Assembly: GCA_019638795.1 (NCBI GenBank)
Contig: JAHBTB010000004.1
Coordinates: 62,001-126,000 of the forward strand
Source of the DNA: Fimbriimonadaceae bacterium
GTDB taxonomy: Bacteria > Armatimonadota > Fimbriimonadia > Fimbriimonadales > Fimbriimonadaceae
Direction: 5' to 3'
DNA length: 64,000 bases
The notes below the pieces were generated by a model. It searched no databases. It was given only the letters and a program-made list of their open reading frames with translations, and had not been told where the DNA came from. Below are positions 1-64,000 of this stretch, piece after piece; position 1 is the first letter of the stretch, and every line of letters starts with the position of its first letter. A program made the position numbers and the translations under genes.

Positions 1-1314
<1,314 letters not shown>

Positions 1315-1328
<14 letters not shown>

Positions 1329-1773
1329 GCCAGACCCGGCGGAGAGCCTCGAGTGGGCCGTCCAATTTGGAGACGGCCAGGACGGGAAGAGGGTCGTCGT
1401 GGTCGCGGTGGCCGTCTTGGCCGGCCTGTTCGCGTTTGCTTTCTTGAGAAATATCTTGGCGTCACTCCTCGGTGTCGGAGCGGTATTGGTCTCCACAGCC
1501 GAACTGTTTCTTCCGATCAGGTTCACCCTTGACGAGCAGGGGGCGCGACGGAAGTGCGGTTTGAGCGTCGTGGAGGTGAAGTGGGCGGACGTTCTCCAAG
1601 TTGTGGAGTCAGAGGACGGGGTGAGGCTGTCGACCGTCGCACCAGGGTCGAAGCTGGAACCCTTCCGAGGCGTGTTTTTGCGCTTTTCTGGCAACCGGGA
1701 CGCCGTATTGGGCAAAATACGCGCACTTCAAACAAGCCATGCAGACTCTGTGGGACAGCGAACTGACGCCTGA
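1315..1773 (+). CDS. Uncharacterised two-helix membrane protein with PH-like tail
   Basis: I do not recognise a named family. The 152-residue product has a short acidic N-terminus, two adjacent hydrophobic segments (about residues 26-44 and 46-66), then a soluble part of alternating strands with a pattern like bacterial PH (YdbT/YcxB-type) domains: a FTLDEQG strand, a VKWADVLQV strand and a final helix RDAVLGKIRAL. It starts 14 nt before the prs stop and ends 35 nt inside the next gene, so it is probably translationally coupled on both sides. It is the first member of the six-gene block ending at 5627. The PH resemblance is an inference from strand pattern only. Confidence 0.75.
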
Positions 1774-2056
1774 CGAACGGGACGCCTTGGTCGACAAACT
1801 GGTGTTTGAGATCAAGAAGCGCCGAATGGAAGCTCCAGCGATCTTCTTCCTGGAGTCGCACAAGCCAGTCGCCGCCTTGGCTGGCCACGCGATGGTCGCG
1901 TTCGCGCCTTTTCTGGTACCGTTTGTGGGCATGGAGGCGGTCAACGACTACAGCCGCCTTCTTCTGAAGCGTGAAAACGTCGAGCTGGTCATCCAGGCCC
2001 TGGAGCAAGACGACGCCCCCCGTGGACACGAGGCCACCCCGACATGCAATACCTAG
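1739..2056 (+). CDS. Small uncharacterised protein of the DUF6754 cluster
   Basis: The 105-residue protein has no family I can name. It has a charged amphipathic N-terminal half (about residues 1-38) and one hydrophobic stretch, HKPVAALAGHAMVAFAPFLVPFVG (split: residues 41-52 and 53-64), followed by the motif NDYSRLLLKRENVELVIQAL. The hydrophobic part could be a membrane helix or hairpin. It overlaps the preceding gene by 35 nt in another frame and the DUF6754 gene by 13 nt. Such overlaps argue for a real, co-translated gene, because both frames stay open through typical codons. Function is unknown. Confidence 0.7.
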   Translation: MQTLWDSELTPDERDALVDKLVFEIKKRRMEAPAIFFLESHKPVAALAGHAMVAFAPFLVPFVGMEAVNDYSRLLLKRENVELVIQALEQDDAPRGHEATPTCNT

Positions 2057-2991
2057 ACACCGGATGGTTCGGCGTCCTCATCACCCTGCTGATGGTGGCG
2101 TTCGTGCTTTTGAACATTGCCCGTGCGAAGGGAAAGAAGGAACTCTTTATCCGGCGGATCGCCGGCCTGAACGCCCTTGACGACGCCATTGGACGCGCCA
2201 CCGAAATGGGCCGGCCGATCCTGATGGTTCCGGGCATCGGTGCGCTTAACGCCATCTCAGTCCAGGCGATCAATATCTTCAAGCAGGTCGCCAAAACGGC
2301 AGCGCAGTTCGGCACCCCGATCCGGATCTGCTGTGCCGACGCGGCGGTCTACACCGTCGCCCAGGAACTGATCCGCGACGTCTATCAGGAGCAGGGGATG
2401 ATCGAGCGGTTTGACGCCCAGACCGTCCAGTTCATCAGCGACCGCCAATTTGCCTTCGCTGCCGGCGTCAGCGGTATGGTCCTCCGCGACCAAGCGGCGG
2501 CGTCGTTCCTGCTTGGCGAGTTCTACGCCGAGTCGTTGATCTTTGCCGAGACGGCCAACGCCATCGGTGCGATCCAAATCGCGGGTTCGACTAAGACGGC
2601 TCAGACGCCGTTCTTCATCGCGGCATGCGACTATGTCCTGATCGGCGACGAGTACTACGCCGCCAGCGCCTATCTCACCCGGGAGCCCGTGCTCGTCGGG
2701 AGCCTGATTGGTCAAGACTGGGGCAAGATTCTGATCGCCCTTCTCGTGACGGTCGGGTTCCTGTTCAACTCGATCGAGCGGGTCCAGCCGGCCACCCAGC
2801 ACCGCGACGAGGACGACAAAGGCAACGCGGTCTGGAACCAAGTCGATCCGGCCACGGTGAAGGAGAATGACAAGCTCAAGAAAGCCTCCGACACCTTCAT
2901 GTACCAAGTCTTCAACCCCTTCATCACCGAAGACATGAAGAAAGTCGAACGACAAAAGGACCCCAACGCGCCGGTGGAGGAAGGCAAGTGA
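2044..2991 (+). CDS. DUF6754 family membrane protein
   Basis: This 315-residue protein matches my memory of DUF6754: an N-terminal membrane helix (residues about 7-27), a Rossmann-like domain beginning GRPILMVPGIGALN (residue about 57), the segments GTPIRICCADAAVY, FYAESLIFAETAN and QIAGSTKTAQTPFF, then EYYAASAYLTREP, and a second membrane helix near residues 229-244 (GKILIALLVTVGFLFN), ending in a charged tail. No enzymatic role is known for the family. It is embedded in a block of membrane-protein genes with 13-nt and 4-nt overlaps on its two sides, which suggests a stoichiometric membrane complex. Confidence 0.85.
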   Translation: MQYLDTGWFGVLITLLMVAFVLLNIARAKGKKELFIRRIAGLNALDDAIGRATEMGRPILMVPGIGALNAISVQAINIFKQVAKTAAQFGTPIRICCADAAVYTVAQELIRDVYQEQGMIERFDAQTVQFISDRQFAFAAGVSGMVLRDQAAASFLLGEFYAESLIFAETANAIGAIQIAGSTKTAQTPFFIAACDYVLIGDEYYAASAYLTREPVLVGSLIGQDWGKILIALLVTVGFLFNSIERVQPATQHRDEDDKGNAVWNQVDPATVKENDKLKKASDTFMYQVFNPFITEDMKKVERQKDPNAPVEEGK

Positions 2992-3905
2992 CCGAACTTC
3001 TTGCCCAAGCCCGCCTGACGTTCTTCGGCATGACGCCGAACAGCCCTGAGCTTTGGGTGAAGATCGCCGTCACCTTCTTTCTCGGCGTGGTCGTCATGGT
3101 CAGCCTGACCAAGGTGCCGCCCCGGTTTCGCCGCTATGTCACGTTGGCGTTCACCTTCGTCTCCGGGCTTTTCTATGTGCTGCTGTGGCTGTGGCCGGTG
3201 CCCATCGCCCGGGAGCCGGGGCAGTTACCCAACAACGGAGTCGAGGCGTTCGGCTTCTGGCTCGACGACGCGGTCCCTCGCGTCGCCGACGTCGCCCAGA
3301 TCCTTACCGCGTTCTTGCTGGGGCTCGGCATCATGAGTCTTCTCACCGTCCACAGCCAGCGGATCCGGCGCAAGGCACCCGACTGGAAGTTCAGCGTGGT
3401 GCTGATGGTGTCGTTGCTGACGATGGTCTCGTTTGGCTACGTGGACTGGATCCAAAGGAAGTTCCAAGACCCCAAGGGCCAATTGCTGGAAATGGCGAAC
3501 TGGGGGCCGGTCCAGTATGGGCAAGACCTCCTCTTCGACGGCGCGTACCAGCAGATGGAGGCGGCGATGTTTTCGACGATCGCGTTCTTCATCCTTTCCG
3601 CGGCCTACCGGGCGTTCCGGATCAGGTCGATCGAATCGACCGTGCTCATGGGGAGCGCGCTGATCTTGATGCTCAGTCTGATGGGAGCCCTCGACTTTGT
3701 CTGGACATCAGGGGTGGATCACATGATCGCCCAGACGCACATCGTGTTCTTGGAGAACCTGAAGATCAGCGAGATAGCCAGTTGGGTCAAGACGGCGCTA
3801 CAGACTCCGAGTATCCGGGCCATCGAGTTCGGTGTCGGCTTGGGGTCGGTCGCCATGGGCCTGCGCATATGGCTCGGCCTTGAGCGTGGTGGGGTGAGCG
3901 CCTGA
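2988..3905 (+). CDS. Uncharacterised multi-pass membrane protein
   Basis: The 305-residue product has about seven hydrophobic segments (roughly residues 22-45, 52-72, 99-122, 134-152, 191-212, 215-240 and 275-298) with short charged loops between them. No transporter signature or catalytic motif was recognised. The start codon overlaps the DUF6754 stop (ATGA), and its own stop shares one base with the next start (TGATG), the usual mark of translational coupling. It is most likely the integral-membrane core of the complex encoded by 1315-5627. Confidence 0.8.
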   Translation: MTELLAQARLTFFGMTPNSPELWVKIAVTFFLGVVVMVSLTKVPPRFRRYVTLAFTFVSGLFYVLLWLWPVPIAREPGQLPNNGVEAFGFWLDDAVPRVADVAQILTAFLLGLGIMSLLTVHSQRIRRKAPDWKFSVVLMVSLLTMVSFGYVDWIQRKFQDPKGQLLEMANWGPVQYGQDLLFDGAYQQMEAAMFSTIAFFILSAAYRAFRIRSIESTVLMGSALILMLSLMGALDFVWTSGVDHMIAQTHIVFLENLKISEIASWVKTALQTPSIRAIEFGVGLGSVAMGLRIWLGLERGGVSA

Positions 3906-4867
3906 TGAACGCGGCATTTTGGGAGCGGTTGCAAAAGATCGACCGCCGCATCCTCTATGTGATCCTTGTCGCCTTGACTTCGGTCGGGCTCTTTATCAAG
4001 GCGGAGATACCCGTCACCGTCGACGACTCGTCGGCCGACCTCTACGCCAAGTTGATGAAGATGGACCCCAACAAACCGGTGATCGTCCAGACCGACTGGA
4101 CCATCTCGACGCGGGGTGAGAACATGGCCCATCTGGAGTGCCTCTTGCGCATCCTGATGGCGCGAAAAATCAAGTTCGTCTACTACTCGGCGACGCCGGA
4201 CGCCCCTGCGTTCCAGGTTGCCACCGACGTCATCCGCAACATCAACGAAGAGCGGAAGAAGATGAACCTTCCGACGTACTCAAGGGGCACCGACTACATC
4301 GGGCTCGGCCTCTTCCCGAACGCGGAGGGCGCCAACGAGTCGATGCGGAACGACATCAAGAAAGCTTGGGGCGGTCGTCGCGTGCGGATGCCGGACGGCA
4401 AGGAGCAGGAGATCTTCGACACGCCGGTCTTGAAGGGCGTGAACACGATCGGCGACTTCAGCCTGATGGTCGTCATCACCGCGTCGGACACGATCGACTA
4501 CGCCGTCCAGCGGCTCAACGACAAGGTGGACCTCGCGAGCATGGTCACCGGGGTCGTCGCGCCGGGGAACCTGCCGTACTACCAAGCCAAGCAGCTCAAG
4601 GGGTTCGCAGGTGGATTGAAGGGGTGCTACGACATGGAGTACATGATGAAGCACGGCATCAACCACCCCGAAGAGGGCGGCAAGATCTACGTGAAGGCAG
4701 GAAAGATCGTCGGGGAAGTCCCGCCGCTGGGCCAGGGTAAGGACATGGCCCGGGCCACCCAGTACTACGCCGACCTCCACATCGCCTTGACCTTGTTGAT
4801 CTTGGCCGTGGTCGTCGGCAACGTCGCGATGTTCGCCCAGAAGGCGGGCAAGAAGGGAGGCGCCTAA
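3905..4867 (+). CDS. Uncharacterised membrane-anchored protein, DUF6754-like layout
   Basis: The 320-residue protein has one N-terminal membrane helix (about residues 14-34), a soluble alpha/beta domain of about 250 residues, and a C-terminal helix (about 292-312) followed by a lysine-rich tail. The soluble domain starts with a KPVIVQTDW strand and has a LMARKIKFVYYSAT strand, the layout of a nucleotide-binding-like alpha/beta fold, but there is no P-loop. Its helix-domain-helix layout parallels the DUF6754 protein two genes upstream, and the segment LPYYQAKQLKGFAGG sits where that protein has TPFFIAACDYVLIG. A distant paralogy is possible but unproven. Confidence 0.8.
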   Translation: MNAAFWERLQKIDRRILYVILVALTSVGLFIKAEIPVTVDDSSADLYAKLMKMDPNKPVIVQTDWTISTRGENMAHLECLLRILMARKIKFVYYSATPDAPAFQVATDVIRNINEERKKMNLPTYSRGTDYIGLGLFPNAEGANESMRNDIKKAWGGRRVRMPDGKEQEIFDTPVLKGVNTIGDFSLMVVITASDTIDYAVQRLNDKVDLASMVTGVVAPGNLPYYQAKQLKGFAGGLKGCYDMEYMMKHGINHPEEGGKIYVKAGKIVGEVPPLGQGKDMARATQYYADLHIALTLLILAVVVGNVAMFAQKAGKKGGA

Positions 4868-4868
4868 G

Positions 4869-5627
4869 TTGGACCAGTACCTCTTGATCAAGCTCACCGT
4901 CGGCGTCGTCTTGACGGTCGGTCTGTACAGCGTCCTCTACAAAGAGAACAAGTTCTACCGGTTCTGCGAGCACGTCTTCCTTGGCCTCGCCGCGGGGTAC
5001 TCGCTCGTTGCGATTTGGACGTCGATCCTCTACGACCAGTGGTGGTTGAAGATGACCGGCGTGCCAGCCGAGGGGGCGACCAAAATGGTGCCCGGCTACT
5101 TCATGTACGCCATCCTCGTCCCCATCGGGTTGTGTGGCTACACCGTCCTGAGTAAGAAACACAACTGGATGAGCCGTATCCCGATCGGTGTCATCCTCGG
5201 GCTATGGTCGGGCCAGCAGATCAAGAACTGGTGGACCACCTATGGAGCCCAGATCTATGGCTCGATGCAGCCGGTGATCCCGACGACGTGGACTTCGTTG
5301 ACAAGGCCGGCGACATACACCTTTGACGCCACGGGGGCCAAGGTGCCCCTTTCGCCGGAGGCCGTCGCCGTCATCCGGTCGAACATCTATGCCAGCCAGG
5401 CCCTGTCCAACCTGATCTTCGTCATCACGATCGTCACCGCGCTGAGCTACTTCCTCTTTAATTTCGAGCTGAAGGGCAAGTTCTTGCGGAGCTTCAACAC
5501 GGTCGGGCGCTGGCTGCTGATGATCGGTTTCGGCGCCTTGTTCGGCAGCACCGTCATGGCCCGGTTCGCCCTCGTCATCGACCGCATGTCGTTTATCTGG
5601 AACGAATGGTTGCGGTTGGGTAGGTGA
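4869..5627 (+). CDS. Uncharacterised six-helix membrane protein
   Basis: The 252-residue product starts at TTG one base after the previous stop. Hydrophobic segments lie near residues 7-24, 37-55, 74-92, 101-116, 178-198 and 208-232. No family was recognised. It closes the block of five membrane proteins and one small protein that starts at 1315. recO follows directly, its apparent coding region beginning at or just after this stop codon. Confidence 0.78.
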   Translation: MDQYLLIKLTVGVVLTVGLYSVLYKENKFYRFCEHVFLGLAAGYSLVAIWTSILYDQWWLKMTGVPAEGATKMVPGYFMYAILVPIGLCGYTVLSKKHNWMSRIPIGVILGLWSGQQIKNWWTTYGAQIYGSMQPVIPTTWTSLTRPATYTFDATGAKVPLSPEAVAVIRSNIYASQALSNLIFVITIVTALSYFLFNFELKGKFLRSFNTVGRWLLMIGFGALFGSTVMARFALVIDRMSFIWNEWLRLGR

Positions 5628-5658
5628 CCTTCTGTCCGGCGAGCGCACGGCCCAAGCC

Positions 5659-6390
5659 TTGGTCTTGCGCCGCCAAGACAGCGGCGAGTCTGACCGACGG
5701 CTGACCCTCCTCACCGAGGAGTTTGGCAAGTTGGACGTTGTCGCCAAGGGGGCACGGAAATCTGGCTCACGGCTCGCGGGAAGTAGCGAGCCGTTTGTCT
5801 TGGCCGAGTTCACGTGGCACGAGGGCCGGGCAAGACGGTTCGTCGTCCAGGCGCGGCCGCAGACATCGTTCCCCCGCGTCCGTTCTGACTATGCGCGGCT
5901 CACAGGGGCGTTGGCCTGGTGTGAACTCCTTGCCGTCGCTCTGCCGTGGGAGAGCCCTGCCGAGGGCTACTTGGCCGAGGCCTTGACGGTCGCCCACGCC
6001 CTTGAGTCCGCCTCAGACCCGGGGGCGGTCGTCGCCTGGGGATTGGTCCGACTCCTTGAGGTCGAAGGGATCGAGCCCTCTTGGACACGGTGCGTCCTGA
6101 CCGGCGAGTCGTTGCAGTCGCAGGTCGTCGCGGTGTCTCCGATGGCCGGCGGCTATGTCTCCCTTGACCAGGCATCATATCCCGACGCGGTCTGGACCGA
6201 CGCGGAGGTGGCGATCACGGCTGCTCGACTGGCCGAACTGACCGAGCCGCCAATTCGCATGAAGAAGTCAGCGGAAACGGTCCGTGCCTTGGTGCAGTAC
6301 TGGCAGCAGGTCGTCGAACGGCCCTTGCCCGCGGGCGTGTCGTTCGCCTCCGGGCTCGACGACGGCCAGGGAGTACAATCAGAGGGATGA
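5659..6390 (+). CDS. recO: DNA repair protein RecO
   Basis: RecO loads RecA on SSB-covered single-stranded DNA in the RecFOR pathway. The N-terminal OB-fold signature is clear (VLRRQDSGESDRRLTLLTEE followed by FGKLDVVAKGARK), and the length of about 243 residues fits the family. The C-terminal part lacks the four-cysteine zinc site found in some RecO proteins. The homology appears to extend upstream of the TTG at 5659 (residues ERTAQA), yet no ATG, GTG or TTG was seen in frame between 5587 and 5658; a CTG at 5632, five bases after AGGTG, is the only plausible earlier start noted. The 3' end overlaps the next gene by 4 nt. Confidence 0.88.
   Translation: MVLRRQDSGESDRRLTLLTEEFGKLDVVAKGARKSGSRLAGSSEPFVLAEFTWHEGRARRFVVQARPQTSFPRVRSDYARLTGALAWCELLAVALPWESPAEGYLAEALTVAHALESASDPGAVVAWGLVRLLEVEGIEPSWTRCVLTGESLQSQVVAVSPMAGGYVSLDQASYPDAVWTDAEVAITAARLAELTEPPIRMKKSAETVRALVQYWQQVVERPLPAGVSFASGLDDGQGVQSEG
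6374..6386 (+). promoter_or_regulatory. Leaderless-type -10 box before the OppA-like gene
   Basis: TACAAT at 6374-6379 ends 7 nt before the ATG at 6387. The box lies inside the 3' end of recO, so the lipoprotein operon can be transcribed separately from recO. AGAGGG between box and start could also act as a weak ribosome binding site. Confidence 0.5.
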
Positions 6391-8021
6391 ACAAGCTGGG
6401 CATCTTGTCGGCCGTCCTCGTGGCCGCCCTGTTGACGGTCGGTTGCGGTGGCCCGGGAAAGTTCTCGGAGCGGCGGAAGGAAGGCGAGGAGAATGTCCTG
6501 CGCTATCCGATCAAGAGCAACCCGACAAGCCTTGACCCCGCCATTGTCCAGGACGGCGACACGATCGACATCCTTCAGAACGTGTACGAGGGCCTCGTCG
6601 GTTGGGACGAGAACAACCAGCCGGTCGGCTACCTCGCCGAGAACTGGGAAGCCAAGGAAAACGGCAAGGTCTGGGTCTTCCACCTCAGAAAGGGCGTGAA
6701 GTTCTCCAACGGGAAGGAAGTCACCGCCGAAGACGTCAAGTGGAGCATTGAACGCGCCACCGACCCCCAACTCAAGTCGCAGACCGCCGACGCCTATATG
6801 AACGACATTGTCGGCGTCACCGAGCGGGTCAAGGCCTATGACAAAATTAAGGACGGCCAACCGAAGCCGCCCCTGCCCGAGTTGACCGGAGTCAAGGTCA
6901 TCGATCCCTTGACCGTCGAGATCGACCTGAAGCAACCGACGCCCTACTTCCTCGGTCGGCTCACCTACATCGCCAGCGCGGTCTTGCCCAAGGGGGCGGT
7001 GCCTCCGACCGAGATCACTGACATCAAGGACTGCATCGGTACCGGCCCGTACAAGATCAAGGAGTTCTATCCGAACCAGCTCCTTGTCCTTGAGGCCAAC
7101 CCCGAATACCACGGCGGCAAGGTCAAGCTAGCCAAGATCGAGCGTCCGGTCATCATCGACTCGCAGACTCGCCTCAACAAGTACCGCAACGGCGAGTTGG
7201 ACATGTTGCTGCTCGACCGTCAGGACGTCAACGCCCTCAAGCAGGACGCTGTCCTCTCGAAAGAGATCGTCGCCTATCCTCGCCCGTCAATCTATTACGT
7301 CGCGTTGAACCAGCTTGTCTATAAGGAGTTCAAGGACCTCCGCGTCCGACAGGCGTTTGCCATGGCGATCGACCGCGACAAGATCGTCAACGAGCTGCTG
7401 GAAGGACTCAGCAAGAAAGCGGACAGCATTGTCCCGCCCGGTGTCAAAGGGCACCGCGACGTGGCGGCGGTCTACCCGTATGACGTGACCAAGGCCAAGG
7501 CCCTGCTCGCCCAAGCGGGTTTCCCCGACGGAAAGGGTCTGCCTGAGTTCGAACTCACCTTCCGTGACGGCCAGCCCGACGTCCAAGTCGTCGCCGAGGC
7601 GGTGGCCAGTCAGCTGATCGCGAACCTGGGCATCAAGGTCAAACTCCACAAGATGGAATGGAGGGCCTATCTGGAGCGGTTCAACAAGAAGGAACAGGGG
7701 TTCTATCACATGCGGTGGGCGGCCGATTACCTTGACCCACAGAACTTCTTGAGCCAGATGCTCGCGACTTGGGGCCCCGAGAACAAGCTCGGATATGCGA
7801 ACGCCGAGTTCGACCGGCTCTGCAAGCTCGGGGACACGACGCTTGACTACGACGCCCGCGTGCCCTTCTATCAGAAGGCGGAAGACGTGGCGTTGCAAGA
7901 CGTCGCTTGGATCCCCATCTACTTCCAGAAGGACTACGAACTGCACAAACCTGGTGTCACCGGGCTCAGAGAGTCGCTCTTTGGGCACTTGCAGCACACT
8001 ACGACCAGTATTTCTCGGTGA
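6387..8021 (+). CDS. Peptide/oligopeptide ABC transporter substrate-binding lipoprotein
   Basis: The 544-residue protein is a family 5 extracellular solute-binding protein (OppA/DppA type). A lipoprotein signal ends in LTVGC with the lipidated cysteine at residue 20. Family landmarks follow: NPTSLDPAIVQDGD, YEGLVGWDENNQPVGYLAENW, the SNGKEVTAEDVKWSIERA block and CIGTGPYKIKEFYPN. It would capture peptides or another oligomer outside the inner membrane. No permease or ATPase genes are adjacent. The next gene, an AraC-type regulator, starts at the base after the stop, so the two are coupled and the binding protein may serve a sensing circuit or a transporter encoded elsewhere. Confidence 0.92.
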   Translation: MNKLGILSAVLVAALLTVGCGGPGKFSERRKEGEENVLRYPIKSNPTSLDPAIVQDGDTIDILQNVYEGLVGWDENNQPVGYLAENWEAKENGKVWVFHLRKGVKFSNGKEVTAEDVKWSIERATDPQLKSQTADAYMNDIVGVTERVKAYDKIKDGQPKPPLPELTGVKVIDPLTVEIDLKQPTPYFLGRLTYIASAVLPKGAVPPTEITDIKDCIGTGPYKIKEFYPNQLLVLEANPEYHGGKVKLAKIERPVIIDSQTRLNKYRNGELDMLLLDRQDVNALKQDAVLSKEIVAYPRPSIYYVALNQLVYKEFKDLRVRQAFAMAIDRDKIVNELLEGLSKKADSIVPPGVKGHRDVAAVYPYDVTKAKALLAQAGFPDGKGLPEFELTFRDGQPDVQVVAEAVASQLIANLGIKVKLHKMEWRAYLERFNKKEQGFYHMRWAADYLDPQNFLSQMLATWGPENKLGYANAEFDRLCKLGDTTLDYDARVPFYQKAEDVALQDVAWIPIYFQKDYELHKPGVTGLRESLFGHLQHTTTSISR

Positions 8022-9245
8022 ATGGGGAGCGTCGTCCGCCGACTTGAGTTCCGTCGGCCATATCTCGGGCCGGTCTGGACGCCGCCTAGCGGGCTAGACC
8101 TGCCGGTGGTCGGTGGCACGGGCTGGCAGAGCAACGGCGGGGTGAGCAAGCGTCACCCCGCCCGGGCCCTGCCGCTTTCGATGGAAGTCCCCGTCCCGGT
8201 GCTTGAGGGGCCCGCGACCCAGATCCACCTTGTCGGCGTCTTCGCCTTGCATAGCGGCGAGAAGGCCGAGGTGCCGGGAACGTTGGGGGGCCTGTTCGAG
8301 GCGGTCGACGCCAATGGGAAGTCGGTGCGCGTGAACCTGGTCAACGGCAGGCACTACAACGACGCCACCGAAGTGGCGGCCATCGAACGGGTCGCCGGTG
8401 ACGGCACCAGCCTGCTGACCATTTCGACTGCCCTCGTCGACGATGTCAAGGTGAGGGTCGACCGGCTGACGGTGGACATGCCCGGCGGCTTCACGCCGCG
8501 CAAGATCATCTTCCGTGACCTCGGCTCGCCCGCCAGCTTCATCATCTTTGACGTCTTCATCGAGTGCCAGGAGGCCAAGAGTTGCCCGATGCACGGCCGG
8601 GGCAGTGACATCGGTCTTGGTGAGATCGGGAGCATGCTGAGGCTCCGCGACCGGCCAAGGTTCGAGGCGTCCCTCAGCCAGGTCATCGAGGCCCTCAGGG
8701 CGGCGCCCGACCTTGACACGGCGAAGGGCTTGGCGGTCACATTCCTCGGAGTCGTCCTGTCGGCCCTCTTCGAACTGGGTTCCAGCCATGAGCGACACGG
8801 GTTCCTGCTCGATGCCGTGCGGACGGTCGACGCTCTGGCCGAGCAGGAGGCCGTCGTCCACCGTACTCTGGAACTGGTCGACAAACTGGTGGACGAGGTC
8901 TTCGAGGACGTCGGGGACGCCTTGGTCGACCGGGCGGTGGCCCTGGTCGAACGCAACTTCGCCCGAGAAATCTTGGACGACGAGATGGCAAGGCTTCTGG
9001 GGGTCAGCACGTCGCATTTCCGGTACCTGTTCCGACGGCGCACGGGACGCCCCTTCCACAAGTATCTCGTCGCCGTCCGCTTGGAGAAGGCCCACGAGTC
9101 GATCCTCCAGACCGACGCGACGATCTTATCGGTCGCCGAGTCGGTGGGGTTCAGTAGCCCCGCCCACTTCAGCCGCGCGTTTCTCAAGCGGTTCGGCTAC
9201 CCACCGTCCGCCCTCCGGAACGGCGCTCGCCGCACATTCCGTTGA
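8022..9245 (+). CDS. AraC-family transcriptional regulator with beta-sandwich-like N-terminal half
   Basis: The C-terminal hundred residues (about 305-403) are a complete AraC double helix-turn-helix: DDEMARLLGVSTSHFRYLFR, then FHKYLVAVRLEKA, ILSVAESVGFSSPAHFSRAF and FGYPPSALR. The first 190 residues are not a cupin. They read as a run of strands, with LVNGRHYND, GDGTSLLTIS, VRVDRLTVDM and SPASFIIFDVFIE, similar in style to galactose-binding-like beta-sandwiches. A helical linker follows. The start abuts the stop of the OppA-like gene with no gap. The ligand is unknown, and the beta-sandwich assignment is inference. Confidence 0.88.
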   Translation: MGSVVRRLEFRRPYLGPVWTPPSGLDLPVVGGTGWQSNGGVSKRHPARALPLSMEVPVPVLEGPATQIHLVGVFALHSGEKAEVPGTLGGLFEAVDANGKSVRVNLVNGRHYNDATEVAAIERVAGDGTSLLTISTALVDDVKVRVDRLTVDMPGGFTPRKIIFRDLGSPASFIIFDVFIECQEAKSCPMHGRGSDIGLGEIGSMLRLRDRPRFEASLSQVIEALRAAPDLDTAKGLAVTFLGVVLSALFELGSSHERHGFLLDAVRTVDALAEQEAVVHRTLELVDKLVDEVFEDVGDALVDRAVALVERNFAREILDDEMARLLGVSTSHFRYLFRRRTGRPFHKYLVAVRLEKAHESILQTDATILSVAESVGFSSPAHFSRAFLKRFGYPPSALRNGARRTFR

Positions 9246-9445
9246 AGCTACCGGTGGAGAGGCTGGCCGGCTCCGCCGACAATCAAGGGCGTATGGTCGT
9301 CCTTGGTGTCGTCCTGTATCTGGCAGCCGCCGCCGCGTTCTACGTCTATGCGGTCAAGACTGCCCTTGTCGGAGAGTCCAACGCTCCGACACTGTTGCTG
9401 CTGGTGAACAACGAAGCCGAGCAGCAAGACCGCCGTGCGGCCTGA
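9242..9445 (+). CDS. Small putative membrane protein
   Basis: A 67-residue frame starts at TTG, overlapping the AraC-type stop by 4 nt (TTGA). It has one clear membrane helix, MVVLGVVLYLAAAAAFYVYA, and a polar tail. An inner ATG at 9293 would start just before the helix and give 50 residues. No family was recognised. Overlap coupling and a single clean helix favour a real gene, but the short length leaves doubt. Confidence 0.45.
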   Translation: MKLPVERLAGSADNQGRMVVLGVVLYLAAAAAFYVYAVKTALVGESNAPTLLLLVNNEAEQQDRRAA

Positions 9446-9481
9446 GGCCCAGCGAACCTGCGGATCAGGGCAAGACCTGGC

Positions 9482-9487
9482 TATAAT
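9482..9487 (+). promoter_or_regulatory. -10 box of tRNA-Gln
   Basis: A perfect TATAAT lies 11 nt before the first base of the mature tRNA. No good -35 hexamer is visible at the expected distance. Confidence 0.6.
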
Positions 9488-9498
9488 CGCTGGAGAGC

Positions 9499-9572
9499 TG
9501 CCCGCTCGTCTAACGGCAGGACGACAGGTTCTGGCCCTGTTAATCGTGGTTCGAATCCATGGCGGGCAGCCA
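9499..9572 (+). tRNA. tRNA-Gln (anticodon CTG)
   Basis: A complete cloverleaf can be drawn: acceptor TGCCCGC pairs perfectly with GCGGGCA, D stem GTC/GAC, anticodon stem ACAGG/CCTGT around loop TTCTGGC (anticodon CTG, glutamine CAG codons), and T stem CGTGG/CCATG around TTCGAAT. The discriminator is G and the CCA end is encoded. The U1-A72 pair and G73 are usual for glutamine tRNA. T-rich runs follow at 9573 and about 9589. Confidence 0.95.
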
Positions 9573-9610
9573 TTTTTGTGTCCGGCTTTTTGAGTAGTGC
9601 CGCCGGGACA

Positions 9611-9622
9611 TAATGTCTCGAC
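9611..9622 (+). promoter_or_regulatory. Leaderless-type -10 box before the TMEM175-like gene
   Basis: CATAAT (9609-9614) or TAATGT (9611-9616) ends 6-8 nt before ATG 9623, with no Shine-Dalgarno sequence between. Confidence 0.5.
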
Positions 9623-10213
9623 ATGACGAAGGGCAGGCTGGAAGCGTTCACCGACGGCGTCGTCGCGATCCTCATCACGATCATGGTGTTGGAACTGAAG
9701 GTTCCCCATGGGAGCGACCTTTCGGCCCTTCGGGAGATCTATCCCACGCTCCTCGCCTATTTGATGAGCTTTGTGCTTGTCGGAATCTACTGGAACAACC
9801 ACCACCACATGATGCATGCGGCCAAGCACGTCGATGGAGGGGTCATGTGGTCAAACTTGAACCTGCTCTTTTGGCTTTCGCTTGTCCCTTTCACGACGAA
9901 CTGGATGGACGAGACGATGTTCGCGCCGACGACGGTCGGCGTGTACGGCGTCAACCTGCTTCTGTGCGCCATTGCTTACGCCATCCTGGTCCGGGCCTTG
10001 GTGCGCCTGCATGGACGCCAGTCTGACCTGGCCCAAAGGATCGGCAGAGACTACAAGGGGAACCTCTCGGTCGTGTTCTATGTTGTCGGTGTCGCCGTGT
10101 CGTACTGGCTGCCGGCGGTGGCCCTTGCTTGTTACGTCGCCGTCACCCTCACGTGGCTCGTGCCCGACCGGCGGTTCGCCCATCACGGAAGTGGTGGGAA
10201 TGAAAGTGGCTGA
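9623..10213 (+). CDS. TMEM175/DUF1211-family membrane channel
   Basis: The 196-residue protein begins RLEAFTDGVVAILIT, the family signature in which the first helix carries R...F-[ST]-D (here F9, T10, D11). Six hydrophobic segments are visible, as in one bacterial TMEM175 repeat. The second segment ends in the histidine-rich NNHHHMMH. Bacterial members conduct K+ with low selectivity and work as tetramers. The gene stands alone between tRNA-Gln and a thioredoxin-like gene. The family call is firm; the physiological role is not known. Confidence 0.88.
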   Translation: MTKGRLEAFTDGVVAILITIMVLELKVPHGSDLSALREIYPTLLAYLMSFVLVGIYWNNHHHMMHAAKHVDGGVMWSNLNLLFWLSLVPFTTNWMDETMFAPTTVGVYGVNLLLCAIAYAILVRALVRLHGRQSDLAQRIGRDYKGNLSVVFYVVGVAVSYWLPAVALACYVAVTLTWLVPDRRFAHHGSGGNESG

Positions 10214-10220
10214 TCTCCGG

Positions 10221-10231
10221 TATCTTGGGCC
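10221..10231 (+). promoter_or_regulatory. Leaderless-type -10 box (GGTATCTT)
   Basis: TATCTT at 10221-10226 preceded by GG ends 5 nt before ATG 10232. The intervening GGGCC is not a ribosome binding site. Confidence 0.55.
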
Positions 10232-11110
10232 ATGTTTGCCCGAACCGGATCCGTTGTAGCTGTGGTCGTGGCCATGTCGGCCCTGATTGGCTGGGCACCG
10301 GCCCAGAACGCGGCCAGAACCAAGCCGTCGGCCAAGGGTGAGGCGATCATGCAGGTGATCACCAAACTCCGGACGATGCCGGATGACGAGCGTGCGGCCA
10401 AGACGAAGGAACTCGCCCTCGATATTCGGACGTTGACGGATCCGAGCGAGCGGCTCTCCCTGGCTGCCGTCCTTTCGAACCTGGCCACCGAAGGCGACTT
10501 TGGCCGTGACACTCTGCAAACCGTCACGACGACGCTCGACCAGGCCCTGGAAAAGTCGACCGGCCCGGTCGACGACTTTGTCTGCGACCAACTTGCCGCC
10601 CTTGAACGCTACGAGGGAATGACCGTCCATTACGCGGGGAAACCGCTTGCCGCAGCCCGAAAGAGGCTCGCCGACCTCGACGCCAAGCGGGCGACCGTCG
10701 ACTTCACCCTCAAGGACCTCGACGGGAAAGAATGGACCTTGTCCAAACTCAAGGGGAAAGTCGTGCTGGTCAATTTTTGGGCGACATGGTGTCCACCGTG
10801 CCGGAAGGAGATGCCCGACATCGAACAACTGAGCAAGGAGTTCAAGGACCAGGGACTCGTCGTGCTCGCCATCTCCGATGAGAAGCAGGACGTCGTCGAG
10901 AAGTTCATCAAAGAAAAGGGCTACACCTACCCGGTCTTGCTTGATCCAGGCAGGGAAGTGGCCGGCAAGCGGTATGAAGTCTCGGGCATTCCCAAGAACT
11001 TCATCTACGACCGCGAGGGGCGGCTGGTCGCCCAGTCCATTGACATGAGGACACGCCGACAGTTCCTCGCGTTGCTCGCCAAGGCAGGACTGAAGGAAAG
11101 GAAGGGGTGA
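10232..11110 (+). CDS. TlpA-like exported thioredoxin-fold protein
   Basis: The 292-residue protein has a signal peptide (cut near residue 25), an uncharacterised helical region (about 30-145), and a TlpA/AhpC-TSA-type thioredoxin domain. Its active site is W186-C-P-P-C190, within VLVNFWATWCPPCRKEMPDIE. The cis-proline segment is VSGIPKNFIYDREG. It probably acts as a membrane-side thiol oxidoreductase. The next gene starts inside its stop region with a 4-nt overlap (GTGA), so the two are co-translated. Confidence 0.9.
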   Translation: MFARTGSVVAVVVAMSALIGWAPAQNAARTKPSAKGEAIMQVITKLRTMPDDERAAKTKELALDIRTLTDPSERLSLAAVLSNLATEGDFGRDTLQTVTTTLDQALEKSTGPVDDFVCDQLAALERYEGMTVHYAGKPLAAARKRLADLDAKRATVDFTLKDLDGKEWTLSKLKGKVVLVNFWATWCPPCRKEMPDIEQLSKEFKDQGLVVLAISDEKQDVVEKFIKEKGYTYPVLLDPGREVAGKRYEVSGIPKNFIYDREGRLVAQSIDMRTRRQFLALLAKAGLKERKG

Positions 11111-12375
11111 CGCGCCGCGCGTTTCTCGCGACGGCCGCCACGGCGGCCTTCACCGACCGGGCGCTCTCCGTCGTCGAGTCGGCGGCGGCCCGGGCTCCTG
11201 TCCACGCCCTAGAAGCGGCCGAGGACGAGGGGTTCTGGTCACAGGTCCAGCAAGCGTTCACCCTGGACCGAGCAGTTGTCAATTTCAACAACGGCGGCGT
11301 TTGTCCGTCGCCGAGGGTGGTGCACGAAGCCCTGAAACGGACGCTTGACTACAGCAACCAGGCGCCGAGTTACTACATGTGGCGGCACGCCGAACCCGAA
11401 GTGGAGAACGTCCGCCGACGCCTCGCCCGGATGTTCGGGGCTGACGCCGAAGAAGTCGCCATCACCCGCAACGCGAGCGAAGCCTTGGAGACCTGTCTCA
11501 TGGGCTTAGACCTCGAGCCAGGCGACGAGATACTCACCAGCGACCAAGACTATCCTCGGATGATCACGACGATCAAGCAGCGGGAGCTCCGGGAGAAGGT
11601 GAAGCTGGTGCAGGTCGTCGCCCCGTCTCCACCACGGTCGGTCGAGCAGGTCGTCAAGGCGTTCGAGGCGGGCATCACGGACAAGACCAAACTGATCCTC
11701 GTCAGTCACGTGGTGTTCCTCAATGGGACGATCAACCCGGTCAGGCAGGTCTGCGACCTGGGCCGGTCGAGGGGCGTCCCGGTCATCGTCGACGGGGCCC
11801 ACGCCTTCGCCCAGTTCCCCATGCGGCGTGACGACTTGGGTTGCGACTACTACGGTGTCTCTCTGCACAAGTGGCTCCTTGCCCCGGTGGGGACCGGCAT
11901 GCTCTGCGTCAGGCGGGAGAAGGTCAAAGGCTTGTGGCCCTTGATGGCGGCGACCGAAGAGCAGGCCGACAACATCCGCAAATTTGAGGAGATCGGTACC
12001 CACCCGGCCGCCAACCATAACGCGATCGCCGAGGCGCTCACGTTCACGGAGATGATCGGACTTGAGAGAAAGGCGGCCAGACTACGCTATCTGCGTTCCC
12101 GATGGGCCGACGCCCTGAAAGGCGAGAAGAAGGTCGTCTTCCACACCAACCTCTCCCCTCAATTTTCCTGTGGGTTGACCACGGTGGAGATCAAGGGCAC
12201 GACCCCGGCCGCGTTGAGTGCTTGGCTCATGGACAAGAAGGGCATATTCACGGTGGGGATCACGCACCCCCGCTTCCAGGGTATCCGGGTGACACCTAAC
12301 GTCTACACGACCCTGGACGAGATCGACCGGTTCCGTGAGGCCATGCTCGAGGCGGCGACCAAGGGCATCGACTAA
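11107..12375 (+). CDS. Class V aminotransferase (isopenicillin N epimerase-like), Tat-exported
   Basis: The 422-residue PLP enzyme starts at GTG and has a twin-arginine leader (TRRAFLATAATAAF). Family features are the NFNNGGVCPSP start of the catalytic fold, ITRNASEALE, the VPVIVDGAHAFAQFP segment whose Asp binds the PLP ring nitrogen, and SLHKWL with the Schiff-base lysine K255. The subgroup is that of isopenicillin N epimerase-like or cysteine desulfurase-like enzymes; the substrate cannot be read from sequence. It overlaps the TlpA-like gene by 4 nt, so an extracytoplasmic thiol- or sulfur-related role is possible. Confidence 0.88.
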   Translation: MTRRAFLATAATAAFTDRALSVVESAAARAPVHALEAAEDEGFWSQVQQAFTLDRAVVNFNNGGVCPSPRVVHEALKRTLDYSNQAPSYYMWRHAEPEVENVRRRLARMFGADAEEVAITRNASEALETCLMGLDLEPGDEILTSDQDYPRMITTIKQRELREKVKLVQVVAPSPPRSVEQVVKAFEAGITDKTKLILVSHVVFLNGTINPVRQVCDLGRSRGVPVIVDGAHAFAQFPMRRDDLGCDYYGVSLHKWLLAPVGTGMLCVRREKVKGLWPLMAATEEQADNIRKFEEIGTHPAANHNAIAEALTFTEMIGLERKAARLRYLRSRWADALKGEKKVVFHTNLSPQFSCGLTTVEIKGTTPAALSAWLMDKKGIFTVGITHPRFQGIRVTPNVYTTLDEIDRFREAMLEAATKGID

Positions 12376-12381
12376 GGCCGG

Positions 12382-13845
12382 TCAGTCCAGGCCAGCGAGG
12401 GCCCGCAGGCGGCGGTACACCACGACCATTGCCCAGGTGTCCTTTTGGCAGTAGTCGAGCAGATCTTGCCGGGCGCGGTCTCGCTCTGGGCCGGGCGGCA
12501 TCGCCAAGAGCCGCAGGTATGCCGCCACCGCCTCGTCACCGTTCTTTACCGCCAAGTCGTCGTATCCTTCCTCTGGGGCGAGGGCAGGGAGGACGTACTT
12601 GATCGAGAACGAGCCCTTGAACTCCCGGACGTAGACCATGCTCCTGATCACCTTGAGAAGGTCCCATTCCTTGGCCAAGAAGTCCTCAAGGAGCCCTGAC
12701 GACCCTGGCACACCTCGATCGGCCAGTCGTTTGAGAGTCTGTTGCTCGTAATTCGAATACACCGCGACGGTCGACGCCTCGGCCACTAGCGGGGCGAGTG
12801 AGGCGACAAAGGCTTCCGAAGGGTCGCCGGCGGTGTCCCAGAGGAACTCGGCGTGGTCGACTTGTCCGCCTGGCTCCGTCAGCTGGTGGGCCGACCACTG
12901 GAACGGCAACCGTTGATAGGGTCTGTTACCCGGAATTCGTGGGACGGGCGGTTCAATACCTTCAAAGTCGATGAAGAGGACAGGATGCTGCACGGAATCC
13001 AGTTCAGGGCCCAGATCTGGGTCAAGGACGGGCCGTCCAGTGCGTGCCGCCTCGCGCACCTTGAAGACGACGGCCGGAACCTTTTCGCCATCCTCAATCT
13101 GGGTGACCAAGTCGATGCCTCTGGCCCTCAAGGCGACGCGGTCCTTTTCATGAAGGCTCGGCGCGAAATAGATGTCGTCGGGGTCAAGCCGGTCGAGGCA
13201 ATGACTGAGGAACGGGCACTCGTAAGGCTCGGTGCAGTGCCGTCCGGGGGCTACCTCGGGCCTCAGGCCGCTGTCCAGCCTAAGGAGCAGGGTCGTGTCG
13301 ACGGCGGCGAACTGGGCCTGCACGTCCTTGGTCACGTCGACCTCGGTCAAGAGTCCTTGGGGGTCGAGTTCGCCGTCGAACACGTACTTCGTGTCGATGT
13401 GGACCACACTGGCTTCCTGGACGGGAACACCTGCCAGAGCGGCCACCCGCCATTGAAACGCGAGGTCGAGACAGTGGGTGTCTTTGGGCTTGGTGGACGA
13501 CTTGACTTCAGTGACGCGCCAGACGCCGTCGACCAGTCGAAGGACGTCCAGCCGGGCGACAAGTCCGTCGGCCGCCAGAGTCGGCTGAAGGAACCCGGTC
13601 GCACCGTCCTTGACGGCCTGCAGCACGGCGGCGGTGGCAGCCCGTGGGTCGTCGTGCCGGGGTGCCAACTGGGCACCAGGAAACAGGGCCTGGGCGATCT
13701 CGTCGACCTCGCGGCCGGTCTCGGCCCGCAGCTTGACCCCGACGCCGACAGGTTCCGCCTCCTCCGGCTCGTTGGCGGCAAGCCAGTGCCGCAGGCGGCA
13801 TTGGTGCAGGGCCAGGAACTGGCTCTTGGAAAAGAGGTCAGCCAA
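12382..13845 (-). CDS. DUF2779 protein: Cas4-like nuclease domain plus DEDD exonuclease-like domain
   Basis: With a TTG start at 13845, whose first bases overlap the stop of the upstream ABC exporter, the product is 487 residues and begins LFSKSQFLALHQC as DUF2779 proteins do. A longer frame to 13914 is open but unlike the family. The N-terminal half has PD-(D/E)XK landmarks D100, E113-V-K115 and Q131, and a cysteine quartet C16, C204, C210, C216 as in the Fe-S site of Cas4. The C-terminal DUF2779 domain starts FIDFEGIEPP and ends YCQKDTWAM, the acidic pattern of DEDD-type exonucleases. A nucleic-acid-processing role is likely. No cas genes are present. Confidence 0.85.
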   Translation of the reverse strand: MADLFSKSQFLALHQCRLRHWLAANEPEEAEPVGVGVKLRAETGREVDEIAQALFPGAQLAPRHDDPRAATAAVLQAVKDGATGFLQPTLAADGLVARLDVLRLVDGVWRVTEVKSSTKPKDTHCLDLAFQWRVAALAGVPVQEASVVHIDTKYVFDGELDPQGLLTEVDVTKDVQAQFAAVDTTLLLRLDSGLRPEVAPGRHCTEPYECPFLSHCLDRLDPDDIYFAPSLHEKDRVALRARGIDLVTQIEDGEKVPAVVFKVREAARTGRPVLDPDLGPELDSVQHPVLFIDFEGIEPPVPRIPGNRPYQRLPFQWSAHQLTEPGGQVDHAEFLWDTAGDPSEAFVASLAPLVAEASTVAVYSNYEQQTLKRLADRGVPGSSGLLEDFLAKEWDLLKVIRSMVYVREFKGSFSIKYVLPALAPEEGYDDLAVKNGDEAVAAYLRLLAMPPGPERDRARQDLLDYCQKDTWAMVVVYRRLRALAGLD

Positions 13846-15664
13846 CGGGCACCGTCTCGGGAGTGCTGTCCTCGTCCCTGAACTGTTCTTCGTAAAGCCG
13901 CCGGTAGAGACCACCTTTGGCGAGCAGTTCTTGATGTTTGCCCGCTTCGACGATCTGGCCAGCCTCGACGACGAGGATCAGGTCGGCTCGCAAGATGGTG
14001 GACAGGCGGTGGGCGATCGCGAACGTGGTGCGGTTGTCCATCAGGTTGTTCAGGGAGTTCTGGACGATCCTCTCGCTCTGGGTGTCCAGGGCTGAGGTGG
14101 CTTCGTCCAGGATCAAGATGCGCGGGTTCTTGAGCACCGCCCGGGCAATGCCGATGCGTTGCTTCTCGCCGCCACTGAACTTGTAGCCCCGTTCACCGAC
14201 GACGGTGTCCAGACCCTCCGGCAAGGAGTTGACGTGGTCCCAGATAGACGCCGCCTTGCATGCCGCCACGAGTTCCTCGTCAGTAGCGTTCGGCTTGGCG
14301 ACCTTGAGGTTCTCACGCACGGTGGTGTGCATGAGGTACGTCTCCTGGGTGACCGCGCCAATGATCTGGCCGAGCGACTCAAGGGAGAGGTCCTTGATGT
14401 CGCGGCCGTCCAGGGTGACCTTGCCCTCGACCGCGTCATAGAGCCGGGGGATCAAGTAGGTGATCGTCGTCTTGCCCGCGCCGCTCGGCCCGACGAGTGC
14501 GACCAGTTGCCCCGGCTCGGCCTTGAAAGTGATGTCACTGAGCGTCCAGTTCTCTTGGTCGTCCTCGTACTTGAAGAAGACGTTTTCGAAGGCGACTTCG
14601 CCATAGAACGACTTGGCGTCAACCTTAAGCGCGTCGGGCTTCTCTTGAATGTCACGGGGCATGTCCATGTATTCAAAGATCCGCTGGAACAACGCGAAGG
14701 AACTCATGATTTGCACCTGGGCGCCGACCAGTCCGGTCATGGGGAAGAACATGCGGATCTGCAGGCCGTTCAGGGCAAAAATCTTGCCGAGCGTCATCGA
14801 CGTGTCGCCCTGCTTGATCATGAAGTACCCGCCGACGACATAGAGGAGGGCAGGGGCCGCCTGGGTGATGAGACGGATGAGCCCGAAGAAAATGTATTGG
14901 ACGGAGTAGAGCTTGATCTGCCAGTCGGCCAGTTTGCGGTTTTCGCCAGAAAACCGGCTGATGAGCACGTCTTGGTTGCCCGCCGTCTTGCTCAGCAAGA
15001 CACCGCTCACGCTCAGCGTCTCTTGCATCATCGAGTTCAGTTCGCTGGTCTGCTCCTGCGCGCCGTTCCGCACCTTCCGGGCGAAGTCGCCGACGTACTT
15101 GCCGGCGACACCAAAGAAGGGCAGAAGGAGGATCGAGACGAGGGTCAGACGCCAGTCGAGCCAAAACATCGCGACGATGGCCCCGATGAAGATGGCGATG
15201 TTGCTGAGTTGGTCCGTCAGGGTGTTGCTCAGCACCTCTTGCACCCCGCCGACGTCGCTGATCAGGCGGGTTTGGATGTCTCCGGTCCTCGCATTGGTGA
15301 AGAACTTCAGCGACATGCCCTGGAGGTGCTGGTACAGCTTGTCGCGCAGCTCCATCATCACGGCCTGGCCCATGACGACGCCCAGGTAGCCGTAGGCGGC
15401 GGTCGTGGCGGACGCGGCGACGACGGTGACGAAGATCAGGACGAAATCAATGGTGATGCGGTTGAAGTCGCCCTTCTGGAAGCCGTTGTCGATGATGTCT
15501 TGGGTCAGGAAGGCGGGGATGATGCCCACCACGACCGAGACCAACACCGTCCCGACGACCGCCCACACCTTGCCCAGATGGGGCTTGAACAGTGCGACGA
15601 CCCTTCGGACGATCTCCTTGTCAGGCTTGGGCATCGAGGGGGCTTTGTCGCCAGAAGGTCGCAT
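13838..15664 (-). CDS. ABC exporter (fused membrane and ATPase domains), MsbA/MDR type
   Basis: The 608-residue half-transporter has six membrane helices in the first 330 residues and a full nucleotide-binding domain: Walker A GPSGAGKTT with K398, signature FSGGEKQRIGIARA, Walker B ILILDEATSALD, and switch histidine in FAIAHRLS. It would act as a homodimer or heterodimer exporting lipids, peptides or drugs. A -10 box 8 nt before ATG 15664 supports that start over a downstream ATG at 15634. Its stop overlaps the start of the DUF2779 gene, so both are in one transcript. Confidence 0.92.
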   Translation of the reverse strand: MRPSGDKAPSMPKPDKEIVRRVVALFKPHLGKVWAVVGTVLVSVVVGIIPAFLTQDIIDNGFQKGDFNRITIDFVLIFVTVVAASATTAAYGYLGVVMGQAVMMELRDKLYQHLQGMSLKFFTNARTGDIQTRLISDVGGVQEVLSNTLTDQLSNIAIFIGAIVAMFWLDWRLTLVSILLLPFFGVAGKYVGDFARKVRNGAQEQTSELNSMMQETLSVSGVLLSKTAGNQDVLISRFSGENRKLADWQIKLYSVQYIFFGLIRLITQAAPALLYVVGGYFMIKQGDTSMTLGKIFALNGLQIRMFFPMTGLVGAQVQIMSSFALFQRIFEYMDMPRDIQEKPDALKVDAKSFYGEVAFENVFFKYEDDQENWTLSDITFKAEPGQLVALVGPSGAGKTTITYLIPRLYDAVEGKVTLDGRDIKDLSLESLGQIIGAVTQETYLMHTTVRENLKVAKPNATDEELVAACKAASIWDHVNSLPEGLDTVVGERGYKFSGGEKQRIGIARAVLKNPRILILDEATSALDTQSERIVQNSLNNLMDNRTTFAIAHRLSTILRADLILVVEAGQIVEAGKHQELLAKGGLYRRLYEEQFRDEDSTPETVPVG

Positions 15665-15678
15665 AACTCCCTAGGATA
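15665..15678 (-). promoter_or_regulatory. Leaderless-type -10 box of the ABC exporter operon
   Basis: Read on the minus strand, TATCCT (15678-15673) ends 8 nt before ATG 15664. AGGGAG between them could also serve as a weak ribosome binding site. Confidence 0.55.
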
Positions 15679-15753
15679 CGTTGACAAAGGGCAACCTGTT
15701 AGGCCCAGTCAGAACCTATGGCCGCGTTCCCTTGATATCTTCTTGACGGGCGG

Positions 15754-16266
15754 TCAGGGCCTGACCGTGCCCGTGACGACGATCGAACCCTTGTCGACCG
15801 TCACGCTGTCGAGGTCGACCCGCATGGGGAACTCACTGGCGTCCAAGATCGGGTTGATCTTGGCCAGTTGCGCCTCGATCAGCTTCTTCGCGGGGCCGCC
15901 CATCACGTCCACGCTCTCGACGTCGACATAGACCTGGCGACCGCCCTCGATGCGGAGGGTGCATGTCGCCTTGGCGCTGATTTCCACCACCATCTTGACC
16001 GACGCCTCGCAGACCACCTTTCCGCCGGTGCACTTCACCTTGAACGCCTGCAGGGAGGCGGGTGTCTTGGCGTCCAAAAACTTGGCCACCGACCCTTCGG
16101 ACACCTCCACTCTGGCCCGGGCCGCGCCGTCGGCCGTGAGGGCGAACGGGGGCCAAGAGACCGTCGCGGCGTCCGAGGACAACGTGAAAGAGTCGACGCG
16201 GAGGCCGACATGCAGCAGGATGCCGTCGAACCGGGCCTCCATGCGTTCGAACTCAAGCTTTTCCAT
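15754..16266 (-). CDS. LmeA/DUF2993-like protein
   Basis: The 170-residue protein has the DUF2993 pattern: N-terminal strands, a central strand-rich region with VEISAKATCTLRIE, and the end segment NPILDASEFPMRVDLDSVTVDKGSIVVTGTVRP (split by family into NPILD..., PMRVDLDSV... and the closing G-strand). Related proteins such as LmeA bind phospholipids in the envelope. Unlike those, this one has no signal peptide, so it may be cytosolic or have lost its leader. It is monocistronic with its own -10 box. Confidence 0.65.
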   Translation of the reverse strand: MEKLEFERMEARFDGILLHVGLRVDSFTLSSDAATVSWPPFALTADGAARARVEVSEGSVAKFLDAKTPASLQAFKVKCTGGKVVCEASVKMVVEISAKATCTLRIEGGRQVYVDVESVDVMGGPAKKLIEAQLAKINPILDASEFPMRVDLDSVTVDKGSIVVTGTVRP

Positions 16267-16285
16267 ACGTGCGTCCGACAGTCTA
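16267..16285 (-). promoter_or_regulatory. Leaderless-type -10 box before the LmeA-like gene
   Basis: On the minus strand TAGACT (16285-16280) ends 13 nt before ATG 16266, without a Shine-Dalgarno sequence. It is divergent from the box at 16314 on the plus strand. Confidence 0.45.
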
Positions 16286-16313
16286 CGCGGAACAGAGGGC
16301 CGTGGGTTTCGGG

Positions 16314-16325
16314 TAGCTTTGGACG
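16314..16325 (+). promoter_or_regulatory. Leaderless-type -10 box (GGTAGCTT)
   Basis: TAGCTT at 16314-16319, preceded by GG, ends 6 nt before ATG 16326. Confidence 0.55.
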
Positions 16326-17531
16326 ATGGTCACCGCCCTGGTGTCCGCCTTGCTCATGGCGACGACGACTACTCCCGAGCCCTTGCGTGAGTTCCGCGGC
16401 GTGTGGGTCGCATCAGTCGCCAATATCGACTGGCCCAGCCGGAAGGGTCTGTCCAACGCCGAGTTGAAGGCGGAACTCGACAACATCTTCACCACTTGTG
16501 ACCGCGTCCATCTGAACGCCGTCATCCTCCAAGTCCGGCCCAGCGCCGACGCCCTGTACGCGAGCCGCTACGAGCCTTGGTCGGCGTATCTGTCCGGGAC
16601 ACAGGGCGTCGCCCCTGCCGACGGGTTCGACCCCTTGGCCTATGCGGTGAAAGGCGCCCACAAGCATGGCCTTGAGTTGCACGTATGGTTGAACCCCTAC
16701 CGGGCCAAGCACCCCAACGACAAGGGGCCGGCCAGCAAGGACTTCATCGGGGTGACCCATCCCGAGGTCGTGAAGCAGTATGGCGACTACCTTTGGATGG
16801 ACCCTGGCGAGAAGTATGTCCAAGACCACTCGTTCAACGTCTTTATGGACCTGGTCGAGCGCTACGACATCGACGGCGTCCACATCGACGACTACTTCTA
16901 TCCCTATCCCGTCAAGGGGCCCGACGGCAAGCCCGTCGACTTTCCCGACGGCCCTTCGTACGCTAAGTACCTGGCGACCGGCGGCCGGCTCAACAAGGAC
17001 GACTGGCGACGGAAGAACGTCGACGACTTCATCAAACGCGTCTACGAGGGGATCAAGAAGAAGAAGCGCAAAGTCAAGTTCGGCATCTCGCCGTTCGGCA
17101 TCTACCGTCCTGGAGTGCCGGAAGGGATCAAGTCCGGAGTCGACCAGTATGCCGAACTCTACGCGGACTGCAAGAAGTGGTTCCGTGAGGGATGGTGCGA
17201 CTACATGACGCCTCAGCTTTATTGGCCGATCAAGCAGACCGCCCAGAGCTTTCCCACGCTCCTGAACTGGTGGAAAGGACAAAACGTCAAGGGCCGTCAC
17301 CTTTGGCCTGGGCAATACACGAGCCGGACGAACCCCAAGGAAGGCAATTGGGGCGCGGTCGAGGTCACCGACCAGATCGACATCACGCGCAAGACCCTTG
17401 GTAAGGACGCGGGGACGGTGCACTTCAGCATGAAGGCGCTGATGGAGAACTGGAACGGGATCACCGACGCCTTGCTGGCCGGCCCCTACAAAGAGCGGGC
17501 CGTCGTTCCCGACTCTCCCTGGCTGGACTAG
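16326..17531 (+). CDS. GHL10/DUF187 family glycosidase (YngK/DigH-like)
   Basis: The 401-residue protein has a short signal peptide (to about residue 18) and the GHL10 fold landmarks: LREFRGVWVASVANIDWPS, VHLNAVILQVRPSADALY, LELHVWLNPYRA, the acidic IDGVHIDDYFYPYP, FGISPFGIYRPG, and YMTPQLYWPI. Members act on peptidoglycan-derived or other glycans; DigH cuts denuded glycan strands. Length and motifs are complete. The gene ends one base before the end of the convergent histidine kinase gene, with no hairpin between. Confidence 0.9.
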   Translation: MVTALVSALLMATTTTPEPLREFRGVWVASVANIDWPSRKGLSNAELKAELDNIFTTCDRVHLNAVILQVRPSADALYASRYEPWSAYLSGTQGVAPADGFDPLAYAVKGAHKHGLELHVWLNPYRAKHPNDKGPASKDFIGVTHPEVVKQYGDYLWMDPGEKYVQDHSFNVFMDLVERYDIDGVHIDDYFYPYPVKGPDGKPVDFPDGPSYAKYLATGGRLNKDDWRRKNVDDFIKRVYEGIKKKKRKVKFGISPFGIYRPGVPEGIKSGVDQYAELYADCKKWFREGWCDYMTPQLYWPIKQTAQSFPTLLNWWKGQNVKGRHLWPGQYTSRTNPKEGNWGAVEVTDQIDITRKTLGKDAGTVHFSMKALMENWNGITDALLAGPYKERAVVPDSPWLD

Positions 17532-17532
17532 G

Positions 17533-18777
17533 TTAAACGAGGGGGAGGTAGACGCGGAACGTCGAGCCGTGGCCCAAGCGGCTCGACACCGTCACCTTCC
17601 CACCGTGGCCCTCGACAATGTTCCGGACGATGGAGAGGCCAAGGCCGGTGCCACCCGTCTCCCGAGACCGGCCGCGGTCGACGCGGTAGAACCGTTCGAA
17701 GATTCGAGGTTGATGGTCCACCGCCACGCCGATACCGGTGTCCTTGACCTCGAGGACGGCATGGTCACCCTCGAGCGACAAGTCCACGTCGACCGACCCT
17801 TCCTGGGTGTAGTTGACGGCATTGTCAATCAGGTTCAGGGCGACCTGGTTCATCTGGTGCTCGTTAGCCCGGACCGGCAGACTTTGCGGCGCGTGGATGG
17901 TCAGGTTCAGGCCCTTCTTCGCCGCCTTGGCCTGAGTTTGGTTGACGACATTGCGCACGATTTCAGCCAGGTCGACGTCGGATTTGACGGCCTGTCCAGC
18001 TTCTAGGGCGCTCAAGGTCAGCAAGTCCTCGGCCACCCGCGTCAACCGGTCGACCTCGGCGACGATCCGCGCCTCATATTTGTGACGCAGTTCGGCGTCG
18101 TCGGGGTCGTCGATCAGCGTCTCCGCCATTGCGCGGATCGTGGTCAGCGGCGTCCGCAGCTCGTGGGAGACATTGGCGACAAAGTCGCGCCTCACGCGCT
18201 CCAAACGCCTCAGGTGGGTGATGTCGTAGAGCGACACAAAGATCCGCTTGACGGCAGTCGACTCCTGCCATGCGACCACCGCCATGATCCGCTCGGAGGG
18301 GTGCTCGAAGACGATCTCGTCCTTGGCCGCTTCACCAGAGGAAGCCACCCTTTCCACCAACTCGACGACGGTCGAGGAGAGGGTGACGGCCAGGAGGGTC
18401 TGACCCTCCGGCTCGTCGAACTCGAAGAGGGAGACCGCCTTGGGGTTGGCATATTCGATCTTTGTCTTGGGGTCGACGAGGAAAATGCCGACGTCAAGTC
18501 CCTCGGCCAAGTCGTCGAGGGCGTCCTTGTGACCCTGGAGTTCCACGGCCAAGGCGTCGGCCACCTCCACGGCCTTGTCACGCTGCGTCTCGGTCACCGC
18601 AGAACGCTGGGACATCATCACCATGGCCAGCGACATCCCGACGCCGACGAGTCCGAGGGCGGTGATGGCGACCGTTTGCATGCCGGCCGTGTGCGCGGTG
18701 GCCAGGGCGACCACGGAAACGACGACGCCCGCCCATGGGAGGGCGAGCACCCGGAACGGCGTTGGCGGGCGCGTCAT
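17533..18777 (-). CDS. Sensor histidine kinase, PhoR-like, orphan
   Basis: With the start at 18777 (MTRPPTPF) the protein has 414 residues: two N-terminal membrane helices (about 10-55), a PAS-like domain (VGIFLVDPKTKIEYANPKA), the dimerisation helix with phospho-acceptor H205 in ANVSHELRTPL, and an HATPase with N box NLIDNAVNY, G1 VKDTGIGV and G2 GTGLGLSI. No response regulator is adjacent. An upstream ATG at 18801 would overlap a CACAAT box (18792-18787) that sits 9 nt before 18777, so the shorter form is preferred. It is divergent from the P-II gene. Confidence 0.88.
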   Translation of the reverse strand: MTRPPTPFRVLALPWAGVVVSVVALATAHTAGMQTVAITALGLVGVGMSLAMVMMSQRSAVTETQRDKAVEVADALAVELQGHKDALDDLAEGLDVGIFLVDPKTKIEYANPKAVSLFEFDEPEGQTLLAVTLSSTVVELVERVASSGEAAKDEIVFEHPSERIMAVVAWQESTAVKRIFVSLYDITHLRRLERVRRDFVANVSHELRTPLTTIRAMAETLIDDPDDAELRHKYEARIVAEVDRLTRVAEDLLTLSALEAGQAVKSDVDLAEIVRNVVNQTQAKAAKKGLNLTIHAPQSLPVRANEHQMNQVALNLIDNAVNYTQEGSVDVDLSLEGDHAVLEVKDTGIGVAVDHQPRIFERFYRVDRGRSRETGGTGLGLSIVRNIVEGHGGKVTVSSRLGHGSTFRVYLPLV

Positions 18778-18806
18778 CTCAATGCTATTGTGGCGCGGCA
18801 CGCCGG

Positions 18807-18821
18807 TATTCTTACGGGCGC
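18807..18821 (+). promoter_or_regulatory. Leaderless-type -10 box of glnB (GGTATTCT)
   Basis: TATTCT at 18807-18812, preceded by GG, ends 9 nt before GTG 18822. The promoter of the divergent kinase gene overlaps this region, so only about 40 bp separate the two likely transcription starts. Confidence 0.55.
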
Positions 18822-19160
18822 GTGAAGAAGATCGACGCCATCGTCCGGACGAACAAACTGGAAGACGTGAAGGAGGCGCTGGAGAACATCGGCGTCCCCG
18901 GCATGAGCGTCGAGCAGGTGCGCGGCTATGGTCGACAGCAAGGCCAGACCGAGCACTTCAGGGGCAGCACCTACGCCCTGAACCTTGTGCCGAAGGTCAG
19001 GATCGTCGTCGTCGTGAACGACGAAGACTTGGACGCGGCCCTCGAGGCCATCGTTGAGGCGGCACGGTCGGGCGAAGTCGGCGACGGCAAAGTCTTTGTC
19101 AGCGACATTCTTGACGTGGTCCGGGTGCGGACCGGCGAGCGCGGAAGCGACGCGGTTTGA
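18822..19160 (+). CDS. glnB: Nitrogen regulatory protein P-II
   Basis: The 112-residue product has exactly the usual P-II length. It starts at GTG with KKIDAIVRTNKLEDVKEAL, has the T-loop GYGRQQGQTEHFRGS with the modifiable tyrosine at Y51, and the B-loop/ATP-binding segment around GDGKVFVSD. P-II binds ATP/ADP and 2-oxoglutarate and adjusts ammonium transport, glutamine synthetase or gene expression. No amtB or glnA is adjacent, so the partner cannot be named and glnB versus glnK cannot be decided. Confidence 0.92.
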   Translation: MKKIDAIVRTNKLEDVKEALENIGVPGMSVEQVRGYGRQQGQTEHFRGSTYALNLVPKVRIVVVVNDEDLDAALEAIVEAARSGEVGDGKVFVSDILDVVRVRTGERGSDAV

Positions 19161-19189
19161 GAATGAATAGAGGGACAAATGATGAGTCC

Positions 19190-19227
19190 TTGACAAAGCA
19201 TGAAAAGGACATGCAATATTGAGATCG
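19190..19227 (+). promoter_or_regulatory. Promoter of the PhyH gene with -35 and -10 boxes
   Basis: TTGACA at 19190-19195 is followed after 18 nt by CAATAT (19214-19219), itself preceded by TG. The box ends 8 nt before ATG 19228. This is the only leaderless-type promoter seen here that also has a consensus -35. Confidence 0.5.
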
Positions 19228-20049
19228 ATGGAACTTTGCGGTGGATTGCCTGACCTCAGCGGTGAGCGGGTGGTCGATGATGCAATGGTCGAAGCCTTTC
19301 GTCGCGACGGACACATTTGCGTGAGGGGCCTGTGCGACCCTGCCGAAGTCGCCGCATACCGCGACGTCATTGTCGAAGTCGCGATGAAGAACAACCGCGA
19401 GACGCGGCCGATGGAAGAACGCGACACCTATGGCAAGGCGTTCTTGCAGGTCATGAACCTGTGGCAGGCGGACGATCGGCTCAAGTGCTTTGTGCTTGCC
19501 AAGCGGTTCGCCAATGTGGCGGCGCGGTTGCTTGGGGTGGAAAAGGTGCGGCTGTATCACGACCAAGCCCTTTTCAAAGAGCCGGGTGGCGGCCATACCC
19601 CTTGGCACCAGGATCAGTTTTACTGGCCGCTGGACGCTCCCCAAACGATCACGTTGTGGATGCCCCTGGTCGACGTCGACGCGGTCATGGGCACGATGAG
19701 TTTTGCCAGCGGCAGCCACGAGCTGGGTTACGTCCCCCTCTCCCAGCAGATCAGCGACGCCAGCGAGACATTTTTTGAACGGTTTGTCAATGCCAAGGGC
19801 TTCAAGGTCGAGTCTGCCGGCGCTATGAAGGCGGGAGACGCCACCTTCCATACGGGATGGACCCTCCACAAGGCTCCGGGCAACGTCACCGACCGGGTCA
19901 GGGAAGTGTTGACGATCATCTACTATCCCGACGGCACCAGAGTGACGGAACCGAAGAACCAGTTCCAGAGCGCTGACCGCGCCGCTTGGTTGGACAACAT
20001 CGAGCCAGGACTTCTGGCCGACGGGCCGTTGAACCCGATTCTCAACTGA
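19228..20049 (+). CDS. Phytanoyl-CoA dioxygenase (PhyH) family protein
   Basis: This is a non-haem Fe(II)/2-oxoglutarate oxygenase of about 273 residues. The iron triad is visible as H-x-D in TPWHQDQFYWPLD and the distal histidine in FHTGWTLHKAPGN; an arginine in DRVREVL fits 2-oxoglutarate binding. ATG 19228 is preferred because a promoter box sits just upstream; a TTG at 19219, 9 nt after AAAAGGA, is the alternative. PhyH enzymes hydroxylate diverse small molecules, and the substrate here is unknown. The gene is monocistronic. Confidence 0.88.
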   Translation: MELCGGLPDLSGERVVDDAMVEAFRRDGHICVRGLCDPAEVAAYRDVIVEVAMKNNRETRPMEERDTYGKAFLQVMNLWQADDRLKCFVLAKRFANVAARLLGVEKVRLYHDQALFKEPGGGHTPWHQDQFYWPLDAPQTITLWMPLVDVDAVMGTMSFASGSHELGYVPLSQQISDASETFFERFVNAKGFKVESAGAMKAGDATFHTGWTLHKAPGNVTDRVREVLTIIYYPDGTRVTEPKNQFQSADRAAWLDNIEPGLLADGPLNPILN

Positions 20050-20101
20050 CTCAGCAGGGCAAGACGCGACGAGACGGTCTCGCACGTCAGAATCAACGGT
20101 T

Positions 20102-21043
20102 ATGAGGACCGGCAGATTTCCTTGGTTGGCCGTGGCGGTCGCGACGGCGGCCTTGGCCCATGGTCAGCTTGACCCCAACAAGACGATGGTCGTCGTCAAC
20201 GGGGTCACCGTCACCGCCGACAACTACTACCGGCGGATGGAACGCCTCGCTGACGTTGGCAAGCTCGTCGGAGGGAAGTTCGCCCCGGCCACCCCTGGTT
20301 ACCTGACCCTTGAGCAGATCATCAACGAGACCCTCATGGTCCAGCTGGCCGTGGAGAAGGGCGTGGCCCCGACCGAGGCTGAGATCGACGCCGAAGTCAA
20401 GAACCTCACCACCGACGAGCCGCAAAAGGTCGAGGGCCTGAGAAAAATGGGGATCACCGACGCGGAGATCCGCTATCAGGTCAGGGTCACGCTCAGCGAG
20501 TACAAGGTGCAGACCATGGGCATCAACATCGCCGAGCAACAGGTCGAGGACTACTACAAGTCCAACCCCAAGAAGTTCAACACGCCGCAGATGTACCGGC
20601 TCAGGGTCATCGTGGTGGACAGTTCGGCTTTGGCCGACGAAGTGGACAAGCAACTCTCTGCGGGAACGGCGTTCACCCAAGTCGCCCGCAAGAACAGTAA
20701 GGACGAGTCGGCCTTGCTCGACGGCTTCTTTGGCGAGTATTCGGCCGAAGACCTCGGTGACAAGCTCCGTCCGGCGGTAGAGGCCTTGAAGAAAGGACAG
20801 ACCACGGGATGGATCGACTCCCAGAAGGTCAAACTCAAGTTCTTGCTGGAAGACGTGATCCCGGCCAAGACCGTCCCGTTCGACGCCAAGACCAAGGCGG
20901 CGATCCGACAGCAACTGATGGTCGACCGGGGCCGGGTGAAGAACGACATCCCCGCCCTCATGGCCGAGATGCGCAAGAAGGCCAAGATCACGTACCAGGG
21001 CACCCCGTTTGACAGTCAGTTGAAGTCGACGTTTGGTGGCTAG
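20102..21043 (+). CDS. Exported PpiC/SurA-like peptidyl-prolyl isomerase
   Basis: The 313-residue protein has a signal peptide ending near AHG-Q (residue about 21), a SurA-N-like helical region (about 35-150), and a parvulin-like domain beginning MYRLRVIVVDS with FTQVARKNSKDES and the TTGWIDS segment. It is expected to help fold envelope or outer-membrane proteins. The parvulin core is short and some conserved positions are weak, so it may work more as a chaperone than as an enzyme. Its stop overlaps the start of the MazG frame by 11 nt. Confidence 0.82.
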   Translation: MRTGRFPWLAVAVATAALAHGQLDPNKTMVVVNGVTVTADNYYRRMERLADVGKLVGGKFAPATPGYLTLEQIINETLMVQLAVEKGVAPTEAEIDAEVKNLTTDEPQKVEGLRKMGITDAEIRYQVRVTLSEYKVQTMGINIAEQQVEDYYKSNPKKFNTPQMYRLRVIVVDSSALADEVDKQLSAGTAFTQVARKNSKDESALLDGFFGEYSAEDLGDKLRPAVEALKKGQTTGWIDSQKVKLKFLLEDVIPAKTVPFDAKTKAAIRQQLMVDRGRVKNDIPALMAEMRKKAKITYQGTPFDSQLKSTFGG

Positions 21044-22049
21044 GGTGGAGGCGCCCGCGCGCCACGGCTTGGTCGGCCCGTCCCAACACCATGTAGCCCC
21101 CGTGGCGATGGCGGTCGACGCCCGGGCCCACCAGGTCTTCACCGGCTTCGTCGGTCATTGGCCTCTGGTCCAGAATGCCCTGTCGATCCTCCCGGGCACC
21201 GCACCGGTCTGGGCCGACGGGGTGGGCATGCCTTGGGCAGACTGCCCACCCTGTGACGATCTTCTTGTTCCGGCCTGGAACAACGAAAGGCCGACTGGCC
21301 TGGCGGGCTTGGTCTGGGTCGTGGACCGGCTGCTTGGTCCGGGCGGCTGCCCATGGGACATGGAGCAGACCCACGAGTCCCTGAAGAAGTACTTGGTCGA
21401 AGAGTGTTACGAGTTGGTCGACGCCATCGACCATCGGGACGACGAGGGGCTTGTCGAAGAGTTGGGCGACGTTCTCCTTCAACCCCTCATGCATTCCCAA
21501 ATGGAAGCGCGGGACGGACGCTGGGACGTCCACCACGTTGCCGAGACAGAGGCCCAGAAGCTGGTCCGCCGGCACCCCCACGTATTTGGGGACAAGGCGG
21601 TGCATGACTCAGCCGACGTCCTCAAGCAATGGGACGAGATCAAGAAGACGGAGAAGGGCGAGTCGCGGGCCTCGGTCCTTGCCGGCGTCCCCCAAGCGGC
21701 TCCGGCCCTGCTGAGGGCCCTTGAGGTCAGTAAGCGTGCCGCCCGGGCTGGGTTCGAGTGGCCGGACATGAACGCGGTCTGGGACAAGTTCGACGAAGAG
21801 ACTGTCGAAGTCCGTGAGGCCCTCGTTTCGGGCGACCAGGCCCAGGTCTCCGCTGAGATTGGGGACCTGCTCTTCACCGTCGTGAACCTGGCCCGGTGGG
21901 CCAAGGTCGATCCCGAAGACGCCTTGCGCACCATGGTCGACCGCTTCGTCGGGCGGTTCCGTCACATGGAGGCCATGGCGGGCCGAGGCCTGGAGGAACT
22001 TTCACCCGACGAGTGGGAACGTCTCTGGTCCAGGGCCAAGAGCCTCTGA
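21033..22049 (+). CDS. mazG: Nucleoside triphosphate pyrophosphohydrolase MazG with N-terminal extension
   Basis: Residues from about 88 onward are a complete two-domain MazG: GGCPWDMEQTHESLKKYLVEE (split as GGCPWD and the EECYELVDAI motif), EELGDVLLQ, then a second repeat DEETVEVREAL with AEIGDLLFTVVN. MazG hydrolyses NTPs and helps clear aberrant nucleotides. The first 85 residues, starting TTG/GTG at 21033, are unlike the E. coli enzyme, which begins about 20 residues before GCPWD. They contain WADCPPCDDLLVPAWNN and no recognised domain. The true start may lie later, or the extension may be a remnant of another domain. Confidence 0.88.
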   Translation: MVARVEAPARHGLVGPSQHHVAPVAMAVDARAHQVFTGFVGHWPLVQNALSILPGTAPVWADGVGMPWADCPPCDDLLVPAWNNERPTGLAGLVWVVDRLLGPGGCPWDMEQTHESLKKYLVEECYELVDAIDHRDDEGLVEELGDVLLQPLMHSQMEARDGRWDVHHVAETEAQKLVRRHPHVFGDKAVHDSADVLKQWDEIKKTEKGESRASVLAGVPQAAPALLRALEVSKRAARAGFEWPDMNAVWDKFDEETVEVREALVSGDQAQVSAEIGDLLFTVVNLARWAKVDPEDALRTMVDRFVGRFRHMEAMAGRGLEELSPDEWERLWSRAKSL

Positions 22050-22082
22050 TTCTGAAAAACCGGCGCAAGACAAACTGAATCA

Positions 22083-22157
22083 TCAAAAACGTCAAGTGCG
22101 TCCCATCTCCCGGGCAAATGGACGGCCATCTGGACACTTTCGTCAAAAAGATCAAGT
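22083..22157 (+). repeat. Pair of 15-bp direct repeats upstream of the prepilin-type gene
   Basis: TCAAAAACGTCAAGT (22083-22097) recurs as TCAAAAAGATCAAGT (22143-22157), 13 of 15 bases identical and 60 bp apart. They occupy the only intergenic DNA between mazG and the prepilin-type gene, so they could be regulator sites. Confidence 0.4.
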
Positions 22158-22190
22158 AGGACCATCGCAGAGGCTCGTCAGACTGAGGTC

Positions 22191-23045
22191 ATGAGGACTC
22201 GCGCCTTCACATTGATCGAACTCCTGGTCGTCATTGCGATCATCGCTATTCTCGCCGCAATCCTGTTCCCGGTCTTTGCCCAAGCGAAGACAGCGGCGAA
22301 GAAAACCAGCAGTTTGAGCAACGTCCGCCAGATCGGCACGGCCAGCATGCTCTACATGGGCGACTATGACGACACCGTCATGCCGCTGTACTTCTTCGAC
22401 CCGAACAACCTGAGCTATCCCAGCACGTTCGGCTTCTACTACTATCCGATGACCATGCTGCCGTACACGAAGAGTGAGAAGATCTTCCTGTGCCCGGCGG
22501 ACACCGCGGACGACGCGCTCTTGAGCGACGGGCAGGGTCACGGCCGGTTTGACCCCGACAACCTCTACCACTATTACATCGTTGGCGCGAACCCCAGCTA
22601 CGGCTACAACTACCGCTACCTCAACACCGTCAAGCTCAACTTTGACTACGGTTCACAGCCGGTCTCGATGTTCACCGGTGTCTCGGTGTCGAGCCTGAAC
22701 GCCCCCGCGCAGACCCTCATGTTCGCTGAGGCGACGATGAAGGACAAGTCGGCCCCTGGGTTCGACGGTGCGGGCTATGGCCAGGTGACCAACACGATCG
22801 GATACGCCCGGGTCGAGCCTCCGTTCGCCGTCACCGTCCCCGCTGGCCTGCCTCCCTACAACGGGTGGTCAGGCTCGTTCCCCGACGCCCGGTCGCAAGG
22901 CCAACTGTGGGGACGCTTCGACCCCAAGAAGGTGATCGTCACCTGGGCCGACGGCCACGCCAAGTACACGTCGATCCAAGCCCTGAAAGGACAAGGCACC
23001 ACCGAGCTCGAAGTGAACCGCTACTGGAACGGTCAGGGCGACTGA
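22191..23045 (+). CDS. Prepilin-type N-terminal cleavage/methylation protein (DUF1559-like)
   Basis: The 284-residue protein starts [13 protein letters not shown], a type IV prepilin/pseudopilin class III signal with the cut expected between A5 and F6, followed by the hydrophobic assembly helix. The [18 protein letters not shown] and MYMGDYDD-like segments (LYMGDYDD here) are typical of the large DUF1559/H-X9-DG type families of Planctomycetes and Armatimonadota. The last part contains [19 protein letters not shown], matching the H-x9-DG C-terminal motif. Such proteins usually occur in many copies per genome and may be surface-exposed. No pilus assembly genes are adjacent. Confidence 0.9.
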
Positions 23046-23069
23046 CCAAGCGGGCCCCATGCAGGACCA

Positions 23070-23091
23070 CGCCGGCCCGTCTGGGCCGGCG
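23070..23091. terminator. Hairpin terminator between convergent genes
   Basis: CGCCGGCCC and GGGCCGGCG form a perfect 9-bp stem with a GTCT loop. ATTTCCT follows on the plus strand. It lies between the ends of the prepilin-type gene and dusB and could serve both directions. Confidence 0.65.
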
Positions 23092-23099
23092 ATTTCCTC

Positions 23100-24140
23100 T
23101 CAAACCGCTTGCTTAAGCGAATCGAGGAAGCCTTCAAGGAGGTCGTCGATCTCAGCCATCGTCTCGGCGACCGTCAACCGTCCGCGCAGGGCGGCCGCGC
23201 CCGGTTCGCCCTTGACATAGAGCGGTAGTTGTGAGCGCAGGGCCCGGAGCGCGGCCAGTTCGTCGACAGGGTCTATCCGGTCCGGAGTCTGGGTCACGTC
23301 GTCGAGTCCAAGTTGGTAGCCGACCATCATCCGCATGTGCCGGCGGGCCATGGCCACCCGGTCGTCGATCGTCGGGGGCGGAGGCGCTTCGCGGCCGGCG
23401 ACCGCAGCGACGATCCGGGCCATGCGCCACGGGTCGCTGATCGCGGCCCGGCCCACCATCACCCCGTCCACTCCCGTTTCTTGGACCATCCGGAGGGCGT
23501 CTTCGGGTTCCTTCACGTCGCCGTTGCCGATGAAAGGCACGGTCACCGCGTCTCTCATGCGCTTGAGCAGGTCCCAGTCGGCCTGGCCTTCGAACCCCTG
23601 CTTGGCGAACCGGGCGTGCAGGGTGATCATTTGGGCCCCCGCTCCGACAAACCGCTTGGCAAGCTCGGGGGCGGCGAACACGGAGTAGTCCCAGCCGGCC
23701 CGGACTTTGACGGTGACCGGCACCTTGACTGCCGACACCACGGCGGCGACGATCCGTTCGGCAAGGTCAGGGTCTTTGAGCAGCGAAGCGCCTGACCCTG
23801 TGCGGCACACTTTGGGCACCCAGCAACCCATGTTGATGTCGACGATGTCGGCCCCCGCCTCTTCCGCGACGCGGGCTGTCTCGGCCATGACTTCGGGGTC
23901 TGCCCCAAAGATTTGGATTCCCAGCGGGCGTTCCCTCTCGTCCACCCTAAGCTTTCGAAACGTCTTGGCCGCCTTGTAGTGGACCGCCATCGCGGAGACG
24001 AACTCGGTGAACATGAGTCCGGGCCGCGCGACTTCCTTGGTGATCAGTCGGAAGGGCAGGTTGCTGACGTCCTCCATCGGGGCGAGGAGGACGGGCGGGT
24101 CGACCCGGACGGGCCCGACTGAGAAGGGCGGGGCGGGCAT
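23100..24140 (-). CDS. dusB: tRNA-dihydrouridine synthase
   Basis: This FMN-dependent enzyme reduces uridines in tRNA. The 346-residue product shows VLLAPMEDVSNLPFR, the GIQIFGADPEVM strand, DINMGCWVPKVCRTGSGASLL (split: catalytic loop NMGC with the general-acid cysteine, then KVCRTGSGA), VPVTVKVRAGWD, LHARFAKQGFEG and the flavin phosphate site FIGNGDV and GVMVGRAA. Motif order fits the DusB group. The P normally following NMGC is replaced by W. A CACAAT box lies 12 nt before the ATG on the minus strand (24158-24153). Confidence 0.92.
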   Translation of the reverse strand: MPAPPFSVGPVRVDPPVLLAPMEDVSNLPFRLITKEVARPGLMFTEFVSAMAVHYKAAKTFRKLRVDERERPLGIQIFGADPEVMAETARVAEEAGADIVDINMGCWVPKVCRTGSGASLLKDPDLAERIVAAVVSAVKVPVTVKVRAGWDYSVFAAPELAKRFVGAGAQMITLHARFAKQGFEGQADWDLLKRMRDAVTVPFIGNGDVKEPEDALRMVQETGVDGVMVGRAAISDPWRMARIVAAVAGREAPPPPTIDDRVAMARRHMRMMVGYQLGLDDVTQTPDRIDPVDELAALRALRSQLPLYVKGEPGAAALRGRLTVAETMAEIDDLLEGFLDSLKQAV

Positions 24141-24211
24141 GGGGATGCGAGAATTGTGGCGTGCGGCACGTTGGGGCCACGGGAAACCGCCGACTTGACC
24201 ATGAATTTGAC

Positions 24212-24239
24212 TTGAAATCTGCTTGGGACCCGCTAAACT
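24212..24239 (+). promoter_or_regulatory. Promoter of the PEP-CTERM protease gene
   Basis: TTGAAA (24212-24217), a 16-nt spacer and GC-TAAACT (24234-24239) precede ATG 24291, giving an untranslated leader of about 45 nt that contains GAGGAG at 24275-24280. Confidence 0.5.
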
Positions 24240-24290
24240 AGGTCATGTGCGCATGGCGCAACTGCTTTTGAAATGAGGAGACTTAGTGTG

Positions 24291-25178
24291 ATGAAGTTGA
24301 AATCGACCCTTGTCATCAGTGCCTTGGCCACGGCGGCGCTGTCCCACGCCGTCATCGCGACCACATCGACAACCGCGACGGGCCCCGAGGATTTCACTTG
24401 GGTTTACGTGGGTAGGGTCGGCAGTGCCAGCGGTGTCGCGGTCGGACCCCATTCGGTACTGACCGTCCAACACATCAGCGCGACCGATTTCGTTTTGGGT
24501 GGCGTCACCTATCACAAGACCGGCGCGGTGGACGCGCCCAACCTGAACGGCACCCACACCGACCTGCGCATGATCACGGTTGCCGAGACCTTGCCCGGCT
24601 GGTATGAACTGGGCCAGTCACCGGTGGCGGGCTCCGGGGTGACGATGGTGGGCTACGGCGCCACCGGCAAAGTGGCCGCGTCGGGCGACTACTACACCGA
24701 CATCACCGGGATGGGCACCCGTCGGGCGGGCGACAACAAGATCGACGGGACGGTCAAGATCGACGGCTGGGGCGTGGCGAACTATGCCTACCTGCACTCG
24801 GTCGGCGAGGCGTCCCTGGCGGCCGGTGATTCGGGCGGAGGTTGGTTTGACAGCACGGGCCGGCTGATCGGGATCAACTCGTTCATCTTCAACGACACGG
24901 ATTGGACGGGCGGGACTCCGACGCCGCCGGACAAGTTGAACGACTTTGGCTTTGCCTCGTTCAACAAGAACGGTTGGACTTGGAGCGGCGAGTACGGGGG
25001 CCAGCACTACGACATCGACATCGCTCCGGGCACGGCCTACTTCGGCAGCGGGGCGATCGACGTCACCAACGACGAAGTGCGACGGTGGGCGTTCCAAAAC
25101 GGCGCGGTGCCCGAACCGGCGTCGTTGTCTGTCCTTGGACTCGGTGCCTTGGCGCTGATGCGTCGCCGAAAGAGCTGA
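24291..25178 (+). CDS. Trypsin-like serine protease with PEP-CTERM sorting signal
   Basis: GAGGAG ten bases upstream supports ATG 24291 (295 residues) over the in-frame ATG at 24273. A signal peptide (to about residue 22) is followed by a trypsin-like domain with a plausible catalytic triad: H61 in TVQHIS, D91 in HTDLRMITV, and S181 in AAGDSGGGW. The C-terminus is PEPASLSVLGLGALALMRRRK, a classical PEP-CTERM tail of VPEP motif, membrane helix and arginine cluster, expected to be processed by an exosortase. It would therefore be an exported, exosortase-processed protease. No exosortase gene is in the window. Confidence 0.88.
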   Translation: MKLKSTLVISALATAALSHAVIATTSTTATGPEDFTWVYVGRVGSASGVAVGPHSVLTVQHISATDFVLGGVTYHKTGAVDAPNLNGTHTDLRMITVAETLPGWYELGQSPVAGSGVTMVGYGATGKVAASGDYYTDITGMGTRRAGDNKIDGTVKIDGWGVANYAYLHSVGEASLAAGDSGGGWFDSTGRLIGINSFIFNDTDWTGGTPTPPDKLNDFGFASFNKNGWTWSGEYGGQHYDIDIAPGTAYFGSGAIDVTNDEVRRWAFQNGAVPEPASLSVLGLGALALMRRRKS

Positions 25179-25212
25179 GTCGGACCCCGTGCGCGGGCAG
25201 TCGTCGTCTCGC

Positions 25213-25226
25213 TAAACTGGGACACG
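25213..25226 (+). promoter_or_regulatory. Leaderless-type -10 box (GCTAAACT)
   Basis: TAAACT at 25213-25218 preceded by GC ends 8 nt before ATG 25227. No ribosome binding site is present. Confidence 0.55.
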
Positions 25227-26381
25227 ATGTCTAAACCCACGCTGACCGTCGGACTGATCGGCTATCAGTTCATGGGCAAAGCCCATAGCAACGCCTACCG
25301 CCAGGCGGGCCGGTTCTTTGACTTGCCCATGGACCTGCGCATGAAAACCGTGTGCGGGCGCAACGAGGCGGCGGTGGCAAAGGCGGCCGGTCAGCTGGGC
25401 TGGGAGGGCTACGAGACGGACTATCGGAAAGTGCTGGACGACCCGGAGATCGACGTCGTCGATGTGAGCACACCGGGTGACAGCCACCGAGAGATCGCGG
25501 TCGCAGCGGCCAAGGCGGGGAAGATCGTCTTCTGCGAGAAGCCGATCGGCAACACACTGGCCGACGCCCAAGAGATTTATGACGCGGTGAAGGCCAGCGG
25601 CAAACCCAGTGCGGTCTTCCACAACTACCGCAAAGCTCCGGCCGTCGCGCTGGCGAAGCAAATGGTCGCGAGCGGTCAGCTCGGCCGCATCTATCACATC
25701 CGGGCCGTTTACCTGCAGGACTGGATCGCCGACCCCAAGTTCCCGCTGGTGTGGCGTTTGCAGAAGGAGAAGGCCGGTTCGGGGGCGCACGGCGACATCG
25801 CCAGCCACATCATCGACCTTGGCCGACACTTGCTGGGCGAGTTCGAGTCTGTCACCGGGCTACTTCACACCTTTATCAAGGAGCGTCCCCTGGCCGGGGC
25901 GGTCGACGACCGCCTCGGTGCGGCGGCCAGCACCGAGACCGGCGAGGTGACGGTCGATGACGCCAGCCTCTTCCTCGCCAAGTTCAAGAGCGGGGCAGTA
26001 GGCACGTTCGAGGCCACTCGGTTCGCGGTCGGGCGGAAGAACCACAACCGGTTTGAGATCAACGGAGAGAAGGGGTCGGTTGTCTTCAACCTGGAGCGCA
26101 TGAACGAACTGGAGTATTACGACAACACCGACGCGGCGGCGAACCACGGGTTTAGGCTCATCCAGGCAACCGACGGGGTGCACCCCTACGCGGGTCACTA
26201 TTGGCCGGTCGGGCACATCATCGGCTACGAGCACACCTTCATCAACCTCGTCGCCGACGCCGTGAACGCGATCGCCGAAGGAAAGAACCCGAGCCCGGAC
26301 ATTGAGGACGGGCTCCGGAACCAGGTCGTCCTTGACGCGGTGGAACGCAGTCACGCGTCGGGGAACTGGGTCACGGTTTAG
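25227..26381 (+). CDS. Gfo/Idh/MocA family oxidoreductase
   Basis: The 384-residue NAD(P)-dependent enzyme has a Rossmann start GLIGYQFMGKAHSNAYR, the DVVDVSTPGDSHREIA strand, and the family EKPIGNTLADA motif with the conserved EKP. The C-terminal domain has GSGAHGDIASHIIDLGRHL, whose H-x3-D pattern is usual for sugar dehydrogenases of this group. Substrates are generally sugars or inositols; the specific one cannot be read. It overlaps the convergent small gene by 4 nt. Confidence 0.92.
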   Translation: MSKPTLTVGLIGYQFMGKAHSNAYRQAGRFFDLPMDLRMKTVCGRNEAAVAKAAGQLGWEGYETDYRKVLDDPEIDVVDVSTPGDSHREIAVAAAKAGKIVFCEKPIGNTLADAQEIYDAVKASGKPSAVFHNYRKAPAVALAKQMVASGQLGRIYHIRAVYLQDWIADPKFPLVWRLQKEKAGSGAHGDIASHIIDLGRHLLGEFESVTGLLHTFIKERPLAGAVDDRLGAAASTETGEVTVDDASLFLAKFKSGAVGTFEATRFAVGRKNHNRFEINGEKGSVVFNLERMNELEYYDNTDAAANHGFRLIQATDGVHPYAGHYWPVGHIIGYEHTFINLVADAVNAIAEGKNPSPDIEDGLRNQVVLDAVERSHASGNWVTV

Positions 26382-26554
26382 GCGGCCCGCAGTACCTCGA
26401 GCCGGACGGGATGCTCGGCGGCTTTGGCGATGCGGCGGATCGCCGAGAGGAAGACGGGGTTGTCTTCTTCCTGGCTTTGCAGGCATCGGCTCAGGATCTC
26501 GTACGCTTCCTCCTGCGTCATCTTGACTGAAACATACGTGTCGCGAGTTTCCAT
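26378..26554 (-). CDS. Small uncharacterised protein
   Basis: A 58-residue product begins METRDTYVSVKMTQEEAYE and is rich in charged helix-forming residues, ending VRLEVLRAA. An extended frame runs to 26653 but its first 33 codons read like non-coding sequence. No family was recognised. It converges with, and overlaps by 4 nt, the oxidoreductase gene. The clean amphipathic composition supports coding, with moderate confidence. Confidence 0.45.
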   Translation of the reverse strand: METRDTYVSVKMTQEEAYEILSRCLQSQEEDNPVFLSAIRRIAKAAEHPVRLEVLRAA

Positions 26555-26643
26555 CCCACCACGGATCATCGGCGACTCTCCAGACTCAAAAAGGGCACAA
26601 AGGATGAAACTGGAATGACTGTCAGCCGTCAGCAATACAGGGA

Positions 26644-26720
26644 CTAGGTTCAAAAGGATTGAAAACCTAGTGGGTTTTGAGGGCCATGGGACTCTGTAAG
26701 GATGCGAAATGGGCGATAAT
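26644..26720 (+). promoter_or_regulatory. Promoter region with inverted repeat before the large beta-rich protein gene
   Basis: CTAGGTT (26644-26650) and AACCTAG (26664-26670) form an inverted repeat with a 13-nt centre, possibly an operator. GATAAT at 26715-26720 is a candidate -10, giving a leader of about 15-20 nt before ATG 26743. Confidence 0.35.
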
Positions 26721-26742
26721 AGAGCCTGGGCAGGTCACGACC

Positions 26743-29700
26743 ATGAGGGTCACGAGGCAGACACGGCGGTTAGGGCTAGCGGTACTCGCGTTAGCCTCGG
26801 TCGTGGCGCATGGCCAAGCGGCCGACCAAAACCCCGCTGAGACGTCCCCACCGCCGGTCGGCGGCAAGGCCTCGATGGACTTGGTCCGGTTGAGCCCGGG
26901 CACCATGGTGGTCCCGCTTCGGCAAGGCCATCTGGTCCTGCACTCCGAGTCTGTCGACTTGGACGGGCGGAACCTCGTCCGTGACCGTGACTACAGCATC
27001 GACTACGAGGCGGGCAGCATCGTCTTGCGCGTGCCGTTCACCCCGGGGCAGGGCCTGCGGGTCAACTACCGGTACGACGACAAGCAGGACAGCAAAGGGG
27101 TTTACGCCCACGGTGCCGGCTCCAGTAAGTTTTCTGGATTCAGTTTCGACTTCGCCGGGGGTGCCAAGGCCGTCTTCGGTCTAGGTCTCGCGGAAAGGAC
27201 GGCAGGCGGGACCCTGTTGTCATCAAACGTCTACGGCTTGGCGAACAGTTTCAGCCTGTCTGGAGGCGGCTCACTCAAAGGCCTCTTCATGGTCGGGGAC
27301 CGGCACAAGGCCGACGTCACCAACCTCTTCGACGGCTCCAAGAACACGGAGAAGGTCGAGGAGGGCCAGGGCACCGCGATCGTGCAGAGCCTCGCGACGA
27401 AGGTGCTGGGCGGCAATTTCACCGCCAACTACCAGGACATTGACGACCGGTTTGGCGGATTCCAATCGTTTGCTTCGGCAGGTATGTCAGCGGCCGACAT
27501 CGACACCTTGGCCAAAGAGAAGGGCCTGAAGCGAAGTTCATTCCGGCTGACCGATCTGAAAGCCGGCGGGCTTAAGCTCAGCGGCGGTGTCCAATCGGTC
27601 GGCGACGACACGGGCGGCGTCTCGTGGCGTGACTACGGCATGTCGTTGGGCGGCTTCAGCTTCACTTGGGACTCCCGCTCTGTCGACCCGACGTTCAACC
27701 GGTTTGCCAACTTGCGGGAGCAAGACCGCAACCAACTCGCACAGGAACGCGGCCTCACGTTTGACAACATCGGGGCCAAACAGCAGTTCAAGAACGGTGC
27801 GATCGAGTTCAAGGACGCCCAAACCCGCGACCAGAACGGGACGGGATTGTTCCGCCGCGCCCTTTCCTTCAACATGGGCCCCAGCAAGGGCTACTTCACC
27901 GACCAGAAGGTGACCGCCGGTTTTTCGCGGATCGGCAGTCTGCGCGACCCGGACAAGGGTCAGTTGGCCAAGGAAATCGGCCTGTCCCGTCAGTCTTTCG
28001 GCTTCGAGAGTCCGCTGGCCAAGGGCTGGAACCTCAAGTACGACAACAACCGCCTGATGAGCGACACGGGCGATGTCAAGGCCATTGAGTTCGCCCTGAC
28101 CAGCCCGAAATGGAGCTTTGAGCATGGTCGCTTTGAGGCCGACTCCGGTTTCACCTCGTTCAACGCCTTTGCCGGCGGCGAGGTGCAAAACCACGTCAAG
28201 TCAGTGCTCGGTGCCGCGGGCGGACACGCTCAAGGGAACGACTATGGTGCCTTGGGCAATTCGGCCGGACTGGACCGGTCGTGGTGGAAGTTTGGCCTTG
28301 ACCTTGGCAAGTCGACGAAGCTGAACTACAGCAACTACAGCGTCGCCGCCGAGGCTGGTGGCGCCCGGCTCGATTCGATCGGGATTGATTCGGCCAAGTA
28401 CAAGGTCAACTTCGCCCAACAAGACGTCGGTGCGCAGTTCGGGGCCACCTCACGGCTATTGCCCACCGAACAACGCTCACTCGGTATCGCCGACGGCCTG
28501 AAGAGGACGATGCTGAATGTCTTTGCCGACCTCGGCAAGAACCGGTCGCTCAGCCTGGACACGATGCACGCCGACGACTTGACCGGTGAAGCGGCCCGCA
28601 CGAATTTCAAGTATGCCGACAAGGGCTTCGCCGCCACCTACGCCCGGCGCAACGTCTCGTCGGCGTTCAGTGGCCTGGCGACCTTGGTCGACACCGAGCG
28701 GGACGTGATGCGCCAACTGATGGGCTATGACCAATCGGCATGGTCGGTCACCTGGCAACTGATGCCTTCGCTGAAGCTTGACCTCCGGCACAACGACGAC
28801 CAGAACACTGAACTCGGCCTCTTTCGGGAGAACGACAGCAAGCTCATCGAGTACCGCCTCGACAAGCTGACATCCTTCTCCTACCAGACCTTGGCCAGCC
28901 GGGTCAACGACATTGACCATGTCAACCTGGAGCAGTCCGCCCAGCGCTTCTTTGTCGCCCGAGACTTTGGCAAACTGGGCAAGCTGACATTGACCAATGA
29001 GCGGGCGACCTTCGGTGGGGTCGACGACAACCAGCCGGATTCCAACCGTCAAGCCGTCAACTACCAGGCAGACCTGAGCAAGACGACCTCGCTCTCGACG
29101 ACCCAGAGCCAGACCAGGTACAGCAACGGCGAACGCGAGACGACGACCTCAAACACCATCGCCCAGCAACTGAACCCGCGGGTCAAGGTGAGCCTGACCG
29201 ACGAACGGACCCTGCGGGACGGCGAGAAACCCGACGAGGCGAAGAAGAACCTCGGCGTGTCCATCGACTTTGGCAAGGGGATCAAACTCGACGTCAACCA
29301 GGCCCGACAGTTTGCCGACGGTGCCACCGGCACGACGAAGGAGTCCGTTTCACTGACCCCGGGTCAGATCCAGGGGGTCGCGGTCGAAGGTGCTTCCTAC
29401 ACCCACAACGGCTGGGACGACCTCCGCGACCAGAGCGTCGGTGTCTTCAGCTTCAAGAATGTCAAGCCGTTTGAACTCGGGTCTATCAAGGACATCCGGT
29501 TCAGCTATTCGGCCGACACCGCGCGTGACAACTACGCCTGGCAGAAGGAGAACCGCCGGATCGGTTTTGGCGCCTCCTACGGCAACATCGGCTTTGGATT
29601 TGACTACTTCAGCCAGGTTGCAGGTGACGGCTTCCGCGCGATCGACCGCGTCTTCAATCTGACCACGGACAAGACTGGGAAGGCCGCCGTCCGTGGCGAA

Positions 29701-30222
29701 CTGAAGTACGGCGTCCGCACCTTGCCGACCGACGACCAGGTGATGATCCGCGACTACGCGGTGTCCATCCAGTTCAACGACCATGCCCAATTAGTGCACC
29801 AACTGGTCACCAACCCGCTCCAACAGCGGAACGACGTGATCTTGGGCTCGGTGCCCGTCGACGAGCGCAAGAACATCTGGTCGTTCAAGTACTTTAAGGA
29901 CAAGAACTTCAAGTTCGACATGAGCTTCAACGAGGTCCAGAGGGACGCCGTCGCGCAGTCTCTGTACCGGGAGGCAAAGGTGGACACGACGTTCTTCGCC
30001 AGCAACCCGTCGCCTCTCAACCTCAGCTACAGCCTCTTGCAATGGGACCGGAACGGCGAGCGCCAGACCGCCCATAAGTTCGGCCTTCGGTTCGACCAGC
30101 GGCCAGGAAAGAACCAGTCCCTGTCGTTCTGGCTGGAGAACCTCAACTGGGGCAACAGCCGCCCCGTGGGGTCCAACCTGCAGAACTGGGGTATGCGGCT
30201 GGACTACTCTGTCCGGTTCTGA
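26743..30222 (+). CDS. Large exported beta-rich protein with 76-residue repeats, probable outer-membrane protein
   Basis: The ATG at 26743 gives 1159 residues starting with a signal peptide (MRVTRQTRRLGLAVLALASVVAHG, cut near residue 25). The in-frame ATG at 26677 would bury the signal and is rejected. After a short linker comes a strand module with LVRDRDYSIDYEAGSIVLRV, which resembles modules of SprA-like surface proteins. The rest alternates short strands and turns, as in beta-barrels, and ends in MRLDYSVRF with a terminal phenylalanine, a common outer-membrane insertion signal. Six units spaced 228 or 288 nt apart are described separately. I know no named family; an outer-membrane barrel is the best inference. 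Confidence 0.8.
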   Translation: MRVTRQTRRLGLAVLALASVVAHGQAADQNPAETSPPPVGGKASMDLVRLSPGTMVVPLRQGHLVLHSESVDLDGRNLVRDRDYSIDYEAGSIVLRVPFTPGQGLRVNYRYDDKQDSKGVYAHGAGSSKFSGFSFDFAGGAKAVFGLGLAERTAGGTLLSSNVYGLANSFSLSGGGSLKGLFMVGDRHKADVTNLFDGSKNTEKVEEGQGTAIVQSLATKVLGGNFTANYQDIDDRFGGFQSFASAGMSAADIDTLAKEKGLKRSSFRLTDLKAGGLKLSGGVQSVGDDTGGVSWRDYGMSLGGFSFTWDSRSVDPTFNRFANLREQDRNQLAQERGLTFDNIGAKQQFKNGAIEFKDAQTRDQNGTGLFRRALSFNMGPSKGYFTDQKVTAGFSRIGSLRDPDKGQLAKEIGLSRQSFGFESPLAKGWNLKYDNNRLMSDTGDVKAIEFALTSPKWSFEHGRFEADSGFTSFNAFAGGEVQNHVKSVLGAAGGHAQGNDYGALGNSAGLDRSWWKFGLDLGKSTKLNYSNYSVAAEAGGARLDSIGIDSAKYKVNFAQQDVGAQFGATSRLLPTEQRSLGIADGLKRTMLNVFADLGKNRSLSLDTMHADDLTGEAARTNFKYADKGFAATYARRNVSSAFSGLATLVDTERDVMRQLMGYDQSAWSVTWQLMPSLKLDLRHNDDQNTELGLFRENDSKLIEYRLDKLTSFSYQTLASRVNDIDHVNLEQSAQRFFVARDFGKLGKLTLTNERATFGGVDDNQPDSNRQAVNYQADLSKTTSLSTTQSQTRYSNGERETTTSNTIAQQLNPRVKVSLTDERTLRDGEKPDEAKKNLGVSIDFGKGIKLDVNQARQFADGATGTTKESVSLTPGQIQGVAVEGASYTHNGWDDLRDQSVGVFSFKNVKPFELGSIKDIRFSYSADTARDNYAWQKENRRIGFGASYGNIGFGFDYFSQVAGDGFRAIDRVFNLTTDKTGKAAVRGELKYGVRTLPTDDQVMIRDYAVSIQFNDHAQLVHQLVTNPLQQRNDVILGSVPVDERKNIWSFKYFKDKNFKFDMSFNEVQRDAVAQSLYREAKVDTTFFASNPSPLNLSYSLLQWDRNGERQTAHKFGLRFDQRPGKNQSLSFWLENLNWGNSRPVGSNLQNWGMRLDYSVRF
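27523..28950 (+). repeat. Six diverged 76-residue repeats inside the beta-rich protein
   Basis: The marker G-[LY]-x-x-[ST]-x-[FW] recurs at 27523, 27751, 27979, 28267, 28495 and 28723. Spacings are 228, 228, 288, 228 and 228 nt, that is 76 residues with one 96-residue unit. Units end in a helix-like segment such as LREQDRNQLAQER or LRDPDKGQLAKEI. A weaker copy at 27235 (GLANSFS) lies 288 nt before the first. The pattern 288-228-228 thus occurs twice, a 744-nt higher-order period. The repeats are too diverged to see at DNA level. Confidence 0.6.
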
Positions 30223-30256
30223 ATCTGGGCAGGTGTCGTCGGCCCTCCGTACCGGC

Positions 30257-30271
30257 TAGACTGGTCGGGTC
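30257..30271 (+). promoter_or_regulatory. Leaderless-type -10 box (GCTAGACT)
   Basis: TAGACT at 30257-30262 preceded by GC ends 9 nt before ATG 30272. Confidence 0.55.
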
Positions 30272-31708
30272 ATGTTCGCCAGGCTACGACTGCTTCTTGC
30301 CGTGCCGGTCCTCGCATGGGCCGGGACTGCGCTCGCCCAACAACCGCCCGAAGACCAAGTCATCGACAGTCTCATTAAGGAGACCCGTGACAACTCGCAC
30401 ACAGTCGAGATCCTCCGTGAACTGTGCGGTAAGTTCGGTCCCCGGGTCACGGCCTCGGACGCCCTTCTCGCTGCCCAGCATTGGGCCGTGCGCAAGTTCA
30501 CCGACTTTGGCGTCGACAAGGTGTGGCTGGAGCAGTACCAGGAGGCACCAGTCCGGTTCCAGAGGAACGCGGCAGCTTCCTGGGGCGGCTTGACCGCTCC
30601 CTACCGCTATAAGATGGCGTTCAGCACGCCGGCATACACGGTCGGCACCAAGGGCCCGGTGGCCGGACCACCGGTCAAGATGCCGGCGACGATGGACGAG
30701 GCCAAGAATGCCGCGGCCCAACTCAAGGGCGCATGGGTGCTCATGCCTCGGATGGTCGGTATGGGCAGCGCAAACTTGTCTCGTCCGACTGACCTGGACA
30801 AGTTTGTGGACTCGTGCGGCATCGCCGGCCGGGTGTACAGCACCAACGCCGACTCCTACGTGTGGACGCACGGCAGCTGGGTCGCCTACAACAAGCAGAC
30901 CCGGCCGAAGACACCGTTGGTCACGATCAGCAAGAACGATTACGGTCTGGTCGAATACAACATGGCCAAGGGGCGGGCCCCCATTCTAGAGTTCAACATT
31001 GACCAGAAGCTGGAAGACCGGCCGACACCGCTCTACAACGTCGTGGCCGAGATCAAGGGTTCGGTCCGTCCGTCCGAGTACGTCATCATCAGCGGCCACT
31101 TTGACAGTTGGGACGGCCCGGGGTCGCAGGGGGCGATGGACAACGGGACAGGCAGCTCGATGGTCCTCGAACTGGCGCGGACGTTTGCCAAGCTGAAGCT
31201 CCGTCCGATGCGCACGGTCCGGTTTGTCCTCTGGAGCGGGGAAGAGCAGGGCCTTCTCGGGTCGCGAGGCTACACCGAGAAGCACAAGGACGAGCTGGCC
31301 AATATCCAGGCCGTCTTCGTCGAGGACCACGGTCAAAACCCGTACCAAGCCATCGTCGTCCAGGAGGACATGAAGCCGTTCTTCGAGTCGGTCGTCGCTA
31401 AGCTGGCCGGGGCGTATCCTGAGTTCCCCTTCACTCTGCAAACGACACAGCGGCTTCCGGCCGGTGGCAGTGACCACGGTAGCTTCATCGCCCGGGGAGT
31501 GCCAGGGTTCCAGTTGCAAAAGGCGCCTGGCCCCGTCTCTTACACGGAGATTTGGCACACTCAAAACGACCAGGTCAGGTACGTCCAGTCGCGATGCGTC
31601 GCCCAAAACGCGACGTATGTCGGCGTCTTGGCCTATCACTTAGCCAATATTCCGGAGAGGCTCCCCAAAGCGCAAGCGGGTAACAACCGGCGGGCCGGTG
31701 GCGGGTAG
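30272..31708 (+). CDS. Exported M28-family metallopeptidase
   Basis: The 478-residue protein has a signal peptide (to about residue 22), a region with a PA-type insert (about 110-240) and a zinc peptidase domain. Metal ligands fit the M28 pattern: H-F-D in ISGHFDSWD, D in GAMDNGTGSS, the catalytic pair in WSGEEQGLLGS, D in VEDHGQNP, and the last histidine in IWHTQNDQ. Relatives are glutamate carboxypeptidase-like or aminopeptidases. It is probably periplasmic or secreted and degrades peptides for nutrition. Confidence 0.9.
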   Translation: MFARLRLLLAVPVLAWAGTALAQQPPEDQVIDSLIKETRDNSHTVEILRELCGKFGPRVTASDALLAAQHWAVRKFTDFGVDKVWLEQYQEAPVRFQRNAAASWGGLTAPYRYKMAFSTPAYTVGTKGPVAGPPVKMPATMDEAKNAAAQLKGAWVLMPRMVGMGSANLSRPTDLDKFVDSCGIAGRVYSTNADSYVWTHGSWVAYNKQTRPKTPLVTISKNDYGLVEYNMAKGRAPILEFNIDQKLEDRPTPLYNVVAEIKGSVRPSEYVIISGHFDSWDGPGSQGAMDNGTGSSMVLELARTFAKLKLRPMRTVRFVLWSGEEQGLLGSRGYTEKHKDELANIQAVFVEDHGQNPYQAIVVQEDMKPFFESVVAKLAGAYPEFPFTLQTTQRLPAGGSDHGSFIARGVPGFQLQKAPGPVSYTEIWHTQNDQVRYVQSRCVAQNATYVGVLAYHLANIPERLPKAQAGNNRRAGGG

Positions 31709-31718
31709 TGGGGACACC

Positions 31719-31866
31719 GGTGCTTTTGGATAGCCAAAGCACGAGGACGGCCTGACCCCAGCAGATAACCCACCTAGTCACCTCGCGGTCAGCAACGGTG
31801 CCTGAGTTCAAACGAACTCAGGTAACCACGCTGGTTTCAGCATGGTAGACCGCATGGTGAGTGCGG
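31719..31866 (+). promoter_or_regulatory. Run of hairpins in the intergenic leader before a 32-codon gene
   Basis: Four potential stems lie in order: 31720-31742 (GTGCTTTTGG with CCAAAGCAC, one bulge), 31801-31822 (CCTGAGTTC-AAAC-GAACTCAGG, perfect 9 bp), 31830-31841 (GCTG-GTTT-CAGC) and 31850-31866 (CCGCA-TGGTGAG-TGCGG). No T run follows any of them. The last three fall within 66 nt and end 15 nt before GGAGG of the small gene. The arrangement suggests a structured 5' leader or small RNA. I could not match it to a known riboswitch class. Confidence 0.4.
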
Positions 31867-31895
31867 CATACAGAGGGTGTTGGAGGCTGTAACTC

Positions 31896-31994
31896 ATGTA
31901 TGAAGTCGTGGTCATGGCGATTGCCCTCGCCTCTCTGGTCGGCGGGTGGGGTCTCGTCAAAGAGGCTCTGAACCAGTCGCAACGCAAAGCTTAG
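31896..31994 (+). CDS. 32-residue single-helix membrane peptide
   Basis: The frame begins ATG TAT GAA and encodes MYEVVVMAIALASLVGGWG followed by LVKEALNQSQRKA. It has one membrane helix (about residues 4-21) and a basic tail, so the tail should face the cytosol. A perfect GGAGG (31882-31886) sits 9 nt before the ATG, one of the best ribosome binding sites in a window where most genes lack one. The frame lies between the M28 peptidase and an ABC exporter and has its own hairpin leader and a terminator-like hairpin downstream. No family was recognised. Confidence 0.55.
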   Translation: MYEVVVMAIALASLVGGWGLVKEALNQSQRKA

Positions 31995-32039
31995 TCAACT
32001 GCTCCGTACCCTCTCCTATCCCTCAAGCCCCTAAAATGG

Positions 32040-32074
32040 CCCTCGGCGAAAGCCGGGGGTCTTTGATCGTTTTT
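32040..32074 (+). terminator. GNRA-capped hairpin with T-rich tail
   Basis: CCCTCGGC-GAAA-GCCGGGGG (32040-32059) forms an 8-bp stem with one wobble pair, followed by TCTTTGATCGTTTTT. It probably terminates the small-gene transcript. A TAAAAT just upstream (32032-32037) could instead be a -10 box for the exporter gene, which would place the hairpin at the 5' end of that message. Confidence 0.5.
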
Positions 32075-32094
32075 GGGACAAACTTGAGCGGCTT

Positions 32095-33918
32095 ATGCGC
32101 TCCTTCCGGCGCACACTCGAGTTCCTCCGGCCCTACCGCCGGCACTTGGCGTTGGCGATCTTGCTTACCGTCGTCGTGACGACGCTCAACATCGTCCCAC
32201 CCCGGCTCTTTGAGTTCGCGATTGACAACGGCATCAAGCCGGCGCTGGCCGCGTTCCAGAGTTGGCAGTCCGCGGAAGGAGCGGCCAAGGCAGCCGCCGA
32301 AGCGAACTGGGTGAACCTGCGCGACCACACGGGCCCGCAGCTCTTACTCATGTTCAGCCTGCTCTTGGTCGGGGCCATCGCCCTCCGGGCCTATCTGAAC
32401 TACCTTCTCGCCCTGTTGGTCAACTTTGTCGGCCATCGCTTTTGTTTTGACCTACGGTTCGCCACGTGGCGGCACCTCCAACGCCTGAGCCTGGCCTTCC
32501 ACAAGCAGATCCAAACCGGCAAGATCATGGCCCGGGCGACCGCCGACGTCGAGCTCATCCAGGGGGTGGTCTCGGGGCAACTCGTCGCCTTTCTCAGCGA
32601 CCTCATCACCTTGGTCGTCGTCACGTCCATCCTTTTCACGATGGAGTGGCGGATCGCCGCCGTGATCCTTGCTTTGGTGCCGCTCTACGTCGTCAGCTAC
32701 TTGTTCTTCCTGAAGCACATCCGCAGCATCCGGGAAGAACAGCGCCGTCTCTACGACGAGCAGGTCGGCCAGCTGACCGAAAAGATCGCCAACATCGCCG
32801 TGGTCAAGGCGTTTGTGCGGGAGAACGACGAGACCAAGCAGTTTGTCAAGCTGGCCAACGAGCGGTTTGCCGTCGACGTCCGTCAAATGCACCTGAACCG
32901 TCGGCTGGGCCTGATCTCGGGGGTCATATCCGCCGTCGGCCGGGGCATTGTCTACGCCTATGGGGGCTTCCTCGTCCAGCAGGGCCAACTCACGGTCGGG
33001 TCCCTCGTAGCCGTCGCCTTCTACGTGGGGTATGTCTTCGACCCCGCCGTTCGCGTCGTCGATTTCAACAACCAACTCCAGTGGGCGGTGGCGGCGATGG
33101 ACCGCGTCTTCGAGACCCTAGACACCCGACCCGACATAGAGGACAGGGAAGGCGCGCTGGCCCTCCCTCGCTTGAGCAGGGAGATCAGGTTCGACCATGT
33201 CAGCTTCAAGTATGAGCAGGGGGAGGAGATTGTCCATGACATCGACCTCACCGTGGCCTGTGGCGAGGTTGTCGGCATCGTGGGCCACAGCGGAAGCGGC
33301 AAAACGACGCTGATGAACCTCTTGATGCGGTTCTATGACCCGACGAAGGGTCGGGTCAGTATTGACGGTGTCGACTTGCGTGAAGTCCGGCTCGACTCCG
33401 TCCGTGCCCAAATCAGCATGGTCGCCCAAGAGAACATGGCGTTCAGCGTCAGCATCAAGGAGAACATCAAGTACGGGTGCCACGACGCGACGGACGAGCA
33501 GATGGTCGCCGCGGCCAAGGCCGCCGACCTCCATGAGTTTGTCGAGACTCTCGACGACGGATACGAGACCATGATCGGCGAGCACGGCGTGCGCTTCAGT
33601 GGTGGACAGCGCCAGCGCCTGGCCCTTGCCCGGGCACTTGTCACCGACCCCGCCGTCCTCATCCTTGACGACGTGACCAGCGCCCTTGACGGCGAGACCG
33701 AGGCCCGCGTCCAGGAGGCCCTCCGTCGTGTCATGAAGGGGCGCACGACCTTCATCATCGCGCACCGGCTCGCCAGTGTCGTCGATGCAGACCGCATCCT
33801 TGTCGTGGAAGACGGAAGGATCGTCGACCAAGGCCCCCACGCCGAGTTGGTCGCCCGCCCCGGCATCTATCAAGACATGTTCCGGGAGCAGTTCAAAGGG
33901 GCCCTGGAGATCGCCTGA
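32095..33918 (+). CDS. ABC exporter (fused membrane and ATPase domains)
   Basis: The 607-residue half-transporter has six membrane helices, with an insert of about 35 residues between helices 1 and 2, then a nucleotide-binding domain: Walker A GHSGSGKTT, Q-loop MVAQENMAFS, signature FSGGQRQRLALARA, Walker B VLILDDVTSALD and switch FIIAHRLA. The residue after Walker B is Asp instead of the usual catalytic Glu, which often marks a slow or degenerate ATP site. It could be a heterodimer half, although no partner gene is adjacent. It is distinct from the exporter at 13838-15664, which keeps the Glu. Confidence 0.92.
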   Translation: MRSFRRTLEFLRPYRRHLALAILLTVVVTTLNIVPPRLFEFAIDNGIKPALAAFQSWQSAEGAAKAAAEANWVNLRDHTGPQLLLMFSLLLVGAIALRAYLNYLLALLVNFVGHRFCFDLRFATWRHLQRLSLAFHKQIQTGKIMARATADVELIQGVVSGQLVAFLSDLITLVVVTSILFTMEWRIAAVILALVPLYVVSYLFFLKHIRSIREEQRRLYDEQVGQLTEKIANIAVVKAFVRENDETKQFVKLANERFAVDVRQMHLNRRLGLISGVISAVGRGIVYAYGGFLVQQGQLTVGSLVAVAFYVGYVFDPAVRVVDFNNQLQWAVAAMDRVFETLDTRPDIEDREGALALPRLSREIRFDHVSFKYEQGEEIVHDIDLTVACGEVVGIVGHSGSGKTTLMNLLMRFYDPTKGRVSIDGVDLREVRLDSVRAQISMVAQENMAFSVSIKENIKYGCHDATDEQMVAAAKAADLHEFVETLDDGYETMIGEHGVRFSGGQRQRLALARALVTDPAVLILDDVTSALDGETEARVQEALRRVMKGRTTFIIAHRLASVVDADRILVVEDGRIVDQGPHAELVARPGIYQDMFREQFKGALEIA

Positions 33919-33925
33919 GCACAGG

Positions 33926-33937
33926 TACCTTGGGGGT
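33926..33937 (+). promoter_or_regulatory. Leaderless-type -10 box (GGTACCTT)
   Basis: TACCTT at 33926-33931 preceded by GG ends 6 nt before GTG 33938. This decides the start of the NYN gene. Confidence 0.55.
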
Positions 33938-34822
33938 GTGGCCGATAACATCAACCCTTACGCCGCGCTCTTCGTGGACTTTGAAAACCTCTACTACTTC
34001 ATTAAAAACCGTACAGACCAGAAGACTGACCCAGGCGACACATCACTGAAAGTCATTCGCAGCCTTAAGACAACCCTACACGAAGGCCAGCAAAAGAACT
34101 GCATCATCCAACACGCCTACGCTGACTTCGAACGGGTCGGTGGAGGCACCCAAGGAGACTTCTATCTCATGGGGATCGAAACCCACAATGTCTTGGGTAC
34201 CGAGCACAAGAACGCCGCCGACATGCGCCTCTGCATTGACGCGTTGGACACGCTTTATACAAGGCCGGAAATCGACACATTCGTCTTCGTCGCCGGCGAC
34301 CGAGACTACATTCCTGTCATCCAGCACCTTCGGGCCCGGGCCCGCAGCGTCATCGTCGTGGCGTTCAAGGACAACTTGTCGGGCGACCTCCTTCAAGTCG
34401 CCGAAGAACGCAATTTCATCGACGCGACGACAATGCTGCCGACTGATGTCAAGCTGACCAGCCCTCGAGTCGCCCCAGCCCCTCCGGCCCCTGCCGCCCC
34501 GGTCGCCCAGCCTCAGCGACCTGCCCCCAAGCCCAGCACATTTGCGACTCCCAAGAGGATCCACGACCCGCGGGCCCTTGAAACGCTCCGCATCATGCTG
34601 CATCACTTTAGCGACAAGCCAGAGATTTGGATGATTCCCTTTCTGCACCGCCAGCGGTCCGAGATGTCCCAACTCGAGGAGTTTGAGCGCAAGGCGCTCC
34701 TTTCCGACTTGGTCCAACTGGGGGCTATCGCGATCGAGCAACGGCTAGGTGACGTACGGGACTACTCCGTCATCGTCGTCAACTGGAACCACCCCGATGT
34801 AGTGGCGGAGAACCCGGGCTGA
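33938..34822 (+). CDS. NYN-domain (LabA/DUF88-like) putative RNase
   Basis: The 294-residue product starts at GTG; a longer frame to 33776 would run inside the exporter gene and is rejected. The N-terminal NYN domain (PIN-like) has ALFVDFENLYYF, KNAADMRLCIDALD and FVFVAGDRDYIPVIQHLR, giving the usual acidic metal-binding residues, plus a VIVVAFKDN strand. A Pro/Ala-rich linker (about 180-215) leads to a C-terminal domain of about 80 residues that looks like a winged helix. Such proteins are thought to be RNA-cleaving or RNA-binding; the target is unknown. Confidence 0.85.
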   Translation: MADNINPYAALFVDFENLYYFIKNRTDQKTDPGDTSLKVIRSLKTTLHEGQQKNCIIQHAYADFERVGGGTQGDFYLMGIETHNVLGTEHKNAADMRLCIDALDTLYTRPEIDTFVFVAGDRDYIPVIQHLRARARSVIVVAFKDNLSGDLLQVAEERNFIDATTMLPTDVKLTSPRVAPAPPAPAAPVAQPQRPAPKPSTFATPKRIHDPRALETLRIMLHHFSDKPEIWMIPFLHRQRSEMSQLEEFERKALLSDLVQLGAIAIEQRLGDVRDYSVIVVNWNHPDVVAENPG

Positions 34823-34846
34823 CTCAAGGTCGAGGGTGGCCTCCGG

Positions 34847-34860
34847 TATCCTCAGGGCCC
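34847..34860 (+). promoter_or_regulatory. Leaderless-type -10 box of trpA (GGTATCCT)
   Basis: TATCCT at 34847-34852 preceded by GG ends 8 nt before GTG 34861. Confidence 0.55.
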
Positions 34861-35649
34861 GTGCCGACCCTCGCACACACCTTCGACGCGCTCCGGACCA
34901 AGGGAGAAAAGGCCCTCGTCCTCTACGTCACTGCGGGAGACCCGTCACTCGACGACCTCCCGGCGATCTGTGACGCCTTGGTCGAAGGCGGTGCGGACGT
35001 CATCGAAATCGGCGTCCCGTTTAGCGACCCGATCGCCGACGGTCCGACGATCCAAGCCAGCAGTCAGCGGGCTCTCGACCGGGGCACGCGCCCGGGCGCC
35101 GTCCTTGACTCCTTGTCAAGGGGAGGGTGTGGCGTGCCCGTCGTCCTCATGGGCTACTACAACACGATGTTGAGGCCGGGGCTTGCGAACTTCGCGGGCC
35201 GGGCCAAGTCCTCTGGTGTCTCCGGCGCCATCGTCTGCGACATCATCCCAGAAGAGGCGGGCGACTGGGTCGCCGAAGCCAGGCGGGCAGGCTTGGACAC
35301 CGTGTTCCTCGCGTCTCCGACTTCGACGGCAGAAAGGTTGCAGGCGGTTGCGGCGCATTCAACCGGCTTCGTTTACGCGGTGAGCCGCACCGGTGTCACG
35401 GGAGCCACCCAGCAGGCAGGGGCCGAGGTCGCTCGGCTGGTCGGTGACCTCAAGGGGATGACCAGCGTGCCCGTCTGTGTGGGGTTCGGCATCAGCACTC
35501 CTCAGCATGTCGCCGATGTGTGCAGGGTCGCCGACGGGGCTGTGATCGGCTCGTGGTTGGTTGACTACTTGGCCACGAATTGGGATGGCGGAAGGGGCCG
35601 TGCCGCTCTCGTGGACGCGGTGAAGTCGCTCAAGTCGGCCACGAGATAG
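34861..35649 (+). CDS. trpA: Tryptophan synthase alpha subunit
   Basis: TrpA splits indole-3-glycerol phosphate to indole and glyceraldehyde-3-phosphate. The 262-residue product keeps the catalytic residues at the same numbers as the E. coli enzyme: E49 in DVIEIGVPFSDP and D60 in IADGPTIQ. Other landmarks are YVTAGDP, LMGYYN, YAVSRTGVTGA and the phosphate site VGFGIST. It starts at GTG with its own leaderless-type promoter and has no trpB or other trp gene next to it. A strong hairpin follows. Confidence 0.93.
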   Translation: MPTLAHTFDALRTKGEKALVLYVTAGDPSLDDLPAICDALVEGGADVIEIGVPFSDPIADGPTIQASSQRALDRGTRPGAVLDSLSRGGCGVPVVLMGYYNTMLRPGLANFAGRAKSSGVSGAIVCDIIPEEAGDWVAEARRAGLDTVFLASPTSTAERLQAVAAHSTGFVYAVSRTGVTGATQQAGAEVARLVGDLKGMTSVPVCVGFGISTPQHVADVCRVADGAVIGSWLVDYLATNWDGGRGRAALVDAVKSLKSATR

Positions 35650-35655
35650 GGCGCG

Positions 35656-35689
35656 GGCCCGACCCCCGCCATGCATGGGGGGCCGGGCC
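35656..35689. terminator. Hairpin between convergent trpA and LTxxQ-protein genes
   Basis: GGCCCG-A-CCCCC pairs with GGGGG-C-CGGGCC, twelve positions with a single A/C mismatch, around a 10-nt loop. No clear T run follows on either strand, so termination may need Rho or may occur in both directions by the stem alone. Confidence 0.55.
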
Positions 35690-35700
35690 TCGCAAGACGG

Positions 35701-36564
35701 TCACGGACGGCCCGCGTCGTCCCTCTTGGGCGGGGTCAGGTCGATGACCTTGCCCGTCATCGCCTTCCATTTCGTCTTCTGGCTGTCCGTCAAGACGTCG
35801 AGAGCCCGCTTGACCAACTCGGCCCGCTTGGTCGGGTCGACCATCATCGGGGGGCCGCCCGGTCGCCGTTGTCGGCCAGGGCCGCCAAACCCACCCTCAG
35901 GCGGTGGGCCTCCCGGGCCACCCTGCCCGCCGCCAAACCCGCCCGGTTGACGCGGCTTCGGCATGCCGTCCCGGACGATCTCGTCCAGCTTGGTCCTTTG
36001 GTCGTCGCTGAGGCCGAGCTTCTCGGCGACTTCGGGGCGCAACATCGACATGGGGGCTGTGGCCTGCAACTGGATCTCCTTGTACCGGGCCAGTTGCTTG
36101 CTCGTCAGGATCTCCGCGATCTTCTTTTCCATGTCTTGGCGCGGCATCGGTCCACGTCCGCCGTCCTGCGGGGGCGGTCCACCTTGGCCACCGCCAAATC
36201 CGCCCTGAGGCGGCGGTCCGCCAGGGCCGCCGTCGAAGCCTCCCTGCGGTGGGGGGCCGCCAGGGCCGCCGTCAAAGCCACCCTGAGGAGGAGGACCGCC
36301 AAATCCACCCCGCGGTCCCCGCGGCACTAGCTCGTCGATCTGCTTCTTCTGCTCATCAGTCAGGGCCAGTTCCTTCTGCACGTTCGGGTGCTTCAGGAGC
36401 ATCGGGCCGTTGAGCCCCATGCCCATCATCGGTCGGCGCGGGCCGCCAGGTCCGAATTGGCCCGGTTGGCCAGGCCCGCCAGGCCCGGCCGCTTGGGCGC
36501 AAACGGTGCCAGACACTGCCAGCATGGCCAAAGCCGCGACCGAAACGATCAGTGTGTGTTTCAT
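35701..36564 (-). CDS. Periplasmic Spy/CpxP-like LTxxQ protein with Gly/Pro-rich repeats
   Basis: GGAGG seven bases before ATG 36564 sets the start (287 residues). A signal peptide ends near VCAQ. Two LTxxQ-type motifs occur, LTDEQKKQIDELV and LSDDQRTKLDEIV, plus LTSKQLARYKEI and LTDSQKTKWKAM, as in Spy, CpxP and related metal- or stress-responsive periplasmic proteins. Between them lie Gly/Pro-rich stretches with three tandem GGPGGPPPQGGFD-like units and a second GGPGG-rich region. It lies just downstream of a response regulator and kinase on the same strand, the arrangement expected for an envelope-stress regulon. Confidence 0.8.
   Translation of the reverse strand: MKHTLIVSVAALAMLAVSGTVCAQAAGPGGPGQPGQFGPGGPRRPMMGMGLNGPMLLKHPNVQKELALTDEQKKQIDELVPRGPRGGFGGPPPQGGFDGGPGGPPPQGGFDGGPGGPPPQGGFGGGQGGPPPQDGGRGPMPRQDMEKKIAEILTSKQLARYKEIQLQATAPMSMLRPEVAEKLGLSDDQRTKLDEIVRDGMPKPRQPGGFGGGQGGPGGPPPEGGFGGPGRQRRPGGPPMMVDPTKRAELVKRALDVLTDSQKTKWKAMTGKVIDLTPPKRDDAGRP
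36166..36310 (-). repeat. 39-bp tandem repeats coding Gly/Pro-rich units
   Basis: About three copies of a 39-bp unit encode GGPGGPPPQGGFD, with substitutions mostly at third positions. Flanking partial units extend the region on both sides. Such repeats tend to vary in copy number between strains. Confidence 0.65.
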
Positions 36565-36621
36565 TTCATGTCCTCCAGAAACGCGGCCCACACCAACGGG
36601 GCCCGCTTCCTTGTTATCACT

Positions 36622-38142
36622 TTACGAGGCTCCTATGAGGGATTTATGAGGGTCGGACACCAGGGGCAAAAGGACCCGGACCACTGTCCCCTGGCCCTCT
36701 TGACTGGCGATGTCGACGCGTCCCTTGTGAGCCTCGACAAGGCCCTTGGTGATCGCCAGACCGAGCCCGGTACCCCCGTCTCGCCTTGACCTCGCCTCAC
36801 CAGCCCGATAGAAGCGGTCAAAGACGTGGGGAATGTCTTCTTCCGGGATGCCGTCGCCCGTGTCTTGCACCGTGACCCTCGCCCAGCCTCCTTCGGAGTC
36901 GACCGTGACATGCACCGTCCCGTCTTGCGGCGTATGCCGACGGGCGTTACCGACAAGGTTGACGACCACCCGACTGAGGAGCGCCTCGTCCCCTTGCACA
37001 GGGACCGGTTCGTCGGGGAAGCAGGCAGTGGGGACGGGGCCCGGTCCGGCCACGGCCTCGATCCCTTCGGAAACGGGCACGCGGAGGTCGACCGTGCGGG
37101 CGTCGATCGTCAGGACACCGGCGTCCGTGCGGGCCAGCGTCAGCAGGTCTTCGACCAACCGGGCCATTTCTGCGGCGGTCGCGTCGGCCCGTTCTGCCGC
37201 TCTCTGGAGTTCACTGAGGTTGCCGGGGGCGTTCAGGGCGTTACCCAGGGTCAGCCTGATGCGGGTCAACGGAGTCCGGAGCTCATGGCTGGCGTCGGCG
37301 GTAAAGCGTTGCTGGGCGTCGTATGCCTCCTGTAGCCGGGAATACGCCGACTTTTCCTCCGCAAACGCGGTGTCGAGCCGCCCGAGGAGGTCGTTGAATG
37401 TCCCGGCTATGCGAGCCAGTTCATCGTCACCAGTGACAGGAAGCCGTTGGGAGAGGTCTTCGGCGCTAATCGCCGCGGCGGCCCGCGTCAAGCGGTCGAC
37501 AGGCCGGAGCGCCCGGTCGATCAAGACCCTGGCCCCGAGGACGACAAACACCAGGGCGACCGGCAGGAGGACGGCGAACGTCGCCGTCTGGGCCTGGCTC
37601 AGGGAGAGCAAGAGGTCGGTTTCCTGGGCGACCTGGACAGTGCCAATCTGGACGCCGTTCCGAAACGCGGGCATGGAGAGGACCCGCAACCGGCCTAGAT
37701 CGGTGAACGTGGGGGCCGTCACGAGGGCCGTCGCGCCCTCGAAGCTCTTGTCTGACCATGCCGGGTCCGAACCGGAGCCGGCCGCCACGAACCGAGGCCG
37801 GCGGATGTCGGCCAGGCGCGAAGCGTCTTGGTAGACCTGGGGTATCGGCCCCAGCCCGGGTGTCCGGGGGCGGGGGCGTTGCCCCGGCGGTGGGCCGGGT
37901 GCTCCGGGCTCAGGGCCCGGCCCTGGCACACCGCCGTCGAGACGGAACATCCGCTGTTGCTCCGGCGGAGGGGGGCCAAGCTGGACCGCCTCGTCGCCTC
38001 GGTGGCGCAGGTCGCGGTCGATCATAGAGGTCAGCCGGGCACGGGTGACCCCGGTCATTGCTGCGGCGAAGCCGACGAGAAGGAGCACGATGACCGCGGT
38101 GTTCCACAGGAGGAGGCGGGTGCGCAGAGAATGGGCGACCAA
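36622..38142 (-). CDS. Envelope sensor histidine kinase (CpxA/EnvZ-like)
   Basis: The 506-residue kinase starts at TTG, three bases after the response-regulator stop. It has a first membrane helix (about 9-28), a periplasmic sensor domain (about 30-190) with a striking Pro/Gly-rich stretch (GPPPPEQQR, GPGPEPGAPGPPPGQ), a second membrane helix (about 190-212), HAMP, a dimerisation domain with H286 in DASHELRTPL, and an HATPase with NLVGNARRH, VQDTGDGIP and GTGLGLAI. With the regulator upstream and the LTxxQ protein downstream it forms a Cpx-like module. Confidence 0.92.
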   Translation of the reverse strand: MVAHSLRTRLLLWNTAVIVLLLVGFAAAMTGVTRARLTSMIDRDLRHRGDEAVQLGPPPPEQQRMFRLDGGVPGPGPEPGAPGPPPGQRPRPRTPGLGPIPQVYQDASRLADIRRPRFVAAGSGSDPAWSDKSFEGATALVTAPTFTDLGRLRVLSMPAFRNGVQIGTVQVAQETDLLLSLSQAQTATFAVLLPVALVFVVLGARVLIDRALRPVDRLTRAAAAISAEDLSQRLPVTGDDELARIAGTFNDLLGRLDTAFAEEKSAYSRLQEAYDAQQRFTADASHELRTPLTRIRLTLGNALNAPGNLSELQRAAERADATAAEMARLVEDLLTLARTDAGVLTIDARTVDLRVPVSEGIEAVAGPGPVPTACFPDEPVPVQGDEALLSRVVVNLVGNARRHTPQDGTVHVTVDSEGGWARVTVQDTGDGIPEEDIPHVFDRFYRAGEARSRRDGGTGLGLAITKGLVEAHKGRVDIASQEGQGTVVRVLLPLVSDPHKSLIGAS

Positions 38143-38145
38143 GGT

Positions 38146-38817
38146 TCAGTCCTCCGCCCGGAGCGTGTAGCCAAAGCCGTGCACCGTGTGGATCAGCTTC
38201 ACCGGATGCCAACTGTCCACCTTCCGCCGGAGCGACGTCACGTGGAAATTGACCGCGTTCTCCGTGTTTTCGTCGGCACCCCATACGTTGTTGAGGATGA
38301 CTTCGCGTGTCAGCGTCCGACCCCGGTTGCGGACGAGTGCCTCCAAGAGTTCGAATTCCCGGGGTGTCAGGTTGATCTCCCTGCCGGCACGCACGACCCG
38401 TTTCGTCTGAGAGTCCAGCTCGAGGTCGGCAAATTGGACGACCCCGGACTTGACGGCCTTGTCGCGCCGCACCAGGGCCCGCACACGGGCGGTGAGTTCC
38501 CGGACGTCGAAGGGTTTGACCAAGTAGTCGTCTGCCCCAGCTTCAAGCCCTTCGACCCGGTCAGAGACTTGGTCCCGTGCGGTCAACATGAGCACAGGCA
38601 CCGACACTTGGGCACGTCGGGCGGCCTGGCACACGGCGAGGCCGTCCATCCCCGGCAGCATCCAATCCAAGACGACCACCGCGTAAGGGTTGATGAGGAT
38701 GGAGTCTAGGCCGGCGGGGCCGTCATGGACGACATCGACCGCCAAGCCTTCGCGCCGAAGCGCAAGGGCCACTTCGTCGGCGATGGCGACGTCGTCCTCA
38801 ACGACCAAGATCCTCAT
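38146..38817 (-). CDS. OmpR-family response regulator
   Basis: The 223-residue protein has a receiver domain with acidic pocket E7-D8-D9, phospho-acceptor D51 in VVLDWMLPG, T/S in LMLTARD and K in LVKPFDV, then a winged-helix domain (about 125-220) with LTPREFELLEAL, NVWGADENTENAVNFHVTSLR (split at the recognition helix) and the IHTVHGFGYTL wing. It is the first gene of the kinase/LTxxQ module and should regulate that module by analogy with CpxR. Confidence 0.94.
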   Translation of the reverse strand: MRILVVEDDVAIADEVALALRREGLAVDVVHDGPAGLDSILINPYAVVVLDWMLPGMDGLAVCQAARRAQVSVPVLMLTARDQVSDRVEGLEAGADDYLVKPFDVRELTARVRALVRRDKAVKSGVVQFADLELDSQTKRVVRAGREINLTPREFELLEALVRNRGRTLTREVILNNVWGADENTENAVNFHVTSLRRKVDSWHPVKLIHTVHGFGYTLRAED

Positions 38818-38859
38818 ACCCGTCTTACGTACCCAGAGAGTATGAGGAATCCGTGAGGG

Positions 38860-39414
38860 TCAGAGGCCAATCAAGACCGCGATGATCGCTTTACTGTCCA
38901 TTCGGTCGAAGCTCTTCAAGCCACCAGGCTTGACGCTGCCGTCGCAGAAAACCTGGATGCTGGAACCGATCGGGCCGCGCGAGACTCCGTCACCGTCCAC
39001 GCCCTCGACGAACACAAAGTTGAGTTGGCCCGACTGGGGTGCGCGTCCCTTGTAGATCGGGTTCCTCACGCCCCGTTCATAGATGCGGAGCTCCATGCCT
39101 GAGTTGACCCGGACCAGTCCGGCCCGGAAGTAGTGCGGAGACGGCTTGACGCTTCCGTCTCCCATGGCTACCGTCCGGGCGACGAGCACCGAACCGTCTC
39201 CGTCCATGACGATGAGCTTGGCTTCGGTCCGCACCTTTTGGACGGCAGGCAAGAGCAAGCCGATCAGGACAGAGTCGGTGCCTCCGTCTATGGCGATCGG
39301 GCCCGAGGAATGGCCGACCGGCCCCGGGTTGTCTTGAGCCCGAGCGGTGGTCGGAGCTACTAAGCCAAGGGCCAATGTTGACGATACGGCTAGATTAACG
39401 AGCAATCTGTTCAT
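38860..39414 (-). CDS. Exported protein of unknown function
   Basis: The ATG at 39414 gives 184 residues with a signal peptide (MNRLLVNLAVSSTLALGL, cut near ARA-Q, residue about 27). An upstream ATG at 39447 would add 11 residues before the signal and is less likely; CAGGGGA lies before 39414. The mature part is predicted all-strand and repeats the tetrapeptide DGSV three times (GDGSVLVAR, GDGSVKPSP, CDGSVKPGG). No family was recognised. It lies upstream of, and on the same strand as, the response regulator, with a 42-nt gap, so it may belong to that transcript. Confidence 0.65.
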   Translation of the reverse strand: MNRLLVNLAVSSTLALGLVAPTTARAQDNPGPVGHSSGPIAIDGGTDSVLIGLLLPAVQKVRTEAKLIVMDGDGSVLVARTVAMGDGSVKPSPHYFRAGLVRVNSGMELRIYERGVRNPIYKGRAPQSGQLNFVFVEGVDGDGVSRGPIGSSIQVFCDGSVKPGGLKSFDRMDSKAIIAVLIGL

Positions 39415-39499
39415 AACTGTCCCCTGCCCGCAAAGTTCCGGGCACACCTCATTCTATATCTCTTGATCTCGGCGCAGGCATCAAGACTCGCTGCTTCGG

Positions 39500-39511
39500 T
39501 AGCATCGCCGC
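39500..39511 (+). promoter_or_regulatory. Leaderless-type -10 box (GGTAGCAT)
   Basis: TAGCAT at 39500-39505 preceded by GG ends 6 nt before ATG 39512. The same nine bases CGGTAGCAT occur before the GH94 gene at 50953-50961. Confidence 0.55.
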
Positions 39512-42500
39512 ATGACCTTTTCGCTTGTGCTGGCGACGATTGTCACCGGTGCCGTCGTGGCCGTGCCCCTCGTCCCCGCAAAGCTCCGTTGTGATTGGAA
39601 GGTCAACCCCTTGGCGGTCGACGACGTGTCACCGCGTCTCACTTGGGTCGCCGAGGGAAAGGGCAGTGACCGCTTGGTGACCGCCCACCAGGTGCTGGTC
39701 TCCAGCACCCGTGCTGCTCTAGACCAGGACAGGGGCGACTTGTGGGACACCGGCAAGCAGTCAGGTGACTCGTTCAGCGCGAGCTACCAGGGCCGGGATC
39801 TGGCCCCGGGGCAGGAAGTGTTCTGGAAGGTCCGGGTGTGGGACGAAAATGACAAACCCGGTAGTTGGAGTGCGGTGTCCACCTGGCGCAACGGCATCGC
39901 CCGGGACTGGCGGGCCGGATGGGTGCAAGACCCGAAGGCCGCGCTACCGCCTGAGCCCCCGTCGATGGACGGCGCCAGCTGGTATGGCCATCCGGACGAC
40001 TCGGCAGAATCGACGGCAAAAGGCTACGTCCGCCACTACCGCGTCCCGTTCTCCGACCGGGCCGTCACCCTTCTCATCGCCGCCGACGACCACTTCAAGG
40101 CGACGGTTGATGGCAACGCCGTGGTCTCGGGCGGATTCACCCGTTTCGAGGTCATCCGGCTGCCGGAGCGCCCCACGAGTCGAGTCCTCGATGTGACGGT
40201 CACGAACGACCAGGGCATGAGCGGTCTCCTGGTGAAGTTCCTTGACAAGGATGGAGATTCGGTTGAGCCTGGGCAGATCCAAGTCGCCCAAGACCAGGCC
40301 GGGCCTTGGACGCCGGCAAAGAAGCTCGTGGACTATGGCGGGGCCCCTTGGGGCCGGGTGAAAGCCCACGTCGAATACCCGATGGGCCCCGCGGCGATGT
40401 TCCGTCGTGCGTTCCAAATTGAAAAACCCGTCCGCAGCGCCCTGCTCTACGCCACCGCGCTCGGTGCCTACCAGGTATCGGTCAACGGCCGGGCCGTGGC
40501 CGGGACGGGACTGGCCCCGGGCTGGACCGAGTTCACGAAGCGTGCCTACTACCACACCCACGACGTGACCAAGTCCCTGAAGCAAGGGGAGAACGTCCTC
40601 GGTTCCTGGCTGGGCGACGGTTGGTACGCTGGCTATCTGGCCTTCACGGGCCGGAGATTCTATTACGGCGGCGCTCCCGCCCTGAGCCTCGAACTCCGGA
40701 TCACCTATGCCGACGGCGCCACCGACAGGATCGTGACGGGGCCCGACTGGCAGGTCGCCCACGGTGAAAACCTGCACAACGACCTCCTGATGGGTTGTGC
40801 CACCGATTATCGGCTCGCCCGACCGGGCTGGGACAGGCCGGGCTTCCGAGCCGACGGCTGGTCGTCGGTCAAAGTCGTCGACCCGCCGAAAATCAGCCTG
40901 TCCGCCCACCCGAACAGTGAAGTCGACCCTCAGATGTCGATCACAGCCAAGACGCGGACGGAGAGCGCGCCCGGGGTCTGGGTGTACGACTTTGGCCAGA
41001 ACTTTAGCGGGGTCGTGCGGTTCAAGGTGAAGGGGAAGGCAGGTGACGTGGTCACCGTCCGCCATGGTGAGCGGCTTGACAAGGGAAAGCTCTACACCGC
41101 CAACCTCCGGGCGGCCAAGGCGACTGACACATACGTTTTGGCCAAGGACGGGGTCACGGTCTGCGAGCCGAAGTTCACATTCCACGGGTTCCAGTACTGC
41201 GAGATCAGTGGTGTCGCCACGCCGCCGGGGCCGGGCGACGTCGAAGGGATCGTCCTGCATAGCGACCTGCCCCTCGCGGGGACGTTCAAGTCCAGCGAGC
41301 CTTTGCTCGACCGACTCGTCCTGAACTCAGACTGGAGCCAATTGGGCAACTACCTGGACGTGCCGACGGACTGCCCCCAGCGTGACGAACGGGCGGGTTG
41401 GACGGGAGACGCCCAGGTGTACATCAAGAGCGCCTACTTCAACCGGGACATCGCCGCCTTCGCGGACAAGTGGCTCGTCGACCTCTGTGAGGACTCCCCC
41501 TCGCCCGTCGACGGCGCGTTTCCCGACGTCGCCCCCTATCTGAACATGGTCGGCCGCGGCAACGCCGGGTGGGACGACGCCGGTGTGGTCTGTGTCTACC
41601 AGACATGGCGCATGACCGGTGACACCAGGCCGGTCGTCGCCCATTGGGCGGCCCTGGACAAGTGCTGCGACTATTGGGCGGCCAAGGCGAAGGACTACAT
41701 CCGCCCGCCAGGGGCATATGGGGACTGGCTCCTGCTTGACGGACTTCAGCACAGCGAGAGTATCGCCACCGCCCTTTGGGTGCGCGACCTGCGATACATG
41801 GAGGAGATGGCCGAAGCGGTCGGCAAGGACTCTGCCAAGTACGCAGAGCAGCGCGCCAAGGTCCGTGCCGCGTGGCGGGCCGCCTTCTGGAAGGACGGCA
41901 AGATCAACGACAAGGGCCCTGGGGACCAGTCCATGTACGCTGTCGCGGTCATGACGGGGGTCTTGGACGACAAGGAGGCCCAAGAAGCCGCCGACGTCCT
42001 TGCGGACATGGTCCGGGCCCGCGGAGGCCATCTGTCCACCGGGTTCCTCGGCACTCCAGAGGTTCTCAAGGCCTTGGCCGACCACGGTCATGCCGACGTC
42101 GCCTATGGTGCGGTGCTCAAGAAGGACTATCCCTCCTGGCTCTACCAAATCAAGCTTGGCGCGACCTCGATGTGGGAACGTTGGGACGGGTGGACGCCGG
42201 AGAAGGGATTCCAGGACGCGGGGATGAACAGCTTCAACCACTACTGGCTCGGGTGTGTCAACGAGTGGCTCTACACCTACGCGGCTGGGATCGACCTCCT
42301 GCAACCTGGTTGGGCCGCCGTCTCGTACAAGCCGTACTTCACGGACCAGCTCGGCCACGTCGACGCCTCGTACGAATCAGTGCGCGGCACGGTCAAGTCG
42401 TCGTGGAGGCGAATGCCCGACGGCTCCTATGAGGCCCGTTTGCACCTGCCCGTCGGGGTACGTGCGGTGGTCGAACTCCCCGCGGGAACCCGACCGGCTT

Positions 42501-42577
42501 CGTCGAGAACGGTCCTGTCGCACGGCGTGGGGACGGTCGGATCGGGTGACCACTTGTTCTTGGTGCCAAAGCCCTGA
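39512..42577 (+). CDS. Alpha-L-rhamnosidase, GH78
   Basis: The 1021-residue enzyme has an N-terminal signal-like helix, beta-sandwich domains, and the GH78 (alpha/alpha)6 barrel. Landmarks are LRCDWKVNPLAVDDVSPRLTW near the start (split: family N-terminal strand), the bac_rhamnosid domain FRRAFQIEKPVRSALLY, and the catalytic segment DVPTDCPQRDERAGWTGDAQ with R624-D625-E626. Further on come WLYQIKLGATSMWERWDGW and NHYWLG. It removes terminal alpha-L-rhamnose from glycosides and plant or microbial polysaccharides, extracytoplasmically if the leader works. It converges with the rhaB end of the rhamnose operon, 5 nt apart. Confidence 0.93.
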   Translation: MTFSLVLATIVTGAVVAVPLVPAKLRCDWKVNPLAVDDVSPRLTWVAEGKGSDRLVTAHQVLVSSTRAALDQDRGDLWDTGKQSGDSFSASYQGRDLAPGQEVFWKVRVWDENDKPGSWSAVSTWRNGIARDWRAGWVQDPKAALPPEPPSMDGASWYGHPDDSAESTAKGYVRHYRVPFSDRAVTLLIAADDHFKATVDGNAVVSGGFTRFEVIRLPERPTSRVLDVTVTNDQGMSGLLVKFLDKDGDSVEPGQIQVAQDQAGPWTPAKKLVDYGGAPWGRVKAHVEYPMGPAAMFRRAFQIEKPVRSALLYATALGAYQVSVNGRAVAGTGLAPGWTEFTKRAYYHTHDVTKSLKQGENVLGSWLGDGWYAGYLAFTGRRFYYGGAPALSLELRITYADGATDRIVTGPDWQVAHGENLHNDLLMGCATDYRLARPGWDRPGFRADGWSSVKVVDPPKISLSAHPNSEVDPQMSITAKTRTESAPGVWVYDFGQNFSGVVRFKVKGKAGDVVTVRHGERLDKGKLYTANLRAAKATDTYVLAKDGVTVCEPKFTFHGFQYCEISGVATPPGPGDVEGIVLHSDLPLAGTFKSSEPLLDRLVLNSDWSQLGNYLDVPTDCPQRDERAGWTGDAQVYIKSAYFNRDIAAFADKWLVDLCEDSPSPVDGAFPDVAPYLNMVGRGNAGWDDAGVVCVYQTWRMTGDTRPVVAHWAALDKCCDYWAAKAKDYIRPPGAYGDWLLLDGLQHSESIATALWVRDLRYMEEMAEAVGKDSAKYAEQRAKVRAAWRAAFWKDGKINDKGPGDQSMYAVAVMTGVLDDKEAQEAADVLADMVRARGGHLSTGFLGTPEVLKALADHGHADVAYGAVLKKDYPSWLYQIKLGATSMWERWDGWTPEKGFQDAGMNSFNHYWLGCVNEWLYTYAAGIDLLQPGWAAVSYKPYFTDQLGHVDASYESVRGTVKSSWRRMPDGSYEARLHLPVGVRAVVELPAGTRPASSRTVLSHGVGTVGSGDHLFLVPKP

Positions 42578-42582
42578 CCTGA

Positions 42583-43899
42583 CTAGACGAAGCCCGCGGC
42601 ATCGGATCGTGCCGCCGCCCGGCGCACTGCCGTCATGACTTCCGCGTCACCCCGGCCGATCTGGACCACCAGGTTACCGAGGGCGGTAGCCTCGACCGGC
42701 CCGGCCACGACGGGGACGCCGAGGCACTCGGCGGTCAGCTGGTTGAGGAAACGGTTCTGAGAACCGCCTCCCATCACTCGGAGTCGCCGGCACGGGATCC
42801 CGCTTGCCTTCTCCAGAGCACCGACGACCCATCGGTACCGATGGGCCAGGGATTCGAGCACCGCCCGGACCAGGGTGTCGTCGTCGACGCCAGGCAGGAG
42901 CGACCGTAAGGCGGCAGGCATGTCGTCGGGGGCGAGTAGCGAGGGGTGGTCGACGTCGATCTGGGTGCCGGGTGACGCGGCCGCCTCGGCCCGGGCGAGC
43001 AGGTCTGACAGGGGTTCCGGTCGATGCCGCAACCATTCCTGGACGATCCAGAGTCCCATCACGTTCTTCCCGAGGCGAAAGGTGCCGTCCACGCCGCCTT
43101 CGTTGGTAAGGTTCAGGAGCCGGGCCTCTTCCGTCAGCACCGGGGCGGCGACATTGACTCCGACGATGGACCAAGTGCCCGAACTCAGCCAGTAGTCTCC
43201 GGGCTCGAGGTCGAGAGACGCGACCGCAGAACCGGTGTCGTGGCAGGCGGGAAGCACGACGCCTGGAGCGACTTCTGTCCCCGGGGGGACGACGGGTGGG
43301 AAGAGGGACGGGGCGACGCCGATCTTCTCCAGGAGTCCGGTCGCCCAAGTCATCGTGGAGGGGCAGAAGCACTGCGTCGTCATCGCGTTGGTGAACTCAC
43401 ACGCCTTGACTCCGGTCCTCCGCCAGTGCAGATAGTCAGGGACGGTCAAGAAGGTCTTTGCCAGAGCGAGCACCTCGGGTTCCTGCCGTGCGAGGGCGTA
43501 GAGTTGGACCAACGTGTTGATCGGCATCGCCTGGATTCCGGTCGCCTGGTAGACGGCCTCGGCCCCGAGAAGGGCCAAGACCTCCGGAAGGAGCCCGTCG
43601 GTCCGGTGGTCGCGGTAGTGGACGGGCTGTCCGACCAGCTTGTCTTCCGCGTCAAGCAGGCAGAAGTCCACTCCCCAAGTGTCGATGCCATAGGAGTCGA
43701 CCGGGCCGGCCATGGCGAGACATCTCCCCACCTCCCGGTCAAGGGCGCCAATGTCCCAGCGGAGGTGGCCGTCGACCTTCCTAGGGTGATTGTCGAAGCG
43801 ACGGACTACCTGGACCTGGAGGTTGCTTCCGTCCCATATCCCGAGAAGCGACTTTCCCCCGCTCGCCCCGATGTCGACGGCCAAGTGCCTAGTCGACAA
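42583..43899 (-). CDS. rhaB: Rhamnulokinase
   Basis: This FGGY-family kinase phosphorylates L-rhamnulose at C1. TTG 43899, inside the last codons of lutC, gives 438 residues beginning STRHLAVDIGASGGKSLLG; a longer frame is open to 43956. RhaB landmarks are YGIDTWGVDFCLLD, VHYRDHRTDG, the substrate loop around EFTNAMTTQ, LSSGTWSIVGV, and the C-terminal nucleotide site VMGGGSQNRFLNQLTA. The phosphate loop reads GASGGK where RhaB usually has GASSGR. It is the last gene of the operon starting at 50894. The isomerase and aldolase are not nearby. Confidence 0.9.
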   Translation of the reverse strand: MSTRHLAVDIGASGGKSLLGIWDGSNLQVQVVRRFDNHPRKVDGHLRWDIGALDREVGRCLAMAGPVDSYGIDTWGVDFCLLDAEDKLVGQPVHYRDHRTDGLLPEVLALLGAEAVYQATGIQAMPINTLVQLYALARQEPEVLALAKTFLTVPDYLHWRRTGVKACEFTNAMTTQCFCPSTMTWATGLLEKIGVAPSLFPPVVPPGTEVAPGVVLPACHDTGSAVASLDLEPGDYWLSSGTWSIVGVNVAAPVLTEEARLLNLTNEGGVDGTFRLGKNVMGLWIVQEWLRHRPEPLSDLLARAEAAASPGTQIDVDHPSLLAPDDMPAALRSLLPGVDDDTLVRAVLESLAHRYRWVVGALEKASGIPCRRLRVMGGGSQNRFLNQLTAECLGVPVVAGPVEATALGNLVVQIGRGDAEVMTAVRRAAARSDAAGFV

Positions 43900-44431
43900 T
43901 GAGGTCCTCCAGGAGCACCACCCAGAGTTCGCCCGGCCCATGCACCCCGTTGACAAGGACGCCCTCGATATCGGCTGTCCGGCTGGGGCCTGTCACGAGG
44001 ACGCTGGTGGACCGGGGCGCCAGGTCGACCGCGTCAGCGAGAGTCGCCACGACCTTTCTTACCAAGGCGATGTGGACCGGAGGGGCAAGGCTGACCAACC
44101 GTCGGCGACCCGGTCCGGCGGCGAGAAGGACCGAGCCAGTCTGGGCGACGGCGCAGATCGTCGAGGTCACCCCAGCCGAGGCTTCCCAAATATCCCGTGG
44201 CGTCGGTGGGCTCCCCCAGGTGCCGGCGACATCGCCATCGACCCAGGCGGGCGCCGGGCAAAGTCTCCTGGCCTCGTCAAGGTCCATGACCCGGCCCCCG
44301 ACCGCGGCGACACGATCCTTGAACAGGGAAACGAGGTCACCGTTGAAGGGGACATAGTCGGGGACGGCCTCCCGGTGGACCTCCCCCTCTCCGTCGGGCA
44401 ATAGTGAAAGCACCTGCTCACGGGCGTCCAT
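43889..44431 (-). CDS. lutC: Lactate utilisation protein C (LUD domain)
   Basis: ATG 44431 overlaps the lutB stop by 14 nt and gives 180 residues; a longer frame reads as non-coding. The LUD fold is visible: VTSTICAVAQTGSVLLAAGPGRRRLVS (split around the conserved TGS), IALVRKVVATLADAV, and VLVTGPSRTADIEGVLVNGVHGPGEL (core TGPSRTADIE and HGP). LutC is the third subunit of the LutABC L-lactate oxidase complex, which converts L-lactate to pyruvate. In this operon the lactate would come from rhamnose-derived lactaldehyde. Confidence 0.9.
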   Translation of the reverse strand: MDAREQVLSLLPDGEGEVHREAVPDYVPFNGDLVSLFKDRVAAVGGRVMDLDEARRLCPAPAWVDGDVAGTWGSPPTPRDIWEASAGVTSTICAVAQTGSVLLAAGPGRRRLVSLAPPVHIALVRKVVATLADAVDLAPRSTSVLVTGPSRTADIEGVLVNGVHGPGELWVVLLEDLIVD

Positions 44432-45752
44432 GCCACCACCTCCGGAAGTCACCGTGCTTGGCCGGCGCTGACCTAAACTGTGCCCATCCCGACATCCAGG
44501 CTCCCGCTCCCGACACCCACGGGGCCAGGGCCAAGGCGGTGCGCCACTGGGCGGGGTGGGTCGCTCCGTGGGCGAAGACTCCCCAAGAGCCTTGGACGGT
44601 GGCCTGACGACGCAATCCAACAAGCTGGTCTGGAATGGGAATCATGACCGGGCACACCTCCTCGCAGGCTCCGCAGAGCGAACTGGCGAAGGGGACGTCC
44701 CGATTGGTGTCAAAGGAAAGGGAGGGGGCCAGAACGGCTCCCACCGGCCCGCAGTACACGTTCTGGTAACCGTGACCGCTGGCGGCGCGGTACACCGGAC
44801 AGACGTTGAGGCACGCCCCGCAACGGATGCATCGGAGGATGTCCCGTCGTTCGCTGGCAAGGACGGAACTCCGTCCATTGTCGAGCAGGACGACATGCAC
44901 CTCCCGGGGTCCGTCAGACTCCGCGCCGCGACGGGGGCCCGTGATCATGTGCACGTAAGTCGTGATCTGCTGTCCGGTCGCCGATCCGGCAAGTAAGGGG
45001 AGGAACACCGCCAGGTCCCTCTCGTCGGGCAAGAGCTTTTCAATCCCCATGACCGCGACGTGGACGTCCGGCGCGGTCGTCGAGAGACGGTTGTTGCCCT
45101 CGTTCTCGACGATCACGAGACGGCCGGTCGATGCGATACCAAAGTTGACCCCGCTGACGCCGACCCTGGCCGTCCGAAACGCCGCCCGCAACCGTAACCG
45201 GGCCTGACGGGTCAGTTCCGACGGGTCGCTCGTGTAGGGACCAAGCCCCTCCGCGTGGAAAGACTCGGCGACCTGGTACCGGTCCTTGTGGATGATCGGC
45301 GTGACGATGTGGCTCGGTGTGTCCCCGTCCAATTGGACCACATACTCGCCGAGGTCGGTCTCAAGCGTAGGGAAGCCAGCCCGCTCAAGGGCGTCGTTGA
45401 GGTGGATTTCCTCAGTCACCATTGACTTTCCCTTGACGACGGTGCATCCCTCGGGGGCCGTCCGGCGACAGACGCCGACGATGACGTCGCGGGCTTCTTG
45501 GGCGTCCCTCGCCCAATGGACCGACACGCCATTGGCCACCAAGTTGGCCTCGAACTGGAGCAGGAGGGGTTTCAGGTTGTCGAGGACGGCGGCCTTGACC
45601 CTGGCGGCGTAGGTCCGCGCCGCCTCCGGGTCGAGGAATGTCTGAGGCAGGGCATGGAGACGTTGGCGGACCTTTGCCGACGATGCGGCCCGGACACTGG
45701 CGGCGGTCCGGGGCGCTAGTCCCGCGGCAAAGGCGTCGACGCGGGAACTCAT
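44418..45752 (-). CDS. lutB: Lactate utilisation iron-sulfur protein B
   Basis: The 444-residue product starts at ATG 45752, overlapping the lutA stop by 4 nt. It has a LUD domain (VVKGKSMVTEEIHLND, GVNFGIASTGRLVIVENEGN split around the motif) and two 4Fe-4S ferredoxin motifs, CIRCGACLNVCPVYR and CGACEEVCPVMIPIP, then a helical C-terminal tail. LutB passes electrons between LutA and LutC. Codons upstream of 45752 remain open to 46106 but overlap lutA and are rejected. Confidence 0.93.
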   Translation of the reverse strand: MSSRVDAFAAGLAPRTAASVRAASSAKVRQRLHALPQTFLDPEAARTYAARVKAAVLDNLKPLLLQFEANLVANGVSVHWARDAQEARDVIVGVCRRTAPEGCTVVKGKSMVTEEIHLNDALERAGFPTLETDLGEYVVQLDGDTPSHIVTPIIHKDRYQVAESFHAEGLGPYTSDPSELTRQARLRLRAAFRTARVGVSGVNFGIASTGRLVIVENEGNNRLSTTAPDVHVAVMGIEKLLPDERDLAVFLPLLAGSATGQQITTYVHMITGPRRGAESDGPREVHVVLLDNGRSSVLASERRDILRCIRCGACLNVCPVYRAASGHGYQNVYCGPVGAVLAPSLSFDTNRDVPFASSLCGACEEVCPVMIPIPDQLVGLRRQATVQGSWGVFAHGATHPAQWRTALALAPWVSGAGAWMSGWAQFRSAPAKHGDFRRWWHGRP

Positions 45753-46444
45753 GCCGACACCTCCGCCAGAATCTCCGCATAGTGGCGCGTCCTCACGGGA
45801 CGCCCCTGACGACCGGCCAAGCCGGTCAGGTGCATCAGGCACCCCATGTCTCCACTGACCACCTCGTCGGCGCCAGTGGACCGCAGACATTCGAGCTTGG
45901 CGGTCCCGATGTGCTGGGACAGGTGGGGTTCCTTGACGGCAAAGGCACCGCCAAACCCACAGCACTGTTCGGGCTCGGGCACGGGGGCCAAGGCGATCCC
46001 GGGCACGGTGGAAAGAAGCCGCTCTGCCTTGTCTCCGAGTCCGATCAGCCGTCCGTGACAGGCACGGTGGAACGCGACCGTCTTCGCATACTCCCGGCCG
46101 GACCAAGTGGTGATGTGGAGCACGTCGACGAGGAACTCAGCCAACTCGTAGACGGGCCCTGGTGGGGTGAGGTCGAGCCGAGGGTATCCGTGCCGGACCA
46201 TGGCGGCACAGGAGCCGCTCGGCGTGACCACCGGGGTGTCGCCCGCGAAGACACCGCACGTGTGGGCCGCGACACGGCGGGCAGACTCCCAGTCGCCAGA
46301 ATTAAACGGCGGTTGGCCGCAGCACGTCTGCCCTTCGGGGAACTCGACGGTGCAGCCCGCATGTTCCAGGACGCGGACGGTCGCCTGCCCGACGTCGCCG
46401 TAGAAGGCGTCGCACAGGCACGTCAGCATCAGCCGGACGCGCAT
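45749..46444 (-). CDS. lutA: Lactate utilisation protein A (cysteine-rich, GlcF-like)
   Basis: The 231-residue protein has two CCG-type cysteine-rich domains: EGQTCCGQPPFNSG with later TPSGSCAAMV, and EQCCGFGGAFAVKEP with SGDMGCLMHL. They are like the Fe-S/disulfide sites of heterodisulfide reductase and glycolate oxidase GlcF. It is the first lut gene and follows the sugar-binding protein gene by 8 nt, in the same transcript. Confidence 0.93.
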   Translation of the reverse strand: MRVRLMLTCLCDAFYGDVGQATVRVLEHAGCTVEFPEGQTCCGQPPFNSGDWESARRVAAHTCGVFAGDTPVVTPSGSCAAMVRHGYPRLDLTPPGPVYELAEFLVDVLHITTWSGREYAKTVAFHRACHGRLIGLGDKAERLLSTVPGIALAPVPEPEQCCGFGGAFAVKEPHLSQHIGTAKLECLRSTGADEVVSGDMGCLMHLTGLAGRQGRPVRTRHYAEILAEVSA

Positions 46445-46452
46445 CCTCAGCC

Positions 46453-47508
46453 TCAGAAGTCGAAATTGGCGATGTTCGCTTTGTCGAACGTCACCAGCGG
46501 GCCGGCGTAGACGACCCCCTTGGCGCTAAAGGTCTTCGACCCCAGGCCGGGGACATCGAACGACTTGCCTTCCTCGGGAAGGAACTTCTTGGCATGAAGC
46601 GCAGCGCCCAGGTGGGCGGCGATTTCACCCATGTCAGCCGGCGACCACAGTTGGAACTTCTTCACGACGCCCTTTTCCACGGCGGCCCGCAATTGGTTAG
46701 GCGTCGCCAAGCCCGTGAGCTCAATGCCGGGGCCCTTGGCTTTGGGGCCGCCCGGATACTGGCCACTGGTCTCCAAGACCTGCGCGGCGGCACCGAGCCC
46801 GACCGACGTCGGCGAGACGACGGCACGAAGGTCGGGGTACTTGGTCAAGAGGGCTTGCATTTCAGTCGCGCTCTTCTCGGGTTCGTCGTTGCCGTACACC
46901 GTGTCGACCAGCTTCAGTCCCGCGTATTTGGGGTCTTTCAACGCTTCTTTCATGCCCGCGATCCAAGCGTTTTGGTTGGGGGCGTCGGTCGCCGCACTGA
47001 GAATAGCGAAATCACCTTGGCCACCGGTCAGCGAGGCGAGGTTCTCGACCAACGCGGGCCCGACCTTGGCGAAGTCGGTGGGCAAGACCGATGCGTCGCG
47101 GTGCTCCTCGTTCCCGGTGATGTCGGAATCAACGGTCAGGACAATGACGCCCTTCTTTCTCGCGTCGTCAAAGACGTCGTTCAGGGTGTCGGGGGCGTTG
47201 GCCGAGACGACGAGCACGTCGACGCCACGCTGGAGCGCGTCCTTGATCGTGCCTACTTGGCTTGTCGCATCGGCCGAGGTGGGGGCTTGGGTCTCGATCG
47301 TCGCCCCGAGTTCCTTGGCACCCTTCTGCAGACCCTTCTCGACTTCGGCAAAGTAGGGGTTGCCCGCGCTCTTGGGCACGAAGACAAAGTGAAGGGCCCC
47401 GGATTTGGCCTGCGTGCCCCCCGTAGTGGCCGCGTCATTGGAACTGGTCCCACAGCCGGCGACGAAGATACCGGCGACCAGAACGGTGGCAAGGAGCGTG
47501 CGTATCAT
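46453..47508 (-). CDS. rhaS: Rhamnose-type ABC sugar-binding lipoprotein
   Basis: GGAGA seven bases upstream favours ATG 47508 over 47520, giving 351 residues. A lipobox ends VAGC with C19. The fold is periplasmic-binding protein type 1 with HFVFVPKSAGNPYFAEVEKGL (split at the PKSAGNPYF strand), VDVLVVSANAPDTL, and VSPTSVGLGAAAQVL. The closest subgroup by memory is RhaS/LsrB-like. Rhamnose is inferred from rhaB and the GH78 gene in the locus. It is unusual in following, not preceding, its permease genes. Confidence 0.85.
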   Translation of the reverse strand: MIRTLLATVLVAGIFVAGCGTSSNDAATTGGTQAKSGALHFVFVPKSAGNPYFAEVEKGLQKGAKELGATIETQAPTSADATSQVGTIKDALQRGVDVLVVSANAPDTLNDVFDDARKKGVIVLTVDSDITGNEEHRDASVLPTDFAKVGPALVENLASLTGGQGDFAILSAATDAPNQNAWIAGMKEALKDPKYAGLKLVDTVYGNDEPEKSATEMQALLTKYPDLRAVVSPTSVGLGAAAQVLETSGQYPGGPKAKGPGIELTGLATPNQLRAAVEKGVVKKFQLWSPADMGEIAAHLGAALHAKKFLPEEGKSFDVPGLGSKTFSAKGVVYAGPLVTFDKANIANFDF

Positions 47509-47523
47509 GGTTGTCTCCATTGG

Positions 47524-48462
47524 TCAGGCCCGGGCCGGGCGTCGGCGGACCAGCGCGGACATGTTACCGGCCAAAACCGCACCGACAAGCAAGACACCGA
47601 CGACGGTGACCTGCACTTCGGGTTTGACGCCCGCCACACCCATCGCCGTCTTGGCCGCGGCGACAAGGAGCAGGGCGGTCACGGTGCCCAGCATCGTGCC
47701 TTGGCCCCCGAGGATGCTCGTCCCCCCGACGACGACCGCGGTGATCGCCTCCAGTTCGAGCCCCCGCACCAGGTCATGCCTGACCACGCCGAGACGGGAT
47801 CCAAGGAACAAGGCGGCGAGTCCGGCGAGGGCACCGGTCATGGTGAAGGCGATGAGCTTGGTCCTCTCGACGGGGAGCCCGCTGAACCGGGCCGCCACGG
47901 GGCTTGTGCCGACCGCTGCCACCCAGCGGCCATAGACGGTGCGGTGGAGTAGAAGTCCGGCCAGCGCGGCGACGACAAGCCACACCACCGGGGGCCATGG
48001 CACCGCCGACCCGACGACGTGGGCCCGGTCGAGGCCCTTGAGCACCGGCCACTTGGCCGAATAGGGCCCCATCCATGCCTGCGCCACGCCTCGGAACGCG
48101 GCCATGGTGGCCAAGGTCGCCAAGAACGACGGCACCCGGGCCCAGGCGACGAGCGCGCCGTTGACCAAGCCCAGCAGCGCGCCTGCGCCGACGCAGACGA
48201 GTACCAGCAGACTGGGCGGGCAGCCCGGCGGGCACCACTTTGCCGCGACGCAGGCACACAAGACGGTCGTCGAAGCGACGGAAAGGTCGATCTCCCCGCA
48301 CATGATGACGAACGTCATGCCGACGGCCAGCAGGCCGGTCTCGACATAGAGGTTCATCGAGTCAAGAAGGTACGGGGCGTCAAGGAACCGGGGGGAGACC
48401 CGCGAGCCCCAGAACAGGACGAGGAGCAGGAGCCCCAGGGGGACCATCTCACGCCAGCGCAT
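47524..48462 (-). CDS. Sugar ABC transporter permease (RbsC-like)
   Basis: ATG 48462 overlaps the upstream permease stop by 14 nt and gives 312 residues. About eight to ten hydrophobic segments are present, with the family segments GEIDLSVASTTVLCA, VPSFLATLATMAAFRGVA, GTSPVAARFSGL and ITAVVVGGTSILGGQGT. It pairs with the second permease at 48449-49420, as RhaP and RhaQ do; which is which was not decided. Confidence 0.9.
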   Translation of the reverse strand: MRWREMVPLGLLLLVLFWGSRVSPRFLDAPYLLDSMNLYVETGLLAVGMTFVIMCGEIDLSVASTTVLCACVAAKWCPPGCPPSLLVLVCVGAGALLGLVNGALVAWARVPSFLATLATMAAFRGVAQAWMGPYSAKWPVLKGLDRAHVVGSAVPWPPVVWLVVAALAGLLLHRTVYGRWVAAVGTSPVAARFSGLPVERTKLIAFTMTGALAGLAALFLGSRLGVVRHDLVRGLELEAITAVVVGGTSILGGQGTMLGTVTALLLVAAAKTAMGVAGVKPEVQVTVVGVLLVGAVLAGNMSALVRRRPARA

Positions 48463-49420
48463 GGCCACCGTCCCGGGCGCGACCGCCCAGCGCGTCGACG
48501 ACAAGGGCGACCAGCACCACCACGCCATAGGCAAGCAGTTGCCAGTCGGCGGCCACCCCCAAGACGCTCAGCCCGACGTTGACGATAGCAAGGAGCACGC
48601 ATCCCGCGACGACCCCCGTCATCGAGCCTGCTCCACCGGAGACGGGTACTCCACCGACGACGACCGCCGCGATGGCGTTCAGCTCCAGGTTGACCCCCGC
48701 ACTGGCCGCGTTGACAAACCCAAACCGGCTGAGATAGACGACGCCGCCCAGACCGGCGCAGACCCCCGACCAAACGTAAACGGTCGCGAGAGTCCGGTTG
48801 ACGTTCAGACCACGTAATCTGGCCGCGACCGGGTTGCTCCCGACGGCGAAGACGGTCCGCCCTAGCCTGGTCTGGGCGAGAGCCCAGGCCAAGAGGACGC
48901 AGGGTACAGCCGCCAGAACCAGGTGCCAGGTTGCGGTCACGCCACTAAGATGGACGCCTTCGCGGCCGAGGGCGGTGAGGGCACTGGGGACGTCGTCGGT
49001 GTTGATTTGTTTGCCCTGGGCGAGGAGGAACGCCAGGCCGCGGAACGCGGTCATCGTCCCGATCGTGGTGACCACCGGCGGGACCCGGCCCCAGACGACC
49101 AGCCCAGCGTTGACACATCCCAACAATGCTCCGGCGAGGAGCCCGATGGCAAAAAGGGCAGCCACGGGCAAGCCAGGGTTGTCCCTGGCGACCATACCGA
49201 CCGCAAAGGCGGTCAGGCCGACGGTCGAGCCAACCGACACGTCGATCCCCTTGGTGACGATGACGGGCATTTGTCCTGCCGCGACCACCAACAAGACGGG
49301 CAGCCACAAGAGCACGCTGTCCAAAGACGCGGCAGAAAAGAACCTTGGTTCTTTGACCGCCGCCGCGGCGCAGACCAAGGCCACCATCGCCAGGGCGGTG
49401 CCTTCACGAGGCCAGCGCAC
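48449..49420 (-). CDS. Sugar ABC transporter permease (RbsC-like)
   Basis: A GTG at 49420, five bases after GGAGG inside the ATPase gene, gives 323 residues, close to the usual length; GTG 49426 and ATG 49471 are alternatives. Family segments are TKGIDVSVGSTVGLTAFA, VPPVVTTIGTMTAFRGLAF, AVGSNPVAARLRGLNV and IAAVVVGGVPVSGGAGS. It is the paralogue of the downstream permease; the two likely form the heterodimeric membrane channel of the importer. Confidence 0.9.
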   Translation of the reverse strand: MRWPREGTALAMVALVCAAAAVKEPRFFSAASLDSVLLWLPVLLVVAAGQMPVIVTKGIDVSVGSTVGLTAFAVGMVARDNPGLPVAALFAIGLLAGALLGCVNAGLVVWGRVPPVVTTIGTMTAFRGLAFLLAQGKQINTDDVPSALTALGREGVHLSGVTATWHLVLAAVPCVLLAWALAQTRLGRTVFAVGSNPVAARLRGLNVNRTLATVYVWSGVCAGLGGVVYLSRFGFVNAASAGVNLELNAIAAVVVGGVPVSGGAGSMTGVVAGCVLLAIVNVGLSVLGVAADWQLLAYGVVVLVALVVDALGGRARDGGHALA

Positions 49421-50894
49421 CGGCACCTCCGGAAGCCAGGGCGATGATCCGCTCGGGACTGGCGTCGGCATGGTCGAATTGACCTGCGACCCGTCCCTGG
49501 CGCATGACGATCACACGGTGGGCCAGGGCCATCACCTCCGGGAGGTCTGACGAAACGACAAGCACAGCGACCCCTGAACCTGCCAATTGCCGGATCAGGC
49601 GGTGGATGTCGTACTTTGCCCCGATGTCCACCCCGCGTGTCGGTTCGTCCAAGACGAGCAACTTCGGTCTGGCCAGGAGGGCCTTGGCCAAGACGACCTT
49701 CTGCTGGTTTCCCCCGCTCAGAAGGCAGACTTCTTGGTCTGGGCCACGGAAAACGAGGCCAAGGCCGCGCCCGACTTCCTTCGTGGCGTCGTCCATCCGG
49801 CGGTCCATCAGCCACCCCGCCACTGACGTCCTGCCCAGGCTCGCCAGGGTCGCGTTCGTGGCGACCGAAAGGGGCAGGAGCAAGCCCTGGTGTTGGCGGT
49901 CTTCGGGTACCGATCCTATCCCGGCCCGCCATCGCCGGGCCGCCGACGTCTTCCGTAGGTCGCGACCGAGGAATGACACTTTGCCGGTGTGGCGGCGAAG
50001 TCCGCAGATCGCCTGGGCGACGTCTGTCCGACCCGCCCCGACTAGGCCGGCCAGGGCGACGACTTCGCCCGCATTCACCTCGAAACTGACGTCATGGACG
50101 ACGCCACGGACTCCGAGTGATTCGACTTGCAGGACTACTTCGCCAGAACCCTGTGGCCCCGGGGCGTCGAGTTCGACGGAGCGCCCGACCATCAGCTTGA
50201 CGAGGTCACCGGTGGTGTACGTGCCCTTGTCCATATGCCCCACCACCTTGCCGTCGCGGAGGACGGTGACGACGTCGGCGTGGGAGACGACCTCCTGGAG
50301 GTGATGGGTGACAAAGGCGACCGCGCAGCCGTCGTCGGCTAGTCGCCGCATGACGGCAAAGAGACGCTCGCTTTCCGCCGGGGTCAGGGCGGCCGATGTC
50401 TCGTCGAAGAACCAGACGCGGGCCCCACGGGCGAGACCGTGGGCGAGTTCGACCGCTTGCCGTTCGGCGGCGGACAATGAACCTAGGCGGCGGCGGGGTT
50501 CGACGGTGAATCCGACACTCGCCAAGCACCCGCGGGCGGTCGCCGCCATCGCCTGCCAGTCCAATCGGCCCGGTTTCCGTGGCCAGGCTCCGACGGCGAT
50601 GTTCTCGGCCACGGTCAGGTCGGGGAAGCCTTGCGGCTCTTGGTGGACCAGGCAGACACCAGCTTCCAAGGCTTGTCGTGGGTTATGGAATTCGACCGGG
50701 ACATCGTCCACGGCGACCGCCCCGGCTGACGGCCGCACCACACCAGCGCAGGCCTTCGCCAAGCTAGACTTGCCGGCTCCGTTCTCGCCGACCAAGGCGT
50801 GCAGTTGGCCGGGGGCGAGTTGCAAATCAACCTTGGACAGGACCTCGACGCCCCCGTAGGTGACGGAGAGCCCCTGGGCGGCCAGTTGCGCCAT
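49404..50894 (-). CDS. Sugar ABC transporter ATPase (RhaT/RbsA-like, two nucleotide-binding domains)
   Basis: The 496-residue protein has two fused ATPase domains. The first has Walker A GENGAGKSS, Q-loop CLVHQEPQGFPDLTVAENI (core HQEP), signature LGSLSAAERQAVELA and Walker B VWFFDETSAAL. The second has the degenerate Walker A GLVGAGRTD usual for this family, signature LSGGNQQKVVLAKAL and Walker B LLVLDEPTRGVD. It is the first gene of the rhamnose operon, with a leaderless-type promoter just upstream. Confidence 0.93.
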   Translation of the reverse strand: MAQLAAQGLSVTYGGVEVLSKVDLQLAPGQLHALVGENGAGKSSLAKACAGVVRPSAGAVAVDDVPVEFHNPRQALEAGVCLVHQEPQGFPDLTVAENIAVGAWPRKPGRLDWQAMAATARGCLASVGFTVEPRRRLGSLSAAERQAVELAHGLARGARVWFFDETSAALTPAESERLFAVMRRLADDGCAVAFVTHHLQEVVSHADVVTVLRDGKVVGHMDKGTYTTGDLVKLMVGRSVELDAPGPQGSGEVVLQVESLGVRGVVHDVSFEVNAGEVVALAGLVGAGRTDVAQAICGLRRHTGKVSFLGRDLRKTSAARRWRAGIGSVPEDRQHQGLLLPLSVATNATLASLGRTSVAGWLMDRRMDDATKEVGRGLGLVFRGPDQEVCLLSGGNQQKVVLAKALLARPKLLVLDEPTRGVDIGAKYDIHRLIRQLAGSGVAVLVVSSDLPEVMALAHRVIVMRQGRVAGQFDHADASPERIIALASGGAGALAS

Positions 50895-50911
50895 GTCGCC
50901 GTCAGATTATG
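50895..50911 (-). promoter_or_regulatory. Leaderless-type promoter of the eight-gene rhamnose operon
   Basis: On the minus strand CATAAT (50911-50906) ends 11 nt before ATG 50894, and no Shine-Dalgarno sequence intervenes. The palindrome at 50941-50950 lies 30-39 nt upstream of the box, at or just upstream of the -35 region. Confidence 0.5.
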
Positions 50912-50940
50912 CGCTCGCCGGTACTAAAATCAACCTTACT

Positions 50941-50950
50941 GAACCGGTTC
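50941..50950. promoter_or_regulatory. Palindromic operator candidate, LacI-family type
   Basis: GAACCGGTTC is a perfect 10-bp palindrome with the AACCGGTT core common to LacI-family operators. It lies between the divergent rhamnose operon and the GH94 gene and ends 5 nt before the GH94 -10 box, a position suited to repression of both. No LacI-type gene is in the window. Confidence 0.4.
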
Positions 50951-50955
50951 TGCGG

Positions 50956-50987
50956 TAGCATTTTGTCTCGGTGGCGGAATCTCCGCC
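50956..50987 (+). promoter_or_regulatory. -10 box and leader hairpin of the GH94 gene
   Basis: TAGCAT (50956-50961) preceded by GG is followed by GGCGGA-ATC-TCCGCC (50973-50987), a 6-bp stem ending 14 nt before ATG 51002. This gene therefore seems to have a short structured leader. Confidence 0.4.
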
Positions 50988-51001
50988 CTTGATGTTTTGC
51001 C

Positions 51002-53395
51002 ATGGTCACACCCAACGCTGTCGCGTCGTCGTGGTCCAACCTGGGAGCGAGCCGGTATGGCGCCTTCGACGCTGCCGGGGACTTCGTCATTTCTGACGTC
51101 GAGACCCCCCGTCCATGGGTCAACGTCCTTGCCAACGAAGAATACGGGCTGGTCGTTTCCCAAATGGGCGGCGGGTTCTCGTGGGTCGGGAACTGCCAAC
51201 TTTTCCGCCTCACCCGTTGGGAGCAGGACATGGCGGTGGAGAACTACGGCCGGTTCGTCTACTTGGCCGAGCCTAGCGAGTCGAGGGTTTGGGGCACGAC
51301 CTTTGCCCCCGAAAAGGTGTCCGGCCACGACCGGGTCACCCATGGGCTGGGCAAAAGCGTCTTTGAACGGGTGCGCCACGGTGTCCGGACGGTCCAAACC
51401 GTCTTTGTGCCCAATACAGGCGCCCGCGAGTATTGGCTCCTCGACATCTGGAACGAGACTGAACAAGCTCGCGAACTGACCGTCGGTAGCTTCATTGACT
51501 GGCATCTGGGCGGTCAAGGCGACTGGCACCGCGAGTTCCACCGACTCTTCGTCACCACTGAGGCCGACGGCGACACCTTCCTGGCCCACAAGAGGACAGG
51601 CCTCTTGGAAGGCACCCGCGAGCGACCTGAAGCGACGCGCTTCGGGTACTTCGCCGTTAAGGGTCTTGATGCAGTGGAATGGTTCGGTGACAAGTCGGCC
51701 TACCTGGGTCCGGCGGGCCGCCTGGACCGCCCGCGAGCCCTGCTCGAGGACCGCCCCGCGGTCGTCACGGGTCGGTGGGACGACCCGGTCGCGGGATTGC
51801 GGGGAAGACTGACCCTTGCACCGGGAGAACGGGCCCGTCTCGCCTTCGTGCTTGGCGCGGAGGAATCGCGGGAGGCGGCCCTGACCGTCGCCGAGACGAC
51901 CACGATCGAAGCGGTGGACGAACTTCTGGAGCAACGCCTGGCCGAGTTGGTCGAGCGGTGCGGCAGGCTCGAAGTCCGGTGCGACTCCCCCTTGGTCTCC
52001 TTGATGACCGACCGATGGCTGCCGAACCAGGCTCTGGTCGGCCGCCTGCTGGCCCGGTGCGCCTACTACCAGCAGGGAGGAGCGTACGGATATCGTGACC
52101 AATTGCAGGACAGCTTGTCGGAACTCGACACCGACCCTGAGGTCACCAAAGTTCAGATCGGTCGCCACGCCGAGGCGATGTTCCCGGACGGGGGAGTCCT
52201 TCATTGGTGGCATCCGGGCACAGCGGTGGCCGTCGAGAGCCACCACTCGGACACCTGCCTCTGGCTGGCCCATGCGACACTGGACTACCTCGACGAAACC
52301 GGCGACTTTGAGATCCTCGACCAGGAGTATTCCTACGTCGACCGCGTCTCCAAGCGCCCCGACGAGTGGGGCACCTTGCTAGACCACTGCCTCCGAGGAA
52401 TCGAGCGCTCCTTGTCCAGCCGGTCTGACCGGGGCCTGCCCCTCATCGGAAGCGGAGATTGGAACGACGGCCTCTCCCATGCCGGCATCGACGGAAAAGG
52501 GGAGTCCGTGTGGGACGCGATGTTCCTCTACTCGGTCTTGTGTCGTATGGCCCCCGTCCTCGACGCCGTGGGGGCGGAGTCTAGCGCCGCGGAGTACGTC
52601 GCCCAAGCCGATGCCCTGCGTCAAGCGGTGGAGACCCACGCGTGGGACGGCTCGTGGTACATCGCCGGAACGGACGACTTGGGACGGCCCTTTGGCAGTT
52701 CCAGCCGGCCACGAGGGCAAATCTTCCTGAATCCTCAGACTTGGGCGGTGCTCACCGGCATCGCCTCGCCAGAACGGCAGGAGGCCGCCCTGAGGTCGGC
52801 CAAAGAGCGGCTCGTGAGACCATTTGGCGCGCTGCTCCTCGACCCCGCCTACGACGAGGTCGACCCCTACATCGGCTACATCACCCGGTATGCGCCAGGT
52901 CTGCGGGAGAACGGCGGGGTCTACAGCCATGCCTCCACGTGGGCGGTCCAGGCCTTTGCCAAGGCGGGGGACGCCGAGACTGCTTGGCAGATTTGGCAGG
53001 GCATGTGCCCACCCGCGCGGTCGGCGCAAAACGCCGACCTCTACGCCGCCGAGCCCTACGTGATGCCGGGCAATGTGGACGGCCCCGACTCGCCGTTCAC
53101 CGGCCGTGCAGGGTGGACTTGGTACACGGGGAGCGCCGCGTGGATGCGCCGGGCGCTGGTGCACTGGATCTTCGGCGTCAGGGCGACGCCCGCGGGCTTG
53201 GTCGTCTCGCCGAACCTACCGAAGTGCCTGCCGGGATATGAAATGACCCGTCGTTACCGTGGTGACACCATCCGGATCAAGGTTGAAGGGCACGGCCCGT
53301 ATGCAGCGAGTCTTGACGGCGTCCGCGTGGACGGCCCAGTTTTGGTCGTGGCGTCCGGTGAAGGATCGGCGAGGACGCTCCACCTGACGTCCTGA
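51002..53395 (+). CDS. GH94-type glycoside phosphorylase
   Basis: The 797-residue enzyme has the GH94 layout: an N-terminal beta-sandwich (about 1-290), a helical linker and an (alpha/alpha)6 barrel. Landmarks are GAYGYRDQLQDS, LHWWHPG, the acid motif GSGDWNDGL (D486 and D489), ENGGVYSHASTW and GRAGWTWYTGSAAW. These enzymes cleave beta-glycosides with phosphate to a sugar-1-phosphate. In place of the R-x-R-x-SDD segment of many cyclic-glucan and cellobiose-type relatives it has VESHHSDTCLWL, so the acceptor or phosphate site may differ. There is no signal peptide, so it is cytosolic. It is divergent from the rhamnose operon. Confidence 0.85.
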   Translation: MVTPNAVASSWSNLGASRYGAFDAAGDFVISDVETPRPWVNVLANEEYGLVVSQMGGGFSWVGNCQLFRLTRWEQDMAVENYGRFVYLAEPSESRVWGTTFAPEKVSGHDRVTHGLGKSVFERVRHGVRTVQTVFVPNTGAREYWLLDIWNETEQARELTVGSFIDWHLGGQGDWHREFHRLFVTTEADGDTFLAHKRTGLLEGTRERPEATRFGYFAVKGLDAVEWFGDKSAYLGPAGRLDRPRALLEDRPAVVTGRWDDPVAGLRGRLTLAPGERARLAFVLGAEESREAALTVAETTTIEAVDELLEQRLAELVERCGRLEVRCDSPLVSLMTDRWLPNQALVGRLLARCAYYQQGGAYGYRDQLQDSLSELDTDPEVTKVQIGRHAEAMFPDGGVLHWWHPGTAVAVESHHSDTCLWLAHATLDYLDETGDFEILDQEYSYVDRVSKRPDEWGTLLDHCLRGIERSLSSRSDRGLPLIGSGDWNDGLSHAGIDGKGESVWDAMFLYSVLCRMAPVLDAVGAESSAAEYVAQADALRQAVETHAWDGSWYIAGTDDLGRPFGSSSRPRGQIFLNPQTWAVLTGIASPERQEAALRSAKERLVRPFGALLLDPAYDEVDPYIGYITRYAPGLRENGGVYSHASTWAVQAFAKAGDAETAWQIWQGMCPPARSAQNADLYAAEPYVMPGNVDGPDSPFTGRAGWTWYTGSAAWMRRALVHWIFGVRATPAGLVVSPNLPKCLPGYEMTRRYRGDTIRIKVEGHGPYAASLDGVRVDGPVLVVASGEGSARTLHLTS

Positions 53396-53408
53396 GAGGT
53401 GGAACTGG

Positions 53409-53414
53409 TACGCT
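53409..53414 (+). promoter_or_regulatory. -10 box of tRNA-CAU (GGTACGCT)
   Basis: TACGCT preceded by GG lies 16 nt before the first base of the tRNA, matching the GGTANNNT form seen before protein genes. Confidence 0.45.
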
Positions 53415-53430
53415 AAGGGCCTGATTCCAT

Positions 53431-53506
53431 GGGGCTGTAGCTCAGCGGTTAGAGCGGGTGGCTCATAACCACCGGGTCGCGGGTTCGAATCCCGCCGGTC
53501 CCACCA
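53431..53506 (+). tRNA. tRNA with anticodon CAT (elongator Met, or Ile after lysidine modification)
   Basis: The cloverleaf is complete over 76 nt: acceptor GGGGCTG with CGGTCCC (two wobble pairs), D arm AGCTCAGCGGTTAGAGC-like (D stem GCTC/GAGC), anticodon stem GGTGG/CCACC around CTCATAA, and T stem GCGGG/CCCGC around TTCGAAT. The discriminator is A and CCA is encoded. The G1-C72 pair rules out an initiator tRNA. Elongator Met and Ile-CAU cannot be told apart by eye. Confidence 0.93.
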
Positions 53507-53668
53507 GGCAAAGATCGGGCACCCCTCCCCAACAAATTGGCAAATCCGGCCAGATTCTTTTCCGACCACTGCCAATGCCCTCAGGTTATCGTCAATTTTC
53601 GAGCCTGGACAGCGTCCTTGTGAGTACAGTACCCATAGGCCGCGTCGAAGCGGTCAGGAAGGTTCGTG

Positions 53669-55153
53669 GTGGATCCTCGTAGGGAATTTGAACTGGTGAT
53701 GACCCGGCGGCACTTTTTTGGCCGGGCCGCGACGGGAATCGGCGTTTTCGCCCTCGGTGACCTCCTGAACGCCGACAAGGCGTTCGCGCACCCGGTGATG
53801 CAAGAACAAGTGAAGAAAGCGGTGGGCAACACATTCCATGGTGCCTTGGCCGCCCCGCACTTCCCGCCAAAAGTCAAACGGGTCATCTACTTGTTCCAGA
53901 GCGGGGCGCCCAGCCACATCGACCTCTTCGACTATAAGCCTGAGCTGAAGCAACACCACGGCCAGGAACTGCCCGCGAGCGTCCGGAACGGCCAACGGAT
54001 CACCGGCATGACCAGCGGGCAGTCGTCGTTCCCGTGCGTCTATCCGATCCACCCGTTCAAGGCGTACGGCAAGAACAACACGCACATCACGAGCCTGATG
54101 CCCCACATCGGCGGGATCATCGACGACATCACCTTGATCCGGTCGATGCACACCGAAGCGATCAACCACGACCCTGCGATCACCTTCATCCAGACTGGAT
54201 CGCAGCAGCCGGGCCGTCCGAGCATCGGGGCCTGGATGAGTTACGGCCTCGGTAGCGAGAACTCCGATCTGCCGGCCTATATCGTTCTGATCAGCCAGGG
54301 CTTCAACAAGTCTGACCAGCCCCTCTTTGGGCGGCTGTGGGGGCCTGGGTTCTTGCCCAGCGTCCACCAGGGAGTCAAGATGCGGGCCGCTGGAGACCCT
54401 GTCCTGTATCTGGGCAACCCTCCCGGCGTCGACCGGGCCGCCCGGCGGGAAATGCTCGACTCACTGGCCGAGCTCAACCGACAGAAGGCTGCCGAGGCGA
54501 TGGACCCCGAGATCAACACTCGGATCGCCCAATACGAGATGGCTTACCGGATGCAGGCGTCCGTCCCCGACCTCACCGACCTGAGCAAGGAACCAGACTC
54601 CACGTTCGAACTCTACGGGCCGGAGAGCCGTAAGCCGGGAACCTTTGCCGCCAACTGCCTCTTGGCGCGTCGATTGAGTGAGCGCGGGGTCCGCTTCGTC
54701 CAACTCTTCCACAAGGGCTGGGACCACCACGGCAACCTGCCGGTCAACATCAAAGGGCAGTCCAATGACGTCGACCAGCCGGCTGCGGCACTGGTGAAGG
54801 ACCTCGAGCAGCGTGGCCTGCTCGACGAGACGCTGATCATCTTCGGTGGCGAGTTTGGGCGGACGGTCTACTCGCAAGGCACACTGACCGCCGACAACTA
54901 CGGTCGTGACCACCACGGCCGATGCTTCAGCATTTGGCTCGCAGGTGGCGGGATCAAGAAGGGCTTGGTCTACGGCAAGACCGACGACTTCTGTTACAAC
55001 ATCGTCGAAAACCCAGTCCACATCCACGACCTGAACGCGACGATCATGTACCTGCTCGGGATCGACCACGAGAAGCTGACGTACCGCTACCAAGGCCGAG
55101 ACTTCCGGCTGACCGACGTCGACGGCAACGTCGTCCACGACATCCTTTCCTGA
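53669..55153 (+). CDS. DUF1501 family protein, Tat-exported
   Basis: AGGAAGG six bases before GTG 53669 sets the start (494 residues); GTG 53666 is equally open. The protein begins [20 protein letters not shown], the usual DUF1501 start with a twin-arginine signal. Later landmarks are [47 protein letters not shown] and [13 protein letters not shown], a sulfatase/phosphatase-like fold of unknown activity. It is followed after 12 nt by the PSCyt/DUF1549/DUF1553 gene, the partner pairing common in Planctomycetes, where the partner gene usually comes first. Confidence 0.92.
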
Positions 55154-55165
55154 ACCTCCAATCCC

Positions 55166-58100
55166 ATGAGACTTTCCCAGCTTGGACTTGGTGTGGCGGC
55201 TTCGTTTGTCGGTGCCGTCGCCCTGTGGCCCGTCCCATCGCGTGCGAAGGACAAGGCCCCCACGGTCAGCTTCGACCGTGATATCCGCGGCATTCTGAGC
55301 GACACGTGCTTCAAGTGCCACGGGCCTGACGAGGCGACCCGCATCAGCGGCATCCGCTTTGACACTTTCGAGGGTGCGACGGCCAAGCTGGCCGACGGGA
55401 AACAACCGTTTGTCCCCGGGAACCCGGACATGAGCGAGGCCATCCGACGCATGTCGCTGCCTGACAGCGACCCGGAAAAGATGCCGCCGCTCAGCAGCAA
55501 CAAAAAGATCACTGCCGAGCAGATCAAGACGATCAGGGCGTGGGTGGAGCAGGGGGCCAAGTACGAGGCGCACTGGTCGTACTTGCCTCTGGAACGGCCG
55601 ACGGTGCCGTCCGCGCCGGCCGGTTACGACAACCCGATCGACGCCTTTGTGCTAGAGCGTTTAGTCGAGAACGGTATGCGCCTCTCGCCAGAAGCGGACC
55701 GTCGCACTTTGGTCCGCCGCGTCGCCCTTGACTTGACCGGCCTGCCCCCGACCCCGTCGGAAGTCGACCGGTTTTTGGGCGACGACTCCAAGGACGCCTA
55801 CGAAAAAATGGTGGGCCGATACTTGGACAGTCCTCACTATGGCGAAAAGATGGGTCTGGCCTGGCTTGATGTGGCCCGATATGCCGACACCCACGGCTAT
55901 CACATCGACAGCGCCCGCTCGATGTATCGTTGGCGGGACTGGGTCATCGAGGCGTTCAACACGAACATGCCCTATGACCAGTTCCTCACCTGGCAGCTCG
56001 CGGGAGACCTCCTGCCGAACCCGACCCACGAACAGATTGTCGCCACCGGCTTCAACCGCAACCACCCGATCGACTACGAGGGCGGCGCGATTCCTGAGGA
56101 GTACCAGACTGCTTATGTGGCCGACCGCGTCGACACGACGTCGACCGCCTTCTTGGGCCTGACGATGAAGTGCGCCCAGTGCCACGACCACAAGTACGAG
56201 CCCATCACCCAGAAGGACTACTACAAGTTCTTCGCCTACTTCAACAACATCGACGAACTTGGGCTAGACGGCCAGTTCGGCAATGCCCGACCCTTCATTG
56301 ACGACCCGTACCCGTGGCAAAGCCGTCGTCTGAAGGAGTTGGAAGACAAGGAGCAAGACCTCCAGGCCAAAATGGCGCCGGTCGTCCAAGAAAACCTTTG
56401 GCGGGCCCAAAGCTGGCGGCCTGACGGCTCACTCGATGACGTGCCGGCGTCCCGACTCCTGGGCCGGTACCAGTTCGGCACCGTCACCAAGGTGACGGCG
56501 GGGTCCGTGCCCGTTCCCAAGGTGGTGGGGAACGTGAAGCCCACTGCCGGGCGCTCGACTGGCGGCCTGGACATCGCCGCCGACGGCTATCTCGACGGTG
56601 GTCCGGTCTTTGACTTTGACAGCAAGGACGCCTTCAGCTATGCGCTGTGGGTGAATTGGAGGGGCGGTGCGGGCTCGCCGATCGCCAAGATGGACGCGAG
56701 CAAGGACTTCCGAGGCTGGGACTGCTACATCGACGCCTCGGGCCGCGTCATGGTGCACCTGATCGACAAATGGCCGGTCAACACGGTCAAGGTGATCGCG
56801 AGTGACCCGGTCAAGATGAACACATGGACGCATGTCGCGGTGAGCTATGACGGAAGTGGCAAAGCGGCTGGCGTCAAGGTCTACATCAACGGCAAGGCCG
56901 TCGGGGTCTCGGCCGAACATGACAGCCTCACCGGGACGTTGAGAACGGAAAAACCTTTCACGATCGGGCGGAGGTCACCTGACATCGACCGGTTCAACGG
57001 CCAAGTTGACGACGTGGTGGTCGCCAAAGGTGTCTGGAAACCCGAAGAAGCGACCCGCCTCGCGGCGGCAAACCCCGCCCGCGTCATCGTCCGTGTCCCC
57101 GAACCCCAGCGGACCCGGGCGCAAAGGCAACAGTTGGCCCGCCTCTACTGCCTCGAACGCGTGCCTGCCTACGCCGCGATGGACGCCGAACTCCGCACGA
57201 CCCAAAAGGAACGGGACGACTTGAAGGCCTCCATTCCCAACACGATGGTCATGCGGGAAAGGAAGGAGAAGCGCAAGACCTTCCTGCTGGACCGGGGAGC
57301 CTACGACAAGCCCACCGGGCCTGAACTCGTGCCCACGCTTCCCGAGGCGTTCAAGATCCCGGGCAAGAAATTCGCCCCCGACCGCCTTGGCCTTGCCAAA
57401 TGGATGACCGACCCGGCGAACCCCTTGGTCGCCCGTGTCGCCGTCAACCGGATGTGGCAAGGCTTCTTCGGCACCGGCATCGTCAAAACCGTCGAAAACC
57501 TGGGTGTCCAGGGCGAGTGGCCGACCCACCGCCGTCTCCTCGACTGGTTGGCCACCGAATACATCCGGATCGGTTGGGACACCAAGGCCTTGGTGAAGCT
57601 CATCGTGACCTCAAAGACCTACCGCCAAGTGAGCGAGGCCAGTCCGGCGATGATGCGGGTCGACCCTGAAAACGACCTGCTGGGCCATGCCCCCAGGCTA
57701 AGGCTCAAAGCCGAGATTCTGCGCGACCAGGCCTTGGCCGTTTCTGGACTCTTGGTGCCCAAGATCGGGGGGCCGAGCGTCAAGCCCTATCAACCAAAGG
57801 GCCTCTGGGAGGAAATGGCGATCAACCCTGGCGCGAACGACTTCAGTGCCCAAACGTATGTCCAAGACCACGGCGACAAGCTGTACCGGCGGGGGATGTA
57901 CACGTTCTGGAAACGGACAGTGCCTCCACCATCGATGCAGACGTTGGACGCCCCCGAACGGGAGTTCTGCGTCGTGCGCCGGTCGTCGACGAACACCCCG
58001 TTGCAGGCCTTGGTCCTGATGAACGACCCCGTCTTTGTCGAGGCGGCTCGAAAACTGGCCGAGCGGGTCGTCCGCGAGGGAGGCAAGACTTCGGCAGACC

Positions 58101-58342
58101 GCATCTCGTGGCTCTACGAGGTCGTGCTCTGCCGACCGGCCGACGCTGGCGAGGTCAAGGTGCTGTCCGCCTTGTACGAGAAGCGAGACGCCTACTACCG
58201 TGCCAACCCGGACGAGGCGGCCAAGCTGCTCAAGGTCGGCGAAATGCCGGCCGACGCGAGGCTGGACCCCAGGGAAGTCGCCGCTTGGACGATGGTCTGC
58301 AACACCGTGCTCAACACGGACGAAGCGCTGAACCGGAACTGA
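55166..58342 (+). CDS. PSCyt1-DUF1549-LamG-DUF1553 protein (planctomycete-type)
   Basis: The 1058-residue exported protein has a signal peptide (to about 27), a cytochrome-c-like PSCyt1 domain with CFKCH (C48, C51, H52), the DUF1549 domain with FVLERLVENGMRLSPEADRR-like start, DVARYADTHGYH and a second CAQCHDHKYEP motif (C336, C339, H340), a concanavalin/LamG-like insert (about 470-640, ALWVNWRGG, THVAVSYDG, FTIGRRSP), and the C-terminal DUF1553 domain with NRMWQGFFGTGIVKTVENLG-like and SSTNTPLQALVLMNDP segments. Function is not established; haem-containing extracytoplasmic enzymes acting on glycans are one idea. It is co-transcribed with the DUF1501 gene. Confidence 0.9.
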   Translation: MRLSQLGLGVAASFVGAVALWPVPSRAKDKAPTVSFDRDIRGILSDTCFKCHGPDEATRISGIRFDTFEGATAKLADGKQPFVPGNPDMSEAIRRMSLPDSDPEKMPPLSSNKKITAEQIKTIRAWVEQGAKYEAHWSYLPLERPTVPSAPAGYDNPIDAFVLERLVENGMRLSPEADRRTLVRRVALDLTGLPPTPSEVDRFLGDDSKDAYEKMVGRYLDSPHYGEKMGLAWLDVARYADTHGYHIDSARSMYRWRDWVIEAFNTNMPYDQFLTWQLAGDLLPNPTHEQIVATGFNRNHPIDYEGGAIPEEYQTAYVADRVDTTSTAFLGLTMKCAQCHDHKYEPITQKDYYKFFAYFNNIDELGLDGQFGNARPFIDDPYPWQSRRLKELEDKEQDLQAKMAPVVQENLWRAQSWRPDGSLDDVPASRLLGRYQFGTVTKVTAGSVPVPKVVGNVKPTAGRSTGGLDIAADGYLDGGPVFDFDSKDAFSYALWVNWRGGAGSPIAKMDASKDFRGWDCYIDASGRVMVHLIDKWPVNTVKVIASDPVKMNTWTHVAVSYDGSGKAAGVKVYINGKAVGVSAEHDSLTGTLRTEKPFTIGRRSPDIDRFNGQVDDVVVAKGVWKPEEATRLAAANPARVIVRVPEPQRTRAQRQQLARLYCLERVPAYAAMDAELRTTQKERDDLKASIPNTMVMRERKEKRKTFLLDRGAYDKPTGPELVPTLPEAFKIPGKKFAPDRLGLAKWMTDPANPLVARVAVNRMWQGFFGTGIVKTVENLGVQGEWPTHRRLLDWLATEYIRIGWDTKALVKLIVTSKTYRQVSEASPAMMRVDPENDLLGHAPRLRLKAEILRDQALAVSGLLVPKIGGPSVKPYQPKGLWEEMAINPGANDFSAQTYVQDHGDKLYRRGMYTFWKRTVPPPSMQTLDAPEREFCVVRRSSTNTPLQALVLMNDPVFVEAARKLAERVVREGGKTSADRISWLYEVVLCRPADAGEVKVLSALYEKRDAYYRANPDEAAKLLKVGEMPADARLDPREVAAWTMVCNTVLNTDEALNRN

Positions 58343-58346
58343 AGGA

Positions 58347-58373
58347 CCCCGGCACCCGCGCAGGGTGCCGGGG
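58347..58373. terminator. Strong hairpin between convergent genes
   Basis: CCCCGGCACCC and GGGTGCCGGGG form a perfect 11-bp stem with a GCGCA loop, placed between the DUF1553 stop and the tricorn-like stop. No T run follows on either side. Confidence 0.65.
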
Positions 58374-58389
58374 CCATGGCTGGCCTATG

Positions 58390-61300
58390 TCAGTCGCCAA
58401 GCCCGCCGTTCTTCACTTTGACCGGGTCGGCGGGCTGCTTGGGAAAGACCACCGGGTGCGCCTTGAGTTCGGCGAGCAGCTCTTGGACCGCCCTCTCCAG
58501 TTGCGGGTCGCGGCCTTCCGCGTAGAGGTTGGGGTCACTGGGGACGTCGATGTCGGGCGAGACGCCGGGGCCCTCGATGACCCACCCGTCTTTGGGCGTC
58601 CACATCCCGTAGTTCGGGACATAGACACGACCACCGTCGACCAGCGGCCAACCCGGGTCGCTCCCGACTTCGCCGCCTTTGGTCCGGCGGCCGATCAACT
58701 TACCGAGTTTGAGGTCTCTCCAGTGGTGGGCGAACTCCTCGCCGCAACTGATGTTGAACTCGTTGGCGAGGGCGACAAGCGGGCCTAGGAAGTAGTCCGT
58801 CTGCCTGCTCCAAGACCCGGTCGAGGCGCGCTGGTTGAAGTATCCGCTGAGTTTGTCGGCGAGGATACGCGTGATGATGCTCTGCGTGTAGCCACCATTG
58901 TTGAACCGGACGTCGATGACCATCGCCTCCTTGTGCCGCTGGGGATAGAACTGCTTGACGAAGTCTTCGACGTCCTGGTTGCCCATGGCCGCCATGTGGA
59001 GATAACCGATCCGGCCACCGGAAAGGCGGTCGACCATGCGCCGGTTGGCTTCGACCCAACTGACATAGACCATTCGGTTCTCGCTGGAAACCGGGCGGAC
59101 GCGCACCACACGCGAACCCTCCGCCTTCGGGACTGAGTTGACTCTTAATGAGACGACCTGGCCCGCCCGTCCTTCAAGAAGGGAACGGTAGTCCGTGCCT
59201 TCGCGCAACGGCTGCCCACCGATTTCCAGAATGAAGTCGCCCACATGGACGTCCACTCCAGGTTCAAGGAGCGGGGAAGCCTCGTCGGAGCGTACTCCGT
59301 CGCCGGAAAGGATCTCAGAGACGCGGTAGTAGCCGCTAGGGTCGAGTTCCAGGGACGCCCCGAGGAAACCGCCCTGCAACATCCTTCGCCCATAGGGCGA
59401 GGCGCTCACCAGGTATTCGTGGGACGAGCCAAGTTCACTCTGCATCCACCGGATGAGGATGTCCAACTCGTCACGGCTACGGACGCTGTCGACCAGAGGG
59501 AGGTACTTCTGCTTGATCCCCTCCCAGTCAAGGCCGTTCATGTTCTTCACAAAGAAGTAGTCACGCAGGAAGCGCCATGCCTCAAGGAACATCTGCCTCC
59601 ATTCCGCCTTACGGTCGACCGAGAGCCGCAACCCACCAAAGCTGAGGGTGCCCGCCGTCGGCGACAAGTCCCTGGCCGCCGCGTCGACGACCCGGTTACC
59701 GACAAGGATCTTCTTGCCGTCGGCGCTGAACGTGAACCCGTTGCCCGCCGTGAGGGTGGTGAAGGTTTTGTCCTTGAGGCTGAACACACGGATCGAGCCG
59801 CCCCCGGCGACATAGGCCAAATCACCACGCACCTCGACCTGTCCCCAGTTTCCCGCCGGGATCGGTAGGTCGACACGTCGGGCCTCAAGGCCCTCAAGGT
59901 CGATCTTGAACTCTGGCTTCTTCTCGTCCTTCTTGTCGTCCTTCTTCTCTGGCGCGGCCCCCTCTTCTGGGTCTTTGGGCAGGAGCGGGGAGGGCGTACC
60001 CGCCTGCAAGGTGAGCAGGCAGACCACGTTCGGATTGGACGTGTTGAGTTGGCTACCAAAGAACGGGTCGCCCGACGTTTGGAAGTTCCGGTTGGACGTG
60101 AAGGCCAGGTACTTGCCGTCGCTGCTGAACGAAGGATGGTTGTCGCTGGCCACCTGGCGGCCGACCGTGGTCGACTTGCCGGTGACGGTGCTGTAGAGCA
60201 CGATGGAGTTGTAGCCTGTGACTGTGTCAGGGTCGGTGTAGACAAGCCACCGGCTGTCCGGCGACCAGTCGTAATCGACCCCTTCCCAGTTGAAGGAGGT
60301 GTGCGTCACCTTGTGGGCCGAGCCTTGCTCGACCTCGATGTACCGGAAGTCCATCTCGCTGTCGTTCCAGGCGATGGACCGGCTGTCTGGTGACCACTTG
60401 AAGTTGACGACCCGACAGTGGTCGTCAGTCAGCGCTTTGCGGTCGGTGCCGTCGAGATTCTCGACATAAAGCCGCTCGTCGCCCGTCTCGTCACTGACAT
60501 AGGCGAGCTTCTTGTTGTCGGGAGAAACGGTGGCCAGCCGGTAGCGGACGCCGTCCTTTGCCTTGTAGACCCGTGCTTCGCCTTCGCCTACGGGCAAGGT
60601 GACAATCCTTCCACGAGACTCGGCAAGGACCCGCTTACCCGTCGGCGTGATCGTGTAACCCCAGACGGAGTCGTCGGCGGGCACGGTGGTGGGTCGCGCG
60701 TGGATCAGGTCGCTCGCCATGTCGAACTCTAGTTCCTTGGCGTGGCCCGTCCCCAAATCGACAAGTTCGAGGCCACGGCCCTTCTCATAGACCAAGGAGT
60801 GCCCGTCCGTACCCAAGTTGCGCACTTCGAACTTGTACGGCCCGGCGATCTTCTTGGTCTTTCCACTGGCGGGCTGGACCGCCATGACCGTGAACCGGGC
60901 GTCCTGCTCGTTGACGTAGTAGACGTTTTCTCCGCCCCATGTCGGGTACTCGTCGGTCCCCTTGTCGTTGGTGACTTGCTTGAACCGCTTTGTCTTGGCG
61001 TCGCCGATCCAGATCTGGTTCTGCATCCCACCCTGGTAGCGGAACCAGGCGTCGTTTTGCCTCATGAAGCGGACGAAGGCAAACTTGCCTTCCTCCGGGC
61101 CAAACCGCGTGATACCAGCAAACTCAACGGGCAACCGCTTGGCTTCGCCGCCCCGGGCCGGGACGACAAACGGGGCATACCGGGGGTAGCGCGGCGAAAG
61201 GAAGAGGACGCCCTGGCCGTCCGGTGTCCACCCCATGTTGATCGCCGTCGTGTGGAAGTTCGTGAGCCTCTTCGCCTCGCCTCCGTCCACCGGCATGACA

Positions 61301-61542
61301 TAGACCTCGGTGGCACCGTCGTACTGGGCGGTGAAACTCACCATCTTGCCGTCGGGGCTGAGCCGGGCCATCTGCTCAAGCCCGGGGTCGCTCGTCAGCC
61401 GGTGGGCCTTGCCGGAGGCGATGCTCCCCACCCACAGGTCGCCTTCGCTCGTGAAGACCACCGTGTCACCCCGGACGTCGGGCATACGCAAGAAAGCCGG
61501 GCCGCTCGTCGTGGCCAGCAACAAGGCGAGGGAAGCGATCAT
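58390..61542 (-). CDS. Tricorn-like S41 serine protease, exported
   Basis: The 1050-residue protein starts with a short signal-like helix (to about residue 15), then beta-propeller repeats typical of tricorn and WD40-like PD40 units (RLSPDGKMVSFTA, KWSPDSRSIAW, YDWSPDSRWLVYT), an acidic/lysine-rich linker (about 515-540), a C1 domain, a PDZ domain (VHVGDFILEIGGQPL), and the S41 core. The nucleophile is S932 in NEFNISCGEEF and the following GRRTKGGEVG is the oxyanion segment. Archaeal tricorn is a cytosolic peptide-degrading hexamer; here the leader suggests export. It is monocistronic with a leaderless-type promoter. Confidence 0.9.
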   Translation of the reverse strand: MIASLALLLATTSGPAFLRMPDVRGDTVVFTSEGDLWVGSIASGKAHRLTSDPGLEQMARLSPDGKMVSFTAQYDGATEVYVMPVDGGEAKRLTNFHTTAINMGWTPDGQGVLFLSPRYPRYAPFVVPARGGEAKRLPVEFAGITRFGPEEGKFAFVRFMRQNDAWFRYQGGMQNQIWIGDAKTKRFKQVTNDKGTDEYPTWGGENVYYVNEQDARFTVMAVQPASGKTKKIAGPYKFEVRNLGTDGHSLVYEKGRGLELVDLGTGHAKELEFDMASDLIHARPTTVPADDSVWGYTITPTGKRVLAESRGRIVTLPVGEGEARVYKAKDGVRYRLATVSPDNKKLAYVSDETGDERLYVENLDGTDRKALTDDHCRVVNFKWSPDSRSIAWNDSEMDFRYIEVEQGSAHKVTHTSFNWEGVDYDWSPDSRWLVYTDPDTVTGYNSIVLYSTVTGKSTTVGRQVASDNHPSFSSDGKYLAFTSNRNFQTSGDPFFGSQLNTSNPNVVCLLTLQAGTPSPLLPKDPEEGAAPEKKDDKKDEKKPEFKIDLEGLEARRVDLPIPAGNWGQVEVRGDLAYVAGGGSIRVFSLKDKTFTTLTAGNGFTFSADGKKILVGNRVVDAAARDLSPTAGTLSFGGLRLSVDRKAEWRQMFLEAWRFLRDYFFVKNMNGLDWEGIKQKYLPLVDSVRSRDELDILIRWMQSELGSSHEYLVSASPYGRRMLQGGFLGASLELDPSGYYRVSEILSGDGVRSDEASPLLEPGVDVHVGDFILEIGGQPLREGTDYRSLLEGRAGQVVSLRVNSVPKAEGSRVVRVRPVSSENRMVYVSWVEANRRMVDRLSGGRIGYLHMAAMGNQDVEDFVKQFYPQRHKEAMVIDVRFNNGGYTQSIITRILADKLSGYFNQRASTGSWSRQTDYFLGPLVALANEFNISCGEEFAHHWRDLKLGKLIGRRTKGGEVGSDPGWPLVDGGRVYVPNYGMWTPKDGWVIEGPGVSPDIDVPSDPNLYAEGRDPQLERAVQELLAELKAHPVVFPKQPADPVKVKNGGLGD

Positions 61543-61555
61543 CGAAGGGAATGTA
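61543..61555 (-). promoter_or_regulatory. Leaderless-type -10 box (GGTACATT)
   Basis: On the minus strand TACATT (61555-61550) preceded by GG ends 7 nt before ATG 61542. Confidence 0.55.
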
Positions 61556-61592
61556 CCCTTACGAATCTGGAATCGTCAGCGTGAGTTTAAGC

Positions 61593-62087
61593 TCAGGAGG
61601 TCACGACGGCGTCAAGGTTGCCCCTGGCCCTCTTTGCCCGCGGCTTGATGGACCGCACGATTTCGGCGAACTGGGCGGGGTCGTCAAATTCGCGGTACAC
61701 GCTGGCAAACCGTACAAAGGCGACCTTGTCGAGGTCGAGCAACTCTTCGAGCACATTCTCACCGAGCTGGGCGGAACCGATCTCGGCGTCTCCCCGGTCA
61801 TACGCTTCGCGTTCCACCCGGGCGACGACGGCGCGGACCGCGTCGACTCCGACGGGCCGTTTGCGGCAGGCCAGCGAGATGCTCCTGACGAGTTTCTCGC
61901 GGTCAAACTCTTCCCGAGCCCCCGAACGCTTGACGACGACCAACCGTGGTCGCTCGACTTCCTCAAACGTGGTGAAGCGACGCCCGCACGCCTCACATTC
62001 GCGGCGACGGCGGATGGCCGTCCCGTCTCGGGCGGGTCGACTGTCCAGTACCTTGTGTTCCTCGTGGCCGCAAAACGGGCAGGTCAT
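61593..62087 (-). CDS. nrdR: Transcriptional repressor NrdR
   Basis: NrdR represses ribonucleotide reductase genes when it binds ATP/dATP. The 164-residue protein has the N-terminal zinc ribbon CPFCG with CEACGRRFTTFE, and an ATP-cone domain (VVKRSGAREEFDREKLVRSI-type start, then VYREFDDPAQF near the end). The length is typical. It begins one base after the aspS stop and is co-transcribed with it. No nrd gene or NrdR box was recognised in the window. Confidence 0.94.
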   Translation of the reverse strand: MTCPFCGHEEHKVLDSRPARDGTAIRRRRECEACGRRFTTFEEVERPRLVVVKRSGAREEFDREKLVRSISLACRKRPVGVDAVRAVVARVEREAYDRGDAEIGSAQLGENVLEELLDLDKVAFVRFASVYREFDDPAQFAEIVRSIKPRAKRARGNLDAVVTS

Positions 62088-62088
62088 C

Positions 62089-63915
62089 TCATGGTTTCGG
62101 GGCCGGTGTGATTTGCAGGCCCATGTCCTTCCACTGGGCTTCGTCCACGGTGCTGGGGGCGTCCATCATGGGGTCGTAACCATTGCCGATCTTCGGAAAG
62201 GCCATGACCTCACGGATGTTCTCTTCGTCCATCAGGGCCATGACGAGACGGTCGATGCCCGGGGCCATGCCGCCGTGCGGAGGGGCTCCGTACGAAAACG
62301 CCTCAAGGATGTGGCCAAACCGTTCTTGCTGGGCCTGCTTGTCGACGCCGATCAGGTCGAACACCCGCGCTTGCATCTCGGGCTGGTGGATCCGGATCGA
62401 GCCTGACGCCATCTCGACGCCGTTGCAGACAAGGTCATAACAGTCCGCCCTCATCCGCCCTGGGTCGGTGTCGATGTACTGCATGTCGGCCGATTTCGGG
62501 CTCGTGAACGGGTGATGGCTGGGGTCCCACCGCTGCTCGTCCTCGTTCCATTCGACGAGGGGGAAGTCCAGCACGTAGGCGAAGGCCAGCTTGCGCGGGT
62601 CGCGGAGACCTCGGGCCGTGCCAATGTGAAGGCGGAGCTTGTTGAGGGCCTCGTTGGTGACCGCCCACGTGTCGGCGACGACGCAGACCAGGTCCCCGGG
62701 CTCGGCTTGGGCCGCTTCGATCAGGCGGTCGGCCTCGTCCGGAACGAGGAACTTCGCCGCCGCACCCCGGACACGGCGTCCCTTGCCGGTACGGAGCGAA
62801 CCCTCAATCTCGTTAGCGGGGTCCTCGACGTAGAGGCTGGCCATGCCTTTGGCCCCGGCCGACTTGCACAGCTCTTCTAGCTCGCCGACCTCCTTACGGC
62901 TGAGCTTGGCACCCCCTTCATACCGGAGACCCCGGACGAAGTTCCCCGCCTCGACGGTGTTGGCGAAGACGCCAAATGCGGAGCCTTTGGACGCGGCGGT
63001 GTGGTCAAAGATCTCGACGCCGAACCGGAGGTCAGGCTTGTCACTGCCGTACTTGGCCAGGGCCTCGTCGTAGGTCATCCGGGCGAACGGCTGGACACGC
63101 TCCTTGTCGAGGTCGAACTCTTCGATGAGCCCGTTGACCACGTCCAGGGTCATCTCCTCGATCACGTTGAGGACGTCCTCCTGGTTCACATACGACATTT
63201 CAAGGTCAAGCTGGGTGAACTCCGGCTGACGGTCGGATCGCTGTGACTCGTCGCGGAAGCACTTGGCGATCTGGTAGTACCGCTCGATGCCCGCGACCAT
63301 AAGGAGCTGCTTGTACTGCTGGGGGCTCTGGGGAAGGGCGTAAAACTTGCCTGGCTCCAAGCGATAGGGCACGAGGTAGTCGCGCGCCCCTTCGGGGGTG
63401 GACTTCGTGATGATGGGCGTCTCGACTTCCAGAAACCCCTTGCTGTCTAGGTGGCGGCGGATGCGCGAGATCAGGCTCGACCGGACCGCGAGCTTGCGGT
63501 ACATGCTGGGCCGGCGCAGGTCGAGGTAGCGGTGCTTGATCCGCAGTTCCTCGTTGACCTTGCCCATCTGGGATTCATCGCTGACGGGAAAAGGGAGGAC
63601 GGCGGCCTGGTTCAGGACTTCCCAAGTCTCCGCGACGATCTCCACGTCGCCGGTGCCGATGTTGGCGTTCTTGTTGGCCCCGTCCCGCTCACGCACGGTG
63701 CCAGTGACGCTAAGGCAGGTCTCGGAACGGACTTCAGGCGTGCCCTTCTCCGGGTCGAAGATGATCTGGACCAAGCCAGACCGGTCACGGAGGTCGACAA
63801 ACAGCAAACCGCCTAGGTCGCGCACCTTGTGCGCCCAACCGTTGACCGTGACCTGGCGACCCGCGTCGGAGACGCGCGGCTCGCCGCAAAACATCGTCCG
63901 TTGCGTGAAGCCCAT
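62089..63915 (-). CDS. aspS: Aspartyl-tRNA synthetase
   Basis: The 608-residue class II synthetase is the long bacterial form. It has an N-terminal OB fold (VTVNGWAHKVRDLGGLLFVDLRD, core GWAHKVRDLGG), motif 1 FLEVETPII, the LPQSPQQYKQLLM segment, motif 2 with RQPEFTQLDLEMSY, the inserted GAD domain (about 300-420), and motif 3 GMAPGIDRLVMAL. Whether it also charges tRNA-Asn cannot be read reliably. A -10 box lies 9 nt before the ATG. Confidence 0.95.
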   Translation of the reverse strand: MGFTQRTMFCGEPRVSDAGRQVTVNGWAHKVRDLGGLLFVDLRDRSGLVQIIFDPEKGTPEVRSETCLSVTGTVRERDGANKNANIGTGDVEIVAETWEVLNQAAVLPFPVSDESQMGKVNEELRIKHRYLDLRRPSMYRKLAVRSSLISRIRRHLDSKGFLEVETPIITKSTPEGARDYLVPYRLEPGKFYALPQSPQQYKQLLMVAGIERYYQIAKCFRDESQRSDRQPEFTQLDLEMSYVNQEDVLNVIEEMTLDVVNGLIEEFDLDKERVQPFARMTYDEALAKYGSDKPDLRFGVEIFDHTAASKGSAFGVFANTVEAGNFVRGLRYEGGAKLSRKEVGELEELCKSAGAKGMASLYVEDPANEIEGSLRTGKGRRVRGAAAKFLVPDEADRLIEAAQAEPGDLVCVVADTWAVTNEALNKLRLHIGTARGLRDPRKLAFAYVLDFPLVEWNEDEQRWDPSHHPFTSPKSADMQYIDTDPGRMRADCYDLVCNGVEMASGSIRIHQPEMQARVFDLIGVDKQAQQERFGHILEAFSYGAPPHGGMAPGIDRLVMALMDEENIREVMAFPKIGNGYDPMMDAPSTVDEAQWKDMGLQITPAPKP

Positions 63916-63930
63916 GCAGGTCGGAGAATA
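63916..63930 (-). promoter_or_regulatory. Leaderless-type -10 box of aspS-nrdR (GGTATTCT)
   Basis: On the minus strand TATTCT (63930-63925) preceded by GG ends 9 nt before ATG 63915. The identical octamer lies before glnB. Confidence 0.55.
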
Positions 63931-63956
63931 CCTTTTTGAACCTGCGAGCCCGGGGT

Positions 63957-64000
63957 CTAGAGGTTGACGTACACACCGGCAGACGGGTCCACCGAGACAT
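63957..64000 (-). CDS. Possible 3' end of an upstream gene
   Basis: One minus-strand frame enters from the window edge and reads VSVDPSAGVYVNL before a TAG at 63957-63959. The residues look like a natural C-terminus, and the aspS promoter lies just downstream of the stop. Only 13 codons are visible, so this is weak and no product can be named. Confidence 0.25.
   Translation of the reverse strand, partial: VSVDPSAGVYVNL

What the first reader, a model, noticed from the sequence alone, without database searches (positions are those of the whole stretch)
31719..32074. Self-contained small unit: hairpin leader, strong ribosome binding site, 32-residue membrane peptide, terminator
The 386-nt gap between the M28 peptidase and an ABC exporter holds four stems in a row, a perfect GGAGG nine bases before an ATG, a 32-codon frame with one membrane helix and a basic tail, and a GNRA-capped hairpin with a T-rich tail. 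The strong ribosome binding site stands out in a window dominated by leaderless genes. The unit could be a regulated small membrane protein, a toxin-like peptide with an RNA control, or a modulator of the adjacent exporter.
Basis: partly seen in the sequence, partly recalled or inferred. Interest (0 to 1): 0.65.

Follow-up and report, generated by a model that had tools for sequence, protein, structure and literature searches.

The report
Small membrane protein gene, flagellin-type promoter
The gap holds a real, previously unclassified 32-residue membrane protein gene, found as a single copy across an order of bacteria, whose upstream DNA carries the same repeated control sequences as the flagellin genes, so it is probably a part or helper of the flagellum rather than a toxin or an exporter helper.

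Summary
The 32-codon frame is a gene: 10 synonymous against 3 amino-acid changes in 26 codons between two congeners, and one clear homologue in 62 of 113 genomes of the order (Fimbriimonadales). It matches no Pfam, NCBIfam, PHROG or PDB family. Neighbours change from genus to genus, so the ABC exporter is only a positional neighbour.

The 'hairpin leader' is not a conserved RNA structure: no covariation, and ordinary folding energy across homologues. What is conserved is an array of 15-nt direct repeats (CYRGYAANNNYRCYGR; 121 sites in 41 of 41 upstream regions, 6.6 expected) at fixed spacing from a GG-N11-TG core. A motif trained only on peptide loci found 46 sites against 4.7 expected upstream of flagellin genes, including flagellin genes of this genome. 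All 15 genomes without flagellin lack the peptide (Fisher 1.8e-6, not corrected for phylogeny).

Best reading: a monocistronic, probably flagellum-associated single-helix membrane protein, transcribed from a flagellin-type promoter with an upstream activator array and ended by its own terminator. What the peptide does, and which sigma factor reads the promoter, are inferred or open.

The parts
31773..31790 (+). degenerate first repeat (unit A), CCTAGTCACCTCGCGGTC
   Evidence: in register, 15 nt before unit B in the array alignment; weak in this genome, strong in relatives
31788..31805 (+). repeat unit B, GTCAGCAACGGTGCCTGA (14.6 bits)
   Evidence: EM motif; the pair with unit C is the only in-register pair of 18 bits or more in the 64-kb window, both strands
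31818..31835 (+). repeat unit C, TCAGGTAACCACGCTGGT (8.5 bits), exactly 30 nt after unit B
   Evidence: fixed B-C spacing across genera
31864..31879 (+). core element CGGCATAC-N6-TG (GG 31865-31866, N11, TG 31878-31879), putative core promoter
   Evidence: TG lies exactly 11 nt after GG in 23 of 36 homologous upstream regions, at most 5 for any other distance; 45-46 nt after unit C
31882..31886 (+). GGAGG, possible ribosome binding site, 9 nt before ATG; whether it lies in the transcript depends on the unmapped start site
   Evidence: direct reading
31896..31994 (+). gene for a 32-residue single-helix membrane protein, MYEVVVMAIALASLVGGWGLVKEALNQSQRKA
   Evidence: homologues in 62 of 113 order genomes; 10 synonymous against 3 amino-acid changes with the congener
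32040..32074 (+). intrinsic terminator: GC-rich hairpin 32040-32059 with interrupted T-rich tail 32060-32074
   Evidence: a comparable stem downstream of most homologues although neighbours differ (34 of 54)

Best explanation
A stand-alone gene for a conserved single-helix membrane protein of the motility regulon. Upstream DNA carries an array of 15-bp direct repeats, most likely sites for a flagellar transcription activator, at fixed distance from a core element (GG-N11-TG); the same repeats, and in several cases the same core, lie upstream of flagellin genes. Transcription would start at or just after this core, so most of the 'hairpin leader' would be promoter DNA and not message, and end at the hairpin after the stop codon. 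The peptide is made when late flagellar genes are expressed and probably acts at or near the flagellar motor or export gate in the membrane. Shown: conservation, purifying selection, one copy per genome, the repeat array and its spacing, sharing of the array with flagellin genes, absence of the peptide from genomes without flagellin, terminator. Inferred: that the repeats are activator sites in DNA, the start site, the flagellar role. Unknown: the sigma factor and the molecular partner.
For: Peptide: purifying selection; 62 of 113 order genomes, almost always one clear copy, none convincing outside the order in a phylum search. Array: 121 sites in 41 of 41 upstream regions against 6.6 expected, spacing 15 nt 38 times and 30 nt 20 times; spacing to the core 45-46 nt; GG-N11-TG in 23 of 36. 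Link to motility: a model of the array searched through 85 genomes rings at the peptide loci and, as its best extra hit, upstream of a flagellin gene (G083, E 1.3e-6), with a weaker one at another flagellin gene (G082, E 0.005). The motif trained on peptide loci gives 46 sites against 4.7 expected in 23 flagellin upstream regions and 31 against 5.7 in another set. Flagellin genes L222 (this genome), L223, L229 and L232 carry GGGAACAA-N6-TG, the core seen at the peptide genes of G105, G104 and G108. Peptide in 62 of 98 genomes with flagellin and 0 of 15 without.
Against: 36 flagellated genomes gave no peptide hit (lost, or too diverged to see). The co-occurrence test is not corrected for phylogeny; the genomes without flagellin cluster in about five lineages. 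No flagellar gene is a regular neighbour of the peptide gene. The f2 family has the peptide and the core but hardly any repeats (0.42 sites per locus against 0.28 shuffled). Only some flagellins carry the array; others in the same genomes have a textbook sigma-28 promoter. Weak array hits exist at a non-flagellar gene (113-aa protein in G102 and G103). Genome G077 has peptide and flagellin but no sigma-54 hit.
Confidence: 0.7

Rival explanations
1. A structured RNA leader (riboswitch or translational control by hairpins that hide the ribosome binding site) governs the peptide.
For: The window's leader folds better than shuffles (z -4.4), as does the congener's. Some relatives have helices around the ribosome binding site, read by eye.
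Against: No covariation in the repeats (observed equals expected) or between repeat B and the core; mean z -0.79 against controls -0.50 and -0.15; filler of constant length but unconserved sequence between repeats and core; no Rfam match.
Confidence: 0.08
2. The repeats are sites for an RNA-binding protein in a long 5' leader, shared with flagellin messages.
For: All repeats point the same way; in f2 flagellins a related motif, AGCAAATTTGCGGAG, lies just downstream of a sigma-28 -10 element, inside the presumed leader.
Against: Fixed distance to a promoter-like core and variable distance to the start codon; in f2 the remaining repeat shifts by about 10 nt, one DNA turn, relative to the core (read).
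Confidence: 0.15
3. A type I toxin-like membrane peptide with an RNA antitoxin.
For: Size, one hydrophobic helix, strong ribosome binding site, own terminator.
Against: Single copy, conserved across an order, absent from all 15 genomes without flagellin; no conserved pairing signal was seen.
Confidence: 0.03
4. A small modulator of the downstream ABC exporter.
For: The exporter is the neighbour in several genera.
Against: Most genera have other neighbours; a terminator separates the two; the control region is flagellin-type.
Confidence: 0.04

Closest known systems
Sigma-54 flagellar regulons with enhancer-binding activators (Caulobacter FlbD binding ftr sites; PMC3930126)
   Same: Several activator-type sites upstream of late flagellar genes at a roughly fixed distance from a two-block core; sigma-54 (PF04552) is present in 95 of 113 genomes and in 61 of the 62 peptide genomes.
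   Different: The core GG-N11-TG is 2 nt longer than the canonical -24/-12 core. Canonical TGGCAYRN4TTGCW sites are near control level in most f1 genomes tested but common in f2 genome G041 (13 against 2). No activator was identified.
Sigma-28 (FliA) flagellar promoters
   Same: The same genomes use them for another flagellin class, e.g. TAAAGCTT-N11-GCCGAAGAT in this genome (L230); several f2 peptide genes have TAAA, TAAC or TACA 16 nt before CGGCATAA, read by eye.
   Different: The f1 core GGAAYAA-N6-TG does not match GCCGATAA, and a repeat array lies upstream.
Single-pass small membrane proteins with known roles (KdpF, CydX, AcrZ, SpoVM types; from general knowledge)
   Same: About 30 residues, one helix, short charged tail.
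   Different: No sequence relation found in Pfam, NCBIfam, PHROGs or PDB; the weak B12D/NDUFA4 lead failed profile comparison (probability 0.4%).

Membership tests
structured RNA leader / riboswitch | base pairs kept by covariation in homologues | tested here: not met
structured RNA leader / riboswitch | folding stability above shuffles across homologues | tested here: not met
   mean z -0.79, controls -0.50 and -0.15
structured RNA leader / riboswitch | match to a known Rfam family | tested here: not met
flagellar (flagellin-type) regulon | control element shared with flagellin genes | tested here: met
flagellar (flagellin-type) regulon | gene present only where flagella are | tested here: met
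   62 of 98 against 0 of 15; not corrected for phylogeny
flagellar (flagellin-type) regulon | expression follows flagellar regulators; mutant affects motility | not testable with these tools
   needs experiment
sigma-54 promoter | GG and GC separated by 10 nt (-24/-12) | tested here: not met
   GG-N11-TG instead of GG-N9-TG
sigma-54 promoter | sigma-54 encoded in the genome | tested here: met
sigma-28 promoter | TAAA-N15-GCCGATAA | tested here: inconclusive
   absent by reading from f1 peptide genes; loose variant in f2
type I toxin | antisense RNA antitoxin; toxicity on overexpression | not tested
   no RNA data; distribution argues against it
known small protein family | profile match in Pfam, NCBIfam, PHROGs or PDB | tested here: not met

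The most novel reading that the evidence does not exclude
The peptide is a new structural or regulatory component of the flagellum in Armatimonadota, and the 15-bp repeat array plus GG-N11-TG core is an undescribed flagellar promoter class, perhaps read by a sigma-54 holoenzyme that accepts a spacing 2 bp wider than in model bacteria.
Probability: 0.25. Interest if true: 0.75.

Novelty: new variant of a known kind. Interest (0 to 1): 0.52.

Why it matters
Small membrane proteins are easily missed by annotation. This one is conserved across an order and tied to motility by shared control DNA, which gives it a testable role. The repeat array is also a handle for finding the flagellar regulon of a little-studied phylum, and its core element tests how strict promoter spacing really is.

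Tried and rejected
Riboswitch or structured leader: rejected on covariation, folding statistics and Rfam. Hairpin in each 15-nt repeat (wobble-compatible by eye): rejected, observed pairs equal expected. An 18-mer match in several genomes (query 39-56): looked like coding coincidence in the copies read. Array as coding pentapeptide repeats: frames are interrupted (TGA inside unit B in several genera). B12D/NDUFA4 relation: rejected. TANNNT (-10) between array and start: none conserved. Canonical sigma-54 core: spacing wrong. Tandem unit pattern elsewhere in this genome or window: none. A flagellin-promoter pattern allowing 3 mismatches gave no clear further regulon members.

Full report
What is there. 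The gap between the M28 peptidase (ends 31708) and the ABC exporter (starts 32095) is 386 nt long and contains the frame, the GGAGG and the hairpin as described. The window lies in a 2.7-Mb genome of the Fimbriimonadaceae (Armatimonadota), judged from named homologues found with the peptide.

The peptide is a gene. In the congener found (G001) the same gap carries a 33-residue homologue; 10 of 13 codon differences in the first 26 codons are synonymous. A profile of three peptides found homologues in many genera of the family, and wider profiles extended them to three families of the order. The family consensus is about M.Y..VA.AVA.AA..GAW.L.K(D/E)AL: one hydrophobic helix, then a short charged tail. 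There is one clear copy per genome with few exceptions; no convincing homologue was seen outside the order among 291 genomes of the phylum. An additional member in G023 was found only through its upstream array. No library of families or solved structures contains it, and the weak B12D lead failed a profile-profile test.

It is a stand-alone unit. Flanking genes cluster into many kinds: ABC exporter in several genera, metH divergent in others, an mraZ-like gene, a deacetylase-like gene, feoA/feoB in f2. These names rest on reading the sequences; only window genes were run against Pfam. A GC-rich stem follows the stop codon in most homologues (34 of 54 with few or no shuffles as good). The exporter is therefore a positional neighbour.

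The upstream region is not a conserved RNA. The window folds well (z -4.4), but only its own genus and a few others do; over 30 homologues the mean z is close to flanking controls. Column-pair analysis found only conserved pyrimidines opposite conserved purines. The tempting hairpin in each repeat (GGYA-ANNN-TGCY) shows the pairing expected by chance from its base composition.

What is conserved is a linear code. An EM motif search over f1 and f5 upstream regions converged on CYRGYAANNNYRCYGR with almost invariant G, A and C positions: 121 sites in 41 of 41 regions, 6.6 expected. Successive sites are 15 nt apart in 38 cases and 30 nt in 20. An independent count with a fixed consensus gave 2.06 hits per f1 locus, against 0.23 in shuffles and 0.14-0.33 in flanking controls. 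Repeat C lies 30 nt after B, and a core element follows 45-46 nt after C, with filler of fixed length but free sequence (that scan lightly favoured these distances, whereas the distances were not imposed). The core is GG, 11 nt, TG in 23 of 36 promoters (core positions were chosen by the GGAA part, and the TG distance was not imposed). In the 64-kb window the only in-register pair of repeats of 18 bits or more is this one.

The code belongs to flagellin genes too. A sequence-only model of the A-B-C array, searched in 85 family genomes, rang mostly at peptide loci. The best extra hit (G083, E 1.3e-6) and a weaker one (G082, E 0.005) lie upstream of flagellin genes; several other weak hits lie inside coding frames and look like chance. 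Scanning flagellin upstream regions with the motif trained on peptide loci gave 46 sites against 4.7 expected in 23 regions and 31 against 5.7 in a second set, about half f2. Flagellin L222 of this very genome reads CCCAGCAATTGTGACAGGGAACAAGACACGTGT, with the same GGGAACAA-N6-TG core as the peptide genes of G104, G105 and G108. Other flagellins of the same genomes have a classical sigma-28 promoter (L230), so the array marks a separate flagellar promoter class.

Co-occurrence. Flagellin is found in 98 of 113 order genomes; the peptide in 62 of those 98 and in none of the 15 others (Fisher 1.8e-6). Sigma-54 is present in 61 of 62 peptide genomes. These tests ignore phylogeny, and sigma-54 itself follows flagella, so they do not say which sigma factor reads the core. 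The core is 2 nt wider than the sigma-54 consensus; canonical sigma-54 sites are near control level in most f1 genomes tested and clear in one f2 genome. Known systems in which sigma-54 activators bind upstream sites of late flagellar genes (FlbD and ftr in Caulobacter, PMC3930126) are the closest functional parallel. No activator was tested here, so membership is not claimed.

Mechanism proposed. A flagellar regulator binds the repeats and activates transcription at the GG-TG core when late flagellar genes are switched on; a short message encoding the peptide ends at the hairpin; the peptide inserts into the inner membrane, tail inside, and serves the flagellar motor, export gate or its control. 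The first half rests on shared cis elements; the second half is inference. In this genus the GGAGG may or may not be in the message: with a start about 12 nt after TG it would be excluded, with a start at TG it would be included. This cannot be decided without 5' end mapping.

Limits. 36 flagellated genomes gave no peptide hit; the f2 family retains the peptide and core but little of the array; start codons of several homologues were chosen by eye; many of the genomes are metagenome assemblies in many contigs.

Noticed in passing
L222 and L223 (flagellin genes of G000 and G001), about 40-50 nt before the start codon: Hairpin-like CCCCAAGGACGGGG with AAGGA in the loop, resembling a CsrA binding site, in flagellin leaders; similar AGGA loops in L210 and L212.
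   Followed up: no
G041 (f2), e.g. C1:1529418-1529433, 1378021-1378036, 1247835-1247850: Near-identical canonical sigma-54 promoter sequences TGGCACGAAAGTTGCT at several places (13 pattern matches, 2 in the control); one lies about 1.3 kb before a flagellin gene.
   Followed up: no
L162 (G102) and L163 (G103), array about 160 nt before a 113-aa frame: The same 15-nt repeat array upstream of a 113-residue protein without a Pfam match (MYLLTWNHIDRQIEASFGGKVTLAEANVF...), a possible further regulon member.
   Followed up: partly
L028 (G009:C54), about positions 2600-3000: CRISPR-like array with repeats GTTTACCTTAGAGGAGCCTGGGAGCCACCCAAAAC.
   Followed up: no
window 26677-30222 (+): A 1181-residue open frame without any Pfam match.
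   Followed up: no
L110 (G002), directly before the peptide start: Perfect 9-bp stem GTCTCTACC...GGTAGAGAC enclosing the core element, seen only in this genome.
   Followed up: no

Follow-up and report, generated by a model that had tools for sequence, protein, structure and literature searches.

A putative autoregulated envelope-sensing circuit of the Spy/CpxP type with co-varying Pro/Gly segments in a Fimbriimonadaceae bacterium

The window, i.e. the whole stretch of 64,000 nucleotides that was analysed, carries consecutive genes for a response regulator (RR), a sensor histidine kinase (HK) and a secreted LTXXQ protein. On balance, and with some reserve, we favour reading them as a small envelope-sensing circuit of the Spy/CpxP type that regulates itself and in which Pro/Gly-rich segments of the kinase and of the LTXXQ protein co-evolve. 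The kinase would detect a periplasmic signal and phosphorylate the RR, which would bind a direct repeat with an 11-bp period overlapping the -35 region of two promoters and would activate both its own RR-HK genes and the LTXXQ gene, the latter from a separate promoter within the kinase gene's 3' end. The LTXXQ protein, probably helical and chaperone-like, with Pro/Gly loops that are disordered, would be exported and feed back on the kinase. The co-evolution of the kinase linker and the LTXXQ loops would concern their amount and, to a clearer degree, their Pro:Gly proportion. Even for the Cpx system, the way in which a kinase perceives its periplasmic LTXXQ partner is incompletely understood, a question opened to tests here by over 40 naturally occurring sensor-partner pairs, whose disordered segments tend to co-vary, together with a short predicted operator.

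The locus and its Pro/Gly-rich segments

The three genes follow one another on the minus strand (35701-38817), as an earlier note on this DNA had stated:

38146..38817, minus strand: OmpR/PhoB-type response regulator (RR), 223 aa
36622..38142, minus strand: sensor histidine kinase (HK), 506 aa, TTG start
35701..36564, minus strand: secreted LTXXQ (Spy/CpxP-type) protein, 287 aa from the ATG
36571..36576, minus strand: Shine-Dalgarno-like GGAGGA preceding the LTXXQ start, read by eye

These are separate genes, and the 'gene fusion' of regulator and target evoked in that note was a misreading. An alternative GTG, 27 bases farther out than the ATG, is also open for the LTXXQ gene. The RR displays the Response_reg and Trans_reg_C domains (Pfam) of an OmpR/PhoB-type regulator, and the HK carries HAMP, HisKA and HATPase_c domains (Pfam), a small periplasmic domain and two predicted transmembrane helices. 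A search of named bacterial genomes returned only distant kinases (at most 36% identity), and no efflux gene was found in the three adjoining genes scanned (trpA, a 195-aa ORF and an alpha-rhamnosidase gene).

The LTXXQ protein contains four LTxxQ-type motifs arranged as two modules. Its score against PF07813 (26.8 bits, cut-off 24.3) is a sum in which no single stretch passes alone and, because a PF07813 search of the own genome gave no match, its membership of this family, above the gathering threshold, appears marginal. PF07813 is matched by 11 of the 21 LTXXQ partners at an E-value of 0.1. A profile built from these 21 partners matches Spy (3o39) at 2.3e-5 and CpxP (3itf) at 0.06; the Spy match, which covers profile positions 181-250 (the second module), identifies a Spy-like module. 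The structure models of the HK and of the LTXXQ protein both have low confidence (pLDDT 58); they display the HK sensor as a helix, a disordered part, three strands and a helix, and leave the Pro/Gly parts of the HK (largely) and of the LTXXQ protein unstructured. A Foldseek search with the low-confidence LTXXQ model found nothing. The Pro/Gly parts are the following:

37804..37977, minus strand: Pro/Gly-rich linker of the kinase periplasmic domain, HK residues about 56-113
36160..36301, minus strand: 39-bp tandem repeat in the LTXXQ gene, encoding 13-aa Pro/Gly units, 3.6 copies
35836..35964, minus strand: second LTXXQ Pro/Gly segment, between LTxxQ motifs 3 and 4, about residues 201-243

The linker lies after the helix following TM1 and before the RRPR/beta part, and the tandem repeat sits between LTxxQ motifs 1 and 2. 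Pro/Gly stretches in both proteins, with tandem units between the motifs, had been described in the earlier note and prove real: among 48 window ORFs taken as a greedy set, 60% Pro+Gly over 30 residues is attained by the HK and the LTXXQ protein alone (0.80 and 0.70), the next ORF reaching 0.47. Among the five other HisKA loci of the own genome, four are readable as HKs and have Pro+Gly values of at most 0.33, and the fifth is without a readable HK.

Such segments might result from low-complexity drift, slippage expanding Pro/Gly repeats in tolerant secreted regions of G+C-rich genomes and any correlation between the two proteins being a lineage effect. The 39-bp tandem repeat is indeed slippage-prone, but runs of this kind occur in only two of the 48 window ORFs and in none of the four other readable HKs. 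The prolines also recall polyproline stalling, by which PPP in both proteins would tie their translation to elongation factor P, the window HK carrying PPPP and PPP and its partner five PPP. This explanation seems very improbable: the Pro/Gly segment is general, but no more than 11 of 29 linkers and 16 of 26 partners contain PPP, and stalling has little effect on the protein level of EnvZ, according to the part of PMC6023141 drawn on here.

A direct repeat upstream of the RR and LTXXQ genes

A box made of a direct repeat, CTCAY-N6-CTCAY (or CAAAY) with an 11-bp period, is located upstream of both the RR and the LTXXQ genes, each time with a -10-like element:

38842..38857, minus strand: box CTCACGGATTCCTCAT of the RR-HK genes, a conserved direct repeat predicted to bind the RR
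38826..38831, minus strand: -10-like element TACGTA of the RR-HK promoter, weak match with conserved spacing
36635..36650, minus strand: box CTCATAAATCCCTCAT of the LTXXQ gene, a direct repeat predicted to bind the RR, inside the HK 3' end
36619..36624, minus strand: -10-like element TAAAGT of the LTXXQ promoter, spacing conserved in relatives

The strict pattern CTCAYNNNNYCCTCAY occurs twice in the 2.70-Mb own genome, at the RR and LTXXQ genes, and its reversed control does not occur at all. A looser search (2 mismatches) gives four extra sites, against one for the reversed control, none of them convincing as a further target: one sits 48 bases upstream of a CTP-synthase-like ORF, and the remaining three overlap ORFs of at least 150 aa, one of these sites being also 228 bases upstream of a secreted-protein ORF (names assigned by eye). 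No standard promoter emerged from a sigma-70 scan, an outcome to be expected if the regulator takes the place of the -35 element. The LTXXQ gene has its own promoter-like site within the HK 3' end and may accordingly be more than the third member of one operon.

The box is conserved in relatives. With a leave-one-genome-out matrix and a threshold of 12 (set, like the 0.40 threshold, after the first set was seen), the RR box is found in 19 of 29 genomes, own genome included, and the LTXXQ box in 18 of the 22 scannable genomes; 35 of these 37 boxes are the top score within their locus, a few genomes sharing one genus and being therefore not fully independent. G008 and G036 supply two more LTXXQ boxes, located at the HK 3' end. 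Among the 10 genomes in which the RR box is missing at this threshold are two where LTXXQ comes first in the gene order (G016 and G040), with LTXXQ box scores of 18.6 and 11.9. When the frozen matrix is applied to 42 further loci, 14 of 15 LTXXQ genes that are adjacent on the same strand carry the box, as do 21 of 40 RR genes. Relocated LTXXQ genes are still boxed in G027 (18.9 and 19.5) and G015 (17.5), and weakly in G018 (10.4). In both promoter sets (20 sites each), a -10-like element lies 10 bp past the box. The shared repeat supports the autoregulation suggested in the earlier note, and it is very probable that the RR controls its own genes and has the LTXXQ gene as a direct target.

The strict CTCAY pattern gives 100 matches in 61 genomes versus 67 for its reversed control, so that most single matches outside the module mean little, and the CAAAY pattern exceeds its control in many genomes, among the matches listed. 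Given the weak specificity of patterns alone, calls beyond the module combined the matrix score with the position. Some relatives also have the repeat upstream of YHYH genes and of di-haem peroxidase genes. The operator would hint at a link between this regulation and the YHYH family; on that family, phrase searches of the literature returned no paper on function, judging by title. Boxes scoring at least 16 also occur elsewhere in relatives without preceding redox or YHYH families (L177, L181, L184, L227, L235 with 25.2, L236, L237 and L241). Some of the box regions examined in relatives were picked by eye from lists and are examples rather than a survey.

Co-variation of the two segments

The Pro/Gly contents of the HK linker and of the LTXXQ protein are correlated in the first set, which includes all adjacent pairs (26 pairs, rho 0.53, p 0.006), and in a second set restricted to new pairs with a box of at least 12 (14 pairs, rho 0.71, p 0.005). 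Taken together, the two sets (40 pairs) give a rho of 0.61 (contrasts r 0.44, same sign 29/39). If seven unboxed neighbours are included, the second set is no longer significant (21 pairs, rho 0.32, p 0.16), while all 47 pairs still give a rho of 0.49 (p 0.0005; tree contrasts r 0.36, same sign 34/46). The seven pairs, six divergent ones and G077a, have long linkers (29-55 P/G) and partners that are not equally rich; G007, an outlier, combines a linker of 35 P/G with a single-module partner of 40. Over the 47 pairs, the Pro:Gly proportion (measured as Gly) matches better (rho 0.66, contrasts r 0.57). Co-variation, proposed in the earlier note as a check, is thus found overall, most clearly in boxed pairs and in Pro:Gly proportion, and lacks significance when the second set is considered by itself and its unboxed members are counted; it gives moderate support to a link between the segments. 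One gene was used where two were available: for LTXXQ in G027 (both boxed) and G007 (both nearby), and for the HK in G063 (both nearby).

That note had also named, as evidence against a link, homologues losing one segment with the gene pairing retained. The HK segment is kept in all 44 loci with an HK and an adjacent LTXXQ gene, and the 44 adjacent partners all keep a 30-residue run of at least 0.43 Pro/Gly, four LTXXQ calls having been left out by a filter on length and Pro+Gly that could conceal a Pro/Gly-poor partner (two transporter-like ORFs, judged by eye, and calls of 107 and 132 aa). Among HKs without an adjacent LTXXQ gene, 18 of 27 retain the segment (Fisher p 1.7e-4 without G102, whose HK is truncated), which is therefore not strictly tied to adjacency. 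Two loci also argue against the favoured reading: G051 has a linker and a Pro/Gly-poor, unboxed LTXXQ gene, and G010 a Pro/Gly-rich, unboxed LTXXQ gene and no linker. The LTXXQ proteins adjacent to two-component systems have a median Pro/Gly of 0.34 (n=23) versus 0.19 for the non-adjacent ones fetched (n=55, two of 57 loci having yielded no LTXXQ ORF), and in all 16 genomes compared they surpass each of the paralogues fetched.

The controls bear on the alternatives. Against drift, the linker content is not tracked by non-boxed LTXXQ paralogues (rho -0.03, n=23), G+C does not explain the correlation (partial 0.62, 40 pairs) and the tree contrasts remain; for the Gly proportion, the paralogues do show a slight positive tendency (rho 0.36, p 0.11, n=21). 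Drift, weakened by the ORF, paralogue, G+C and tree controls, appears unlikely. Gene conversion, i.e. DNA copying between two adjoining, repeat-rich genes, could also have made the segments alike. It was tested through shared DNA words and rejected as scarcely credible: the longest word common to linker and LTXXQ sequences never exceeds 17 nt among the 40 pairs, and its length shows no significant excess over comparisons with other genera (mean percentile 0.58, p 0.06).

A quite conceivable alternative, short of probable, is that the segments serve as flexible spacers, or as loops exposed to solvent, without touching each other, and scale with a shared periplasmic property, such as distance, crowding or a common third ligand (peptidoglycan or a misfolded client), any feedback passing through the helical LTXXQ modules as in CpxP. 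This agrees with the lack of structure of both Pro/Gly parts in the low-confidence models, with the linkers kept in the 18 HKs mentioned above and with the loss of significance caused by the unboxed neighbours; moreover, the contact made by E. coli CpxP relies on positive charges of its cavity, according to the part of PMC4160245 used here. A mere spacer, however, needs neither a matching Pro:Gly proportion nor the sharing of 4-mers, which is higher with the own partner than with other genera (p 0.002, 40 pairs), 3-mer sharing being not significant (p 0.15).

Co-evolution of the segments would be most simply explained if both proteins act jointly in the periplasm, the segments forming the contact or setting its reach. 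Confidence in the following three proposals was lowered because the seven unboxed pairs remove the significance of the second set. A functional coupling of the HK and LTXXQ segments is judged probable. Direct contact between them, as the earlier note had imagined, is plausible and unproven, hence possible rather than probable. That the co-tuned length and Pro:Gly proportion of two disordered segments constitute a species-specific docking code between kinase and feedback protein is more speculative still, and rather doubtful. If the segments are the contact, they would be a case of low-complexity co-evolution setting bacterial signalling specificity.

Comparison with known systems

The likeness to CpxR-CpxA-CpxP claimed in the earlier note holds for the association of a two-component system with an LTXXQ periplasmic protein, predicted to be both target and feedback partner, but does not extend to the kinase, whose score with the CpxA model is 133.5 bits, far below the cut-off of 486; no CpxR model is present among the matches listed for the RR (25 of 97 families). 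The window LTXXQ protein is double-module, unlike CpxP, and its gene follows the kinase gene on the same strand, whereas E. coli cpxP is divergent. A CpxA-CpxP interaction and a shut-off by CpxP are reported for E. coli in PMC4160245. The CpxA sensor is a PAS-domain dimer (PMC11078701, from the portion available), whereas the window sensor, short and with a Pro/Gly linker, matches no PDB sequence.

The likeness to Spy lies in the second module, through which the partner profile matches Spy structures, but the window protein has two modules interrupted by Pro/Gly loops and obtains 24 bits against the NCBIfam Spy model (cut-off 174). The best NCBIfam match of the RR is TIGR01387 (221 bits, below the cut-off of 279) and the second best of the HK, after MtrB, is TIGR01386 (205 bits, below 293), a likeness to the heavy-metal two-component systems CusRS/CzcRS in which both proteins miss the cut-offs of the subfamily. 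The EnvZ-MzrA pair offers another parallel, as the periplasmic part of EnvZ carries a polyproline motif that is needed for binding of the modulator MzrA and co-evolves with it (PMC6023141, same part); however, the EnvZ motif is a short VVPPA and the modulator is another one, whereas long Pro/Gly segments are found here on both sides. From these sequence comparisons, the system would work like Cpx but is not Cpx, its HK and RR appearing nearer to CusS/CusR-type models.

Gene module and predicted regulator box

As proposed in the earlier note, a response regulator (RR), a histidine kinase (HK) and an LTXXQ protein (Spy/CpxP-type, PF07813) are encoded consecutively on one strand. The same direct repeat (the box), with an 11-bp period, precedes both the RR and the LTXXQ gene.

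38842-38857, minus strand: box before the RR gene, 11-bp-period direct repeat, CTCACGGATTCCTCAT
38146-38817, minus strand: OmpR-type RR, first gene
36622-38142, minus strand: sensor HK, second gene
36635-36650, minus strand: box before the LTXXQ gene, 11-bp-period direct repeat, CTCATAAATCCCTCAT
35701-36564, minus strand: secreted LTXXQ protein, third gene

The HK is predicted to cross the membrane twice. Its periplasmic part, about 160 residues long, contains a Pro/Gly-rich linker of about 58 residues between a helix continuing TM1 and a short beta part preceding TM2, the structure models being of low confidence. The LTXXQ protein carries four LTxxQ-type motifs arranged as two modules, both interrupted by Pro/Gly segments, the first of which is a 39-bp tandem repeat. 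Among 48 greedy-set ORFs of the window, only these two genes reach 60% Pro+Gly (P+G) over 30 residues, and elsewhere in the genome the other kinases that could be read, four in number, do not exceed 0.33. A 195-aa ORF lies upstream of the RR on the same strand (38860-39447) and matches H-X9-DG below threshold (16.3, cut-off 19).

The HK is matched in 29 of 61 genomes of relatives at E 1e-40 (own genome counted) and in 52 of 85 family genomes at 1e-55. The RR gene is directly upstream in 29/29, and 23 of the 29 have an LTXXQ gene no more than 4 kb away, downstream on the same strand in 19 (a placement inferred in G036, where it spans a contig break). It is upstream of the RR in G016 and G040 and divergent in G002, while G007 has a divergent and a convergent one, the latter being taken for analysis. 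In G018, G027, G015, G010, G023 and G051, a search over 4 kb found no LTXXQ gene.

In relatives, the half-sites are CTCAY or CAAAY. Using a leave-one-genome-out matrix and thresholds picked in the course of analysis, a box scoring at least 12 precedes 19/29 RR genes and 18 of the 22 scannable LTXXQ genes; in 35 of these 37 sites, no other position of the locus scores equally high. G008 and G036 have a box at the HK 3' end. The 2.70-Mb own genome contains the strict pattern at two sites, exactly before the RR and LTXXQ genes, and its reversed control nowhere. Applied unchanged to 42 further loci from 32 genomes, the matrix detected a box at 14/15 same-strand adjacent LTXXQ genes and at 21/40 RR genes; six divergent LTXXQ genes of this set lack the box (best score 5.8). 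This second set and the YHYH and DHOR searches described below were outside matrix building, although some of their genomes are of the same genus as members of the first set.

A -10-like element (TAnnnT) lies 10 bp downstream of the box in each of the two promoter sets (20 sites each); the box therefore overlaps the -35 position, a common site for OmpR-type activators. Of the 19 boxed RR genes, 15 start 38-43 bases from the box, which suggests that the RR transcript would be almost leaderless (38818-38857 in the window). Unlike the RR gene, the LTXXQ gene has a Shine-Dalgarno-like sequence before its start.

Relocation of the LTXXQ gene serves as a natural test. Three genomes without an HK-adjacent LTXXQ gene have a distant, Pro/Gly-rich one bearing a box: G027, with two such genes (18.9 and 19.5), G015 (17.5) and G018, whose weak box (10.4) has the CTCAG half-site of its RR box. 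G022, in which no HK exceeds the search threshold, likewise has an LTXXQ gene with a box (19.0). Overall, 6/55 non-adjacent LTXXQ genes examined have a box of at least 12. G010 and G051, where scans revealed no box, speak against the link, as does G023 (L083), with an RR box and a short HK linker, yet no LTXXQ match at E 1e-5. L145, a second LTXXQ gene of G019, breaks the rule, its box being strong (20.3) and its Pro/Gly content low (0.20).

Co-variation of the Pro/Gly segments

The HK segment (P+G at least 0.40 over 30 residues) is present in 44/44 kinases with an adjacent LTXXQ gene versus 18/27 without (Fisher p 6e-5), and the P+G run of the 44 partners never falls below 0.43. Loss of one segment with the pairing kept, which the earlier note had named as evidence against its proposal, thus occurs at 0 of 44 loci. 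Median P+G is 0.34 in TCS-adjacent LTXXQ proteins (n=23) versus 0.19 in fetched non-adjacent ones (n=55), the adjacent protein being the richer in 16/16 within-genome comparisons.

The co-variation that the earlier note proposed as a check has moderate support. Linker and partner P+G counts correlate in 23 adjacent pairs (rho 0.50), in 26 pairs including three relocated partners (0.53), in 14 new boxed pairs (0.71) and in these 40 together (0.61; contrasts on a kinase-core tree r 0.44, 29/39 of the same sign). Including 7 new unboxed adjacent pairs, the second set alone gives no significant correlation (21 pairs, rho 0.32, p 0.16); across the full 47 pairs, rho is 0.49 (p 0.0005), with tree contrasts at r 0.36 (34/46 of the same sign, sign-flip p 0.001). 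The box-linked system thus shows a clear link in content, which the related unboxed kinases do not.

The Gly/(Gly+Pro) proportion also correlates (rho 0.68 in 40 pairs; 0.66 in 47, contrasts r 0.57), and the content correlation partialled on local G+C is 0.62 (40 pairs). In the 40 pairs, own-partner sharing stands at the 64th percentile for 4-mers (p 0.002) and the 61st for 5-mers (p 0.01), and is not significant for 3-mers (p 0.15). Non-boxed LTXXQ paralogues served as a control: their content is unrelated to that of the linker (rho -0.03, n=23), and for Gly proportion they show a weak non-significant trend (rho 0.36, n=21). DNA copying between the two genes, when tested, does not account for the segment match. 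Direct contact between linker and partner segments is a tentative hypothesis, which we consider possible and somewhat doubtful.

Several related kinases have a divergent Pro/Gly-rich LTXXQ gene (L296 in G073, L300 in G076, L304 in G070, L302 in G078, L279 in G075, L294 in G094). Their linker and partner contents are off the trend, and several of these loci carry TTCAY-N6-TTCAY-like repeats in place of CTCAY; this kinase set may be a paralogue of the system whose specificity has shifted. Other related kinases without a Pro/Gly linker (L280 in G075, L301 in G078) are followed by a long ORF resembling, by eye, RND-type efflux genes, hinting at a metal-efflux paralogue.

Boxes elsewhere in relatives

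At other places in the genomes of relatives, several boxes with high scores lie before genes for secreted proteins, which belong to a few families.

Genes behind a box in relatives
Di-haem peroxidase CCP_MauG: L182 (G008), L200 (G011)
DHOR: G023 (L183) by Pfam; G019, G026 by family search
YHYH (PF14240): G031 (L244/L233), G019 (L247) by Pfam; G026 (L251), G035 (L246), G013 (L245), G017 (L243) by family search
Metallophosphatase: G019
Boxes of at least 16 outside these families: L177, L181, L184, L227, L235, L236, L237, L241

Taken together, the boxed loci for secreted di-haem peroxidases/oxidoreductases are L182, L183, L200, L265 (G015), L238 (G019) and L193 of G026, where three boxes overlap. 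The boxed CCP_MauG and DHOR genes suggest a possible redox or metal theme for the regulon of relatives; at least eight other boxes scoring at least 16 precede none of the four families. YHYH matches number 13 in 61 genomes (one locus cut by a contig end), six with a box of at least 12; among ten not found through the box, three are boxed (G035, 23.3; G013, 17.0; G017, 12.0, just at the threshold). The G007 YHYH box scores 11.7. Among 11 DHOR loci scanned, five have a box of at least 12, including two of the eight not found through it; one of these two, G048, matches the family weakly and was scanned over a long stretch. Family searches found neither YHYH nor DHOR in the own genome, which fits its two-site regulon.

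In open-licence PubMed Central, the YHYH family has almost no literature. In one YHYH protein of G019 (L240), an LTxxQ-like motif comes after a long Pro/Gly tail; this protein would be a natural combination of two regulon families. In G031, a third box (L199) precedes a 135-aa secreted repeat protein without Pfam match, beside an LTXXQ gene. All conclusions on module, box, co-variation and regulon are inferred from sequence.

Comparison with known systems

Among the matches listed in open-licence PubMed Central, no title describes an RR-HK-LTXXQ module. The LTXXQ protein groups with Spy and CpxP by profile, its Pfam match being marginal, whereas the HK is far below the CpxA model; HK and RR lean to metal-sensing CusS/CusR-type models without reaching the cut-offs. 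From this combination, the module is predicted to work like a Cpx-type feedback circuit, yet is not classed as Cpx. In Cpx itself, the contact requires the positive charges of the CpxP cavity (PMC4160245), and CpxP is described as a dampening factor rather than an entire off-switch (PMC11078701). EnvZ-MzrA, as outlined in PMC6023141, offers a precedent for a sensor whose periplasmic proline motif binds a modulator and co-evolves with it.
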